DNA of 48,670 nt, from positions 3,681 to 52,350 of the forward strand of contig NZ_RKLU01000009.1 of the NCBI RefSeq assembly GCF_006861665.1, given 5' to 3'. This document shows, piece by piece, positions 1 through 48,670 of the stretch. Position 1 is the stretch's first letter. The number at the start of each line of letters is the position of its first letter. Source of the stretch: Halonotius terrestris. Lineage in GTDB: Archaea > Halobacteriota > Halobacteria > Halobacteriales > Haloferacaceae. The position numbers and the translations under genes are program-made. The notes beneath the pieces were generated by a model, which saw only the letters and a program-made list of their open reading frames with translations, ran no database searches and was not told the DNA's origin.

Positions 1-49
1 CGAGGCGCTCGTCGAGCGCTACCCCGTCCTCGAGTACATCCTCGGCTAA
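1..49 (+). CDS. C-terminal end of an unidentified protein (partial)
   Basis: Only the last 15 codons are inside the window, read in the frame starting at base 2 and ending with TAA at 47-49. The visible tail reads EALVERYPVLEYILG. It is acidic and uses GC-rich third positions like its neighbours, so it is probably a real gene end. It lies 30 bases before the SHOCT membrane protein gene on the same strand and may share an operon with it. The fragment is too short to name a family. Confidence 0.45.
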   Translation, partial: EALVERYPVLEYILG

Positions 50-79
50 CCACGCCGAATCATTTCAGGAGAAATATAC

Positions 80-469
80 ATGACAAACTCAATTCAACCA
101 CGCGGTACTCGTTCCCTCGGACTGATCGTCGTCGGTGCGCTGACGGTCGCGGTTATCGGGGGTATGGCCCTGACGCACGCAGCCGTCCCGGACGCGGTGA
201 TGTGGGACTGGCACTACGGAATGTGGGACGACGGCCACATGACCGGCTGGGGGCTATGGGGATGGGGCATGATGCTGTTCGGCATCCTCTGGATGGCCCT
301 CATCATTGGTCTACCCATCTATCTCGTCTATTGGCTGGCTACCCGATCTCAGGCTGACGGACCCGCCGAGGATAGAGCCCTCGTGACTCTCCGTGAGCAG
401 TACGCCCGCGGTGAGATCGACGACGAAGAATTCGAACGCCGCCGTGGCCGCCTCGCGGCGAATCGCTAA
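80..469 (+). CDS. SHOCT-domain membrane protein
   Basis: A 129-residue protein with two membrane segments (about residues 13-35 and 62-87) and a C-terminal SHOCT domain (about 102-127: LREQYARGEIDDEEFERR). SHOCT is a short oligomerisation helix often found at the end of small membrane proteins. The loop between the membrane segments is rich in Trp, Met, His and Asp (for example MWDWHYGMWDDGHM), which could bind metal; that is inference from composition and from the metal ATPase nearby. A GGAG ribosome-binding site at about 67-70 supports the ATG at 80. Its function is unknown. Confidence 0.8.
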   Translation: MTNSIQPRGTRSLGLIVVGALTVAVIGGMALTHAAVPDAVMWDWHYGMWDDGHMTGWGLWGWGMMLFGILWMALIIGLPIYLVYWLATRSQADGPAEDRALVTLREQYARGEIDDEEFERRRGRLAANR

Positions 470-587
470 CATACGTCGCTACCGAAGAGGAGAGCTACTA
501 CCGACATCCTCCGAGATGGAAATCACACCCATCGCGGATTTTCAGATAATTCATGGACATTGGAGTAGCTGATCTGTACGAGAGAAC

Positions 588-881
588 CTACGCAGGCGCA
601 GACTCTCCAATCTCGATGTACTGATGCTCCCACTCACGGCGAGCTTCGATTTCACGGCGGCCGCGGCGCGTGAGCGTATAGACGTTCGTCCGGCGGTCCT
701 TCTCACCTTTCTCGACGAGGCCTTTCTCGACGAGCGTGTCCAGATTCGGATAGAGCCGGCCGTGGTTGATCTCCTGTTCGTAGTAGTCGTCGAGTTCGGC
801 CTTTACTGCGAGCCCGTGTGGTTCCTCAAGCCCGGCGATCACGTACAAGATATCCCGCTGGAACCCGGTTAGATCGTGCAT
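588..881 (-). CDS. PadR-family winged-helix transcriptional regulator
   Basis: A small regulator of about 97 residues. The body matches the PadR winged helix: MHDLTGFQRDILYVIAG, then the EINHGRLYPNLDTLVEKGLV recognition-helix region and a basic wing (KDRRTNVYTLTRRGR). Haloarchaeal members usually begin at the MHDLTGFQRD methionine. A GGGAG site sits about 8 bases upstream of the ATG at 881, so that start is preferred over an in-frame one at 932. The gene is divergent from the P-type ATPase at 1091, with about 210 bases between the starts, so it may control itself or that gene. The effector is unknown. Confidence 0.85.
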   Translation of the reverse strand: MHDLTGFQRDILYVIAGLEEPHGLAVKAELDDYYEQEINHGRLYPNLDTLVEKGLVEKGEKDRRTNVYTLTRRGRREIEARREWEHQYIEIGESAPA

Positions 882-985
882 CCGTGTGCTCCCTATTTTT
901 GAGGGGTGGCATATGTTCTCTCTGGTGCTCAAAGGCGGAGATTCGGACCAAGGGTATCTACTCGTATACTCGTCACCGAACAGCG

Positions 986-994
986 TTTAATATC
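986..994 (+). promoter_or_regulatory. TATA-like element upstream of the P-type ATPase
   Basis: The AT-rich element tttaatatc stands out in a GC-rich intergenic region. Its centre is about 26 bases before the ATG at 1016 and about 100 bases before the ATPase start at 1091. A transcript from here would begin at or near the ATG of the short open frame at 1016 and would give the ATPase a leader of about 70 bases. Confidence 0.45.
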
Positions 995-1015
995 GAGGCA
1001 TCTGTATCACCGGTA

Positions 1016-1084
1016 ATGACACTTCGGCCGAGGTCGCCCTTGCGGCTCCGTGGCTGTGCTCGGCTCGCTGTCAGCTGGTGGTAA
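1016..1084 (+). CDS. Possible 22-residue leader peptide (uORF) before the P-type ATPase
   Basis: This short frame (MTLRPRSPLRLRGCARLAVS plus two Trp) begins at an ATG placed about 26 bases after a TATA-like element, as expected for a leaderless start. It ends with TAA 6 bases before the GTG start of the metal ATPase. The peptide is very Arg-rich with one Cys. It may be translated as a leader that couples into the downstream gene, or it may be chance. No homologue is recognised. Confidence 0.3.
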   Translation: MTLRPRSPLRLRGCARLAVSWW

Positions 1085-1090
1085 TCAATT

Positions 1091-3619
1091 GTGTCTTCGT
1101 CTCAATCACTATCTTCCACATGCGCGCTTTGTAGTAGGGCTGTCTCCGAGGATCGAGTCGTGGCTGAGGACGACATCGTCTTCTGCTGTGATGGATGTCG
1201 AAACGTCCATCGAGTGCTCGGTAGCGATGGAGATCACAGTCGGATGGCTCCGACGGACGATATCATGCGCAAGCCTGAGTCTGGAACGGACGAGCGCGAG
1301 GCAGCCATGCATCGATTAGGAGCTGAGGACCGTGTCTTCCTCCGAGTCGACGGGATGCACTGTGCGACGTGTGAGGGATTTCTCGAATCGGCCGCCAAGG
1401 ATTGCAAAGGCGTCGTCGATGCGGCAGCAAGCTACGTTACCGAGACGGTCCGTATCACATACGACCCTGATCGTGCCTCAAAGGAGACTCTCTGTGATGC
1501 CCTGAGTACGCTCGGTTATTCGGCTACCCTTCGTGCTGGAGGGAATGATGGCTCACCGACTGTAATCGGACAGTCACGGCGATCTGACGAGCCGAATGAA
1601 CGAGGGATTGACGAGGTGCTGGGATTCCGTTACGCTGTTGGCGTCATTTTTGGGACGTTCATGCTCCTCCCGTATGCGGTTCTCCTCTACCCGGCGCAGC
1701 TCTCGTCATTCTTTGGCGATGGGACGCTCGATATGTACGCGAGTGCGTCCGGACTCGGCGGTGGAGATGGCCTGTTGATCCTGCCACTCTTTCTCGTTTT
1801 GACAGGGGTGGTTCTGTTATTCACTGGCCTCCCACTGTTACAAGGTGCGTATGTTAGTCTGAAGATGCGACAGCCGAACACAGACCTGCTCGTCGCACTT
1901 ACCATCGTGAGTGCCTACGTGTACAGTACGATTGCCTTTCTCCTCGGTCGGATCGATGTTTTCTACGACCTCACGATTCTGGTTGCCGCGAGTGTGGTGG
2001 CTGCTATCTTCTACGAATCCCTGAGCAAACAGCGAGCGATGGATCGCCTGACGAATCTCACTATCTCTCACGTCACCGAGGCCAGGCGGTATGGCGCCGA
2101 TAGGATGACAACGATGGTCGACGTACACGATCTGGAACCCGGGGAGCGTGTCCTCGTCCGCGAGGGCGAACGAATCCCGGTCGATGGAGTTCTCGCTGAG
2201 GGTGAGTGCACGGTCGACGAAGCGATCGTGACGGGCGAGTCGCTCCCGGTATCGAAGCGAGCGGGCGACGACGTCGTCGGCGGGGCAGTCGTCACAAATG
2301 GTGCTGCTGTTCTCACAGTGAGCGATGGGACAACCAGTAGTATCGATCGCCTCATCACCTCGGTCTGGAATCTCCAGAGCGGGGAGCACGGCGTCCAGCG
2401 GCAGGCCGACCGGCTCGCGTCGGTTATCATCCCGGTCGTCGTCGGTGGGGCGGTACTCACTGGATTGGGGTCGCTTCTGGTGGGGACTGGCATTCCCGTC
2501 GCCGTCCTGACGGCGCTGGGAGTTCTCCTGGTTGGGTGTCCGTGGGCACTTGGCCTGGCAACCCCGCTCTCGGTGGCAACCAGTATCGAACAAGCGGTAG
2601 AGCGGGGCATCGTCATCTTCGACGAGACCGTCTTCGAGCGCCTTCGGAACGTCGATGTCGTCGTCTTCGACAAAACGGGGACTCTCACGACCGGCCAGAT
2701 GGATGTCCTCGAGGCGGATGCACCGTCGGATCTCCTCGAAACCGTCGCGGCCCTCGAACAGCGAGCATCCCACCCGGCGGCCGCCGCGATCGTGAATACA
2801 TTAGGAAAAGGGAGTCAGGACGGCGACCGATCGAGAGCCGATGGGGGTGTTACCGATGGAAGTGATCACGAGCACGCAGCGGACATCACTGAATTCACGA
2901 GCCACGCGACCGGCGTCGAAGGAGTCGTCGCGGACACGCGCGTTCTCGTCGGGAATCTCGATCTCTTCGCGGACCTGGGGTGGTCGGTGAGCGAGCAGAT
3001 CGCGACGCGGGCCACAGGGGCACGAACGGCCGGTCAGCTACCGGTCGTCGTCGGCCGTGACGGTCATGCAGAGGGCGTCATCGTCGTGGGAGACGAACCA
3101 CGCCCGAGTTGGGATGACACACTCACGCAACTGAGTGATCGTGATATCGAGATCGTCGTTCTGACCGGCGATGACGAGGCCGCCACTGACTTTCTCGACA
3201 GCCACCCTGCCGTCGATCACGTGTTCGCGGGGGTCCCACCCGCAGGCAAGACCGCGACGATTCGGCGGTTGCAGTCCCGGGGACAGGTTACGATGGTCGG
3301 TGATGGAACGAACGATGCGCCGGCCCTAGCGACCGCAGACCTGGGAATCTCGCTCGGTGGGGGGACGGCACTCGCATCCGATGCCGCGGATATTTCTATC
3401 GTCGATGACGACCTCGCGGCGGTGGAGACGACGTTCGATCTCGCAGATGCAGCTCGTCGGCGTGTCACACAGAACAACGGGCTAGCGCTGCTCTATAATC
3501 TGGTCACGATGCCCCTCGCAGCGACGGGGTTGCTGAATCCGGTGTTCGCGATGGGTGCGGTCGTGGCGACCGGCGGTCTCCTCGCGGCGAACTCGTTTCG
3601 AGACCTGCTTCACGAGTAG
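1091..3619 (+). CDS. Heavy-metal P1B-type ATPase with CPW motif
   Basis: An 842-residue heavy-metal pump. The N terminus has a Cys-rich TRASH-like motif (C11, C14, C32, C33, C36), then an HMA metal-binding domain with GMHCATC at 88-94. Membrane segments begin near residue 180. The ATPase core is complete: TGES in the actuator domain, phosphorylation motif DKTGTLTTG with Asp527, an HP motif (ASHPAAAA) and [10 protein letters not shown]. The membrane metal site reads CPW (C483-P484-W485) instead of CPC, so the second Cys is missing. Family knowledge places it among copper/silver-type P1B pumps, but the CPW site makes the ion uncertain. The start is GTG; no better ATG keeps the Cys motif. It is divergent from a PadR-type regulator. 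Confidence 0.9.
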
Positions 3620-3682
3620 CGGATCAAATCCTACGAAGCGGCAGATACCTACTGTAACCGGATGAAGACGGCCCCTATTGCT

Positions 3683-3877
3683 TCATTCGAGGAACTCGAA
3701 GGCACCGAGGCCCGCGTACCCGACTACAAAGCCTGCTACGATGATGCCTCCAGAGAGAATCTGGTAGAACGGCGTCGACGGCAGGAAGCCGGTCGCAAGG
3801 GTACCGACAACGATCAGTACCGCTGCCAGTCCAAACAATCCGTAGCGTCGATGTTTGCTCTCCATATCTTGAGACAT
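3683..3877 (-). CDS. Small two-helix membrane protein
   Basis: A 64-residue protein with a short basic N terminus (MSQDMESKHRRYG), two membrane helices (about 13-31 and 39-58) and an acidic C-terminal end. The start may be Met1 or Met5. It is convergent with the P-type ATPase gene, separated by about 60 bases, and lies 34 bases downstream of the 403-residue membrane protein gene, so it could be the last gene of that leftward unit. Function unknown; the membrane topology is the only evidence. Confidence 0.6.
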   Translation of the reverse strand: MSQDMESKHRRYGLFGLAAVLIVVGTLATGFLPSTPFYQILSGGIIVAGFVVGYAGLGAFEFLE

Positions 3878-3911
3878 CCGTCAACCGTGTTCTCACGGTA
3901 GATCTCTCATT

Positions 3912-5123
3912 TCAGTCGGCTGGGATGATGGCGGCCGATTGATCGGGCTGTCGGGCTGCTTGGACCGAGTAGAGTAGACTCCCGGTGAAGAGGATGAAGC
4001 TCCCGACAATGAATACCGCACTGAGCGGCGAAGCGGAATCGACGAACACCCAGTAGAGAGGGGCGGCAATCGATGGCCCGGCAGCAAGCACCGCGATCTT
4101 CGCGACGAGTGGCCCACAGCACCCACAGGTACACGTCCCGACGATTGCAGCACTTCCCGCGGTTCCTTCGGTCATACCAGCCCGTTCCTCAACACGCCAG
4201 TGCCGGGCGATGAGAGCGGCGTTCAGCCCGATGAGTGCGCTCAGCAGCCCGACGATGATGACCTGGCCGGGGGACACGGCCAGGAAGAACGGGATATGTA
4301 CGTACGGGAGGTGCGGAATCGCGATTTCGAGCGTGGGCCACGACACCAGCTGATAGATCGCGGGCAGCACGACGACCGTCACCTCCTCGGGGAAGCCCTC
4401 CTCGGGGAAAAACGAGAGGTAGCCCGTCACGGTAACGAAAAAGAGCGCTAACACGATGCCGACGCCGATGCCGAAGCGACGCGCAACCGGATCACGCATA
4501 ACTGCGCGAATGACACTCCCTGCGTCCTTCCAGACGACATACCCGACCAGGAGTGGCGTGCCGAGGACGATGGCGTACCCGAGTGGATGGGTATCGCTTG
4601 CCAGTCCAGGAAGCAAGTAAGGGTACGAGATCCACAGTCCCATGAGGATACCAAGGAACGTGTACCGTGGCCGGGATGGCCAGCGGAGCCACCCAACGAC
4701 GAAGCTCGCGACCATGATGCCCAAGCCACTCAGTAGGGCAAGTGGTTGATACCACGACCGGGGAAACGGCATTGAGTTCGCAGTGTACGTCGGATCGGGA
4801 GAGAGTCCTTCGAAGAGTACGGCTCCAAGCGCAGTGATAGCGATACCGGCGAACACGCCGTACAGAGCGGTTGTCGCCGTAATCCGATCTGTCCGCTTGA
4901 GAAGGATGAATCCACCGAGGATAACGGCACCAACGAGTGCAATAATTACACCGTGTCCTTGCGAGAGTCCACCACTTCCGGTTGTACCGTGGGCGGACGC
5001 GACTGGAACCTGAGTGAGCGTACCAATCGCGGCGAGAAGTACAGAGAGTGGCCGAACAGACCCAATTCGAGAGGCCTGTCCACGGGAGGATTCCCCCCGT
5101 TGTTGGCGCTCTTCCGGTGACAT
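3912..5123 (-). CDS. Polytopic membrane protein with a CTCGCC motif
   Basis: A 403-residue membrane protein with an N-terminal signal-like helix followed by a small His/Gly-rich segment (SAHGTTGSGGLSQGHG) and about ten further membrane helices. Near residue 330 a hydrophobic stretch contains GTCTCGCCGPL, four Cys in six residues at the mouth of a membrane helix. Such a cluster could hold a metal or form disulfides. The His-rich loop and the metal-ATPase neighbour make metal handling plausible, but this is inference. No family is recognised with confidence. The ATG at 5123 is the only good start. Confidence 0.75.
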   Translation of the reverse strand: MSPEERQQRGESSRGQASRIGSVRPLSVLLAAIGTLTQVPVASAHGTTGSGGLSQGHGVIIALVGAVILGGFILLKRTDRITATTALYGVFAGIAITALGAVLFEGLSPDPTYTANSMPFPRSWYQPLALLSGLGIMVASFVVGWLRWPSRPRYTFLGILMGLWISYPYLLPGLASDTHPLGYAIVLGTPLLVGYVVWKDAGSVIRAVMRDPVARRFGIGVGIVLALFFVTVTGYLSFFPEEGFPEEVTVVVLPAIYQLVSWPTLEIAIPHLPYVHIPFFLAVSPGQVIIVGLLSALIGLNAALIARHWRVEERAGMTEGTAGSAAIVGTCTCGCCGPLVAKIAVLAAGPSIAAPLYWVFVDSASPLSAVFIVGSFILFTGSLLYSVQAARQPDQSAAIIPAD

Positions 5124-5249
5124 TATTCGACCTTGGATAGGGAGCCACTTCTACCTGACTGATTTATCTCTGATATCCCGGATTTGCCTGTCTTGTATCC
5201 TCAGGGTGTGGAAATACCCTCCTCCGAAAGTATGACCAACACGGTGAAT

Positions 5250-5669
5250 TCACTCGCCGTCCAGAAACACGAGGAACTGTATGTGCTTGAGGAACCAGAC
5301 CGGAAGAACGGCCCCAACCCCTGCAGCGAGTGGGAGACTATTCGATGCCGTCCACACAATCTGTCCAAGTACGGTTCCAATAATCAAAACGCCGTTGTAT
5401 GCGATCGCATTCACCGCTAAATCGCCTTTCGACTCAGGTCGGGGCCACTTGATGAGACTGAGCTTGACCGCTGACGTCCGGCCGGAAGCTACTGCGACAA
5501 GAAGTCCGAGTAAGCCGGATACAAACCATCCGAGTACAGCTGGTGGCCAGCTATATACGACCGTGGCGGCGGCAAGAACAAACAGACACGGGCTAGTGAG
5601 TGTACCGATTTCTACAGAGAGATAGCGGGTCAAAATGTGTTCTTCGGTCTCTTGTTGTGCGGTGGCCAT
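5250..5669 (-). CDS. Hypothetical membrane protein
   Basis: A 139-residue protein with about four membrane helices (roughly 23-40, 43-60, 88-107 and 112-132) and a short cytoplasmic N terminus. It ends in a charged tail. It lies between the 403-residue membrane protein and the tRNA-Glu gene, all on the minus strand. Codon use is less GC-rich than in the metal ATPase. The family is not recognised and the role is unknown. Confidence 0.65.
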   Translation of the reverse strand: MATAQQETEEHILTRYLSVEIGTLTSPCLFVLAAATVVYSWPPAVLGWFVSGLLGLLVAVASGRTSAVKLSLIKWPRPESKGDLAVNAIAYNGVLIIGTVLGQIVWTASNSLPLAAGVGAVLPVWFLKHIQFLVFLDGE

Positions 5670-5709
5670 CTGTGATAGTTATGAGTAGAGCAGTGGAACG
5701 GATCAGGGA

Positions 5710-5784
5710 TGCTCCGTCGAGGATTTGAACCCCGGTCCTCGACGAGAGATGCCGAGATGATTGGCCGAGCTACACCAACGGAGC
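5710..5784 (-). tRNA. tRNA-Glu (anticodon CUC)
   Basis: Read on the minus strand the gene folds as a full cloverleaf. The acceptor stem is GCTCCGT/ACGGAGC with discriminator A. The anticodon stem TCGGC/GTCGA encloses loop ATCTCTC, with anticodon CTC at positions 34-36, which reads GAG codons. The T arm is CGGGG-TTCAAAT-CCTCG. The variable loop is four bases. No intron is seen and CCA is not encoded, as is usual in haloarchaea. tRNA genes are frequent integration targets, but no partial copy of this 3' end was noticed in the window. Confidence 0.93.
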
Positions 5785-5853
5785 ATCTTGAACTCGCTGG
5801 TCACTCCTGTTAAGCCTGACCACTTCATCAAACGGTTCGATATACTCAGGCGC

Positions 5854-6084
5854 CTACGTGGAATCTGTAGTATCGATCACCCATTGTTTGATGAGCTCAT
5901 TCACGTTGTAGAAGAGAATTCCAACCGAGACGAGTGTTGTGACAAAATAAATAATCAATCCTGGCGGGCCACCAATCGATGTGCCAATCGCACCTCCTCC
6001 GAACCCGACAACCGTAAGCTCAACCCACGTCACTACGATACGAGACAGCAATCGGGGTTCCGAACTGGATTGTATTGATACCAT
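5854..6084 (-). CDS. Small hypothetical membrane protein
   Basis: A 76-residue protein with a Gly-rich first membrane segment (VVGFGGGAIGTSIGGPPG) and a second helix (IIYFVTTLVSVGILFYNV). It lies upstream of the tRNA gene and downstream of the cydAB operon on the same strand, with 93 bases between it and cydB. Its base composition is AT-richer than cydAB. No family is recognised; a real gene is likely but not certain. Confidence 0.5.
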   Translation of the reverse strand: MVSIQSSSEPRLLSRIVVTWVELTVVGFGGGAIGTSIGGPPGLIIYFVTTLVSVGILFYNVNELIKQWVIDTTDST

Positions 6085-6177
6085 CGTCTCAGGTCACCAT
6101 CTTCACGAACTGATGTTGATTTCTCATTGGATTCTATCCTCACAATTCAACGACACGCTGTTGCCTGATTATGCGTC

Positions 6178-7179
6178 TCATCCGTACGTTCCCTCAGTAT
6201 CGACGGGACCACTGAACGCTGAATAGAGCACGATAAAGTATATGAGCACAATCGGCAGCAGCACGCTCGCCATGATCGACATGAGATTGAGCGGAAGCGT
6301 CGAGATGATCGCATCTCGGATGGTGAGTCCAGCCGTTCGATCGACGACGGGGAACAGTAGGGTCGCAACGAGCCCTACGAATCCGAAGACGAGCGCGACT
6401 GTCGCCGCGAACGCGGCGTAGTACCGACGTTTGCGGAGCGCGACGACGTAGATTCCCGTCAGAGTTGCAGTGAGAATTATAAGTGCAACGACGGTGGGGG
6501 ATCGGAAAGAGGAGCGCAGCCCTGGTTCGGTCACGTATATCGCTCCGAGAGTGATGATTGCTCCACCAAGATAACCCACGGCGGCTCGAATACCGTAGGT
6601 CCGCATTTCGCCTCGCAGCGCGCCGCGGGTTTTCAGCCCGAGGAATGCCGCCCCGTCGACGATCGTGAGGGTGAGGACTGTGAGACCACCGAGGACCCCC
6701 ACTGGGGTGATCAGGCTGGTCGCCCCGAGCAGCCAGTTCATCACGAACAGCCCTAGCAGAAACGGCGTCACGGTACTCCCGATGACGAACGAGTAGCCCC
6801 AGAGTGTCCGCCAACGGTCATTTTCGCGCTCCTCGTACATCTCGGGAGCGAGCCCTCGGAGCCCGAGTGCGGCGAGAATCGCGAACATCAACAGATAGTA
6901 CCGGCTGAAGAGGTTCGCGTAGACGGACGGAAACGCCGCGAATAGTGCTCCACCAAAGACGACGAGCCAGACCTCGTTCCCGTCCCAGAACGGCCCAACA
7001 GCCGCCAACAGCTGTTCTTTCTCGTGGTCGTCACGGGTCGCAAACAGGACGCCCACGCCGAAGTCGAACCCGTCGAGAAAGAGAAACATCCCGAATATGA
7101 AGAACAGCAGCGCGAACCAGAGCTCGGCGAGTGGTAATCCGAATAGCGGCTTCGTGGCCAGCGATCCGACGCTAGTCAC
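6178..7179 (-). CDS. cydB: Cytochrome bd-type oxidase subunit II (CydB)
   Basis: A 333-residue polytopic protein of the CydB family, the partner of CydA in the quinol-oxidising terminal oxidase. The N-terminal helix carries the typical LFLDGFDFGVGVL motif, followed by FWDGNEVWLVVFGGALFAAF, the strongest CydB signature. About eight to nine membrane helices follow. The start is GTG at 7179, inside the last codons of cydA (8-base overlap), indicating translational coupling. The length is slightly shorter than the E. coli protein (379). With CydA it reduces oxygen to water and supports growth at low oxygen. Confidence 0.95.
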   Translation of the reverse strand: MTSVGSLATKPLFGLPLAELWFALLFFIFGMFLFLDGFDFGVGVLFATRDDHEKEQLLAAVGPFWDGNEVWLVVFGGALFAAFPSVYANLFSRYYLLMFAILAALGLRGLAPEMYEERENDRWRTLWGYSFVIGSTVTPFLLGLFVMNWLLGATSLITPVGVLGGLTVLTLTIVDGAAFLGLKTRGALRGEMRTYGIRAAVGYLGGAIITLGAIYVTEPGLRSSFRSPTVVALIILTATLTGIYVVALRKRRYYAAFAATVALVFGFVGLVATLLFPVVDRTAGLTIRDAIISTLPLNLMSIMASVLLPIVLIYFIVLYSAFSGPVDTEGTYG

Positions 7180-8596
7180 TAGATGTCACCTCCGTTTTCG
7201 ATGGAGGGGCGCGGTCACTCAGTCTGAGTTCATTGTAGGATGGTGGCCCTTCTCTGATGATGCGACTGACGACGTACGTGTAGAGGCTCAACAACAGGGC
7301 GTACCCGGTGGCGAAGCCGATGAGCGTGAACGTTGCTTCTGCACCTGTTAAATCGGAGGAAACGCCAGCACTTGTTTTCATCACTCCTTGAATGACCCAT
7401 GGTTGTCGCCCGACCTCGGTAACGATCCAGCCGACTTCCACGGCGAGGAACCCTAAGAGAGATGAGGCCATCAAAGCCTTGTGTAATAGGTCGTCCTCGA
7501 AGAGTTCCCCACGCCACCATCGATAGGCACCCCAGACGGCCAACAGGATGAACCAGAAGCCGAGCGCAACCATGATTCGGAACGCCCAGAAGACGATCGC
7601 CACTGGTGGGGCTTTCGTCGAGAAGGATTCGAGGCCACGTATTGTCGCCTGTGGGTTTCCGCCACTCGCGAGCCAGGATGCTCCCCCCGGGATGCCGATG
7701 CCAAATAGCTCTTTCGTGCGTGGGTTCAGCAGGTCGTTGACGTCCGTGGGGAACGCGACAATATACTCGGGGACGTAGGAGTCTGTTTCCCAGACGGCTT
7801 CCATCGCGGCGAATTTCTGGGGTTGGGTTTCAGAGACGTGGCGGGCATACTCATCGCCCTGAATTACCTGTAGTGGAGCCGTGATGAGGAGAACAACGAG
7901 CGCGATTTTGAGCGTCTTCTCCCAGACATTGATGTGTTCAATTGGGTAGCCCCAGACGTGGTGCCGGAACACGTAGTAGGCCGCGACGCCGGCCATGAAG
8001 AGCGCCACCGACTCGACTGCGGCGTTCTGCATGTGGACGAACATATAGGGGAATCTCGGGTTGAGGTAGGCCGCGAGCGGATCGGTGAGTTTTACGACTC
8101 GCTGGCCGTTCTCGACGACGATCTCGAAGCCCCGAGGCGTCTGCATCCAGGAGTTCGCGATAAGGATCCACACGGCCGAGAGCCACGTCCCGAGCCCGAC
8201 CGCGATACTCGAGAGGAAGTAGAGGCGGTCCGAGACGCGGTCACGGCCGAAGACGAAGATGCCGAGGAACGTCGCCTCCAGCATGAACGCCATCATCCCT
8301 TCGAGCGCGAGCGGGCCGCCAAACAGCTCCCCGGCGGTAGTCGAGAACGCGGCGAAGTTCGTTCCGAATTCGAACTCGAGGACGAGTCCGGTCACTGTGC
8401 CAACGACGAAGCTGACCGCAAAGATGCGCGTCCAGAACCGACGTAACTGTTCGTACACTGGCTGTTCTGTACGAATCTCTTTCCATGTAAAATAGATGAG
8501 AAACGGTGCAAGTCCCATACTCATCACTGGGAAGATGATGTGAACGATCGTGGTGAGCGCAAACTGGAGTCGGCTCGCAAGAACGGGATCAACCAT
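7172..8596 (-). CDS. cydA: Cytochrome bd-type oxidase subunit I (CydA)
   Basis: A 474-residue CydA that binds the hemes and oxidises quinol. From the ATG at 8596 the heme ligand His falls at residue 19, as in E. coli, which supports that start over a GTG 9 bases upstream; a GAGGTGA site precedes it. Also seen are LEGMMAFMLEATF (proton-channel glutamates), FVHMQNAAVES (second heme His), the QGDEYARHVSETQPQKFAA quinol-binding loop and the GRQPW motif (VTEVGRQPWVIQGVMKT). The region after the quinol loop is short, so this is the short-Q-loop type. It is divergent from a cupredoxin gene at 8784. Confidence 0.95.
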   Translation of the reverse strand: MVDPVLASRLQFALTTIVHIIFPVMSMGLAPFLIYFTWKEIRTEQPVYEQLRRFWTRIFAVSFVVGTVTGLVLEFEFGTNFAAFSTTAGELFGGPLALEGMMAFMLEATFLGIFVFGRDRVSDRLYFLSSIAVGLGTWLSAVWILIANSWMQTPRGFEIVVENGQRVVKLTDPLAAYLNPRFPYMFVHMQNAAVESVALFMAGVAAYYVFRHHVWGYPIEHINVWEKTLKIALVVLLITAPLQVIQGDEYARHVSETQPQKFAAMEAVWETDSYVPEYIVAFPTDVNDLLNPRTKELFGIGIPGGASWLASGGNPQATIRGLESFSTKAPPVAIVFWAFRIMVALGFWFILLAVWGAYRWWRGELFEDDLLHKALMASSLLGFLAVEVGWIVTEVGRQPWVIQGVMKTSAGVSSDLTGAEATFTLIGFATGYALLLSLYTYVVSRIIREGPPSYNELRLSDRAPPSKTEVTSSD

Positions 8597-8756
8597 CGGG
8601 CTCACCTCGACAGAGGTAGCTATTGGTCTGAACGGTGGCCCAGAGATCGAATGAAGAATGGGGCCATGCCAAGCGGAATGCCATCACTCCGACTTTGCGA
8701 CTTCGGTACGTCAAACGAAGGCGGTGTCCTATGTATTGGGAATCCGCCTTCGACCC

Positions 8757-8763
8757 TTATATT
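8757..8763 (+). promoter_or_regulatory. TATA box of the cupredoxin gene at 8784
   Basis: The element ttatatt is centred about 24-26 bases before the ATG at 8784, the spacing of a leaderless haloarchaeal transcript. This supports ATG 8784 over the GTG at 8778. A short inverted repeat (cttcg...cgaag, 8701-8720) lies further upstream in the shared region with cydA and may be a regulatory site; that part is speculative. Confidence 0.55.
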
Positions 8764-8783
8764 GGGGAGTTTGATAAGTGGGT

Positions 8784-9347
8784 ATGGAGCGTCGACAGGT
8801 CCTCAAGACAGCCGGACTTCTCGCAACAGGTGGCGTAACTGGTCTCGCCGGATGCAGTAGTTCGGGGAACGGAGATAGTGGCGGTGAGCCAACCACGACT
8901 GAAACGCAGGAGACAACTGGTGGGTCAGGAGACTCGAATACCGTTATGATGGTTACCGAAGGGAGCGAGTATTATTTCGATCCCATCGGTCTGTTCATCG
9001 AATCCGGGGAGACAGTCACGTTCGAAATCCAGAGTGGGAGTCACTCGGCAACTGCCTACAAACAAGGAACGAGTTCAGCAGAGGTGACACGGATTCCCGA
9101 GGGAGCAGAAACGTTCAATAGCGAAATCCTGAGTGAACAGGGGGCAACGTTCGAGCATACGTTCGAGACCACGGGGACGTACGATTATTTCTGTATCCCG
9201 CACAAGTCCCTGGGGATGGTTGGTCGGATTGTCGTTGGCGAACCCGGCGGTCCCGCGGAGGGGAGTATGCCGCCGGACGGAGACGTTCCCGAAAGCCAGA
9301 CCATCGTCGATCAGGGCAGCGTCTCATACAGCTCGTTCTCCGGGTAG
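8784..9347 (+). CDS. Halocyanin-like cupredoxin lipoprotein
   Basis: A 187-residue exported blue-copper protein. The N terminus has a Tat motif (ERRQVLK) and a lipobox (GLAGC), so it is expected to be lipid-anchored outside the cell. A Ser/Gly/Thr-rich linker follows, then a plastocyanin-like domain with the type 1 copper ligands His (SGSHSAT), Cys (YFCIPH), His (CIPH) and Met (SLGMVGR). The C-terminal tail is Gly/Pro/Ser-rich. It is divergent from cydAB with a 187-base shared promoter region, so it may be an electron carrier of the same respiratory branch; that link is inference. The ATG at 8784 is chosen from the promoter spacing and the Tat motif. Confidence 0.9.
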   Translation: MERRQVLKTAGLLATGGVTGLAGCSSSGNGDSGGEPTTTETQETTGGSGDSNTVMMVTEGSEYYFDPIGLFIESGETVTFEIQSGSHSATAYKQGTSSAEVTRIPEGAETFNSEILSEQGATFEHTFETTGTYDYFCIPHKSLGMVGRIVVGEPGGPAEGSMPPDGDVPESQTIVDQGSVSYSSFSG

Positions 9348-9450
9348 GCGGCCGCGTATACTGCGAGCTGTGCGCTCTGGAATCGCTTGTACACCATATG
9401 GCCGACATTGACTCTGCTTCGGACTTCCAGTATGGAGACATACGCTGTCG

Positions 9451-10203
9451 ATGACGCTCGCACAAGGCTCGTGGCCGACATACACGGATGCTGCCCTCGA
9501 TAGTGTTCGGCGAGAACGACGTGAGGTCGAACGTGAATGTCGAGCCTTCCAACGGTTTCGCCAGCGTATTCAGACAGTCGACACACAGACTCCTCGGTTC
9601 GAACGGTCCGTTGTTGGAGTGAATCAGAACTTTATATCCGAAGAGAAGTCGATCCGTGATGCCATCGAGCCGTGGTATCATGATACTGTAATGGCAGTCG
9701 ACCACTACGGCGACGTGTACGGTGATTCGTTCGAGGCGAGCCTCAGTGCCGAGTTCGGGGTCGATGTGTTGGTTCTAATCTCGGAAGCGACTACGTTCTC
9801 ACCAGTCATCAAACAACGACTCCTCGAGGCCGCACAGCAGTGTATTGACAACCGCCAGGTCTTTCTGGAGAGCCTCCAGGATGAATTCACTACGCTCAAA
9901 GATGCGCAATCTACAGTTCAGGAGATTCGAGAGGCGATAGCAGAACTTGATTCTACGGAATTACAGAGGGGCTCAGATACTGAACTGACCGACCGATACG
10001 ACACGCTTCACACGTTGAATAGTGAATGTAAGAGTTGGATCCAGCAACGGCAGGAGGAAATCCACACTCATCGAATCGATCGATCGGCAGACGTGGATAC
10101 CCACACTGATCTCTGTTCGTATCTCTATGAGGGTCTGGAGGTTGATTATCCGGTATTGGCGACGTTTGTCGATATCTTGGAAATCATTTCCCAATATGAG
10201 TAG
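9451..10203 (+). CDS. Haloarchaeal coiled-coil protein of unknown function
   Basis: A 250-residue soluble, mostly helical protein. The N-terminal part (ALDSVRRERREVERECRAF, then QRFRQRI) looks like a family of haloarchaeal proteins of similar length (a DUF7260-type match is suspected from memory, not checked). The middle and C-terminal parts are coiled-coil-like and acidic. No enzyme motif is seen. It stands alone between the cupredoxin gene and a small membrane protein gene. A short, differently framed ATG at 9432 precedes it but does not encode a related peptide. Confidence 0.75.
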   Translation: MTLAQGSWPTYTDAALDSVRRERREVERECRAFQRFRQRIQTVDTQTPRFERSVVGVNQNFISEEKSIRDAIEPWYHDTVMAVDHYGDVYGDSFEASLSAEFGVDVLVLISEATTFSPVIKQRLLEAAQQCIDNRQVFLESLQDEFTTLKDAQSTVQEIREAIAELDSTELQRGSDTELTDRYDTLHTLNSECKSWIQQRQEEIHTHRIDRSADVDTHTDLCSYLYEGLEVDYPVLATFVDILEIISQYE

Positions 10204-10275
10204 TTCCTTCTTTCACTTCCTACTCAGTCGTCAGTGTCGGTTTTCAGCAAATCTACAGAGAAAGCAAGGCGAGTG

Positions 10276-10296
10276 CCTCGGGGCTTGACCCCGAGG
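10276..10296. repeat. Perfect hairpin, possible IS200/IS605-type right end
   Basis: An 8-base perfect stem (cctcgggg / ccccgagg) encloses a 5-base loop (cttga), followed by gtggttcac. It is 73 bases after the coiled-coil gene and 48 bases before the next gene. Hairpins of this form occur at the right ends of IS200/IS605/IS1341-type elements of haloarchaea, and the preceding bases would translate as KQGECLGA, which recalls the C-terminal end of some TnpB proteins. That reading is from memory. A plain transcription terminator is the alternative. Confidence 0.5.
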
Positions 10297-10343
10297 TGGT
10301 TCACTTTGTTAACGGTTTTGTCTATCCGGTCACAACAGTACAT

Positions 10344-10529
10344 ATGGAATTCGACTTTGTGCGCTCGGTGGCTCCCCTTGTCGTAATTGTCGCCGTCGCG
10401 GCGATCGCGCTCACGACCGTGATGACCTCCTCGACAGTCTTCATGATGGTTCTGCCCTCGATGATCGTCTTCTCAGTCATCGCGTTCTTCTTCGGGATGA
10501 AACACGGCGAGTTCCGCGCCAGTCCGTAA
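10344..10529 (+). CDS. Small two-helix membrane protein ending KHGEFRASP
   Basis: A 61-residue protein with two membrane helices (about 10-28 and 32-52) and the conserved-looking end FFFGMKHGEFRASP. I associate this shape with a haloarchaeal family of small membrane proteins (DUF7333-type, not verified). The ATG at 10344 is preferred over an in-frame upstream start at 10296 because the extension covers the hairpin-flanking sequence. A related ending, GIKHGEYRAIRT, occurs in the 37-residue peptide at 23718. Function unknown. Confidence 0.7.
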   Translation: MEFDFVRSVAPLVVIVAVAAIALTTVMTSSTVFMMVLPSMIVFSVIAFFFGMKHGEFRASP

Positions 10530-10607
10530 CAGGCCGACCCAGTAGCCGAAATCCGCCAGATTGCGATCCATGCTAGCCTCCAGCTGTGTTGATTCCGATT
10601 CATTTCG

Positions 10608-10727
10608 ATGACCGATTCGCAGTCCTGGCGACGGCTGTTTCAACGGGGCGGTGTCGAACCAACGGTAGTCCACCAGGGGCGGTTAACCACTATCGTTCAG
10701 TTAGATCCAGTCCGGGTCGTCGTATAG
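10608..10727 (+). CDS. Possible 39-residue protein
   Basis: A short frame (beginning MTDSQSWRRLFQRGG, ending LTTIVQLDPVRVVV) fills most of the gap between the small membrane protein and the multicopper oxidase, with which it is convergent. Codon use is in keeping with a haloarchaeal gene, but no ribosome-binding site or TATA box is clear and no family is recognised. It may be real or a remnant. Confidence 0.25.
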   Translation: MTDSQSWRRLFQRGGVEPTVVHQGRLTTIVQLDPVRVVV

Positions 10728-10734
10728 AGCGTCT

Positions 10735-11889
10735 CTACGTGGAGTAGCCGGCGTACTCCATAAGCTGGTTGAAGATGTCCGTATCCATGACGGACCGATA
10801 GACCACTCCAGTAAGCATCCCGCCGGGATAGAATGTGCCGTTCATCACGTGGTTGACTTTGTGACAGTGCATCAGGTAGATGCCGGGGTCTGCATCGGCA
10901 GTAAATTCGATCGTGTGTCGTTCAGCAGGGGCAACGTTCGTGACGTCCATGTCGTGTCGGGCAGCCTCCGGAATCGTCCCGCCGTCCTTTTCGACGCGCT
11001 GGAAGCGGTGGTTATGGATGTGCATCGGGTGCGACATGTACCCGCCGTTGACGAGGTGGATACGAACTGAATCGCCCTCGTCGACGATGATCGGGGACCC
11101 TTCTTCGGGGTGCAGCGTCCGGGGCGCGCTCTTCCCATTGACGGTAAACACGTCTGGATTTCGACTTGCCGAATTGTAGGTGAAGTCCGCCTCACCGGCC
11201 CACTTCCGTGGAACCCGCGAATCCCAGTCCTTGATCGTCATAAAGTACTCGCGGTCCGCCGGTTCGTAGCCTTCGGGATCGACTCGGTAGACCCCGTACA
11301 TGCCCATGTCGATATGTCGGTGGGTCTGGAAGTGACAATGGTAGAAATGCGTCCCAGGGACGTTAGCGGGTATTTCGTAGGTGTGTGTCTCCCCTGGCGG
11401 GACCTGAATGCCGGTCGTCGTCGGAACACCGTCGTTCTTCCACGTCTTGCGAACCCCGTGGAAGTGAATCGTGTGGGGACGTCGGCCATCGGTATTGTCG
11501 AGTGTCACCTCCATCGCGTTACCCTCGGTCGTTCTAAGAATTGGGCCGGGGACGCTGGGGTCGTTGTCGTCGGCCTGGAACGCCCAGACGCGTGGGAATT
11601 CGACGGGCCCACCCATTGTATCGAGCGGGTGGACGGCGTGGCGGGCCTGCTGAGTCCGCACCGTCACTTCGCCGCCCTGCTCGTCGACGTTGACGACTGT
11701 TGGAGGGCTGGTGTATGGGAGATTAGGCGAGTCAGTTTGTGCCTGCGTGGGCTTGTCGCTCGTTGCTGCTGGCTCGTTGGTTCCGCCCGCAGAACAGCCT
11801 GATAACGAAGCGAGACCAGTCGCGCCAGTTGCCGCGAGAAACTCACGCCGGGACAGTCCGGTTCCGGGTGCGCCGAAACGTGTAGTCAT
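10735..11889 (-). CDS. Two-domain multicopper oxidase, Tat lipoprotein
   Basis: A 384-residue exported copper oxidase. The N terminus has a Tat motif (SRREFLAATG) and lipobox (LSGC, Cys32). Domain 1 carries H139-x2-H142-x-H144 and H184-C185-H186 with H190 and M195, a full type 1 plus trinuclear ligand set. Domain 2 carries H287-x2-H290-x-H292 and H341-C342-H343 with H347; the residue at Cys+10 is Thr352. Thus both domains have a type 1-like Cys, unlike the oxidase at 33721 where only domain 1 does. The length fits two-domain oxidases (about 350-400). Likely substrates are metals or phenols; none can be named. It starts at the ATG at 11889. Confidence 0.9.
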   Translation of the reverse strand: MTTRFGAPGTGLSRREFLAATGATGLASLSGCSAGGTNEPAATSDKPTQAQTDSPNLPYTSPPTVVNVDEQGGEVTVRTQQARHAVHPLDTMGGPVEFPRVWAFQADDNDPSVPGPILRTTEGNAMEVTLDNTDGRRPHTIHFHGVRKTWKNDGVPTTTGIQVPPGETHTYEIPANVPGTHFYHCHFQTHRHIDMGMYGVYRVDPEGYEPADREYFMTIKDWDSRVPRKWAGEADFTYNSASRNPDVFTVNGKSAPRTLHPEEGSPIIVDEGDSVRIHLVNGGYMSHPMHIHNHRFQRVEKDGGTIPEAARHDMDVTNVAPAERHTIEFTADADPGIYLMHCHKVNHVMNGTFYPGGMLTGVVYRSVMDTDIFNQLMEYAGYST

Positions 11890-11975
11890 GATACACTCGG
11901 TATTTTGGTTGGCCTAAACATAGGGCGACTGCGGCGTCCCAATTCACGGGACAGCGCGTGGATATGTTCGGCAAA

Positions 11976-12004
11976 AGGCGAATGAAGATCGCGGCCTTTC
12001 GCCT
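11976..12004 (-). terminator. Inverted repeat downstream of the CPBP protease gene
   Basis: Arms aggcgaa (11976-11982) and ttcgcct (11998-12004) with a 15-base loop lie about 50 bases past the stop of the leftward CPBP gene and about 90 bases before the start of the oxidase gene. On the minus strand the stem is followed by a short T run. It could be a terminator or an operator for the oxidase gene. Confidence 0.35.
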
Positions 12005-12056
12005 ATACTTGTTCGCCGTTAGGAGTCCGAAACTGAGGTTGAAAGCGATCAGACTT

Positions 12057-12782
12057 TTAGAGTCCGCCTGTCGCCGTCAGATAGGCCCCTGCGAACTGCA
12101 CCGCGTTATACGTCCCGTGAATCACAGCCGGAACTGTGAGGTTGTCCGTGTACTCGTACGCTGCTCCCAGTACCAAGGCCAGGACGAATGCGATACCGAT
12201 GTACACCAGTTTGCCTTCCCCTGACAACGAGAAGAGATGGATCGATGCGAACAGAGCGCTTGCGAGGATGATTGCACGAGCCGGATGGAGACTTTCACGG
12301 AGGGTGCCCTGGACGAGGCCCCGGAACAACAGCTCTTCTCCCGGGCCGACCAACAGAAATTGGAGCGGGATCAGAAGAAGGAAGACACTCGGATTTTGTC
12401 GCCCGACCTTGACGATCTGATTCTGAGCCGAGTTCAGACCCAGGGCCGTGATTACTGAGGACGCCACAAAGAGCAACCCAAGGATCGCTATACTCCCTCC
12501 GATAATCACCGCTCCCTCACGCTTGTCAGGCAGACGAACTGGAACGAATCCAAATCCGAGATCACGGCCTTTGAGATAGAGGATGGCGATGCCCCCAAAC
12601 GTCACTCCTTGGAGGAAGAACGTACTCAAGACCAACCTGAGGGCTGGACGTGACGCGAGGTCGACTCCGAACACTCCGACGACCGTCGCGACGGCAAGGA
12701 TTACGATAGCCCCCGCGACGTATGATCCATACGTGAGACCAATCGCCGAGGCGACAGACCGGAAACGAGATATCGACGACAT
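12057..12782 (-). CDS. CPBP-family intramembrane metalloprotease
   Basis: A 241-residue membrane protein of the CPBP (Abi, Rce1-like) family. The three signature motifs are present: the glutamate pair in PGEELLFRGLVQG, a His in LFASIHLFS and a His-Asn in VIHGTYNAVQF. About seven to eight membrane helices are visible. Family members cleave or bind membrane substrates using metal bound by these residues; the substrate here is unknown. The gene stands alone on the minus strand between the multicopper oxidase and dsbB genes. Confidence 0.9.
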   Translation of the reverse strand: MSSISRFRSVASAIGLTYGSYVAGAIVILAVATVVGVFGVDLASRPALRLVLSTFFLQGVTFGGIAILYLKGRDLGFGFVPVRLPDKREGAVIIGGSIAILGLLFVASSVITALGLNSAQNQIVKVGRQNPSVFLLLIPLQFLLVGPGEELLFRGLVQGTLRESLHPARAIILASALFASIHLFSLSGEGKLVYIGIAFVLALVLGAAYEYTDNLTVPAVIHGTYNAVQFAGAYLTATGGL

Positions 12783-12879
12783 ACTCAGATGTGTGCGTAG
12801 GGCTCCACCCTACAAGCTGGCTGTAATAGGTCGACTCCGGCACTATCCATTACAGGACTTCCCGCGGTAGTAATTTTAT

Positions 12880-13323
12880 TCATGGCTGATGTTCAGGTTC
12901 GACGAGGTTCGATCCAGCGAGGACTGTAATGGTCACGAGTACGAACGCGATCAGTGAGAGATTCGGAATCGTGAGTCCGAGCACCGGAGCCTGCCATTGG
13001 ACGACTGCACAGGGGCCAGCAAAGGTGCATGAGGCCGTCGTTGCTTGGAGCACGGAGTGATATCCCGCGATTAAAACACCCACCACGGACAGTGGCACAA
13101 CTGTTCGCCAGACTGTGTTGTGACTCTCGAGGGCGGCAACGCCGAGAACGACGACAAGCGGATACATGAGGATACGTTGATACCAACAGAGGGTACACGG
13201 AACGAGACCGAGGCCGAGACTGAACCAGAGGCTTCCCAGGGTCGCAACCGCCGCGACGCATGCCCCGCCTGCAAGCCAGAATCGTCCTTCGGACATCCAT
13301 GATTCAGTTTGATCCAGTTGCAT
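12880..13323 (-). CDS. dsbB: DsbB-like disulfide bond formation membrane protein
   Basis: A 147-residue protein with four membrane helices. It has the DsbB cysteines: CTLCWYQR after the first helix pair (the CxxC that reacts with quinone) and a second pair in SCTFAGPC in the outer loop that would reoxidise a DsbA partner. The WYQR motif is typical of the family. Its start lies inside the end of the DsbA-like gene (20-base overlap), so the two are made together. It passes electrons from extracellular thiol oxidation to the quinone pool. Confidence 0.93.
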   Translation of the reverse strand: MQLDQTESWMSEGRFWLAGGACVAAVATLGSLWFSLGLGLVPCTLCWYQRILMYPLVVVLGVAALESHNTVWRTVVPLSVVGVLIAGYHSVLQATTASCTFAGPCAVVQWQAPVLGLTIPNLSLIAFVLVTITVLAGSNLVEPEHQP

Positions 13324-14290
13324 CTTCGATCAACTGTCTTGTTCGCTCTTCGTTTCCGAGTGGATTGACCGTCGTGCCATTGATGAGGAGCGTGGGTGTG
13401 GCGTCAACACCGGCATCGCTCGCAGCCCTGTCAGTCGCCCGCAGCGCGTCGTCGTACTGCTTTTCTTGGATCGCCGTGCGGATCGACGCAGTTTCCGAGA
13501 CGCCTGCCGACTGCGCAAACTCGACCAATCTCTCGGCGGTCGCCCACTGGTCGCTTTCGGGTGGCTGATTCCGGAACACGTATTCGTGAAACGACCAGTA
13601 CGAGGCTGGGTCGGTGTTCCAGACGGCTAATCCGGCCTGTCCAGCTGCCGGGGCATCGGGGCCCAAAAACGGGTCGCCACCGATATATGCGAGATTGCGG
13701 AACTCGAGCGCGATCGTGCCTGGTTCCACGTAGTCCGTCACGAGCTGTGAGAGCATCCCCGTACTGAACTGGGCGCAGTACGGACACTTCCAGCTCCCGA
13801 AGTATGTTACCGTGATATCAGCATCAGCGGACCCCATCGTCGCATACCGGAAATCGCTCGACGATTCGGGAATCGGGGCAGTGGCGACGGCGCCCCCCTC
13901 ACCTCCAGCATTCGCACCGCCATCCGGTTCAGTACCCGTATTGGTAGAGAGAGCGGTGGCGCCGATCACGAGACCGGCAGTGGCGGCACTACCACCGGCG
14001 AGGAGAAGTTGCCGGCGGGTCAGTCCTCCAACAGCAGCTCCGACACCTCCCTCGGAGAGCCGCTCTGAGAAGGTGATTGAATCAACGACTGTATCGGCCC
14101 GTTTGTAGTCCACACGTGAGAGGTCGTCGGGATGCGCGGCGAGCCAGTGTCTGTAGAGTTGCTCGTCGGTTTCGTCACCGAGTTGTTCACCACAATAGTG
14201 GCAGGCGCTGTGATCGTTCCATGTATGGTCACGCGCTGCTCCAGCTGTTTCGAACTGATCTGTACAGATCGGGCAGGTATGGGCAGTCAT
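13304..14290 (-). CDS. DsbA-like thioredoxin-fold protein with zinc-finger N terminus
   Basis: A 328-residue protein with three parts. Residues 1-55 hold two C2H2-like motifs (C6, C9, H22, H27 and C30, C33, H48, H53). Residues about 91-115 form a Tat-like segment (TRRQLLLAGG then a hydrophobic stretch). The rest is a DsbA/thioredoxin-fold domain with active site CPYC at 169-172 and the cis-Pro loop in DATPTLLING. The position of the twin Arg after a folded N-terminal zinc module is odd: it suggests an anchor with the fingers inside and the oxidoreductase outside. It overlaps dsbB by 20 bases and should be its redox partner. Confidence 0.88.
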   Translation of the reverse strand: MTAHTCPICTDQFETAGAARDHTWNDHSACHYCGEQLGDETDEQLYRHWLAAHPDDLSRVDYKRADTVVDSITFSERLSEGGVGAAVGGLTRRQLLLAGGSAATAGLVIGATALSTNTGTEPDGGANAGGEGGAVATAPIPESSSDFRYATMGSADADITVTYFGSWKCPYCAQFSTGMLSQLVTDYVEPGTIALEFRNLAYIGGDPFLGPDAPAAGQAGLAVWNTDPASYWSFHEYVFRNQPPESDQWATAERLVEFAQSAGVSETASIRTAIQEKQYDDALRATDRAASDAGVDATPTLLINGTTVNPLGNEERTRQLIEDATGSN

Positions 14291-14395
14291 TCGTGATCAC
14301 TACTCCAGGTGGCAGATTTCATAGGCTCCGTGTTGTGCTCTCGTAGTGAGCTGAATCGTCGGTGTCTGTGGCATTATTTTATACGGAAGGTGTCA

Positions 14396-14911
14396 TCAGC
14401 GGCGGAGATATGTGACAAGGAAGGTCGTCAGGAGACAGAGGAGAATAAGAATTGCCACGCCGAGATGAGTCGTCACGATGATCGGTTGGAGATTTTCCGT
14501 GACGGTCAGTCCTCCGAGGATAACCTGTAACGGAAGCAGGACAAGAGCAGCCGTGGCCGACCATTTGACAATCGGGGTATTCCGGTGTGTCACCCACGCT
14601 CCCAAAGTCGTGGCGACGATCAGAACCCCGGCCGTCATCGCCAGTCCACGGTGAGCCCACTCTGCGAAGATTTGGAGTGCAGAGTATGGCGAGTTAGTAA
14701 TGATATCGGGTTGGAGGAAGGGGACCCACGTCCCGTAGCAGGTCGGCCAATCAGGACAGGAAAGTCCAGCACCGATTGCACTAGTGTAAGCTCCGAGAAG
14801 CATCACGATATACGTCACTAGTAGCGTGAAGCCGGCGATATGTCTGTACCCGATCGGAATCCTTGAAATCGTAGCTCGCACGTCGTGCCAGCGGAGTCGG
14901 GCTTGAGACAT
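14396..14911 (-). CDS. ctaA: Half-size heme A synthase (CtaA/COX15 family)
   Basis: A 171-residue protein with four membrane helices, about half the length of bacterial CtaA. It shows the conserved SCPDWPTCYG segment with the Cys pair, the EWAHRGLAMTAG motif with its heme-ligand His, and a second His in IIVTTHLGVA. Half-size forms are known in archaea such as Aeropyrum and act as homodimers. It converts heme O to heme A for aa3/ba3-type oxidases, none of which is in the window. It lies upstream of the DsbA/DsbB pair with 105 bases between, and is divergent from TFB. Confidence 0.88.
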   Translation of the reverse strand: MSQARLRWHDVRATISRIPIGYRHIAGFTLLVTYIVMLLGAYTSAIGAGLSCPDWPTCYGTWVPFLQPDIITNSPYSALQIFAEWAHRGLAMTAGVLIVATTLGAWVTHRNTPIVKWSATAALVLLPLQVILGGLTVTENLQPIIVTTHLGVAILILLCLLTTFLVTYLRR

Positions 14912-15083
14912 AATATTGGGTAGGGACGCTGACTGGCGGTGTGACTAGTTGATGTCTTGGAGGCAAAGTGTTAGGCCGGATTCCCAGCGAGTGGGACACC
15001 GCCTGCTATTCATTGAGGAGCCGTCCCACGGCACTGTTAAGAAGACCCACGGTTTGTAGGGAAACCCCCTATACGCCGATAGT

Positions 15084-16046
15084 ATGATGGCTCAAGAACA
15101 TACCCAGGAACGATCAATAGATGAACGCGACCGTGAGGTGAAGTCTGCTAACGACAACACCTGTCCAGAGTGTCAGGGCCATATTACCCTGAATAGCGAC
15201 AGCGGTGAGGCGACCTGCGAAAGCTGTGGGTTGGTTTTTGAAGATGATCCAATTGACCACGGCCCGGAGTGGCGTGCATTCACGTCGGACGAACGCGATG
15301 AAAAGAGTCGGGTCGGTGCTCCGACGACGCAGCTGATGCATGATAAGGGCCTGAGTACGACTATTGGTTGGCAGGACAAGGATGCCTACGGACAGGCTGT
15401 CTCCGGTCGCAAACGTGCTCAATTACAGCGCCTCCGGACGTGGGACGAGCGGTTCCGGACGAAGGATGCCCACGAGCGGAATCTCAAGCAAGCGCTCGGG
15501 GAGATAAGCCGCATGGCTTCCGCTCTGGGACTTCCGGAATCGGTTCGGGAAACTGCAGGCGTGCTGTACCGGCGTGCTGTAGAGCAGAACCTGCTCCCAG
15601 GTCGCTCGATCGAGGGCATGTCGACGGCGTCGTTGTACGCGGCTGCTCGACAGCATGGAATGCCACGGCCGCTTACGGAGTTCGCCGATGTCAGCCGTGT
15701 CGAGAAAATCCGGATCCAGCGAGCGTACCGATATCTGTCCCGAGAACTTGGGCTGGAGATCGAGCCAGAGGATCCCATGCAATACATTCCCCAATTCGCG
15801 TCCTCGCTTGACGTGAGCGACGAAGCAGAACGGCGCTCTCGAGAACTGCTTGAGGTAGCTACAGATAATGCCGTCCACAGTGGAAAGAGTCCAGCTGGAT
15901 TGGCGGCTGCCGCTCTGTATGCTGCGACCCACCTCACGAACGAGCAGCTCACACAGGAGACGGTGAGTGAGGTCGCCCACGTCAGTCGAGTCACGATCCG
16001 AAACCGATACCAAGAGCTTCTCGAGGTGTATGCGCAGCATGACTGA
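15084..16046 (+). CDS. tfb: Transcription initiation factor TFB
   Basis: A 320-residue archaeal TFIIB homologue that bridges TBP-bound promoters and RNA polymerase. The N-terminal zinc ribbon has C27, C30, C45 and C48; a B-reader region follows (EWRAFTSDERDEKSRVG), then two cyclin-like repeats (about 115-205 and 210-300) ending in the helix-turn-helix VSEVAHVSRVTIRNRYQELL that contacts the BRE element. The length is normal. Met1 and Met2 are adjacent; either can be the start. No clear TATA box lies at the usual distance. Haloarchaea carry several TFBs, and a TBP gene also lies in this window at 36245. Confidence 0.96.
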   Translation: MMAQEHTQERSIDERDREVKSANDNTCPECQGHITLNSDSGEATCESCGLVFEDDPIDHGPEWRAFTSDERDEKSRVGAPTTQLMHDKGLSTTIGWQDKDAYGQAVSGRKRAQLQRLRTWDERFRTKDAHERNLKQALGEISRMASALGLPESVRETAGVLYRRAVEQNLLPGRSIEGMSTASLYAAARQHGMPRPLTEFADVSRVEKIRIQRAYRYLSRELGLEIEPEDPMQYIPQFASSLDVSDEAERRSRELLEVATDNAVHSGKSPAGLAAAALYAATHLTNEQLTQETVSEVAHVSRVTIRNRYQELLEVYAQHD

Positions 16047-16106
16047 CCGGATAGCCCCTGCCGGGCGAAATTCGGCCACTGATTGGGTCGTGACACGATA
16101 TTTACC

Positions 16107-16334
16107 ATGAGCGAGTTCTCAATACAGACCGAGCTCGAAGTATTGGAGCTGCTCGTGGAAGAGTCACCGTGCCATGTGATGGAGATCACTAACGCCGTCG
16201 ATGGACACCCGATCACCATTGACCAAACGTGTGCTCACCTCCATAGTGAGGGCTGTATTGTTCCACTGGGGAGGGGTCTCTACGAGATCACAGACGCAGG
16301 CGAACAACGACTCGAAATTCAGCACGATTCATAA
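16107..16334 (+). CDS. Small winged-helix DNA-binding protein
   Basis: A 75-residue protein (MSEFSIQTELEVLELLVEES...) with a winged helix: two helices, a recognition helix (DQTCAHLHSEG) and a wing ending YEITDAGEQRLE. The ATG at 16107 is preferred to an in-frame TTG at 16083. It lies 60 bases after TFB on the same strand. The effector and targets are unknown; such proteins are common haloarchaeal regulators. Confidence 0.75.
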   Translation: MSEFSIQTELEVLELLVEESPCHVMEITNAVDGHPITIDQTCAHLHSEGCIVPLGRGLYEITDAGEQRLEIQHDS

Positions 16335-16485
16335 CCGCTTCACAACTGTGTCACCATGTCTCCCCTCTTTCGATGGATCGGCCGTCATGATTCTGGAACC
16401 ACGATCCCGACTGAGTTCGTGGGACCAATGGGATGCCTCTCCAGCAATCGGACACCATATCCCGAGGACCACGTATTATCGAATA

Positions 16486-16863
16486 ATGGGAGATGATTCA
16501 GTGTCGTCCGAGGACACTCCGGAGGTACAAGATGTCCTTGATGCGCTGGATGATCCCGCGTGTCGGGCTATTCTCCAGGAAACTATCGAACCAATGACTG
16601 CGAACGAACTCCTCGACGCATGTGACATCCCCAAGTCGACGCTGTATCGAAAATTAGAACTCCTCAGTTCCGCTTCCCTCGTTCGAGAACAGGAGACGAT
16701 CAACCCCGGAGGTGGACGGGTCACCTACTACGAGCGGTCGTTCGAGGACGTCACAATCTCTATGGACGACACAGGGACGTTTTCGGTGAGTGTCGACCGA
16801 CCGCCGCAATCTACCGACGAACGGCTTGCAGATATCTGGTCGATGATGGGGGACGAAGTATGA
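16486..16863 (+). CDS. ArsR-like winged-helix regulator
   Basis: A 125-residue regulator. Residues 15-75 form a winged helix (DVLDALDDPACRAILQ, then ELLDACDIPKSTLYRKLELL as recognition helix and a wing with GGGRVTYYERSF). The ATG at 16486 gives a typical start; a longer frame to 16201 adds only shadow sequence of the preceding gene. The stop overlaps the start of the next gene (ATGA), so the regulator and the membrane protein at 16860 are coupled. The pair probably senses something at the membrane, but that is inference. Confidence 0.88.
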   Translation: MGDDSVSSEDTPEVQDVLDALDDPACRAILQETIEPMTANELLDACDIPKSTLYRKLELLSSASLVREQETINPGGGRVTYYERSFEDVTISMDDTGTFSVSVDRPPQSTDERLADIWSMMGDEV

Positions 16864-17138
16864 ACGGCGTCATCACGGCGATTGCAGTCGTCAAATTTGT
16901 AATTCTGCTTCTCGGTGGCGGGATCACCTACATTGCATTTAAAGCCTATCGACGGACGGGTGAGGACTCGCTACGCGTCCTTGGTGTCGGGTTCGGTATC
17001 ATCACACTCGGGGCAATCCTGACTGGCGTGGCCAATCAGTTCTTTTCTGTCGGATTGGCCCTCGGCGTTCTCATTAACAGCCTGTTCGTCGCCCTTGGCC
17101 TCGCGGTCATCATGTACTCTCTCCACATACAGCAATGA
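16860..17138 (+). CDS. Membrane protein coupled to the winged-helix regulator
   Basis: A 92-residue protein with three membrane helices and a short basic loop (FKAYRRTGEDSLRVLGVGFG) after the first helix. I associate this layout with a haloarchaeal family found beside winged-helix genes (DUF7521-type, not verified). The ATG overlaps the stop of the regulator gene by four bases. A second regulator/membrane pair with the opposite gene order is at 31122-31975. Function unknown. Confidence 0.82.
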   Translation: MNGVITAIAVVKFVILLLGGGITYIAFKAYRRTGEDSLRVLGVGFGIITLGAILTGVANQFFSVGLALGVLINSLFVALGLAVIMYSLHIQQ

Positions 17139-17202
17139 TCGTGGCTCAATATCTAACTCTGGGGCTAATTCCAAGAACTAACCCCGAACGAGAATTCAGC
17201 TA

Positions 17203-17769
17203 ATGCACCGCATCACGATTCCAGAAAAAACCGATATCTCGCATCGGCAGTGGCAACAGGCGTGGAACCCAATAGACATATTGATTCGATATTTTGTGGC
17301 CAGTTTTGTCCTGGCCAGCGTACTCTTAATCCCGCTTGCATGGGTGGTCGATTCGTATGCTCTTGTTGTTTTTATATTATTCCCGCTTATTGGAGTTTCA
17401 CTCAGTATTATCATTTGGCGACGCTCCTGTTCAGCAGTTAATACTACCTATCAAGAAGTTCTCGATGACATGACCAACTGGCGTAACCTATCTGAAGACG
17501 AGATGCAGGTTTGGACCTCTGAACTGAATGGCTCAGGCGAACAGTATGGCGTCGATCCGGCTCAAAAATATACGCTAACCTACGTTGAGGCGGCTGACGA
17601 GTATACACTGATTAAGGAGATAACTATTGATTTTGCTAATTTGGAGCCTTCCACGAAATCTGAGAGGATTCCATCTCAACAGATTATATCACAGTCATTT
17701 GAGTCGGGAACATTTAGACTTCGTTCGTCGAAAGGGATTTGGAACATTGATGGTCTCAAGAGACAATGA
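17203..17769 (+). CDS. Hypothetical protein with two membrane helices
   Basis: A 188-residue protein with two N-terminal membrane helices (about 29-48 and 52-70) and a soluble C-terminal part (about 75-188) that looks like a mixed alpha/beta domain with no recognised motif. The gene is AT-richer than its neighbours, with many TAT, ATT and AAT codons, which hints at transfer. Its stop overlaps the start of the arylsulfotransferase-like gene (ATGA), so they are made together. Confidence 0.75.
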   Translation: MHRITIPEKTDISHRQWQQAWNPIDILIRYFVASFVLASVLLIPLAWVVDSYALVVFILFPLIGVSLSIIIWRRSCSAVNTTYQEVLDDMTNWRNLSEDEMQVWTSELNGSGEQYGVDPAQKYTLTYVEAADEYTLIKEITIDFANLEPSTKSERIPSQQIISQSFESGTFRLRSSKGIWNIDGLKRQ

Positions 17770-19103
17770 TTGATCGTTCTGGAGTTTCAAGAATTTGGAA
17801 TCGGATCTCATCTATCTCCCTTGGCACCTTCTTGTTCGTCGGGGGAATCATTCTCCTAGTAGGTACCTTCACCGTGAGTGCAGCGCTTGCCCCATCAATA
17901 GACCGAACAACGAAACTCGATTACCAGCCACATACGTTAGTCGGGTCTCAGGGGGGTGGCCCGGGCTGGCACGAATACGGCAGCGTCTACCTTCTCAACG
18001 GTACGAACACTACCTGGCGTGAATCGAGTGCTGATAGCTATTTCGACGTCACACAATCGGAGAACGGAACAGTGTTAGCTGGGTTTATGGATAGCGGATA
18101 TACTTCGTGCGGACCGTACGAATCTCCCTGTACCCGAACGGGATTCCGAGTCATTGACCCCGGACAAGACCCACAGGTGCTTTCGGAGTATAGCTTCCCG
18201 GTCCGAACGAACAAGAACAGCGAAGTCCACGATGTCGAACGACTTCAGACAGGAGAATACCTCGTGACGGATATGGAGTACGAGCGTATATTTACTGTCA
18301 AGAACGGCGAAGTCACGTGGCAGTGGAATGCGAGTTCGTTCTACGACGCCCCACAAGATCCGACGACGACCGACTGGCTGCACATCAACGACGTGGATGT
18401 CATCAGCACCGGGCGCTATCTCGTCTCAGTACGGAATGCCAACCAACTTCTCGTCATCGAACGCGGTGAGGGCGTCGTCGACGTCATCAACGAGGACACG
18501 ACCGATTCAAACGATGCCAACTGTCGGAAGTCAGATCAGCTAGCCGACTATGACAGTGATGGCGATATTCGATGTGGTGACCCCGACGTGCTCAACCACC
18601 AGCACAACCCCCAGTGGCTCGGTGATGGTGCTGTCCTCGTCGCTGACAGCGAGAACGACCGTGTCGTCGAACTCCATCGAACGGAGACCGGTGAGTGGGA
18701 GCCAGCGTGGGCCGTAGATCAGGTAGAGGGGGTCGCATTAGATTGGCCTCGGGATGCAGATCGCCTCCCGAACGGAAACACGCTCATCACCGACACCCTC
18801 AATCGGCGACTCGTAGAGGTCGACGAATCCGGGACTGTCGTCTGGAGCGTTCGAACAGAGCGTATCCCATACGAAGCCGACCGGCTGCCATATGGCGAGC
18901 CTGTCGGAGCCCCGACCTACACGAATAACGGCAGCAGCGTCGACAGCCCTGACGCCGGCGTGCCGGGCCTCTCACTACTACTGGTCGGGCTTCGGGCAGT
19001 CGTTCCCTCAACGCCGTTCTGGTTCCGGGAACCACAACTCGGACTGACGCTTGTCTCCGCACTCCTCATCGCCGTCGGCGGAGGTAACCGAATTCGTAAC
19101 TAA
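17766..19103 (+). CDS. Arylsulfotransferase-like (ASST) beta-propeller membrane protein
   Basis: A 445-residue protein with an N-terminal membrane helix (about 17-40), a large outside domain and a C-terminal hydrophobic segment. Repeated motifs of the ASST/NHL-propeller type occur: NGTVLAGFMD, LQTGEYLVTDMEYER, WLHINDVDVISTGRYLVSVR, HNPQWLGDGAVLVADSENDR, LPNGNTLITDTLNRRLVEVD. ASST enzymes move sulfate between phenols through a His; the His residues in WLHINDV and HQHNP are candidates. Cys pairs may form disulfides. The true reaction is uncertain. It starts inside the stop of the preceding gene and ends in a 4-base convergent overlap with the SpoIIAA-like gene. Confidence 0.75.
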   Translation: MIDRSGVSRIWNRISSISLGTFLFVGGIILLVGTFTVSAALAPSIDRTTKLDYQPHTLVGSQGGGPGWHEYGSVYLLNGTNTTWRESSADSYFDVTQSENGTVLAGFMDSGYTSCGPYESPCTRTGFRVIDPGQDPQVLSEYSFPVRTNKNSEVHDVERLQTGEYLVTDMEYERIFTVKNGEVTWQWNASSFYDAPQDPTTTDWLHINDVDVISTGRYLVSVRNANQLLVIERGEGVVDVINEDTTDSNDANCRKSDQLADYDSDGDIRCGDPDVLNHQHNPQWLGDGAVLVADSENDRVVELHRTETGEWEPAWAVDQVEGVALDWPRDADRLPNGNTLITDTLNRRLVEVDESGTVVWSVRTERIPYEADRLPYGEPVGAPTYTNNGSSVDSPDAGVPGLSLLLVGLRAVVPSTPFWFREPQLGLTLVSALLIAVGGGNRIRN

Positions 19104-19507
19104 ATTTCCTCTCGAAGCCAGTTGAGAGCTTGCTCGCGTTTCTTGACCTCAAAGTATCGCATTTCGTTGGGAGCAACTGGCCAGATCGGCCGGATTGCAT
19201 ACCACCAGTCGAACAAGAGTTTCGCCCATCGTGTATCGCCGACTGCGGCGTACCGGTCGATATCGAAGTCAGGGCCGTACCGGAGATCGGGAACCACTCC
19301 GTGGAGGTGTGTGAGAAACGTCCTGAACGTCCAGTTCGGAACTTCCTCGTACACGTGGATGTGCCCGTACTGGTCACTCTTTTCGACGAGCAGCGAGTAC
19401 AGCTCTTGATAGCCTGTTCGCGTGCCCTGCCCGACGCGAATCGCAATGAGGTTCTCGTTCGTCTCGTCCAACACCTCGAACATTCGATTGGGTGCTGTGT
19501 GGGACAT
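19100..19507 (-). CDS. SpoIIAA-like (STAS/SEC14-type) protein
   Basis: A 135-residue soluble protein with the SpoIIAA-like fold pattern: FEVLDETNENLIAIRVGQGT, a helix (YQELYSLLVEKS), the strand HIHVYEEV, the RYAAVGDTRWAKLL segment and the closing EMRYFEVKKREQALNWLREE. Family members are small soluble proteins of unclear role, sometimes lipid- or membrane-associated. It is the last gene of the zinc-export operon, 2 bases after the CDF gene, and meets the arylsulfotransferase-like gene end to end. Confidence 0.85.
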   Translation of the reverse strand: MSHTAPNRMFEVLDETNENLIAIRVGQGTRTGYQELYSLLVEKSDQYGHIHVYEEVPNWTFRTFLTHLHGVVPDLRYGPDFDIDRYAAVGDTRWAKLLFDWWYAIRPIWPVAPNEMRYFEVKKREQALNWLREEI

Positions 19508-19509
19508 CG

Positions 19510-20445
19510 CTAGTGGGAGTGATTCGTAGTACCGACAGGGTCGGTATCTGGATCGGTATGCCCGACGAGCTCGACGGTTGCATGGTCGATTCCTCGATCC
19601 GTGAGATGGTTGTGGACCTGTGACTGAATTGTCCGTTGCTCCTCAAGTGTGGTCGACGTATCGGTGAGCCGGACGGTTGCGACGGTGAGTTGACTACAGA
19701 CTTGCCAGACGTGGAGATCCTCAATCTGGTCGACGCCGTCGAGTGTCGTCAATTCATCCCGGAGTTCTTCAGACGACACCGGGCTCCGTTCCAGCAGGAT
19801 CGAGGTGCTTTCCCGGAGGACGTTCCCAGCCGACGCGAGTACCAGCAGCCCAATGAGTACGGCCGCCACAGGGTCTGCGATAGGGAGGTCGAACACTGCG
19901 ACGGCGGCGGTCGAGACGATTACCGCAACAGAGCCACCGGCGTCACCGAGCAGGTGGTAGAACGCCCCGCGCTCGTTGAGACTCATCTCACCACCCTGCA
20001 ACACGTACACGGAGCCGATGTTCACCAGCAGTCCACCCGTCGCGATGATCAGCGTCAACTCTGGATTGATCGCCACTGGCTCAAGGAACCGCTGGTAGGA
20101 CTCCCAGACGATGTATCCGACCATTGGAAGGAGCAAGACGCCGTTCAGGAAGGCCGCAACCGGCTCCAGTCGGTGGAGACCGTAGGACCACGCCTCGCCA
20201 CCCTCGAACCGTTCGGCGGTGTAGCTCGCGCCAAACGCCATCGCGTACGCAAGCATATCGAACAGCATGTGGAGTGCGTCGCTGATGAGCGCGACCGACC
20301 CGAACAGGAGTCCACCAGCCAGTTCGATGACGAATCCGAGGAAATTCACGACCGCGACGAGCGCAAGCCGACGCGTACTACCACTTGTTTCAGACGGGTG
20401 TTCGTGTTCTGCCGTATCCTCTTGTGCGTGCTCGTGGAGCGTCAT
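19510..20445 (-). CDS. Cation diffusion facilitator (CDF) metal exporter
   Basis: A 311-residue transporter with six membrane helices and a cytoplasmic C-terminal domain. The N terminus is His-rich (HEHAQEDTAEHEHPSE). The metal site is formed by SDALHMLFD in helix 2 (HxxxD) and HLLGDAGGS in helix 5 (HxxxD), the pattern of zinc-exporting ZnT/CzcD-type CDFs. The C-terminal domain ends His-rich (GTTNHSH). It expels Zn and possibly Cd or Co by proton exchange. It is in a leftward operon after the P-type ATPase and a small membrane protein. Confidence 0.93.
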   Translation of the reverse strand: MTLHEHAQEDTAEHEHPSETSGSTRRLALVAVVNFLGFVIELAGGLLFGSVALISDALHMLFDMLAYAMAFGASYTAERFEGGEAWSYGLHRLEPVAAFLNGVLLLPMVGYIVWESYQRFLEPVAINPELTLIIATGGLLVNIGSVYVLQGGEMSLNERGAFYHLLGDAGGSVAVIVSTAAVAVFDLPIADPVAAVLIGLLVLASAGNVLRESTSILLERSPVSSEELRDELTTLDGVDQIEDLHVWQVCSQLTVATVRLTDTSTTLEEQRTIQSQVHNHLTDRGIDHATVELVGHTDPDTDPVGTTNHSH

Positions 20446-20466
20446 ACATTCACTTTGGAGGGGGAG

Positions 20467-20904
20467 CTATTTCGAATCTGAGGACTCTGGGTTTTCCTGA
20501 GTGGACTCCTTCGGCCTATCTTCGGTCGCCAACGTCGAATCCTCCGTAGAGGATTCAGTACGATCCGAGGAGTCAGACTCGCTATCCCGTTCCTCAGCTG
20601 CTGTGTCGGAATCTTCCGATTCCTCGGTGAGCGATATATCCTGGGCGGAGGAGCCACTGAAGTCGAGCGGACGAAGCCAGATGTACCAAACGACAAATAT
20701 GGTTGTACCATAGCCGACGATCCACACGAGATCAGCTACGGCAGAGAGATTCGCCTGTTCGAGGGTGTATACCAGCAAACCGGGACCGATGAGCCCAACG
20801 AGCACAACGAGGACAGCAAACTGCGGAGACGAGAGTCCGAACGGGTATTCCTGCTGATCTGCCTCCGTATGGGATGTTGCATTTCCCTCGTTCTCAGCAC
20901 CCAT
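20467..20904 (-). CDS. Small membrane protein with acidic Ser-rich tail
   Basis: A 145-residue protein with two membrane helices (about 27-48 and 55-75) and a long C-terminal tail of Ser, Glu, Asp and Thr (for example ESEDSDTAAEERDSESDSS). The ATG at 20904 is preferred because it lies 1 base after the ATPase stop; longer frames run into the ATPase. Its place between two zinc exporters suggests an accessory role, and the acidic tail could bind divalent metal, but neither is shown. No family is recognised. Confidence 0.7.
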   Translation of the reverse strand: MGAENEGNATSHTEADQQEYPFGLSSPQFAVLVVLVGLIGPGLLVYTLEQANLSAVADLVWIVGYGTTIFVVWYIWLRPLDFSGSSAQDISLTEESEDSDTAAEERDSESDSSDRTESSTEDSTLATEDRPKESTQENPESSDSK

Positions 20905-20905
20905 C

Positions 20906-23590
20906 TTACCCCTCCGAAGCGTTGGTTTCGGTGTCTGTGTCTGGCGTAATTCGAGAGAGTCGCATCGCATTCCCGGTAACGGCCGTCGTCATCCCGGCGT
21001 CGCCAGCGAGGACCGCCAGCCAGATTGGGACGTATCCGAACGGGACTGCGACGGCCAGCCCGGCTTTGACAGCGAGACTCGACCAGATGTTCTGCCGGAT
21101 GACACCGTTCGCATCGTTTGCGAGTTCGTAGAGGTACGGGAGCTTTGCGAGGTCATCGCCCATCAAGGCGATGTCCGCGGTCTCCAGCGCCGTATCCGTC
21201 CCGGCAGCCCCCATCGCCACACCGACTGTGGCGGTGGCGAGCGCCGGTGCGTCGTTGATGCCGTCACCGACCATCGCAACCCCATCGAACTCATCGACGA
21301 GTTCCTCTATCGCGGCCACCTTCTCTTCGGGGAGTAGTTCGGCCTGATACTCGTCGACACCGACCTGGTCGGCGATCGCGCGGGCAGTCCGTTCGTTGTC
21401 CCCCGTCAGCATCACCGTTCGGGAGACACCGAGTTGCTTCAGTCGCGTCACCGTTCGCTTCGCTTCCGGCCGAATCTCGTCGGCGACCGCGATGACGCCC
21501 TCGAGTTCGTCTTCGGTCCCAACGAGGACGACGGTCTTGCCTTCAGCCTGGAGTTCGGGAACGGTCTCTTCGAGGAGATCGAGACAGTTGTTCCGGTCAC
21601 ACATCTGCCGGGCTGTCTGTGTCACGACGCCACCGTCGGTCGTCGCGTGAACGTGCGTAAGGTCGAACCCTAACTCCTCAAACAGACCCGGTTTGCCTGC
21701 GAAGTGTGGAGTCCCGTCGAGGTCGGCACGAACACCCTTGCCGGTGATGCTCTCGAAGTCATCGATCTCGAGCTCGGCGACCCCTGCGCTGCCGGCTTCG
21801 GCGACGATCGCCTCGCCGATGGGGTGTTCACTCCGTTGTTCGAGTCCCCGTGCACACCGGAGCACGTCCTCCTCCGAATTCCCGTTCAGAGGAACGACGT
21901 CCGTGACGGTGAGCTCACCCTTCGTCAGGGTTCCCGTCTTATCGAACGCGACGACGTCGACCGCACCCATCGCTTCGAGGTGGTTACCGCCTTTGATCAG
22001 GACGCCGTTCTTCGCGGCACTCGTAATTCCCGACACCACCGAGACAGGCGTCGAGATGACGAACGCACAGGGACAGGCCAATACCAGCAGCGTCAGCCCG
22101 TAGACGACGGCCGTGGACCAGGTTGTGCCGAGGACATATGGGCTTCCCACCGTCGTCAGGATGGCGAAGGCGACGACGACTGGTGTGTAGTACGTCGAGA
22201 AGCGCTCGACGAACTGCTCGCGTTCGGTCTTGTTCGACTGTGCATCTTCGACCAGCTCCACGATGCGCGAAAGCGTATTATCACCGGCTTCAGAGGTGAC
22301 CTCCACTTCGAGATAGCCCTCCTCGTTGATGGTGCCGGCGTACACCTCGTCGCCCGTCGTCTTGTCGACGGGGACGCTTTCACCCGTGATCGGTGCCTGA
22401 TTGACTGCGCTTTCACCGTCGACGACGGCCCCGTCCATCGGGATTTTCTCCCCCGGCTTGACGACGACGATGTCTCCCACGGCGACCTCATCGACGGGAA
22501 TCGTCTCCGTGCTTCCATCACGCTTGACCGTCGCTTCATCCGGAGAGAGGTCCATCAGCTCGCGGAGGGAGTTCCGGGCGCGATCCATCGAGTACCGCTC
22601 CAGCAGTTCCGCGACGCTGAACAGGAACGCGAGGGTGGCGGCCTCGAAGTAGAGTGCCTCACCGAAGACGAGACTCGCAACGAGTGCGCCGAGAATAGCC
22701 ACCGACATCAGGAAGTCGATATCGAGGTTCAGATTCCGCGCCGAGTAGTAGCCGTTGCGAAGGATCTCCTGGCCGCCGGTGGCCACTGCAATCAGAAACA
22801 GGACGTCGGCGACCAGTAGCTCAGTACCGAGAAGGCCTGCGATCTGTATATTCTGGCCGATCAGGAAGAATTCGAAGAGTAAGCCGAGGGCGACGAATCC
22901 ACCACTCACCCACGTCTTGAGTGCGCGCGAACTGGTCCAGATACCCTCGCGCTCTCCGCCCGCTTCCTGCCGTCCTGATTCGTCACCTGTCGTGGCTGTG
23001 ACCTCGTACCCAGCGCTTTCGATCGCGTTGATGACATCAGCTTGCCCAGCCCGCGACGAATCGTACGTGACGACGACGGTTCCGGTCGTCGGCTGCGTCT
23101 CGTATGTTGTCACTCCACCGACCCGGTCAAGGGCATTTTCGATTTTACCCGCGCACGAAGCGCAATCCATCTCTGGGACGGTGAATTTCGAGGTCACTTC
23201 GCCGGTGTTCTCCACGGTGTATCCAGCTTTTTCAACCCGATCAGCTATCGCGGTGGCGCTCGTTTGCTCGCGGTCGTACGAAACTGTCAGTGTTCCCGTC
23301 GTCACCTGTGGATCGACGCTATTGATTCCGTCCAGCTTTCCGACGCTGTTTTCGACCTTTCCTGCACAGGATGGGCAGTCCATCTCCGGGACGGAGAACT
23401 GTGCAACATCCCCTTGGTCTATCGATGGGGCAACGTCATCACCATCTTGTCCTGTGTGCTGGATGTGCTCGTGCTCCTCGTGATCGTGGTCATGTGTATG
23501 AGCCTGTTCGTGAGAATCCGCTCCGTGGGCGTGGGTGTGATCCGGTGGTTCACCACTTCCGTCGTGGGATTCCTCGTCAGGTGAGGTCAT
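20906..23590 (-). CDS. zntA: Zinc/cadmium-type P1B ATPase (ZntA-like)
   Basis: An 894-residue export pump. The N terminus is very His/Asp-rich (about 18-45), followed by two HMA domains with MDCPSCAGK (C72, C75) and MDCASCAGK (C143, C146). The membrane site is CPC (C506-P507-C508); the phosphorylation site is DKTGTLTKGE (Asp550); HP (EHPIGEA) and GDGINDAPAL follow. The last helices hold the Lys in SLAVKAG and the Asp in LAGDAGM that mark Zn/Cd/Pb pumps (P1B-2). It starts at ATG 23590 with a TATA element 29 bases upstream. It heads a four-gene operon with the small membrane protein, CDF exporter and SpoIIAA-like protein. Confidence 0.95.
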   Translation of the reverse strand: MTSPDEESHDGSGEPPDHTHAHGADSHEQAHTHDHDHEEHEHIQHTGQDGDDVAPSIDQGDVAQFSVPEMDCPSCAGKVENSVGKLDGINSVDPQVTTGTLTVSYDREQTSATAIADRVEKAGYTVENTGEVTSKFTVPEMDCASCAGKIENALDRVGGVTTYETQPTTGTVVVTYDSSRAGQADVINAIESAGYEVTATTGDESGRQEAGGEREGIWTSSRALKTWVSGGFVALGLLFEFFLIGQNIQIAGLLGTELLVADVLFLIAVATGGQEILRNGYYSARNLNLDIDFLMSVAILGALVASLVFGEALYFEAATLAFLFSVAELLERYSMDRARNSLRELMDLSPDEATVKRDGSTETIPVDEVAVGDIVVVKPGEKIPMDGAVVDGESAVNQAPITGESVPVDKTTGDEVYAGTINEEGYLEVEVTSEAGDNTLSRIVELVEDAQSNKTEREQFVERFSTYYTPVVVAFAILTTVGSPYVLGTTWSTAVVYGLTLLVLACPCAFVISTPVSVVSGITSAAKNGVLIKGGNHLEAMGAVDVVAFDKTGTLTKGELTVTDVVPLNGNSEEDVLRCARGLEQRSEHPIGEAIVAEAGSAGVAELEIDDFESITGKGVRADLDGTPHFAGKPGLFEELGFDLTHVHATTDGGVVTQTARQMCDRNNCLDLLEETVPELQAEGKTVVLVGTEDELEGVIAVADEIRPEAKRTVTRLKQLGVSRTVMLTGDNERTARAIADQVGVDEYQAELLPEEKVAAIEELVDEFDGVAMVGDGINDAPALATATVGVAMGAAGTDTALETADIALMGDDLAKLPYLYELANDANGVIRQNIWSSLAVKAGLAVAVPFGYVPIWLAVLAGDAGMTTAVTGNAMRLSRITPDTDTETNASEG

Positions 23591-23602
23591 TACATACCGC
23601 TA

Positions 23603-23648
23603 GCTACTACAGACTTATTAAATCGACTGCTACTAAACAGCCTTATTA
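23603..23648 (-). promoter_or_regulatory. Promoter of the zinc-export operon, with a near-duplicate repeat
   Basis: On the minus strand a TATA-like element atttaataa (23615-23623) lies about 29 bases before the ATG at 23590, fitting a leaderless transcript. On the plus strand the sequence gctactacagacttatta (23603-23620) recurs as gctactaaacagccttatta (23629-23648). The first copy overlaps the TATA element. Two close copies 26 bases apart fit a repressor or activator site for metal control; no cognate regulator gene is beside it. Confidence 0.5.
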
Positions 23649-23675
23649 TGGCAGTCCCTAATAAAATATTCGAGT

Positions 23676-23690
23676 CGAGTTATTAACTCG
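23676..23690. promoter_or_regulatory. Perfect 15-base palindrome upstream of the zinc-export operon
   Basis: cgagtta-t-taactcg reads the same on both strands. It is about 86-100 bases upstream of the ZntA-like start and about 28 bases downstream of the 37-residue peptide stop. It may be an operator. Since it is short, chance is possible. Confidence 0.4.
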
Positions 23691-23711
23691 GCCGGTAATC
23701 CACCCCATTCC

Positions 23712-23727
23712 CCGGACCTAAGTCCGG
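23712..23727. terminator. Hairpin over the stop codon of the 37-residue peptide gene
   Basis: Arms ccggac and gtccgg with a 4-base loop (ctaa). The loop contains the stop codon of the small gene read on the minus strand. It may end its transcript, although no T run follows. Confidence 0.35.
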
Positions 23728-23831
23728 ATTGCTCGATACTCGCCGTGTTTGATCCCGAGGAGAAGCGTACTGACTTCACACATGAGGAGACCGATGCTGA
23801 CCACATCACCACCGGTACTCATCGGACTCAT
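23718..23831 (-). CDS. 37-residue membrane peptide ending KHGEYRAIRT
   Basis: A short gene with a strong ribosome-binding site (AGGAGG, 8 bases before ATG 23831). The product has one hydrophobic segment (about 10-27) and ends GIKHGEYRAIRT, like the end GMKHGEFRASP of the 61-residue protein at 10344. It therefore looks like the second half of that small family, with the first membrane helix missing. It could be a truncated or a naturally short member. It fills the gap between the ZntA-like gene and the next gene. Confidence 0.6.
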   Translation of the reverse strand: MSPMSTGGDVVSIGLLMCEVSTLLLGIKHGEYRAIRT

Positions 23832-23923
23832 TATCGTCCCCTCCTGATTCTGATAGCAAGTAGAACCACGAACGTGATCTCTCTCTTGTGGTATCGAATT
23901 CTATTGTAGTACGGTACGGTCGC

Positions 23924-24328
23924 TCAATCAGATGTTGTTTCCGGTGTCTTGGTCTTCGACATCTTGGCGCGGGTCTTCTTCCGAATGAAGCCGACCCAGA
24001 GAGCTGCGCCAACGAGACAGATGATGCCAGCGATGGCAATCGATTGACCACGGATTGTCGTCCCAATCTGACTTTCAGTAATCAACAGAATTCCGATACC
24101 GACGAGGACGAATCCTTGGACACCTGCTGCTTTCGCTGGGTTAGAGATATACCCCGCCTCCGTAAGAATGCCAGCAACAGACCCTACGAACAACAAAAGT
24201 CCTGCAACCGATACAGGACGAAGGCCAAGAACAACACCGACCTCCGAGAGAGCAAATCCAATCGCGACGAAGAGTGGCCATGGACTCGATCCGGTGAAGG
24301 TTGCATCCGAGTCAGATGGATCGCTCAT
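23924..24328 (-). CDS. Four-helix membrane protein of haloarchaeal cox-cluster type
   Basis: A 134-residue protein (MSDPSDSDATF...) with four membrane helices and a basic C-terminal tail (RKKTRAKMSKTKT). The segment PWPLFVAIGFALSEVGVVLG followed by LRPVSVAGLLLFVGSVAGIL recalls small membrane proteins encoded beside haloarchaeal cytochrome oxidase genes. No oxidase gene is next to it here. The ATG at 24328 is preferred over an upstream in-frame ATG at 24382 because the family begins MSDP. Function unknown. Confidence 0.75.
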   Translation of the reverse strand: MSDPSDSDATFTGSSPWPLFVAIGFALSEVGVVLGLRPVSVAGLLLFVGSVAGILTEAGYISNPAKAAGVQGFVLVGIGILLITESQIGTTIRGQSIAIAGIICLVGAALWVGFIRKKTRAKMSKTKTPETTSD

Positions 24329-24507
24329 TATCTCGAATTGAGCTTCACGATATAATAAATCGGCTGTTATTGATTCCCTCATCGTTAATAGAATATGGCT
24401 GTGATTCAGCCGTTAGTTAATATTCGTGCGGTATAACGTCACACTCTTAAGCCGGTAATGCTCCTTGTTCCAGATTCTCCGCGATATCCATCTTACGGTC
24501 AAATGGT

Positions 24508-24513
24508 TTTATA
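24508..24513 (+). promoter_or_regulatory. TATA box for the 49-residue CxxC protein
   Basis: The element tttata stands in a moderately GC-rich region, centred about 27 bases before the ATG at 24538. This is the leaderless spacing and supports the small gene. Confidence 0.5.
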
Positions 24514-24537
24514 GAGGCGCTCTGCCTACTCTTTTCT

Positions 24538-24687
24538 ATGTGCATCTACTGCGACGCCTACGAAGAAGAGCGAGAAGCGGAGAGTCAGTCCCCAGCCGAG
24601 GACAACCACTCTGAACAAAAGGCTACTTCCACGCCGTCAAAGGGAGTGTTTGTACAACTTCGGTCTTCGCTAGTAGATCTGTTGTAA
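24538..24687 (+). CDS. 49-residue acidic protein with N-terminal CxxC
   Basis: The product begins MCIYCDAYEEEREAES and has two Cys only (C2 and C5), then a Glu/Ser-rich body and a C-terminal helix-like end (VFVQLRSSLVDLL). It could be half of a metal site made by a dimer. The TATA spacing and codon use support it, but no family is recognised. Confidence 0.5.
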   Translation: MCIYCDAYEEEREAESQSPAEDNHSEQKATSTPSKGVFVQLRSSLVDLL

Positions 24688-24808
24688 CCGACCATTCTGC
24701 CCATTGATGACGCCACGTAGGTCAATACGCGAGCGGAGAAGTTCGAACGTCGAACCAGAACGGTTTCAACGCTGACTGGCTTACGGCCGAATAACAGCTT
24801 TCGAGAGT

Positions 24809-25075
24809 ATGTCATACGAAGGCACTACGGTTCCACGGCGTGACTCTCCTGCAGGGGAGTGTGATTACTGTGGGCATCCGTTCCCCACGACCGACCGCCT
24901 CGTCCTCCACAAAGGCTTAGAACATCCTCAGGAGTTGGATGCCGACGAGGAAGACGCATTCCTATCTGCCAGAGCGGACGAAGAAGACGAGTTACGCACG
25001 CTGCGTCTGAAAGCACTTGGAGCCCTTGTGCTCCTGTACTTCGGTTTCTTAATGCTATATGCCATCGTCGCCTGA
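24809..25075 (+). CDS. C2H2 zinc-finger membrane-anchored protein
   Basis: An 88-residue protein with one C2H2 finger (C18, C21, H34, H39; ECDYCGHPFPTTDRLVLHKG), an acidic linker (DADEEDAFLSARADEEDELR) and a C-terminal membrane helix (about 70-87). The finger would face the cytoplasm. The next gene starts 17 bases before its stop, so they form an operon with the 503-residue membrane protein. Similar small proteins occur near haloarchaeal respiratory genes; no role is known. Confidence 0.8.
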   Translation: MSYEGTTVPRRDSPAGECDYCGHPFPTTDRLVLHKGLEHPQELDADEEDAFLSARADEEDELRTLRLKALGALVLLYFGFLMLYAIVA

Positions 25076-26570
25076 CTCAGACACGAACTCTGGAGCACAC
25101 AGAGAGGGGCACACAGAGTCGGGGCCAGAGTCGAGGCTTCATAATTGGGTCGTATCGAACACAAAGCTCAGACTCCTGGTTCAGTTCGTAACCTGGGTCT
25201 CGATATTGATGCTGTTTGCCGAAACAGTTGCTGCCGGGAACGGAATGACGCTCTCGAAGCAGCCACGAGATACCCTAGCCATTCCCCGATGGCTGTATCT
25301 TGCCACCGGAGGTGCCACAATCGGAGCTTCTGCCCTGCTTGCGAGTTTCGTCACTGATCGGGCGTTTATCCGTTATCTCCACAGCTGGTCGGTTCCTGGC
25401 CCAAGAATTGATGACTGGCGAACACCTGTTGTGTGGATCGGATGTGGACTTGGGATCGTCGTCCTCGGACTGGCAGTGTACCTCGGAGTGACGGGCCCAC
25501 AACTCCCGACAGCGAGCTTCACCATCCTTGTCACGTTCGTTGTCGTTCGTGCAGGCTTGCCGATGCTCACGTATCTCGGAGGCAATCTCTGGCCAGTGCT
25601 GAACCCCTGGCGAGGAATCGTCTCGCTACTCCCAACTGGATTCCGGACGTATCCAGAAGGATTGGCCCGATGGCCAGCTGTTGGTGGCCTATTACTTCTC
25701 GTGTGGGTTGAGGTGATTTTCCCTGTCAGCACGATTCCGTCCGTTCTTTCGATTGCGATTCTCGGCTACAGTGTCGTCACAATCGCAGGCGCGGTACTCG
25801 TCGGTCCCAACGCATGGTTCGGGAACGCAGATCCGTTATCCGTCTTGTTCCGATTCTTCGGGGCTGTCGCCCCTGTAAAACGGCGGGATGGGAAGCTTAC
25901 TGTAAAACTGCCCGGTAGCGACCTGACTGACGCAGACGTAATCACGGACACCTCCGATGTCGCGTTCGTCATTGCGCTAATCTGGGAACTCACGTACAGT
26001 GGCTTCATCACGACGCAGACGGGCGCAGCAACTATCGAGACACTCGTCAGCCTCTCCAATATCGGAGTGGGAGCCGTACAAATTCGTGCGATCCTCATCT
26101 ACACGCTCCTTTTCGTCAGTGGCTACGTCGTTTTCTTCGGCGCGTATTGGTATGCTGGCGTACTCTCTCGGCGACGAACTGGGACATACATCACAGCGAA
26201 ACGCATCGCCTTTCGGTTTGCACCCTCGCTATTGGCCATCGCAGCGGGATATCACCTCGCTCACTACACCGGACTGGCCGTATCCCTCAGTCCGGCCCTA
26301 GGGATGGCGATTGTCTCCCCACTGTCGCCCCCAGCGAACCCCCTGACATTGTCTCCACCTGGATGGTTCGAGGGCTTGAGTATCGCCTACGTGCTCGTTG
26401 GACATCTCCTCGCTATCTGGGCAGCGCACGCGACCGCCTACGAACTCTTCTCGAGTCGTCTCGTCGCGATCCGGAGCCAGTACCCGTTCATTGTTGTGAT
26501 GATCGGTTACACCGTCATTAGCCTCTGGATTCTCTCACTCCCAGGAGCGACGCCTCCTTATCTACCCTGA
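25059..26570 (+). CDS. Large polytopic membrane protein
   Basis: A 503-residue protein with a hydrophilic N terminus (about 1-35, Ser/Asp/Gly/His) and about twelve membrane helices. A loop near residue 270 is basic (VAPVKRRDGKLTVKLPGSD). No transporter or enzyme motif is recognised. It overlaps the zinc-finger membrane protein gene by 17 bases and is convergent with the P19-like lipoprotein gene at 26634. It could be a transporter or a scaffold for the respiratory chain; I cannot choose. Confidence 0.78.
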   Translation: MPSSPDSDTNSGAHREGHTESGPESRLHNWVVSNTKLRLLVQFVTWVSILMLFAETVAAGNGMTLSKQPRDTLAIPRWLYLATGGATIGASALLASFVTDRAFIRYLHSWSVPGPRIDDWRTPVVWIGCGLGIVVLGLAVYLGVTGPQLPTASFTILVTFVVVRAGLPMLTYLGGNLWPVLNPWRGIVSLLPTGFRTYPEGLARWPAVGGLLLLVWVEVIFPVSTIPSVLSIAILGYSVVTIAGAVLVGPNAWFGNADPLSVLFRFFGAVAPVKRRDGKLTVKLPGSDLTDADVITDTSDVAFVIALIWELTYSGFITTQTGAATIETLVSLSNIGVGAVQIRAILIYTLLFVSGYVVFFGAYWYAGVLSRRRTGTYITAKRIAFRFAPSLLAIAAGYHLAHYTGLAVSLSPALGMAIVSPLSPPANPLTLSPPGWFEGLSIAYVLVGHLLAIWAAHATAYELFSSRLVAIRSQYPFIVVMIGYTVISLWILSLPGATPPYLP

Positions 26571-26633
26571 TTCTGGTGGGTTCGAGGGTACAGCTGGCCG
26601 CCCACTGGCTGACAGAAGCCATCCTTCGGAACT

Positions 26634-27704
26634 TCACTCGACAGTGAACTCTATCGGGTCCATATCGAGGAACGCGGTTTCGTAGCCATCGTGCCGCGCC
26701 AGTTGGGGTGGTGTCTCGACGGTGAGTCTGACCGCATCGCCCGTCTCGAGTTCATCTAGACCCATCCCATAGAAACTCCCGAGGTCGGGATCGAGGGACG
26801 CTTGGAGTGTCCCTTGTGCGATTGCGTCACCCCCTCGATTGAGTGTTGCTGAAAGAGCCATCCTCGGGAGCATCACGCGATTGTACGGTGTTCGAGGAGA
26901 GACGATCAGGAAGGGACCGTCACTATCACTAAACCGATGGTCACCGTCAACGAGAGCAACGAGTATCGTCGCATCACCGGATTGCCCTTCGTGGAGAAGT
27001 CGACCAGGAAGCTCGGATTTTGTCGGTACGACCGGTTCAGGGATCATTTCCATATCCATCAGATCGACTGTCCCACGAGTGCCCGCTTTTTCGCCTAACC
27101 GACGAATCTCCAAATTGTACGTCTCATCCGTATCGAACGTGAACTGCATCGTGGCAGACTGTCCCTCTGTAAATCGCCCGTCGAATGGACTCGTACGAGC
27201 GGTCTGCAACGGGCCGACCTGGAGCGTCACATCGTACTGTCCTTCCCCCGGGAGAGCGATATTGTCGCCGTAGTGGAACCCCATGTTCGGCGAGATCATC
27301 GGCCAGAGGTTGGTCGAGGACACTCGACCGTCGCTGTTACTGATTTCGACAGAGACGTCGATCGGGAGGATCGTCTCCGTCTCGGTGTCCCAGACACTCG
27401 CCATCAGATGCACCGAATCATCCGACTGAACGACGACTTTCGTCTTTCGTGAGCCAGTGAGGGTCCAGAAACGGTGCGGGAAGGAGTGCATCAGTGCAAA
27501 TCCGAGACTGCCTGCCGTCGTCGTTCCGTACATTCCCATCCCTTCGATGATTGCCGGATAGTAGACCGCGTCAGGTCGATCCTCCACGAGCGGAGGATCA
27601 CGCCATGCAGACTGCGTCTCGAATCCGAGTCGCCCCAGGCAACCAGACAGCACCAGGCCACCCGAGAGAGCAGTCCCCTGTTTGAGAAACGTTCTCCGGT
27701 TCAT
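26634..27704 (-). CDS. P19/Tpd-like metal-binding Tat lipoprotein (intact copy)
   Basis: A 356-residue exported protein. The N terminus has a Tat motif (NRRTFLKQG) and lipobox (LSGC). The middle resembles the P19/Tp34 family, which binds iron and copper outside the cell: a Met-rich entry (EGMGMYG), LMHSFPHRFW and NMGFHYGDNIALPGEGQYDV (compare the HYG-N-PG-GKY pattern of P19). A second half (about 210-356) follows with MDMEM and a beta-rich domain. A GAGGAG site precedes the ATG at 27704. It is the last gene of a leftward module with a second, frameshifted P19-like gene and a DyP-like gene. No permease gene is seen. Confidence 0.8.
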   Translation of the reverse strand: MNRRTFLKQGTALSGGLVLSGCLGRLGFETQSAWRDPPLVEDRPDAVYYPAIIEGMGMYGTTTAGSLGFALMHSFPHRFWTLTGSRKTKVVVQSDDSVHLMASVWDTETETILPIDVSVEISNSDGRVSSTNLWPMISPNMGFHYGDNIALPGEGQYDVTLQVGPLQTARTSPFDGRFTEGQSATMQFTFDTDETYNLEIRRLGEKAGTRGTVDLMDMEMIPEPVVPTKSELPGRLLHEGQSGDATILVALVDGDHRFSDSDGPFLIVSPRTPYNRVMLPRMALSATLNRGGDAIAQGTLQASLDPDLGSFYGMGLDELETGDAVRLTVETPPQLARHDGYETAFLDMDPIEFTVE

Positions 27705-27806
27705 ATTCTCCTCTGAGATGCTATATTTGGTAGATTCATTGAGTCAACCTCGCTGTCGTCAATTGGGGGTTTCTGTAACTGTCCGTCTCGGCTATTCTGT
27801 GACTGT

Positions 27807-27893
27807 CTACGCCAGGCGAACGACGAATCCGGTGAGTACCAGTAGTGAGACAACGCCAAGTAACGTCGCCAGTAGGAGGTGCTTCTCTTCCAT
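27807..27893 (-). CDS. 28-residue single-helix membrane peptide
   Basis: A short frame between the two P19-like genes, starting ATG at 27893 with TAG at 27807. The product begins MEEKHLLLATLLGVVS and ends in RLA, forming one clean membrane helix with a charged N terminus. It is 40 bases after the stop of the second P19-like gene and about 100 bases before the start of the first, on the same strand. No clear ribosome-binding site is seen. It resembles small accessory subunits of membrane complexes, but this is inference. Confidence 0.5.
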   Translation of the reverse strand: MEEKHLLLATLLGVVSLLVLTGFVVRLA

Positions 27894-27933
27894 GGATTTG
27901 GCTTCGATTGGATTTCTAAAGACACCTTTGAAA

Positions 27934-28994
27934 CTACAACGTCACCTGCACATCTGGCATATCAACGAAGGCTGTCTCGTATCCCTCATGGCGAGCCGTT
28001 TGTGGGGGCGAATCGACTGTGATCGTCAGCTCATCTCCCGTCTGTATGTCCGCAACCGTTGTCCCGTAGTGATAACGGAGATCTGGATCGATGGTTGCCT
28101 GCAGAATTCCGTCGAATTCTGACGTACCGTCGCGTTGTAGTGTTGCCGATAGTGACATCATCGGCAGCATCGTCCGATTGTAAGGCGTGCGCGGAGACAC
28201 AGCGAGGTACTTCTGCTCCTCGTCACCACCGAAACGCGACGCGTCTTCGAGGACCGTAACCACGAACTTCGCGTCTCCGCTCGTCTCCGACCCACGCACG
28301 TTGCCGGGGAGTGCGTCCGGTGTCGGTACCTGCGAGTCCGGTAACATCTCCATGTCCATCAGGTCGACAGCACCCTTCGTGCCTTCCTTGTCGTCGGGGA
28401 TGTCCGTGTACGAGATCTCATTGAGCGTCGATTCGCTGAACTCGAACTCGAACGTGAACGATGTGTTTCCCTGGTTCTCGGCCAGCGATCCGGTCCGTCG
28501 CGTCGACGGCCCGCCGATGCTGACCTCGACAGTGTATGTGCCGTCGCCCTGAAGTTGTGCGTTATCACCGAAGTGAAAACCCATCGGCTGAGAGAGCATC
28601 GGCCACGGCGCGAACTGATCAATCGACTCCCCGTTCTGTGTAACCGTGAGCTGTGGATTGATATCGGGTGGGATGATCCCCGTCTGTGTCTCCCAAACGA
28701 CCGGCATGAGATGAATCGAATCCTCGGGTTGAATCTCGACCTTCGTGATTCCATTCGGCTTCATCAGCCAGAACCGGTGCGCATACGAATACGTGAGGCA
28801 CACCTGTACCCGCCCTGTTCCTTCATCCCGGGCATTTTCATGCCCTCATAGTGGGTCGGATAGTAGACTGCGTTCGGCCGGTTCTCGGGGAGCGGTGGTG
28901 CCTGCGCTGATCGCGTCTCGAACAGGCCGGTACACCCCGCAAGCCCAACGAGTGACGTGCTACCGACCACTCGAAGCACGTCACGACGATTCAT
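27934..28994 (-). pseudogene. P19/Tpd-like Tat lipoprotein, frameshifted copy
   Basis: Two frames together make a protein like the one at 26634. The first (from ATG 28994) gives the Tat motif (MNRRDVLRVVG), lipobox (LAGC) and the Met-rich entry EGMKMPGMKEQGGY. The second continues CLTYSYAHRFWLM, then PMGFHFGDNAQLQGDGTYTV, MDMEML and the C-terminal domain to 27934. The break is at about 28801-28810, where one base (an A in TAC-AAG-GTG) seems to be missing. Either the gene is broken or the sequence has an error. It overlaps the DyP-like gene by 4 bases (ATGA), so the order is DyP, then this gene. Confidence 0.8.
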
Positions 28995-30286
28995 GCGTCA
29001 CCTCCTGTGCGTTCGACCGGCTGTGCAGGTGGAAGGGCACGCAACGACCGTGGGGGGACGAGGAAATTACCACGCCGCTCCGTCCGGACGTACTGCAGGA
29101 TGCCGTTGTTGTTCCGCTGACCGACAGCCGACTGCTCGGTGACATCAGTTCCGTTCATCGCTTCTCTCGTGTCGACGAAATCGGTGATCCCTCGCTGGAG
29201 CGCGAGGAAATGGAGACTAGCGCTTCCATCATCGGTAGAATCGAAGTCGCGCCGAAGGATGAGGGGCGAGTCATTGTCGTCGCGAGCGCGGGCAGATTTC
29301 TGGGAGTGACCGACGACGCCCATCTCGCGGGCCGTCTCATCCGTTGGCTGACAGTCGTCGATTTTGCTGCTGGTTCCGAGATTGTCTCCAGCGCCCTCGA
29401 TTACGTCGTTCTCGGCGTGGTACGGACAGAACATCTTCGCCTCACGTTGCCAGCGATCGTCCTGGTTGTACCACTGGTTGAGGTTGAGTTGAAGTTTGGA
29501 GATGTGCTGAGTCGTGCCATCGGCGAACGGCCCCGACTGAATCGTCACGCGATCTTCACTGGCCTGGTTCTTTTTGAAACCTGATTTGAATCCCATAAAC
29601 AGGGGTGCGTCCTCGGGAACCTTATCGGCCGGAACACCCTCCGCATCGTCTGCATTCTCCGCCGGGAGTCCATCCCCGATAAATCCCGTTCGCCGGTCGG
29701 TGAGTGAGAAGACGTCGGTCAGTGCAGCGTCAGGCTGATCGACACCGTTGAGAGTCGATTTGTTCCCTTTGAGGGCTTCTTCGGCACCGAGCACCACCTG
29801 TGCCGTGTTACTTGCAAGATGGACGACTGCATCGGGCGTATCGAACTCGGGTTCCTCGAACGGAGCAAGTGCTTCCGGATCGGGGAGGTCAACGTCTTCG
29901 GGAAGCGATTCGTCGAATCGGTCGAAGTATGCCGGAGAATAACTCACCGTGAGCAATAGCCCATCCCCGCTTCGCTCGTAGGCGTGTTCGATGCCACGGA
30001 GGGCTGTCTCAACCTGTCCACGGTCGTCTTCGCTCGGTTGCCCGTCTCGTCGGTAATTCAAATAGAGGAGCACGCGATGGCTCGGAGCAACGACGTTCCC
30101 GTGGTCGTCCCGTGGGAGGGCGTCGTTCCAAGCGTGCTGGCGTTGTGGATGCGCCGACAGATCATCTGGTCCCGTCGGGATATCGACTTCTTCACGGCCC
30201 AGACACGCACTGAACGCCGCTGCACCTCCAATCGCGACGGCCGACTTGAGGAAGTCTCTTCGAGGGATACCTCTCTCATCACTCAT
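28991..30286 (-). CDS. DyP-peroxidase-like Tat lipoprotein
   Basis: A 431-residue exported protein with Tat motif (PRRDFLKSA) and lipobox (FSAC). The layout recalls DyP-type peroxidases such as EfeB: RTGFIGDGLPAEN (near the GxxDG motif), FMGFKSGFKKNQ, a conserved VVGHSQKSARARD with a candidate heme His, and the DyP-like end SPLILRRDFDSTDDG then LHFLALQRGITDFV. EfeB-type proteins take iron from heme or oxidise ferrous iron at the cell surface. The true cofactor is not shown. The next gene starts at its stop (ATGA), so it is tied to the P19-like genes. Confidence 0.72.
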   Translation of the reverse strand: MSDERGIPRRDFLKSAVAIGGAAAFSACLGREEVDIPTGPDDLSAHPQRQHAWNDALPRDDHGNVVAPSHRVLLYLNYRRDGQPSEDDRGQVETALRGIEHAYERSGDGLLLTVSYSPAYFDRFDESLPEDVDLPDPEALAPFEEPEFDTPDAVVHLASNTAQVVLGAEEALKGNKSTLNGVDQPDAALTDVFSLTDRRTGFIGDGLPAENADDAEGVPADKVPEDAPLFMGFKSGFKKNQASEDRVTIQSGPFADGTTQHISKLQLNLNQWYNQDDRWQREAKMFCPYHAENDVIEGAGDNLGTSSKIDDCQPTDETAREMGVVGHSQKSARARDDNDSPLILRRDFDSTDDGSASLHFLALQRGITDFVDTREAMNGTDVTEQSAVGQRNNNGILQYVRTERRGNFLVPPRSLRALPPAQPVERTGGDA

Positions 30287-30363
30287 TACCCGACAGTTAG
30301 GAAGTCAACGGAAAAGCGGTTCTGGTAGAGTTCTTGAATCTCCCCCTCAAGGCCGGTAGCGGA

Positions 30364-30951
30364 CTATCTGGTGATGAGCTTCTTCACCAAGTTCCACCCG
30401 ATAAATCGGGGGGTCCGCTCGCGGTATTCATCGTATTCCTGGCCATACTGCTCTCGCAGCCACGGTTCTTCGGCAAACGGGAACAGTGTGTACACGAGGA
30501 TGGTCAAGACGCCGTGTACAGCCAGTTTCCTGGAGTTCACTGCGATGATCGCGCCGACGATGAACGTAATGAATCCTACGCTCTGTGGGTTGCGTGTGTA
30601 CTGGTAGATACCGTCCGTCCGAAGCTCCCCTTCTCTTCCACTGCTTTCCATCCACCCGAGTTCGAAGAGTGCTGAGAGGGCAAACCCCATACCGAGTGCG
30701 GCGATACCGCTACCTGCGAGTTTGTTCCAGCGTTCGGTGAAGATGAACGAGTCTTGGTCGAGCGCAGCCAGCACCGGAAACCCAGCGAACACGACGGAGA
30801 GCGCTGACCAATTGAACCACCACCGCCACGAGCTGTCGCCGATGGGCCACACTCGACGGTCAGGATGAACCGCACTGATGGCGTACCCGAGAATCAGCGT
30901 GATATCCGCGACGACTGCCGTCAGCAGCGCGCGATCTGAGAACGAGAACAT
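30364..30951 (-). CDS. Isoprenylcysteine methyltransferase-like membrane protein
   Basis: A 195-residue membrane protein with about five helices. The C-terminal half shows the ICMT/PEMT signature: GIYQYTRNPQSVGF, then FPFAEEPWLREQYGQEYDEY and RTPRFI. Family members bind S-adenosylmethionine at the membrane face and methylate lipids, thiols or isoprenyl groups. The substrate is unknown; several bacterial relatives sit near redox genes. It is upstream of the DyP-like gene with 77 bases between and may share its unit. Confidence 0.85.
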   Translation of the reverse strand: MFSFSDRALLTAVVADITLILGYAISAVHPDRRVWPIGDSSWRWWFNWSALSVVFAGFPVLAALDQDSFIFTERWNKLAGSGIAALGMGFALSALFELGWMESSGREGELRTDGIYQYTRNPQSVGFITFIVGAIIAVNSRKLAVHGVLTILVYTLFPFAEEPWLREQYGQEYDEYRERTPRFIGWNLVKKLITR

Positions 30952-31121
30952 ATGTGTATGTAGTGATTGTGCAGGACAAAAAAGTGAGTCAATCGTGGTT
31001 CGTGCCTAGAGACTGCCCCCTCAGAAGAAGTTTGGAACCACCAACCACTCGCTATAATTCTAACATCCGGGGATAATTCGAATCGACGTTCTCAGGTAAC
31101 TGCGTTTCAAATTCAGACCAC

Positions 31122-31460
31122 ATGGCGGGATTTGTCCCACTTCATAGTGGGTTCATCGATCCGTGGTCCCTTCCGTTGCTCGCGGTGATCACCATCGCCG
31201 CTGCTGGTACAGCGGTGCTTCTGGGACTTGCGATCGGCGCGTTCGTTCAGCGCCAATCCCGCCCATATCTGTTAGTCGTCGCTGCGCTAGCTGCCCTTTT
31301 TGGACGCTCTGCAGTTGCGGGGATCACCATCGTAGGCCTGTTTTCACAAGCCGAGCATCACCTTCTCGAACACGGACTTGATATTATTCTTGTCGCGCTC
31401 GTCATTGCTGCGGTCTATCACTCTCGAACTATTTCGAACGAGACCAATTTGGATACATGA
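31122..31460 (+). CDS. Membrane protein coupled to a two-domain winged-helix regulator
   Basis: A 112-residue protein with about three membrane helices (roughly 16-40, 48-72 and 84-101) and short loops containing HH and HG. The stop overlaps the start of the regulator gene (ATGA at 31457), so the pair is coupled. This parallels the pair at 16486-17138 with reversed order. I associate it with a haloarchaeal family of unknown function. Confidence 0.78.
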   Translation: MAGFVPLHSGFIDPWSLPLLAVITIAAAGTAVLLGLAIGAFVQRQSRPYLLVVAALAALFGRSAVAGITIVGLFSQAEHHLLEHGLDIILVALVIAAVYHSRTISNETNLDT

Positions 31461-31975
31461 CACACCAACGTGACCGGATTCACGAGTATATTGCCACCCA
31501 CCCTGGAGAACACTTCAACGCACTCACGCGGAGACTCGACCTCGCACCAGGACAGGTACAGTACCACCTCAAAAAACTCCAGGCTCAGGGAAGTGTAGTC
31601 GAACTACCCCTCTATGGCCGGACTCACTATTACACACCTGGATATGACGCGTGGGAACGGGGAGCGATCGCTGTCCTTCGCCGGGAAACGGCACGCGACA
31701 TTTTATTCTGTGTTCTCGAACAGGGGCCATCCAGACCGGACGCTGTCACAGAGTCTCTCGAGATTGCTCGGGGGACCCTCGAGTGGCACTTGAACCATTT
31801 GACGGAGCAGAATCTGATCGAGAAACATCGAGATACCAATAATCACGTGACGCTGGTCCCCGCCAAGCCGACTGAGACTACTCGTCTCCTCGAAGAGATT
31901 ACACCCTCGCTGTCCGATCGGATGATCGACCGGTTCACCCGCCTCGTCGATAATCTACTGGCGGAGGAATCGTAA
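31457..31975 (+). CDS. Two-domain winged-helix transcriptional regulator
   Basis: A 172-residue soluble regulator with two winged helices: the first at about 5-60 (HFNALTRRLDLAPGQVQYHLKKL as recognition region, wing YGRTHYYTP), the second at about 72-130 (DAVTESLEIARGTLEWHLNH as recognition region). Paired winged helices like this are common in haloarchaea. Its targets are not known; it is coupled to the membrane protein at 31122. Confidence 0.88.
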   Translation: MTHQRDRIHEYIATHPGEHFNALTRRLDLAPGQVQYHLKKLQAQGSVVELPLYGRTHYYTPGYDAWERGAIAVLRRETARDILFCVLEQGPSRPDAVTESLEIARGTLEWHLNHLTEQNLIEKHRDTNNHVTLVPAKPTETTRLLEEITPSLSDRMIDRFTRLVDNLLAEES

Positions 31976-32021
31976 CGAGTTTGCGAATGTGTTTCGTCGG
32001 AACGAGAACTTGATTGTTCGA

Positions 32022-32444
32022 TTACTTTACTCGAACTGTCCCGACCATTCCAGATCCCTCATGTGGGATACAAAAGTACCCGTACGTGCCTGGTTCCTCA
32101 AACGTGTGCTCGTAGTTCTCGCCCGGGGCGATGAGTCCCTCGGTGACCCGGTTCCTCGCAGTACGTTCTGACTCGAAGCCACCACTTGCGAAATACGCGG
32201 CCGCGTCTGGAATCTCGTCTTCATAAGCCGTGACCGTGTGATCGATGTCACTCTCGTTCGTCCACGTAACCGTCTCACCAGGTTCGATCGTAGCGGTCTT
32301 CGGCTCAAATCTGAGGTCGCCGGGCATCGTGACGGTCTGGGCCGCCGAGGACTGTCCGCCCAGACACCCAGCCGTGCTAAGCATCGCCAGGGTGGCAGTG
32401 CTGAGTTGCAACACCGTCCGCCGATCGAAAAATTCGGGTGACAT
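32022..32444 (-). CDS. Halocyanin-like cupredoxin lipoprotein
   Basis: A 140-residue blue-copper protein. The N terminus has a Tat motif (DRRTVLQLS) and lipobox (TAGC), so it is likely lipid-anchored outside. The copper ligands are His (DIDHTVTAY), Cys and His (YFCIPH) and Met (SGMVGT). It is the third gene of the leftward operon MCO-ZIP-cupredoxin, 24 bases after the ZIP gene, and could carry electrons to or from the multicopper oxidase at 33721. Confidence 0.92.
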   Translation of the reverse strand: MSPEFFDRRTVLQLSTATLAMLSTAGCLGGQSSAAQTVTMPGDLRFEPKTATIEPGETVTWTNESDIDHTVTAYEDEIPDAAAYFASGGFESERTARNRVTEGLIAPGENYEHTFEEPGTYGYFCIPHEGSGMVGTVRVK

Positions 32445-32468
32445 TGATACAGAGATGGGTGGTGCCGA

Positions 32469-33719
32469 TTAGAGTACCACGAAGAGGTCAGTCACGTACA
32501 TAATTGCGAGGCCGAGCAGGAATGCGAGTAGGTTCGTCGCACTCGCCACGCGACCGCCGGCATCACGAACCATTCGCGCGATCTCCCAGTCGACCTGTAG
32601 GATCGCACCAACGCCGATCGCGAGGAAGAAGGCACCGATCGTCGGCGAGTACGCGAGACTGCCGATCCAGCCACCGAGGATAACGGGTGCGCCGGCGATG
32701 ACGCCGAGCGCGGCGAAGTGCTTGAGTGCCGGACGTTCCCCGCGAGCGACCGGCGCAACGACAGCCGGGCCTTCCGTCACGTTGTGAAGCATGAATCCGA
32801 TCACGAGGAATGCGCCGAGCGACACGCGCCCGAGTGCGAACGAACTCCCGATTGCCAGCCCCTCCGCGAGGTTGTGCAGGCCGATCCCGACCGCGACCAG
32901 ATACGCGATCCAGAGACCGCTGCTCGCCCGGCTATCACCAGCGGCGACGCGGCCCTCACGCCACGCACTGATCGCTTGGACGAGGAGGAGTGCGCCGAAG
33001 ATTCCGAAGACGACCAAGAGGTTGCCCTCGTATGCGCCTGGAATCCGCTCGGCGAGCTCGAACGCCTCAAACCCGGCGTCGAACGCCAAGAAGCCCAGTA
33101 CGCCAGCTGCAAATAAGAGAACGGCATGCAGCCACCGATCGCTCATCGTCTTGATGTAGGGGAACCAGAGCATCCCTAAGGCGACCGGAATCACGCCGAC
33201 AAACAGTCCGATGACTGCAAGCGTCCCGAGCAGACTGAGGCTAAAGCCGGGCGACTGACTCGGCGCGACGATCGTATTATGGAACGTCGCTCCGTCGGAA
33301 AGCACGAGCGCGACTTCGAGGTCCCATCCCGGATTCCAGTGATACGGAATCACGATCTGTGCGCTTTCCATCGGGGCGAGCGTTTGGTCACCACCGGCTC
33401 CTTCGACCCGGAAATCCCAGTAGGCCTCGTCGACGAGAACCTGCGATATCGTCACGGATTCGGGCCCGTTGTTCGTCACGTGCAGGACGACCGTTTCGTC
33501 GCTCGGAAGCGTCGTGTGCGTGATCGTCACGTCGGGAAGCGGTGTGCCGCTCTGAACACCGGCGAGCGGGGACGTGAATGCGAACACACCCAAGACGAGT
33601 ACGAGCAACACGACCGGGAGTAACGCGCTGACCCATCGCGGAAGCCCGAGCGGTTGTGTGATCTCTTCGTCAGCCGTTACACCACCGTCCGTCGTCGTGT
33701 CTTGTGTCTTATCCGTCAC
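32469..33719 (-). CDS. ZIP-family metal transporter with extracellular N-terminal domain
   Basis: A 416-residue protein. A membrane helix (29-49) is followed by a beta-rich outside domain (about 60-155, Ig-like in pattern: ETVVLHVTNNGPESVTISQV), then about eight ZIP helices. The metal-site motifs are GLHNLAEGLA (H282, N283, E286) and MLHNVTEGPA (H312, N313, E316). ZIP proteins import Zn, Fe or Mn. The N-terminal domain is not usual for ZIP proteins. The start is GTG, 1 base after the oxidase stop, so translation is coupled. Confidence 0.85.
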   Translation of the reverse strand: MTDKTQDTTTDGGVTADEEITQPLGLPRWVSALLPVVLLVLVLGVFAFTSPLAGVQSGTPLPDVTITHTTLPSDETVVLHVTNNGPESVTISQVLVDEAYWDFRVEGAGGDQTLAPMESAQIVIPYHWNPGWDLEVALVLSDGATFHNTIVAPSQSPGFSLSLLGTLAVIGLFVGVIPVALGMLWFPYIKTMSDRWLHAVLLFAAGVLGFLAFDAGFEAFELAERIPGAYEGNLLVVFGIFGALLLVQAISAWREGRVAAGDSRASSGLWIAYLVAVGIGLHNLAEGLAIGSSFALGRVSLGAFLVIGFMLHNVTEGPAVVAPVARGERPALKHFAALGVIAGAPVILGGWIGSLAYSPTIGAFFLAIGVGAILQVDWEIARMVRDAGGRVASATNLLAFLLGLAIMYVTDLFVVL

Positions 33720-33720
33720 G

Positions 33721-34980
33721 TTAGACCACCTCGAAGAAGCTCATCCAGCCGAGTTCTGCGAACTCAGACTGGTGGGCGTGGAACATGTACAGGCCCGGCT
33801 CATGATCGGAGTAGTCTATCTCGATGATGCCGCGCTGCGCCTGGCATTGCATGATCGTGTCCACTGTCTTATTCGTCGGCGTCAGCGTCGTCCCGTGGTC
33901 GTAGTAGTCGAAGAACTGCGAGTGCGTGTGGAACGAGTTTATGAGGTCGAACTCCGTTGCATTGGAGAGGTAGACGCGCTGGCGTTCGTTCTTGTCGATC
34001 TGGATGGGGCGTTTCGTCTCGCCCGCCGTCCAGTTGCCCTCGCCGTCGGTGTCACCGACTCCGTAACCGAACGCCCGTGTGTTCGCCGCGTAAACCTCGT
34101 TGCCGCCATCGAAGTTGGTGTCGAACGAGTTCATCACCATCACCATCTCGTTGACGGCGTCGTTTTCGGCGTACTCGTGATTCCGGCTCTTTGCCTCTTC
34201 GACGAGTTGCTCCCGGAAGTCGTCGGTAATCGGGCCCGGGTAGTTGACGTACTCGCGTGGATTCTCCCTGACGCGTTCGGGGTCCGGATCGACGATGATC
34301 GTGCCGTAGAGTCCGCGGTGGATGTGCTCTTTCAACGGGAGCGAGTGGCAGTGATAGAAGTGCGTGCCAGCGGGTTGGGCGAGCCATTCGTACGTGAATG
34401 ACTCACCCGTATCGAGTACGCCAGGCCCGTTTTGTGGGATCCCATCCATTCGCGGGTTGAGGTTCTTCAGGTGTGGATGGATCGTATGCGCGTGCCGTCC
34501 CAGATTCGTGAACTTCACGCGAATCAGGTCGCCCTCGACGGCGCGGATCGTCGGTCCGGGCACCTGGCCGTTGTATGCCCACGCCGAGAACTCGACGCCC
34601 GGCGCGATTGCTATCGTCGTGTCGACGGCGGTGAACTCGAATTCCCGTACGGTTCGGCCGTCCTCCTCGTAGACTTGTTGAGGAACGTTATCCTGCCCAC
34701 TTTCTCCGGTATTGAACGCGGTGAGGAACTCGTGCGGGTCGAAATCTAAATCTCGGTATTCACCCACCGCACCGAAGTTACCGTGTTCATCCTCATCGTC
34801 GTGATCGGATGAGGCACTTGCCCGAGAACTACCGAGTCCGACGGCTGCACTCCCAGCGACACCGAGTCCGCCGAGGACCGTGCGGCGACTGACACTCGTT
34901 TCACCAGTGAGTGATTCGACCAGTCGCTCCTCGAGCCGTTCTGTGACGTTTGCTGCGCTACTGTAATCTATCGATGGCAT
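33721..34980 (-). CDS. Two-domain multicopper oxidase (NirK-like type)
   Basis: A 419-residue exported oxidase with Tat motif (SRRTVLGGLG) and no lipobox. Domain 1 carries HTIHPH (H165, H168, H170) and HCHSLPLKEHIHRGLYG (H210, C211, H212, H219), the only type 1 Cys. Domain 2 carries HTH (351-353) and HAH (401-403) without Cys, so it supplies trinuclear-site ligands. This layout is like the oxidases of ammonia-oxidising archaea. The expected axial Met of the type 1 site is replaced by Leu. It heads an operon with a ZIP transporter and a cupredoxin. It may oxidise Mn or Fe; that is inference from its neighbours. ATG 34980 has a CTCCTCC-type site (GGAGGAG) just upstream. Confidence 0.9.
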   Translation of the reverse strand: MPSIDYSSAANVTERLEERLVESLTGETSVSRRTVLGGLGVAGSAAVGLGSSRASASSDHDDEDEHGNFGAVGEYRDLDFDPHEFLTAFNTGESGQDNVPQQVYEEDGRTVREFEFTAVDTTIAIAPGVEFSAWAYNGQVPGPTIRAVEGDLIRVKFTNLGRHAHTIHPHLKNLNPRMDGIPQNGPGVLDTGESFTYEWLAQPAGTHFYHCHSLPLKEHIHRGLYGTIIVDPDPERVRENPREYVNYPGPITDDFREQLVEEAKSRNHEYAENDAVNEMVMVMNSFDTNFDGGNEVYAANTRAFGYGVGDTDGEGNWTAGETKRPIQIDKNERQRVYLSNATEFDLINSFHTHSQFFDYYDHGTTLTPTNKTVDTIMQCQAQRGIIEIDYSDHEPGLYMFHAHQSEFAELGWMSFFEVV

Positions 34981-35035
34981 GATCTCCTCCGCTGGTCAAG
35001 CCTTCGCATACCCATACACGTCTATTGCCCCACCC

Positions 35036-35045
35036 AATATATAAA
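35036..35045 (-). promoter_or_regulatory. TATA box of the oxidase-ZIP-cupredoxin operon
   Basis: On the minus strand the element tttatatatt lies about 60 bases before the ATG at 34980, giving a leader of about 30 bases that holds the ribosome-binding site GGAGGAG (34984-34990). The two TTAGA-type palindromes (35046-35076) sit directly upstream of it. Confidence 0.6.
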
Positions 35046-35059
35046 TTAGACTCATCTAA
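35046..35059. promoter_or_regulatory. Metalloregulator-type operator box 1
   Basis: ttagactcatctaa is a palindrome of the form TTAGA-N4-TCTAA. It lies just upstream of the TATA box of the oxidase-ZIP-cupredoxin operon, next to a second box. A related TTAG-N6-CTAA box lies in the promoter of the DtxR/MntR-type gene. The form fits binding sites of this regulator family. Confidence 0.6.
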
Positions 35060-35061
35060 AC

Positions 35062-35076
35062 TTAGATTGAGTCTAA
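35062..35076. promoter_or_regulatory. Metalloregulator-type operator box 2
   Basis: ttagattgagtctaa is a palindrome TTAGA-N5-TCTAA, 2 bases from box 1. The outer arms of both boxes also pair with each other (ttagactca at 35046-35054 with tgagtctaa at 35068-35076), so the pair forms a larger dyad and could seat two dimers. Confidence 0.6.
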
Positions 35077-35108
35077 ACTAATAGCCTCCAGTAGGGAGAC
35101 TCATTAGT

Positions 35109-35786
35109 TTAGTTTGAAGCCCCAGCGAGCGTTTGAGCGGATATAGATCGGGCAACTTCCTCTGGGAGTGCAACTCGTTCGTCGGTGCCATCGGGAACAA
35201 GCGTCACCATCCCAAATGAGGTAGTCTCAACAATTTCGACTACAGTTGTTGGGGTAATCCCGTGTTCAGACAGGTACCGGAGTAGATCTGGGTCATTGTC
35301 TGGCACCCGCTCGATTCGAACCTTATCGCCGACCTGCTGATCAGCGAGGGTTTCACCGGATTGTGGCGGTGAAACGTCCAGATCCGCTGTGGGAATCGGG
35401 TCGCCATGCGGGTCAACTGCCGGATCCCCGAGCTGCTCTGCAATTCGGTCAGCGAATTGATTGCTGATATGGTGTTCGAGGCGATCTGCTTCGTCGTGTA
35501 CCTCAGCCCAATCGTACTCGAGGCGCTCCGTCAGGTATCGTTCTAAGAGCCGATGATGGCGAATGATTTCGAGCGCGACAGGAATTCCAGTCTCCGTGAG
35601 TACAACGCCCTTGTAGGGCTCGTAATGGACAAAATCGCGCTCGGCCAATTTTTTTACCATACTGGTGACTGACGGTTGTTCAACGTCCATGTACTCAGCG
35701 AGCGTCGAGGTCCGCACCCGTTCATCCGTTTCGTCCTGAAGGTAATAGATCGCTTTGAGATAATCCTCCATGATGGCGCTCAGCAT
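35109..35786 (-). CDS. DtxR/MntR-family metal-dependent regulator
   Basis: A 225-residue regulator with an N-terminal winged helix (about 1-65), a dimerisation and metal domain (about 66-140) and a C-terminal FeoA/SH3-like domain (about 145-222). Metal-site candidates are D8, H78, D101, E104 and H105. D8 matches MntR (Met in DtxR), and Asp sits where DtxR has Cys102, so Mn sensing is likely but not proven; Lys11 replaces the MntR Glu11. The ATG at 35786 gives the usual N terminus (MLSAIMEDYLKAIYYL). The promoter holds a TATTA-like box with a TTAG-N6-CTAA palindrome between it and the start, so it probably represses itself. It lies upstream of the oxidase-ZIP operon. Confidence 0.93.
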   Translation of the reverse strand: MLSAIMEDYLKAIYYLQDETDERVRTSTLAEYMDVEQPSVTSMVKKLAERDFVHYEPYKGVVLTETGIPVALEIIRHHRLLERYLTERLEYDWAEVHDEADRLEHHISNQFADRIAEQLGDPAVDPHGDPIPTADLDVSPPQSGETLADQQVGDKVRIERVPDNDPDLLRYLSEHGITPTTVVEIVETTSFGMVTLVPDGTDERVALPEEVARSISAQTLAGASN

Positions 35787-35796
35787 TAGAATGGAA

Positions 35797-35810
35797 TTAG
35801 ACGGGGCTAA
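35797..35810. promoter_or_regulatory. Operator box in the metalloregulator's own promoter
   Basis: ttagacggggctaa (TTAG-N6-CTAA) lies 11-24 bases upstream of the ATG at 35786 and between the TATA element (35812-35820) and the expected transcription start. The spacing equals box 1 of the oxidase operon (both 14 bases, both beginning TTAGAC). In this place a bound protein would block initiation. Confidence 0.6.
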
Positions 35811-35811
35811 G

Positions 35812-35820
35812 TTTATAATT
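35812..35820 (-). promoter_or_regulatory. TATA box of the metalloregulator gene
   Basis: On the minus strand aattataaa is centred about 30 bases before the ATG at 35786, the leaderless or nearly leaderless spacing. Confidence 0.55.
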
Positions 35821-35972
35821 TGCCACGGGATGATTTGTCTTGTCGACAGCTGTGGGCGTAAATCTGAGATGGGTCCGGTTATCGCCACAGTCAACACTTG
35901 CACATTGATTTTCCGTATCTTCCTGTTGTGTTACTCACTGAGACTCAGAATGGCGGGTCGAGAATTCGAACC

Positions 35973-35983
35973 TTTATAATATA
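35973..35983 (+). promoter_or_regulatory. TATA box of the 55-residue histone-fold-like gene
   Basis: tttataatata is centred about 28-29 bases before the ATG at 36006. The region between 35821 and 35972 holds no gene that I can support. Confidence 0.5.
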
Positions 35984-36005
35984 GACGGGAGAAGTCGGCG
36001 ATGGA

Positions 36006-36173
36006 ATGTCTGACCTCATCGTCAAAGCAGCCGTGAAGGACGCACTCTCGGACCAGAACGTCTCGGCAGATTTCTACGACGCCCTCGACGAAGAGGTCGC
36101 CGACCTGCTCGACGACGCCGCAAAGCGTGCTGAGGCCAACGACCGGAAGACGGTCCAGCCCCGCGACCTCTAA
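36006..36173 (+). CDS. 55-residue histone-fold-like protein (DUF1931 type)
   Basis: A small soluble protein (MSDLIVKAAVKDALSDQNVS ... VQPRDL) of about three helices. It matches my memory of the haloarchaeal DUF1931-type family: helix LIVKAAVKDAL, then ADFYDALDEEVADLLDDAAK and the end NDRKTVQPRDL, which resembles histone-fold proteins of the CBF/NF-Y type. Family function is unclear; DNA binding is possible. The start is at 36006. It is followed 71 bases later by TBP. Confidence 0.75.
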   Translation: MSDLIVKAAVKDALSDQNVSADFYDALDEEVADLLDDAAKRAEANDRKTVQPRDL

Positions 36174-36201
36174 TTCGGAAGGTACCACACCGACGCTCGA
36201 A

Positions 36202-36230
36202 GTCACTCCCCGTTTTAAGGGAGTTGTGAC
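36202..36230. promoter_or_regulatory. TBP promoter inside an interrupted inverted repeat
   Basis: The TATA-like element ttttaa (36213-36218) lies 27-32 bases before the ATG at 36245 (leaderless spacing). It is flanked by gtcactccc (36202-36210) and gggagttgtgac (36219-36230), whose parts gtcac/gtgac and tccc/ggga are complementary. The symmetric frame around the TATA box could help autoregulation. Confidence 0.5.
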
Positions 36231-36244
36231 TGGAAGGTACTCCT

Positions 36245-36805
36245 ATGAGTGTCACAGCCGAATCAATTCAAGTCGAGAATGTGGTCGCGTCGTCCGATAT
36301 CGGTCAAGAACTCGATCTGGAAACGCTTTCTGAGGATTTAGGAGCCACCGACTACGATCCCGATAACTTCCCTGGACTCGTATATCGGATGCACGATCCT
36401 AAAGCCGCAGCGCTCATTTTCCGCTCGGGGAAAGTCGTCTGTACGGGTGCAAAAAGCGTCGACGATGTGACGACTGCGTTGGAATACGTCTTCGACGAGC
36501 TCCGTGAATTGGGTGTCGATGTCGCTACCTCTCCAGATATCGAAATCCAGAATATTGTCTCAAGTGGGGACCTCGACCACACACTCAATTTGAATGCGAT
36601 TGCGATCGGCCTTGGTCTCGAACATATCGAATACGAACCAGAGCAGTTCCCGGGGCTCGTCTACCGGCTTGACGACCCGGACGTCGTCGCACTCCTCTTC
36701 GGGAGTGGAAAGCTCGTCATCACGGGCGGAAAACAGCTTGACGATGCTGAACAAGCGCTTACAGTGATTGAAAACCGGCTCACTGACCTCGGGTTACTGG
36801 AGTAA
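36245..36805 (+). CDS. tbp: TATA-binding protein (TBP)
   Basis: A 186-residue archaeal TBP with two TBP repeats (about 8-92 and 98-184). Repeat 1 has NFPGLVYRMHDPKAAALIF then SGKVVCTGAKS; repeat 2 has QFPGLVYRLDDPDVVALLF then SGKLVITGGK. These are the DNA-binding saddle and the Phe residues that kink DNA, all kept. It binds the TATA box and recruits TFB. Haloarchaea often carry several TBPs, some on plasmids. This copy is divergent from no gene and heads a rightward stretch with exonuclease VII genes 86 bases on. Confidence 0.97.
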   Translation: MSVTAESIQVENVVASSDIGQELDLETLSEDLGATDYDPDNFPGLVYRMHDPKAAALIFRSGKVVCTGAKSVDDVTTALEYVFDELRELGVDVATSPDIEIQNIVSSGDLDHTLNLNAIAIGLGLEHIEYEPEQFPGLVYRLDDPDVVALLFGSGKLVITGGKQLDDAEQALTVIENRLTDLGLLE

Positions 36806-36890
36806 TTCAACGACACAGAACAGTTGGCAGGGTACACTGGCACTGGTGAGTACATTTTTGAATCTGCTCTCCCCGTGTTAAGTTAGTGCG

Positions 36891-37934
36891 ATGGCTGATG
36901 CCGAACGGGAGGTAGATGATGTCCTGTCCGGGAATGTTCTTTCAGTCCAAGAGCTGAACGACCGAATTGCATCGGTCGTCCAGGACACGCCTGCCCTCAA
37001 CGGCGTCCGCTGTATTGGCGAGGTCACGGATCTCCACCAGAACAGTACCGCCCTCTATTTCACCCTGACCGACGGCGATGCCGAGCTTCCCTGTATGCTC
37101 TGGGCGAACCGCTATCAGAAGATGGACGCTGACCTCGAGGACGGGGCGGAGGTCATCCTCGAAGGCGATATCGACTACTGGACAGAGGGCGGGAAAATCG
37201 ACCTCAAACCGTGGGAGGTGATCGTCGTCGGCGACGGCGACCAGGCAGCTGCCGTCGAGCGGCTGCGAAGCGAACTCGAAGAGCGTGGCTGGTTTGACGA
37301 CGAGCAGAAACAGCGCCCGCCGGCGTTCCCAGAGCGAGTCGGTGTCGTGACCTCCCTCCGGGGCGACGCTCGCTACGACATCCAGAGCGCGATCCACGAG
37401 CAGGACCCCACCGTCGACATCCTGGTGAAGGATGCGACCGTCCAAGGGTCAGAGGCCCCGACGTCTATCGCGAACGGGATTCACCATCTGGACCGCTCCG
37501 AGGAGGTCGACTCGATCATCGTCGGCCGTGGCGGCGGGAGTGATTCGAACCTCCAGGCGTTCAACACCGAGCGGGTCGCGGAAGCTATCTTCACCGCGAA
37601 CACCCCGACCGTCACGGCGATCGGGCATACTGACGACCGGTTAATCGCAGATCAGGTCGCGGATGTGGCAACGATCACGCCGACGGCCGCTGGCGAGTAT
37701 ATCGTGAATTCCCGCGAGGAGTTCTTCGCGGGCGAGGTCAAGCCGCTGGCACAGCAACTCGACGCTGCGTACGAAACCTTCCAGCAGGAGCACGAACATG
37801 AACGAGAGCTTGCTGAAGCAGTCGACGAGGCGGCCGTACCCGAGGGCCTCCCGCCGGTCTACTACAAGGCCGCAATCGCTGTGCTGTTGTTGCTGTTGTT
37901 GGCCATCACTGGGCTTTGGTTAGGGGTGATCTAA
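36891..37934 (+). CDS. xseA: Exonuclease VII large subunit (XseA) with C-terminal membrane anchor
   Basis: A 347-residue XseA. The N-terminal OB fold (about 16-115: LNDRIASVVQ ... CIGEVTDLHQNSTALYFTLT) binds single-stranded DNA. The catalytic region has GVVTSLRGDARYDI, VGRGGGSDSNLQAFNTERVA and GHTDDRLIADQVAD (GHExD in bacteria). It is shorter than the bacterial protein (about 450) because the long coiled coil is cut. It ends with a clear membrane helix (about 324-345: YKAAIAVLLLLLLAITGLW), not usual for this enzyme. XseA-XseB degrade single-stranded DNA from both ends. XseB follows 2 bases after its stop. Confidence 0.93.
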   Translation: MADAEREVDDVLSGNVLSVQELNDRIASVVQDTPALNGVRCIGEVTDLHQNSTALYFTLTDGDAELPCMLWANRYQKMDADLEDGAEVILEGDIDYWTEGGKIDLKPWEVIVVGDGDQAAAVERLRSELEERGWFDDEQKQRPPAFPERVGVVTSLRGDARYDIQSAIHEQDPTVDILVKDATVQGSEAPTSIANGIHHLDRSEEVDSIIVGRGGGSDSNLQAFNTERVAEAIFTANTPTVTAIGHTDDRLIADQVADVATITPTAAGEYIVNSREEFFAGEVKPLAQQLDAAYETFQQEHEHERELAEAVDEAAVPEGLPPVYYKAAIAVLLLLLLAITGLWLGVI

Positions 37935-37936
37935 GC

Positions 37937-38119
37937 GTGGCAAACGACCAAGAGATCCACGACCGGCTGGCCCGTGTCGAAGAAATCATTGAGCAGCTCG
38001 ATGCGGACGAGTGTGACCTCGATGAAGGGACAAGGCTCCACGAGGAAGGTCAGGAACTCTTGGCCGAGGTGCAAGAAATCCTCGACAACGGGCGTGGAGA
38101 GGTCGTGGAACTCGAGTAG
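37937..38119 (+). CDS. xseB: Exonuclease VII small subunit (XseB)
   Basis: A 60-residue two-helix subunit (RVEEIIEQLDADECDLDEGT then RLHEEGQELLAEVQEILD), matching the bacterial XseB hairpin. The GTG at 37937 is preferred over an in-frame TTG at 37916 inside xseA. It wraps the XseA coiled coil in known complexes, which is interesting because the coiled coil of this XseA is shortened. It ends just before an inverted repeat at 38135. Confidence 0.9.
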   Translation: MANDQEIHDRLARVEEIIEQLDADECDLDEGTRLHEEGQELLAEVQEILDNGRGEVVELE

Positions 38120-38134
38120 AGCGCCATTCCAACC

Positions 38135-38175
38135 TTAACCAACAGACAACGGCATCTAACCCCGTTGTTGGTTAA
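38135..38175. repeat. Imperfect inverted repeat before the conjugation operon
   Basis: Arms ttaaccaacagacaacgg (38135-38152) and ccgttgttggttaa (38162-38175) pair with one 4-base bulge and a 9-base loop. It is 15 bases after the XseB stop and about 150 bases before the first gene of the conjugation operon. It may be a terminator, an operator or part of a transfer origin; the sequence alone does not decide. Confidence 0.5.
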
Positions 38176-38322
38176 CGGTACCTTTGCAAGGTGAACGAGC
38201 TCTCCGGTTATAATTTACTTTAGAATTTTGCGCCAGTTGGTGGCCAGAAAGCATATACCGATCTTCTAGCTATCGCACCACCATGGACCGGGGTTCAACC
38301 GGTGCATACCCACCCCGCACAT

Positions 38323-38571
38323 ATGATCACACGGGCAGTCACCATCGAAGACATCGATGATCTGTACCTGACGTGGAACAGCCATATCAACGGTTCCGCC
38401 CTCTATCGCCGCGCCCTCCGAGATGAGATGGAGCTTCGCCACGTCGACCCCGACGAGCTTCGAGATCTCTTCGAACGGGCCCGCGAACAGGGCTACACGA
38501 AAGACGAGATCGTCGACGAGACCAACCGCTACGCTGATCTGAAAGCACTCGTCGACGACGCAGAGGAGTAA
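38323..38571 (+). CDS. Hypothetical helical protein at the head of the conjugation operon
   Basis: An 82-residue soluble acidic protein, mostly helical (MITRAVTIEDIDDLYLTWNS ... EIVDETNRYADLKALVDDAEE). An in-frame GTG at 38302 could extend it by seven residues. It lies 6 bases before the next gene, so it is in the operon. No family is recognised. A TATA-like element (catata, about 38250) lies upstream. Confidence 0.65.
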   Translation: MITRAVTIEDIDDLYLTWNSHINGSALYRRALRDEMELRHVDPDELRDLFERAREQGYTKDEIVDETNRYADLKALVDDAEE

Positions 38572-38577
38572 CCCGCT

Positions 38578-39000
38578 ATGTCACAGGACAATACGCCCTC
38601 CGAGACGGCCCCGAATCGCGCCGACAGCCAGTCCACGGCGGCAAGTAGGCTTCCCAGGCAAGCTATGTTCATCGTCGTCGTCCTGAGCCTGTTCGCTGTG
38701 GAACCCGCCGCCGCACAGACGAATGCCGTCTGTAGTGCGGACAACCTTCCCAGCATGATCGAGGGCTTCTTCCAGCTTACCACGGCGCTGGGCATTGTCG
38801 GCCTCGCAGTCGTGTGGCAGGCCGACTCCCTTATCGAGATGTTCACGATCACGCCCGAGCAGAAGAAGGGCCTCAAGCGCCACAAGCGCTCCGCGATGAA
38901 GTCCGCGGTCGTCCTCGTCGCCCTCGGACCACTCTACACCGTCGCTGGGTCGATGATGAACCTCCCGCTGGCGCAGTGCGTCGACCTCGCCCCCTGGTAG
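38578..39000 (+). CDS. Small pilin-like membrane protein (VirB2/TrbC-like layout)
   Basis: A 140-residue protein with a hydrophilic N terminus, a signal-like helix ending EPAAAQ (about 29-47), then two more membrane helices (about 65-85 and 107-128) and a basic loop (QKKGLKRHKRS). This layout of a cleavable signal and two helices with a short basic loop is typical of VirB2/TrbC-type pilins, but there is no sequence proof. Two Cys (52 and 134, one before each outer end) might form a disulfide. Its place at the start of the transfer operon supports the reading. Confidence 0.65.
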   Translation: MSQDNTPSETAPNRADSQSTAASRLPRQAMFIVVVLSLFAVEPAAAQTNAVCSADNLPSMIEGFFQLTTALGIVGLAVVWQADSLIEMFTITPEQKKGLKRHKRSAMKSAVVLVALGPLYTVAGSMMNLPLAQCVDLAPW

Positions 39001-39028
39001 GTGACTACCACCCCCGTCGCGAGCCCCC

Positions 39029-40765
39029 ATGAAACAACGAGAGCTCTCCGTGCTAATGGCCGCCCTGTTCGTGACGAGCCTAGTCACGGGTCTCGTTACT
39101 GCAAGCCCGCCACGGCCAGGCACGGAGGGGAATGGGCTCACTGAGAATGAATCAGCGACGCTGTGGTCTCGCGACGCGGACAACTACATCAGCCAGGAGG
39201 AGTATCAGCAGCGGTACGGCGAGAGCCGGACCGCGATGCACCAACTCGCAAACGGGACGGACATCACGTTCAAGCGCCCGCCGGCGACAGCTGCAACGTG
39301 GACGCGAAACGATTTCGCTGCTCTCGAACCCGGTGGGTCGGATACGTCCGTGCATCCGCGCCACGCGTCGCTCGAAGACGGGGTGTTCATCGAGGACGCC
39401 CACGCCACGGTGTTCGCAGTGCAGCCGTCGACGCGAGGTCACTTGGAGTCGGGTGACACGCCGCTCTATATCGCGCCGAACGGCACGATGCGGGGGTTCG
39501 TCGACTATCGCGTTCGCGTCCCGAACGGAAGCTCTTCGGGGAACACGACGATCGAGTGGTCGCTCACGAGCAACGAGGTCGAGGAGGTTCGATTGCAGAA
39601 GGATGGCGAAACCATCGTCGAGCGTGACGGCTCGCACACGCCGGCCCTCGACTACCAGATCGAGGATGACTGGAGTGCAAACCTCACGCTTGAAGCCGAG
39701 ATCAGCGTCCGGTTGAAGAAGACCACGCGAATCGACCGAGGCGACGAGACCGATGTCGAGGTCACGTATCGTACCGAGTCGCTCAACGTCTCGGACTCGA
39801 TCGCCGTCGAGATCTACGACCTCTCGGCGTACCCCTACTACGCCGAGTATCCCAATGGTGACGCCGGTGTGGCTATCTTCCAGTCCAGACCGTGGCAGGG
39901 GTACACGCTCACGGAGAATGGAAGCGCACGAGTCCGTGGCGTCTGGCGGTTCTACACCGCGCGGAACACCAACTGGGACACGCTCGTTCGGTCGAATCGG
40001 ACCGACAGCGCCACCGTCGAGTCTGACGCGATTCCGGTCTATGTTCACGCGTATCCGTCGCGAATCGGCCCGCGTGCTGAACCAATTCGCGATGGCCCAG
40101 AGATCATCGACACCTGGGGCACTGACCGACCGTCTCCGGACGGCACTCTCGGTGAGAACATCAACATCGACATCGTCAACCAGTCGTACACGACGACGTA
40201 CGGTGTTGCGGTTCGCGCGGAGAACGTCGACCGCGACGCGCTCCAAGTAGCGGGGATCGTGCGGGGTGTGAACGCCTCGATTGTGGCACCTGACGCTGGC
40301 TCAGAGCGGCAGCTCCGGCGCAGTAATCTGACTGTTGAGGTGCTCCAGCAGAACGAAAGCCAGGCCACACTCCGCATCGAGCTCCGGGATAACGAGACCG
40401 GCGCACCAATCGTGCTCAGCGATCCCGACCGACGATATCCAATCGGTGGGAACACTCGCAACGGCTACATCACCGTCGCGGAGCAACGCGTCGAGACCAA
40501 CGCCTCCGGGGTGGCGATTGTGACGATCGACGAGCCGGGTATCTACACGGCTCGGTACCACCCAGGTTCGTGGCTCGGGCACGACCCCGCGTATGTGAGT
40601 GCGACGGCAACTGTTCGCTGGCACCCGCTCGGCACCATCGACGGTTGGTTCGCGTTCATTTTCGAGGTTGGCTGGCAGCTCATCCCGTTTCTTGTGATGT
40701 TCTACGCTGGCAAACGACTTCTCCGAATGCTCGGTCCAGAAGACATCTTCCAACGGAACCCATAG
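39029..40765 (+). CDS. Large surface protein with C-terminal membrane anchor
   Basis: A 578-residue exported protein. It has an N-terminal signal peptide (MKQRELSVLMAALFVTSLVT), a large outside domain and a C-terminal membrane helix (about 545-562) with a basic cytoplasmic end. It carries many Asn-x-Ser/Thr sites (for example NGT, NES, NTT, NLT, NVS, NGS, NRT, NQS, NAS), so heavy N-glycosylation is likely, as for haloarchaeal surface proteins. Beta-rich repeats are suggested near the C terminus. The role may be contact with the recipient cell or an outer part of the transfer machine. No family is recognised. Confidence 0.8.
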   Translation: MKQRELSVLMAALFVTSLVTGLVTASPPRPGTEGNGLTENESATLWSRDADNYISQEEYQQRYGESRTAMHQLANGTDITFKRPPATAATWTRNDFAALEPGGSDTSVHPRHASLEDGVFIEDAHATVFAVQPSTRGHLESGDTPLYIAPNGTMRGFVDYRVRVPNGSSSGNTTIEWSLTSNEVEEVRLQKDGETIVERDGSHTPALDYQIEDDWSANLTLEAEISVRLKKTTRIDRGDETDVEVTYRTESLNVSDSIAVEIYDLSAYPYYAEYPNGDAGVAIFQSRPWQGYTLTENGSARVRGVWRFYTARNTNWDTLVRSNRTDSATVESDAIPVYVHAYPSRIGPRAEPIRDGPEIIDTWGTDRPSPDGTLGENINIDIVNQSYTTTYGVAVRAENVDRDALQVAGIVRGVNASIVAPDAGSERQLRRSNLTVEVLQQNESQATLRIELRDNETGAPIVLSDPDRRYPIGGNTRNGYITVAEQRVETNASGVAIVTIDEPGIYTARYHPGSWLGHDPAYVSATATVRWHPLGTIDGWFAFIFEVGWQLIPFLVMFYAGKRLLRMLGPEDIFQRNP

Positions 40766-40767
40766 TC

Positions 40768-41604
40768 ATGACTAGAAACCACCCACACATCAGTCGGCGA
40801 ACCGCCCTCCGAACAGTCGCAGGTGCTGCCCTCATGAGCGTCGCTGGCTGTCTGAACGACAATGGCGGTTCTGGGACGCCAGGTGATGGAACGACCTCTC
40901 CAGATGGTAAAGGCCCACTCACGCGCATTACTATTGAGGGGACAACACTCGTCGTCGAACTCTCCGAAGAGGCCGACATTGACCAGGTCAACCTCATCCA
41001 ACCGAACGGCGAGTTATTTGGGAAGCGCGACGTAGCCGCGGGTGCTCAGCAGGTCTCATTCGAGATCGGCACCGCGTATGCGCCCGGTGAGTACCGCGTA
41101 CTCGCGTTGAAAGGCGAGGAGACAGTAGTCGAGACCACGACTGAACTGCGTCCAGAGATCCAGATACAGGATGTCGGACTCTATCGGAATAATCCAGATA
41201 AGCCGTGGGACGAAGTCTATGGTGAGAGCGAGACAGACCGGATCAAGAATGGCGAGGCATTCGTTACGGTAGAGAACACAGGAAGCGGTCCGGAAGCGAT
41301 AACTGAACTAATCTTCTCCGGGGACGTTCCCAATCCAATTGAGAACCCCAGAGGTAGTGGAATGCACGAAACCGACCGGGTAGTAGTCTCCCCTGGTGAG
41401 ACGGCCGACCTGTTCAGTAATTCGTTCCCGTTCGGTTCAGAGAGTGAAGACGGAATGGGGTGTTCCCCAGATGGTAACAGCGGGCAGTTCACGGTTATCG
41501 TTGAGACTCAGGTCAGTGGCAATCGGGTCACGAGTACCTACAATGTCCAGTATTCCGGGTCTGACGAGATGACAGACTGTGAGGTCACGATTACGGAGGC
41601 CTGA
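40768..41604 (+). CDS. Tat lipoprotein in the conjugation operon
   Basis: A 278-residue exported protein. The ATG at 40768 gives a Tat motif (SRRTALRTV) and lipobox (VAGC); a longer frame to 40570 only shadows the preceding gene. The rest is beta-rich with two likely Ig-like domains (about 50-140 and 150-275) and a Cys pair near the end (CSPDG, CEVTI). It lies 2 bases after the surface protein gene and 2 bases before the VirB6-like gene. No family is recognised; a part of the outer transfer complex is likely. Confidence 0.8.
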   Translation: MTRNHPHISRRTALRTVAGAALMSVAGCLNDNGGSGTPGDGTTSPDGKGPLTRITIEGTTLVVELSEEADIDQVNLIQPNGELFGKRDVAAGAQQVSFEIGTAYAPGEYRVLALKGEETVVETTTELRPEIQIQDVGLYRNNPDKPWDEVYGESETDRIKNGEAFVTVENTGSGPEAITELIFSGDVPNPIENPRGSGMHETDRVVVSPGETADLFSNSFPFGSESEDGMGCSPDGNSGQFTVIVETQVSGNRVTSTYNVQYSGSDEMTDCEVTITEA

Positions 41605-41606
41605 CG

Positions 41607-42722
41607 ATGGTTGATCTTATTGACGTCGTTCTTGAGGGTATCAAAGGCGTCGTTGAGTGGTTCATCGGGCTGTTCATGGACGGTCTCAGGTCGGGGTATG
41701 AGACTCTGACTGAGGGAATGTTCGGAACCCCGACCCCAGAGACGAACGGAGCATTTGTCTTCGGTGAACCAACCAACGCACCCTGGCCAGTAATCCACGA
41801 TGCTCTCATCGGCGGCGAAATCATGCTGATTGCCCTTTTGCTCCTTGTGATGAGTGTTCAGGGCCGTCACACGGTTCGGATCTTCAATATTGGAAGTACC
41901 TACGAAGCCCGAAAAACGAAGAAGACGGCCTGGGTCGGTGCTTTTCTAATCATTACGTGGTATTGGGTTGGAACTCTCGCACTCTACCTCGTCGACGGGT
42001 TCACCATTGCACTAATGCCGGAGCTTTCCTCCGTAGCCTCGGCAATGCTTCAGTTCTTGGGCGCAGCCATCACAAACCCCGGACTGGGGCTATTGTTCGC
42101 CGTGATTGGTGGAATCTCGATGTGGGCGCTGGAGGCGCTGTTCTACATCCGGATGATTCTGCTCTATGTCTACCTGTACGGAATGCCGATTGCATTTGCA
42201 CTGGCCTACGGAAATATTCCGGTCGTATCCGATATCGCGATGGGGTTCTGCAAACGGTTTGTCCCGTTGGCTGTCCTCCCGCTCCCGGCAGCGATGGTCC
42301 TCAAGGGGTACGACTTGATCTACGGCGGTGGGACTCTCACACCAGGAACAGCGTTCCTCAAATATCTCGTTGCTGCGTCCCTCCCGCTGGTCGCCCTCTA
42401 CATCACGTGGAAGACGTTCAAATACGCGACGCCGTTGACGGCCAAAGTCGTCGGCGGTGCGACGAAAGGCGCAGCACTCGTTGGCGGTGTCGCTGCTGGG
42501 GCCTACGTCGGTGGCGCCGGCGTCGCGACGACCGCCGCTCGGTGGGGGCCGAAAGCCGCCGCTGGCCACGCCGTCGCGCAAAAAGCGGCTGCCCGCGGTG
42601 GTCATGGAGGAAACGATGGAGGCACGCCATCGTACCGTCGAACGGAAAATGACCCTGGTGGAGCGACAGCGGAATCGGCGAGTGACGACCGTGGGATGGA
42701 ATTTGATCGAGGAATCCACTAA
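41607..42722 (+). CDS. VirB6/TrbL-like polytopic membrane protein
   Basis: A 371-residue protein with about six to seven membrane helices between residues 65 and 285 and a long Gly/Ala-rich cytoplasmic tail (about 290-371, ending acidic). The layout resembles VirB6/TrbL, the inner-membrane channel protein of type IV secretion systems. There is no strong motif, so the call rests on topology and place, right before the VirB3/VirB4 genes. The start overlaps nothing; the stop is 2 bases before the next gene. Confidence 0.75.
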   Translation: MVDLIDVVLEGIKGVVEWFIGLFMDGLRSGYETLTEGMFGTPTPETNGAFVFGEPTNAPWPVIHDALIGGEIMLIALLLLVMSVQGRHTVRIFNIGSTYEARKTKKTAWVGAFLIITWYWVGTLALYLVDGFTIALMPELSSVASAMLQFLGAAITNPGLGLLFAVIGGISMWALEALFYIRMILLYVYLYGMPIAFALAYGNIPVVSDIAMGFCKRFVPLAVLPLPAAMVLKGYDLIYGGGTLTPGTAFLKYLVAASLPLVALYITWKTFKYATPLTAKVVGGATKGAALVGGVAAGAYVGGAGVATTAARWGPKAAAGHAVAQKAAARGGHGGNDGGTPSYRRTENDPGGATAESASDDRGMEFDRGIH

Positions 42723-42724
42723 CA

Positions 42725-43846
42725 ATGTCAGCAGATCAAGACGCGGCTGCACGGCGCATCATGGATCAGTTCGGCGAGGAGAGTCGCATCCCGTATCTCA
42801 ATATCGAGGAAGGGGACGTCGGCATGCTCATCGCCTTCCCCATTATTGGGCTGTTTATCGCGGGCCTCACCGGGATCGAATCACTGGCCCTCCCGTTCGT
42901 TGCTGGTGGGCTTGGCTTTGGCGTCGCCGTCATCTACGTCTCACCAACCCACCTGAACGCCTGGACGTGGACCAAAGACGTCTATCGGTACCTCAAACGG
43001 CCTCAGGTCACGTTCAGTGCGCCCGCCGAAGCCGACACGAGTACCAACGAGTCAGAGCGCAACGAGGGCGGACTCGCGAACTACACGCCGTTCAAGCCCG
43101 ACGAGCGAACGCAGGATCTCACCAACATCAAGCGAGCGTGGCCGGGCGCTGGTGCTATCCAGCGTGAAGACGGCTCGATGGAGGCATTCATCGAGATCGA
43201 TCCGGCCAACATGGACTTCGCGATGTCCGACGACTGGGCACAGCTCCAGGACGCTGGCGAAGAGTTCGCTAACAAAGAGCTAGACTCGAAGCTCAAACTC
43301 CACGCCACAACCCGTTCCTTCCCGGTCGAGCAGATCACCGAGACCATCGAGGAGCGCCTCACTGACGAAGACGTTACGGAGAACCCGATTTTCCGGGAAC
43401 TCCTCGAAGAGTACCGGGAGACACGGCCGAAGGAGATGCGTGACCGGGGCATCCAGCAGGTCCGGTACTATATCGGCGTTGAAGTTAGCCCGATAGAGGT
43501 CTACGACCGCTTCCGCGACGAGGGCACCCCCGCAGAGAAGCTGACCCAGTTCCCGGTCATCGGCTTCCTGTTCAACCCGTTCGTCACCCGCCGCGAGGAC
43601 CTTACTGACGTCGAACGTCGTGCGCAGATGTTCGAGAAGCTCGACAGTCGGGTGAACGACGTGCGATCCGAGTTCATCCAGCAGGCGTCGGGGTGGTCCG
43701 CACGCCGCCTCAGCACGGTCGAGCTGTTCGTCCTGAATATGGACTTTTGGAACGGCCGCGAACACGACTACGACGAGGCAGAACGTGTCGTTCGCGACCA
43801 ATCGATCATCGGCCACTCGCGCCGGGAGGACCCACACGATGCGTAA
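42725..43846 (+). CDS. VirB3-like membrane domain fused to VirB4 N-terminal domain
   Basis: A 373-residue protein. Residues about 30-75 form two membrane helices like VirB3/PrgI, followed by a soluble part (about 115-370) that resembles the N-terminal domain of VirB4/TraC (for example RAWPGAGAIQREDGSMEAFI, then RGIQQVRYYIGVEV and the LTDVERRAQMFEKLDSRVND helix). The VirB4 ATPase is a separate gene starting inside its last codons (8-base overlap). So in this operon VirB4 is split and its N domain is fused to VirB3. Confidence 0.75.
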   Translation: MSADQDAAARRIMDQFGEESRIPYLNIEEGDVGMLIAFPIIGLFIAGLTGIESLALPFVAGGLGFGVAVIYVSPTHLNAWTWTKDVYRYLKRPQVTFSAPAEADTSTNESERNEGGLANYTPFKPDERTQDLTNIKRAWPGAGAIQREDGSMEAFIEIDPANMDFAMSDDWAQLQDAGEEFANKELDSKLKLHATTRSFPVEQITETIEERLTDEDVTENPIFRELLEEYRETRPKEMRDRGIQQVRYYIGVEVSPIEVYDRFRDEGTPAEKLTQFPVIGFLFNPFVTRREDLTDVERRAQMFEKLDSRVNDVRSEFIQQASGWSARRLSTVELFVLNMDFWNGREHDYDEAERVVRDQSIIGHSRREDPHDA

Positions 43847-46046
43847 CGTGATCCTCCAGACTGGTGGTGGCGCGCTTGGCTCCGTCGCCGGGTGGCTCCA
43901 GAACCTGACACCAGCAGAGAGTGCAGTACTTGCCCTTGCAGTGGGTCTCGGCCTTGGCGTCGGCAGTAAGTACCTCTGGGACCGCTTCACTGCGGATGAT
44001 GAACCAGACGTGGACTTCACCGATGTCCTCGACGAGGAGACACTCGAAGAAGGCGAGGCCGAACGCAAGCTCCTCGACGACATCTCCGAGTCACACAAGA
44101 CGGTGACCGCGCCGGCGGCGATTGAGTGGGAAACGCGAGCCGCACAGGTCGGTGAGCAGTGGACGTCGACGCTGTACATCGCTAACTATGCCGACTATCC
44201 CAACGACGGGTATCTGAGCGACCTCTTCGAGATGACCGACGTCCAGTTCGATCTGACGGCCCATATCACGCCGAAAAATCAGGAGCGGGCCCGGAACGAA
44301 CTGCAGGACATCGCTGACGACCTTCAGGTGGACGCTGACCTCGAACAGAGTATCCGGAGTGCCTACCTACAGGAACGCGCCAACGAGGCTGCAGCGACGT
44401 ACAAGGCCGTCGAGAACGGCGCGAACGTCTTCGACCAAGGGATGTTCATCACCGTGCGGGCCGACGAGAAAGACGACCTCAGAGACGCCGTCCAGACGGT
44501 CAAGAGTGCGCTCCGGGACGACCCGGCGAACCTCACGCCGAAGACGGCCATCTGTCGCCAGGATCTCGCCCTCCAGTCCGCCGCGCCCATCGGCGACAAC
44601 GAGTTCGGCCGGACGTCGATCGCACTCGGCGGCGCCATCGGCGCGTTACTGTCTTCGCCGCACAACGCGACGATACTCGAGGAAGGCGGCGTCGAGTTCG
44701 GGATCCACAAGGACAACCAGAGTCCGGTGGTCATCGACCCGTTCGCGCGGGACAACGGCTACGCGATGTTCACCGTCGGCGACACCGGGTCGGGAAAGTC
44801 GTTCAGTTCGAAGCAGAACTTCATCCGGTCGATTGAGCAGAGCAAGGACCGCATCGGCATCATCCTCGAACCATTGAACAACTGGGCCGGCGTCTCAGAG
44901 GCGCTCGACGCCAAGCGGATCACGGTTGGCGGGACGCTCGGTCTGAATCCGCTGGAAATCCGCGAGACGCCCGAACACGTCCAGCGGGCGATGGGTGAGG
45001 ACGCGAGCCCGTTCAACGAGAAACTCGACGACGCGATGAGCTTCCTCACGAACTTCTTCGCCCTCCGGGGTATCTCACTGGGAGATCGGCGCACCACGCT
45101 CGAACTCGCCCTCAAACGTGCCTACCAGCGCAACGGGATCACCGACGACATCTCGACGCACAGCAATCCGAGTCCGACCATCCGCGAGATGATGGACGTG
45201 TTCGAAGATATGGTCGACGACCCCGAGGAGTTCGTCGTCCGGTCCGACGAGGAGGCGGGGAAGATCAAAGAGAACGCAACGTGGCTGCTCGATCAGCTCC
45301 GTCCCTTCGAGGACGACGGTCGCCACGCCAACCTCGGCCAACAGTCCGACTTCGACATTCGGGATGAGAAGGTCATCTACCTCGACCTCGCCCAGCAGGA
45401 GGGCAGCGTCGACAGCAGCACGGCGCTGACGATGCAGCTACTCATCTCGCTGGTGTACGAGCGGGCGAAAGTCTCGGAGAAGGAGGTCGTGTTCTACATC
45501 GACGAGGCACGCTACATTATGCAGGACGCCGCGAGCCTGGCGTTCCTTGAGACGGTGTTCCGCCACCACCGGCACCACGACCTCTCGATCCGGCTGGTCA
45601 CGCAGACCGTCGACGAGTTCTTCGAGCACGCCGAATCCGAGGCAATCCTGGATCAGTGTGCGGTCAAGCAGTTCCATCGCCTCGATGGGATGGACGAGGA
45701 GTGGGCCGACGAATTCGGCCTGAATTACGCGCAAATGCGGTTCGTCCAGGACGCCGTTCCTGGTAACGAGGACGCCGGCTTCTCCGAGGCGCTGGTGGGC
45801 GTCGACGGCGAGTGGCGCGGTATCCAGGTCAAAGCGATGCCCAAGGAGAAACAGGTCATCGACTTCGACCCAACCGAGCAACGGCGATCCTCACTCCCCG
45901 GGACTGGTGAGAACGCCGTGGACGCGGACGTGCAGGCGTTCCAAGACGAGATTGAACGCCGAGGGACTGACAACGGACAACTCCAATCTGAGCGGACGCC
46001 AACAGAGACTGATGGCGGCGAAACGGGAGGTGGCGACGATGCGTGA
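43839..46046 (+). CDS. VirB4/TraC-type ATPase of the secretion system
   Basis: A 735-residue ATPase. It begins with a short hydrophobic helix (about 27-43: SAVLALAVGLGLGVGSKYLW), then a VirB4-like middle domain, and a RecA-like core with Walker A GDTGSGKS (G314-S321), Walker B VVFYIDEARY (Asp555) and HHRHHDLSIRLVTQ after it. VirB4 powers pilus and channel assembly. The ATG at 43839 overlaps the stop of the preceding gene by 8 bases; an upstream frame to 43785 only shadows that gene. The next gene starts inside its stop region (ATG at 46039). Confidence 0.93.
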   Translation: MRNVILQTGGGALGSVAGWLQNLTPAESAVLALAVGLGLGVGSKYLWDRFTADDEPDVDFTDVLDEETLEEGEAERKLLDDISESHKTVTAPAAIEWETRAAQVGEQWTSTLYIANYADYPNDGYLSDLFEMTDVQFDLTAHITPKNQERARNELQDIADDLQVDADLEQSIRSAYLQERANEAAATYKAVENGANVFDQGMFITVRADEKDDLRDAVQTVKSALRDDPANLTPKTAICRQDLALQSAAPIGDNEFGRTSIALGGAIGALLSSPHNATILEEGGVEFGIHKDNQSPVVIDPFARDNGYAMFTVGDTGSGKSFSSKQNFIRSIEQSKDRIGIILEPLNNWAGVSEALDAKRITVGGTLGLNPLEIRETPEHVQRAMGEDASPFNEKLDDAMSFLTNFFALRGISLGDRRTTLELALKRAYQRNGITDDISTHSNPSPTIREMMDVFEDMVDDPEEFVVRSDEEAGKIKENATWLLDQLRPFEDDGRHANLGQQSDFDIRDEKVIYLDLAQQEGSVDSSTALTMQLLISLVYERAKVSEKEVVFYIDEARYIMQDAASLAFLETVFRHHRHHDLSIRLVTQTVDEFFEHAESEAILDQCAVKQFHRLDGMDEEWADEFGLNYAQMRFVQDAVPGNEDAGFSEALVGVDGEWRGIQVKAMPKEKQVIDFDPTEQRRSSLPGTGENAVDADVQAFQDEIERRGTDNGQLQSERTPTETDGGETGGGDDA

Positions 46047-48670
46047 GTATCTTCGCGTGACGCCAACCTCCGAACGCCTCAATCCGGAGCGTCTGCCGCA
46101 GGCACTGGAGAGCCTCCACAAACTGACCTCAACGGACTCGACAGGGCTAGTTGACAAACTCAATCCGCTACATAGCGACACACCGATACAATTCGAATTT
46201 CTCGCGCTGAGCGAGGGGGCAGATGACCCCGTCGAATTCTACTACGGTGCCGACGACCATCTGGATACCCTTGAGAAGCGGCTCCAGTCGGTCTATCCCG
46301 AGACGTTCGACATCGAGCGTACCGAGGTCGACGTCGCATCCCGACTCGTGCAGCCTGTCGAATTCGACCGAGAGACATTCGTCGAGCAGTATAACTCGGG
46401 CGGGCTCAGGTATGAGTTCGGCCCTGACGAGCAATACGAACGTGGCACTGACGACAACAAACAAGCGGGGCCAGCAGACGCCGAATCAGTCGCGGATGGA
46501 GGAACAGTCGGTGACCAGTCTGCCGACCACTTCATCGAGATTGGTGATACTGCCCTCGAACTCGCCCCACCAGATGCGATTCCTGAGGATGAGCCACTCA
46601 CCACGCTTGCCAAACCAACGGTAACATCGGAGGGGACGATACTCGCACGGCCAGCGACCGAATCCGTCTCCCCACTCGGCGTACGGTGGCAAGGGTCGGC
46701 GACTCGGAAGCAAGACTGGATGACCTCACTCTTGCCAGTTACTGCCGACGACGAAGCAGAACTCCCAGCCGTCGATCAGCCAGGAGGTGCGCTCGCGTCA
46801 CTCGTCGACCATCTGATGGAGGCGACAGCACCAGTAGCGTTCCAGGTCGTCTTCCAACGACGCGAGAGCTGGCAGTCCGATGCCGACCTTCGCAAGGAGG
46901 ACGTCATCGACGGACGAGACACACTCGCTCAGGAAATTATTGGCTCCCTTTTCGAACTCGACGATCAGTCGGAGAGCCGGGACAGAAACCAGCTGAGCGA
47001 CGCCGTTGCAAAACGTGTCGCAGCAATCGAGGCGAAAAATCCGAAGCGGTCGTTCACCGCGAACATCCGAGCAGTCGGGATTCCATCCGGTGGTAACAGT
47101 CGCGATGATCTCGATGAGCGAATGCAATCACTGGTCCCGGTATTCGACCCGCTTGACGGGCCGTACTACCAGGTTGCAGCCGAACGAATACGTGACAGCG
47201 GCTTGCGGGCAGCCACGAAAGAACGAAACGCACGAGCGGCGCTGCAGCGGCTCTTGGATCGTGAGATCACGACCGGTCGTGGGACGACCCGACCGGAGTT
47301 CGTCCTGAGTGGTCGAGAACTCGCGCACTTCGTACCCGTCCCCTCCTCGGAGCAGCTTACTGTCGAGGGGGCACGTGGGACGCGTGCGGAACAGCAGAGT
47401 CGGAATCCGTTGCCCCGTCCGCACCAAGACCTCATGAGTGAGTTCCGAGACGGGATGGCAATCGGGTATGCCCTCGACGACACCGGCGAGGCCGAAGACG
47501 AGCCGACACACATTCCACCCGGACTGCTGCCCACTCATTACGGCCGGTTCGGAACAACCGGCTCTGGGAAGTCGAAAGCCCTCATCAACGATATGCTGTC
47601 GCTGTACGACAACACCGAGGGGCCGACGATCCTCATCATCCCGAAAAACGACGATATGGCCCAGAATTACATGCGGGCTCACGCGCGTCGGTTCGGAATG
47701 ACCGACCTCGAAGAGAACGTCGTCCACTTCCCGATTCCGGACGTCCTCCCCGGGTTCTCGTTTTTCGATCTCGAACCGTCGATGGAGAGCGGACGGCGCC
47801 GCGAAGACGCCGTCCAACGGAAGGCCGACCACTACGAAGAGATTTTGAAGCTCGTGATGGGAACCGACCGCTACGAGCGGGCGACTGTGGCTCCGACTCT
47901 CATCAAGACACTCATCAAGGCACTGTTCGACGAGGAATACGGCCGTGAGAACGGGCTCTACCGAGCGTCGACGGACTACTTCGCCCACCGACAGCTCGAA
48001 CACGTCGTCGACCAGCTCTGGGAGGCCGGGCCACCGAACGAGAACATCGGCGAGACCCCACGGTCGAGCGACGAGGAAGTCACCCGGACGATTCGACGGC
48101 AACTCCAGTTAGATCCAAACACCTTCGCGAACGTGATGGGTGGTGTCGGAAACCGCCTTGCGTACATTTCTCAGGATACACACCTACGGCAGATCTTCAA
48201 CAATACCGAGAACCAGTTCGACTTTCGGGATGTCCTCGACGAGGATACGGTCATCCTCTTCGACCTCGGAGATCTCCGCGACGACGCTGCCCGGATCATG
48301 ACTGGTGTGATCCTGACCAATCTCGATGCAGCTCTCAAGGACCGCAAACAGGCCCTCTCCCAGCACTCGGACGACTACGTCGTGAACTTGCTCGTCGACG
48401 AGGCAGCGTCGGTCGTAGTCTCCGACATCATGAACGATCTCCTCGAGAAAGGCCGGGGATTCCGGCTCTCTGTTGGCCTGTCGATGCAGTTCCCCGAACA
48501 GATGGAGGCTGAAGGTGGGCGGAAGATCTACCTGAATGCTCTGAACAACATCGGCAGTTCACTCATCGGGAAAATCAACGTCGACCGGGAACTGGCGCGA
48601 GCGATGGCCCACGAAGAGATGGACCCCGCGGATTTCGCCAATCGGATTCGTTCGTTGCCACGAGGGGAGT
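46039..48670 (+). CDS. TraD/VirD4-like conjugative ATPase (partial)
   Basis: The reading frame stays open to the right edge (877 codons seen). The first 500 residues form a soluble, acidic domain with no membrane helix. Then comes a RecA-like ATPase: Walker A GTTGSGKSK (from G505), the HFPIPDVLPGFSFFD segment, and Walker B NLLVDEAASVV (Asp787). The end seen has RGFRLSVGLSMQFPEQME. TraD/VirD4 proteins bring DNA and its bound relaxase to the channel. The long N-terminal part differs from bacterial VirD4. It overlaps the VirB4 stop by 8 bases. The rest of the gene is outside the window. Confidence 0.88.
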   Translation, partial: MREYLRVTPTSERLNPERLPQALESLHKLTSTDSTGLVDKLNPLHSDTPIQFEFLALSEGADDPVEFYYGADDHLDTLEKRLQSVYPETFDIERTEVDVASRLVQPVEFDRETFVEQYNSGGLRYEFGPDEQYERGTDDNKQAGPADAESVADGGTVGDQSADHFIEIGDTALELAPPDAIPEDEPLTTLAKPTVTSEGTILARPATESVSPLGVRWQGSATRKQDWMTSLLPVTADDEAELPAVDQPGGALASLVDHLMEATAPVAFQVVFQRRESWQSDADLRKEDVIDGRDTLAQEIIGSLFELDDQSESRDRNQLSDAVAKRVAAIEAKNPKRSFTANIRAVGIPSGGNSRDDLDERMQSLVPVFDPLDGPYYQVAAERIRDSGLRAATKERNARAALQRLLDREITTGRGTTRPEFVLSGRELAHFVPVPSSEQLTVEGARGTRAEQQSRNPLPRPHQDLMSEFRDGMAIGYALDDTGEAEDEPTHIPPGLLPTHYGRFGTTGSGKSKALINDMLSLYDNTEGPTILIIPKNDDMAQNYMRAHARRFGMTDLEENVVHFPIPDVLPGFSFFDLEPSMESGRRREDAVQRKADHYEEILKLVMGTDRYERATVAPTLIKTLIKALFDEEYGRENGLYRASTDYFAHRQLEHVVDQLWEAGPPNENIGETPRSSDEEVTRTIRRQLQLDPNTFANVMGGVGNRLAYISQDTHLRQIFNNTENQFDFRDVLDEDTVILFDLGDLRDDAARIMTGVILTNLDAALKDRKQALSQHSDDYVVNLLVDEAASVVVSDIMNDLLEKGRGFRLSVGLSMQFPEQMEAEGGRKIYLNALNNIGSSLIGKINVDRELARAMAHEEMDPADFANRIRSLPRGE

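Follow-up and report, generated by a model that had tools for sequence, protein, structure and literature searches.

The analysed stretch, hereafter the window, comprises 48,670 nucleotides of a Halonotius terrestris contig. It contains, on the minus strand, a DtxR/MntR-type regulator gene and an operon coding for a multicopper oxidase (MCO), a ZIP-family transporter and a cupredoxin. Genes and promoter elements are listed in Table 1, where operators are to be read as putative.

Table 1. Genes and promoter elements of the MCO-ZIP-cupredoxin operon and of its neighbouring regulator gene, in window coordinates
Feature	Position	Strand	Sequence, domains or motifs	Remarks
Plastocyanin-type cupredoxin	32022..32444	minus	Pfam PF00127	140 aa
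ZIP-family transporter	32469..33719	minus	HNLAEG and HNVTEG motifs	N-terminal Ig/cupredoxin-like domain
Two-domain MCO	33721..34980	minus	Pfam PF07732, PF07731	419 aa; first gene of the operon
TATA-like element, MCO operon	35036-35045	minus	TTTATATATT	
Proximal putative operator, MCO operon	35046-35059	.	TTAGACTCATCTAA	abuts the TATA-like element
Distal putative operator, MCO operon	35062-35076	.	TTAGATTGAGTCTAA	15-bp variant
DtxR/MntR-type regulator gene	35109..35786	minus	HTH, metal-binding/dimerisation and FeoA/SH3-like domains	225 aa
Putative operator, regulator promoter	35797-35810	.	TTAGACGGGGCTAA; on the gene strand TTAGCCCCGTCTAA	between TATA-like element and start
TATA-like element, regulator gene	35811-35820	minus	AATTATAAAC	about 30 nt before the ATG

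The three TTAG…CTAA palindromes pointed out in the initial annotation are confirmed at the positions given there: two are found directly upstream of the TATA-like element of the MCO operon, while the third lies between the TATA-like element and the ATG of the regulator gene, that is, as had been proposed, where a bound repressor would block. The MCO promoter reads, on the minus strand, TTAGACTCAATCTAA-GT-TTAGATGAGTCTAA-TTTATATATT; the centres of its two boxes are about 16.5 bp apart, and a pair with the same spacing occurs in seven of the related loci described below. In the regulator promoter the order is AATTATAAAC-TTAGCCCCGTCTAA-TTCCATTCTA-ATG, with the box directly after the TATA-like element; as this element is so close to the start codon, the transcript is probably leaderless. 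The regulator-gene box is symmetric in part only; in homologues, this position is likewise occupied by a box. Matches to TTAG-N6/7-CTAA number 4 in the window, where 0.15 are expected, and none of 100 shuffled windows contained as many. The fourth match, at 37920, sits in the coding end of xseA and was set aside.

The closest solved structure for the MCO is 7rab, also a multicopper oxidase (E=4e-108), for which no paper was found in the literature search. The transporter features two HN-x-x-EG metal motifs, the HN..EG cores of which are invariant. It matches BbZIP both by family profile (E=3e-12) and by its predicted model (pLDDT 79.6; BbZIP structures 7z6m/5tsa, E about 5e-7): on these grounds it is correctly named a ZIP protein; its score for the Pfam ZIP model is below the Pfam cut-off.

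The regulator belongs to the DtxR family, scoring above cut-off for both PF01325 (71 bits) and PF02742 (99 bits), and also features PF04023. Its nearest solved structures are 5zr4, 8pvt, SloR and ScaR; it does not reach the curated NCBIfam MntR models, the best being NF047407 (MntR, 214 bits, cut-off 350). By alignment, MntR positions 8, 11, 77, 99, 102 and 103 are occupied by D, K, H, D, E and H; nearly all of its relatives show D, K, H, D/E, E and H. The Asp residues originally taken as favouring Mn are indeed present, at positions 8 and 99, where DtxR itself has Met and Cys, respectively. The argument holds only in part: Glu11, which in B. subtilis MntR is part of the binuclear Mn site, is replaced by Lys in the window protein, as in all aligned homologues and in DR2539, a sensor of Mn or Fe. 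Lys11 excludes an exact B. subtilis MntR metal site, as judged from the aligned residues.

Pattern searches, together with inspection of selected stretches, were extended to the whole genome (2.84 Mb in 26 contigs, window included). TTAGA-N4/5-TCTAA is present in five places, belonging to only four promoters: the MCO operon of the window, with its two boxes, a copy of this locus (92.6% identical) on contig C1, an operon for a ZnuA-type metal ABC importer (C22) and a GDT1 gene (C19). GDT1 is a Mn-exporter family, the proteins characterised so far being involved in Mn transport (PMC7380456). An operator common to a ZnuA-type ABC operon and a GDT1 gene is as expected of a Mn regulon of the SirR/MntR type; for the importer itself, the models do not separate Mn from Zn. 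Two FeoA-domain DtxR proteins are found besides the window regulator, on C7 and C19; the C7 gene overlaps another GDT1 gene and features a one-mismatch box, TTTGACGGGTCTAA, before its start. The genome-wide scan suggested by the initial annotation supports the regulon proposed there, but extends it well beyond the window. The same palindromes were also looked for at unrelated promoters of the genome, and are not common there.

Looser patterns are less telling: a relaxed TTTAGR-N4-YCTAAA with 2 mismatches is uninformative (68 matches vs 148 for the control). A second class of palindromes, TTAGG-N4-CCTAA, is located, among other places, at iron-siderophore-type transport genes, such as a Peripla_BP_2 gene beside FecCD; clusters of it are seen on contig C20, at 405849-416015 and 473806-476090. 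It may be the Idr operator of H. terrestris, assuming that the Idr-like short regulator on C11, which lacks Mn-type ligands, binds it. The window boxes, being of the TTAGA type and at other targets, do not fit an Idr iron regulon.

The duplicated segment corresponds to window positions 27837-36174, and close relatives of the locus are found on plasmids of Halorarius, Halorubrum, Halobaculum and others. The contig is of a mobile type: beside the regulator it carries a 55-aa DUF1931 (histone-fold-like) gene (36006-36173) and an extra TATA-binding protein gene (36245-36805). DUF7405 and DUF7350 genes follow the MCO operon (28991-30286 in the window, 16843-17904 in the copy), and DUF7405 is found after it also in four relatives.

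An MCO-protein search retrieved 77 loci. The haloarchaeal loci on which conservation was evaluated total 705 kb, of which 21.4 kb were defined beforehand as promoter zones: 62 strict boxes fall within these zones, and 2 in the other 684 kb, one of them preceding another DtxR-like gene. When up to one mismatch is allowed, a box is found in front of 29 of 31 promoter-headed MCO genes and 22 of 26 MCO-linked DtxR genes, so that operator-like sites of a DtxR-family regulon including both the MCO operon and the regulator's own gene, as originally proposed, are conserved in sequence. The same holds for importer genes (close orthologues, 16/16), GDT1-linked DtxR genes (14/15) and GDT1 genes without a linked DtxR (10/15). 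At most 1.7% of mononucleotide-shuffled upstream sequences feature such a box; the counts are not independent, as many loci are related. Where a DtxR gene heads the MCO operon, a single box is located between TATA and start (eight loci); six loci without a linked DtxR gene keep their boxes.

A blind pattern search in 59 genomes returned again the DtxR, importer, GDT1 and MCO promoters, and added putative exporters of the ArsP_2 family (PF11449); some of its matches are unrelated or coding. TTAGA-N4-TCTAA is only mildly in excess in these genomes (86 matches vs 51 for the reversed control; 79 vs 31 leaving out four small f2/g3 genomes): the strength of the evidence resides in the placement of the boxes, not in their number. 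The ArsP_2 proteins are ten-TM transporters, named arsenic efflux by NCBIfam, whose promoter boxes are of the TTAGA type, often TTAGACATCTCTAA (five loci); they are candidates for Mn export. In DtxR-GDT1 operons (four loci) the position of the box varies: in some genomes it comes after the TATA, in another before it. Four distant ZnuA paralogues, taken as a contrast, lack the TTAGA box; they have in common an upstream TTATTAA/AATAAC-like sequence, perhaps the site of a zinc regulator.

The MCO-ZIP pair, often beside a DtxR gene, is also found in bacteria, namely in Chloroflexi, Bacteroidetes, Gemmatimonadetes, Actinobacteria, one Armatimonadetes and one Fraserbacteria genome. In 31 of 34 bacterial loci exactly one TTAG-N6-CTAA is present within the promoter zones, which total 14.6 kb, and the other 346 kb contain no match; with the reversed control, 0 matches fall in the zones and 4 elsewhere. 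Boxes and genes together probably represent a metal-sensing switch widely shared among haloarchaea and several bacterial phyla.

The boxes, their placement and conservation, the set of targets and the linkage of the genes can all be read from the DNA. On this basis we infer, with a probability of roughly three in four, that the boxes are operators of DtxR-family metalloregulators of the MntR/SirR type, which would bind them and repress the MCO-ZIP-cupredoxin operon, presumed to import metal, together with the regulator gene and the ABC importer, when Mn(II), perhaps Fe(II), is sufficient. Under such conditions, metal-loaded dimers of the regulator would bind TTAGA-N4/5-TCTAA. At the regulator gene, a dimer between TATA and start codon would block initiation, resulting in autorepression; at the MCO operon, two dimers bound beside TATA and BRE would keep TBP and TFB off. 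When metal is low, uptake operon, regulator and chromosomal metal ABC importer would be switched on together. By analogy with SirR in Halobacterium, metal-dependent repression combined with autorepression is the most economical reading.

A transcriptome of Haloferax mediterranei, which has an operon similar in gene content, fits co-regulation: the MCO-transmembrane-plastocyanin operon is up (log2FC 7.1-7.7) together with ZnuABC (up 4.3-4.6) and a FeoA-domain DtxR gene, while iron-uptake genes are down (PMC11218638). Simple repression by Mn does not explain why the likely exporters GDT1 and ArsP_2 carry the same box. Since B. subtilis MntR acts, via arrays of sites, as a repressor of importers and an activator of exporters (PMC11275975), one regulator might, by analogy, do both here, depending on position.

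Iron might take the place of manganese: the regulator would sense either Fe(II) or both metals equally, and iron uptake, by an oxidase-plus-permease pair, would be the main task of the operon. An MCO beside a permease does recall ferroxidase systems; in yeast, Fet3-Ftr1 is a ferroxidase-type pair of this kind. Lys at MntR position 11 is also what the dual Mn/Fe sensor DR2539 has (PMC3327659). However, the iron-type uptake promoters of this genome carry the TTAGG class, and a separate Idr-like protein, without Mn-type ligands, is available, while TTAGA boxes track GDT1 and ZnuA/MntC-type importers; the similar Haloferax operon, moreover, moves opposite to the iron genes (PMC11218638). The iron reading is hence rather unlikely, with odds of the order of two to one against it, and Mn is the better guess for the regulator metal, because of the targets, not because of the residues alone.

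The boxes might also be true DtxR operators bound mainly by chromosomal SirR/MntR proteins, with the linked regulator acting elsewhere. The two other DtxR proteins with a FeoA domain, encoded on C7 and C19, would be suitable for this role, and boxes persist at loci without a linked DtxR gene: chromosomal DtxR proteins, therefore, probably use the boxes too. That they do so in place of the linked regulator is improbable, as the box also stands in the promoter of this regulator itself, and the three, regulator, box and operon, co-occur on various plasmids and in various phyla.

At the MCO operon, the initial annotation had left room for activation: boxes located upstream of the start and adjoining the TATA, rather than over the start, could mediate metal-dependent activation of a module induced by excess metal, which would then oxidise or export it. 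Tandem boxes recall the activation of mneP by MntR (PMC11275975), and the likely exporters are preceded by the same box. When a DtxR gene heads the MCO operon, on the other hand, its single box is in a blocking position; the module has its box in common with the importer and the regulator's own gene, and in Haloferax these three kinds of genes rise together (PMC11218638). Induction by excess metal is thus quite improbable. That the boxes are chance palindromes or unrelated promoter sequence is hardly credible: generic TTAG-N6-CTAA shows no genome-wide enrichment (19 matches vs 23 for the reversed control), but the strict form is strongly enriched, as is its placement at promoters, and both are conserved; these footprints already contradict chance.

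In haloarchaea, the footprint predicts a regulon to which the importer, the exporter, the regulator and the MCO-ZIP operon would all belong. An oxidase-transporter operon about which little is understood is provided with a strongly conserved putative operator, which ties it to manganese-type regulation; in recent transcriptomics, the similar Haloferax operon was read as copper related (PMC11218638). For several bacterial phyla, the footprint points to Mn or Fe acquisition as a possible role of the same operon. More tentatively, and with chances of about one in three, the MCO-ZIP pair, often with DtxR and cupredoxin, may constitute a so far undescribed system in which Mn(II)/Fe(II) acquisition is coupled to an oxidase. 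It would have passed between archaea and about six bacterial phyla along with an operator of its own, TTAG-N6-CTAA, with regulator, box and target moving as one unit. No description of the MCO-ZIP(-DtxR) operon as a regulon target was found in the library of papers searched.

Among known systems, SirR of Halobacterium is described as a Mn(II)-dependent autorepressor, the deletion of which raises the Mn ABC genes; it shares with the present case the haloarchaeal DtxR family, a Mn ABC importer as target (zurM-zurA-ycdH) and autoregulation (PMC3600143). The window regulator differs in its location, a plasmid-like contig, and in its linkage to an MCO-ZIP-cupredoxin operon. Deinococcus radiodurans DR2539 is close in sequence (8pvt, an annotation-level match); its position 11 is likewise Lys, and it too has an SH3-like domain. 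It binds DNA with Mn(II) or Fe(II) (PMC3327659), and its known target, unlike here, is mntH. B. subtilis MntR has the HTH and metal domains in common with the window regulator, in which D8, H77, E102 and H103 are conserved; the differences are Glu11 and Glu99 in MntR, which lacks a FeoA/SH3 domain, as against Lys11, Asp99 and a FeoA domain in the window regulator. Haloarchaeal Idr-type iron regulators belong to the same superfamily, and TTAG...CTAA-type palindromes are present in the same genome; in contrast, the Idr-type protein is short, lacks both FeoA domain and Mn-type ligands, and its supposed sites at iron-type genes are of the TTAGG-N4-CCTAA class.

DtxR-family proteins generally prefer TTAG-type half sites, so that the box itself is not new. 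Archaeal DtxR/MntR/SirR regulons are also already known; Leyn and Rodionov (2015) reportedly predicted MntR, FetR and ZntR regulons in archaea, with DtxR-family palindromes at metal-transport genes. To the extent that their work is presented in a review, which cites it for regulated UPF0016/GDT1 genes in halobacteria (PMC7380456), the arrangement resembles the one described here. What is added, relative to the papers searched, is a set of putative operators for the MCO-ZIP-cupredoxin operon, the occurrence of this operon on plasmids and a footprint that archaea have in common with bacteria, the notable point being that the box is tied to the MCO-ZIP operon across two domains.
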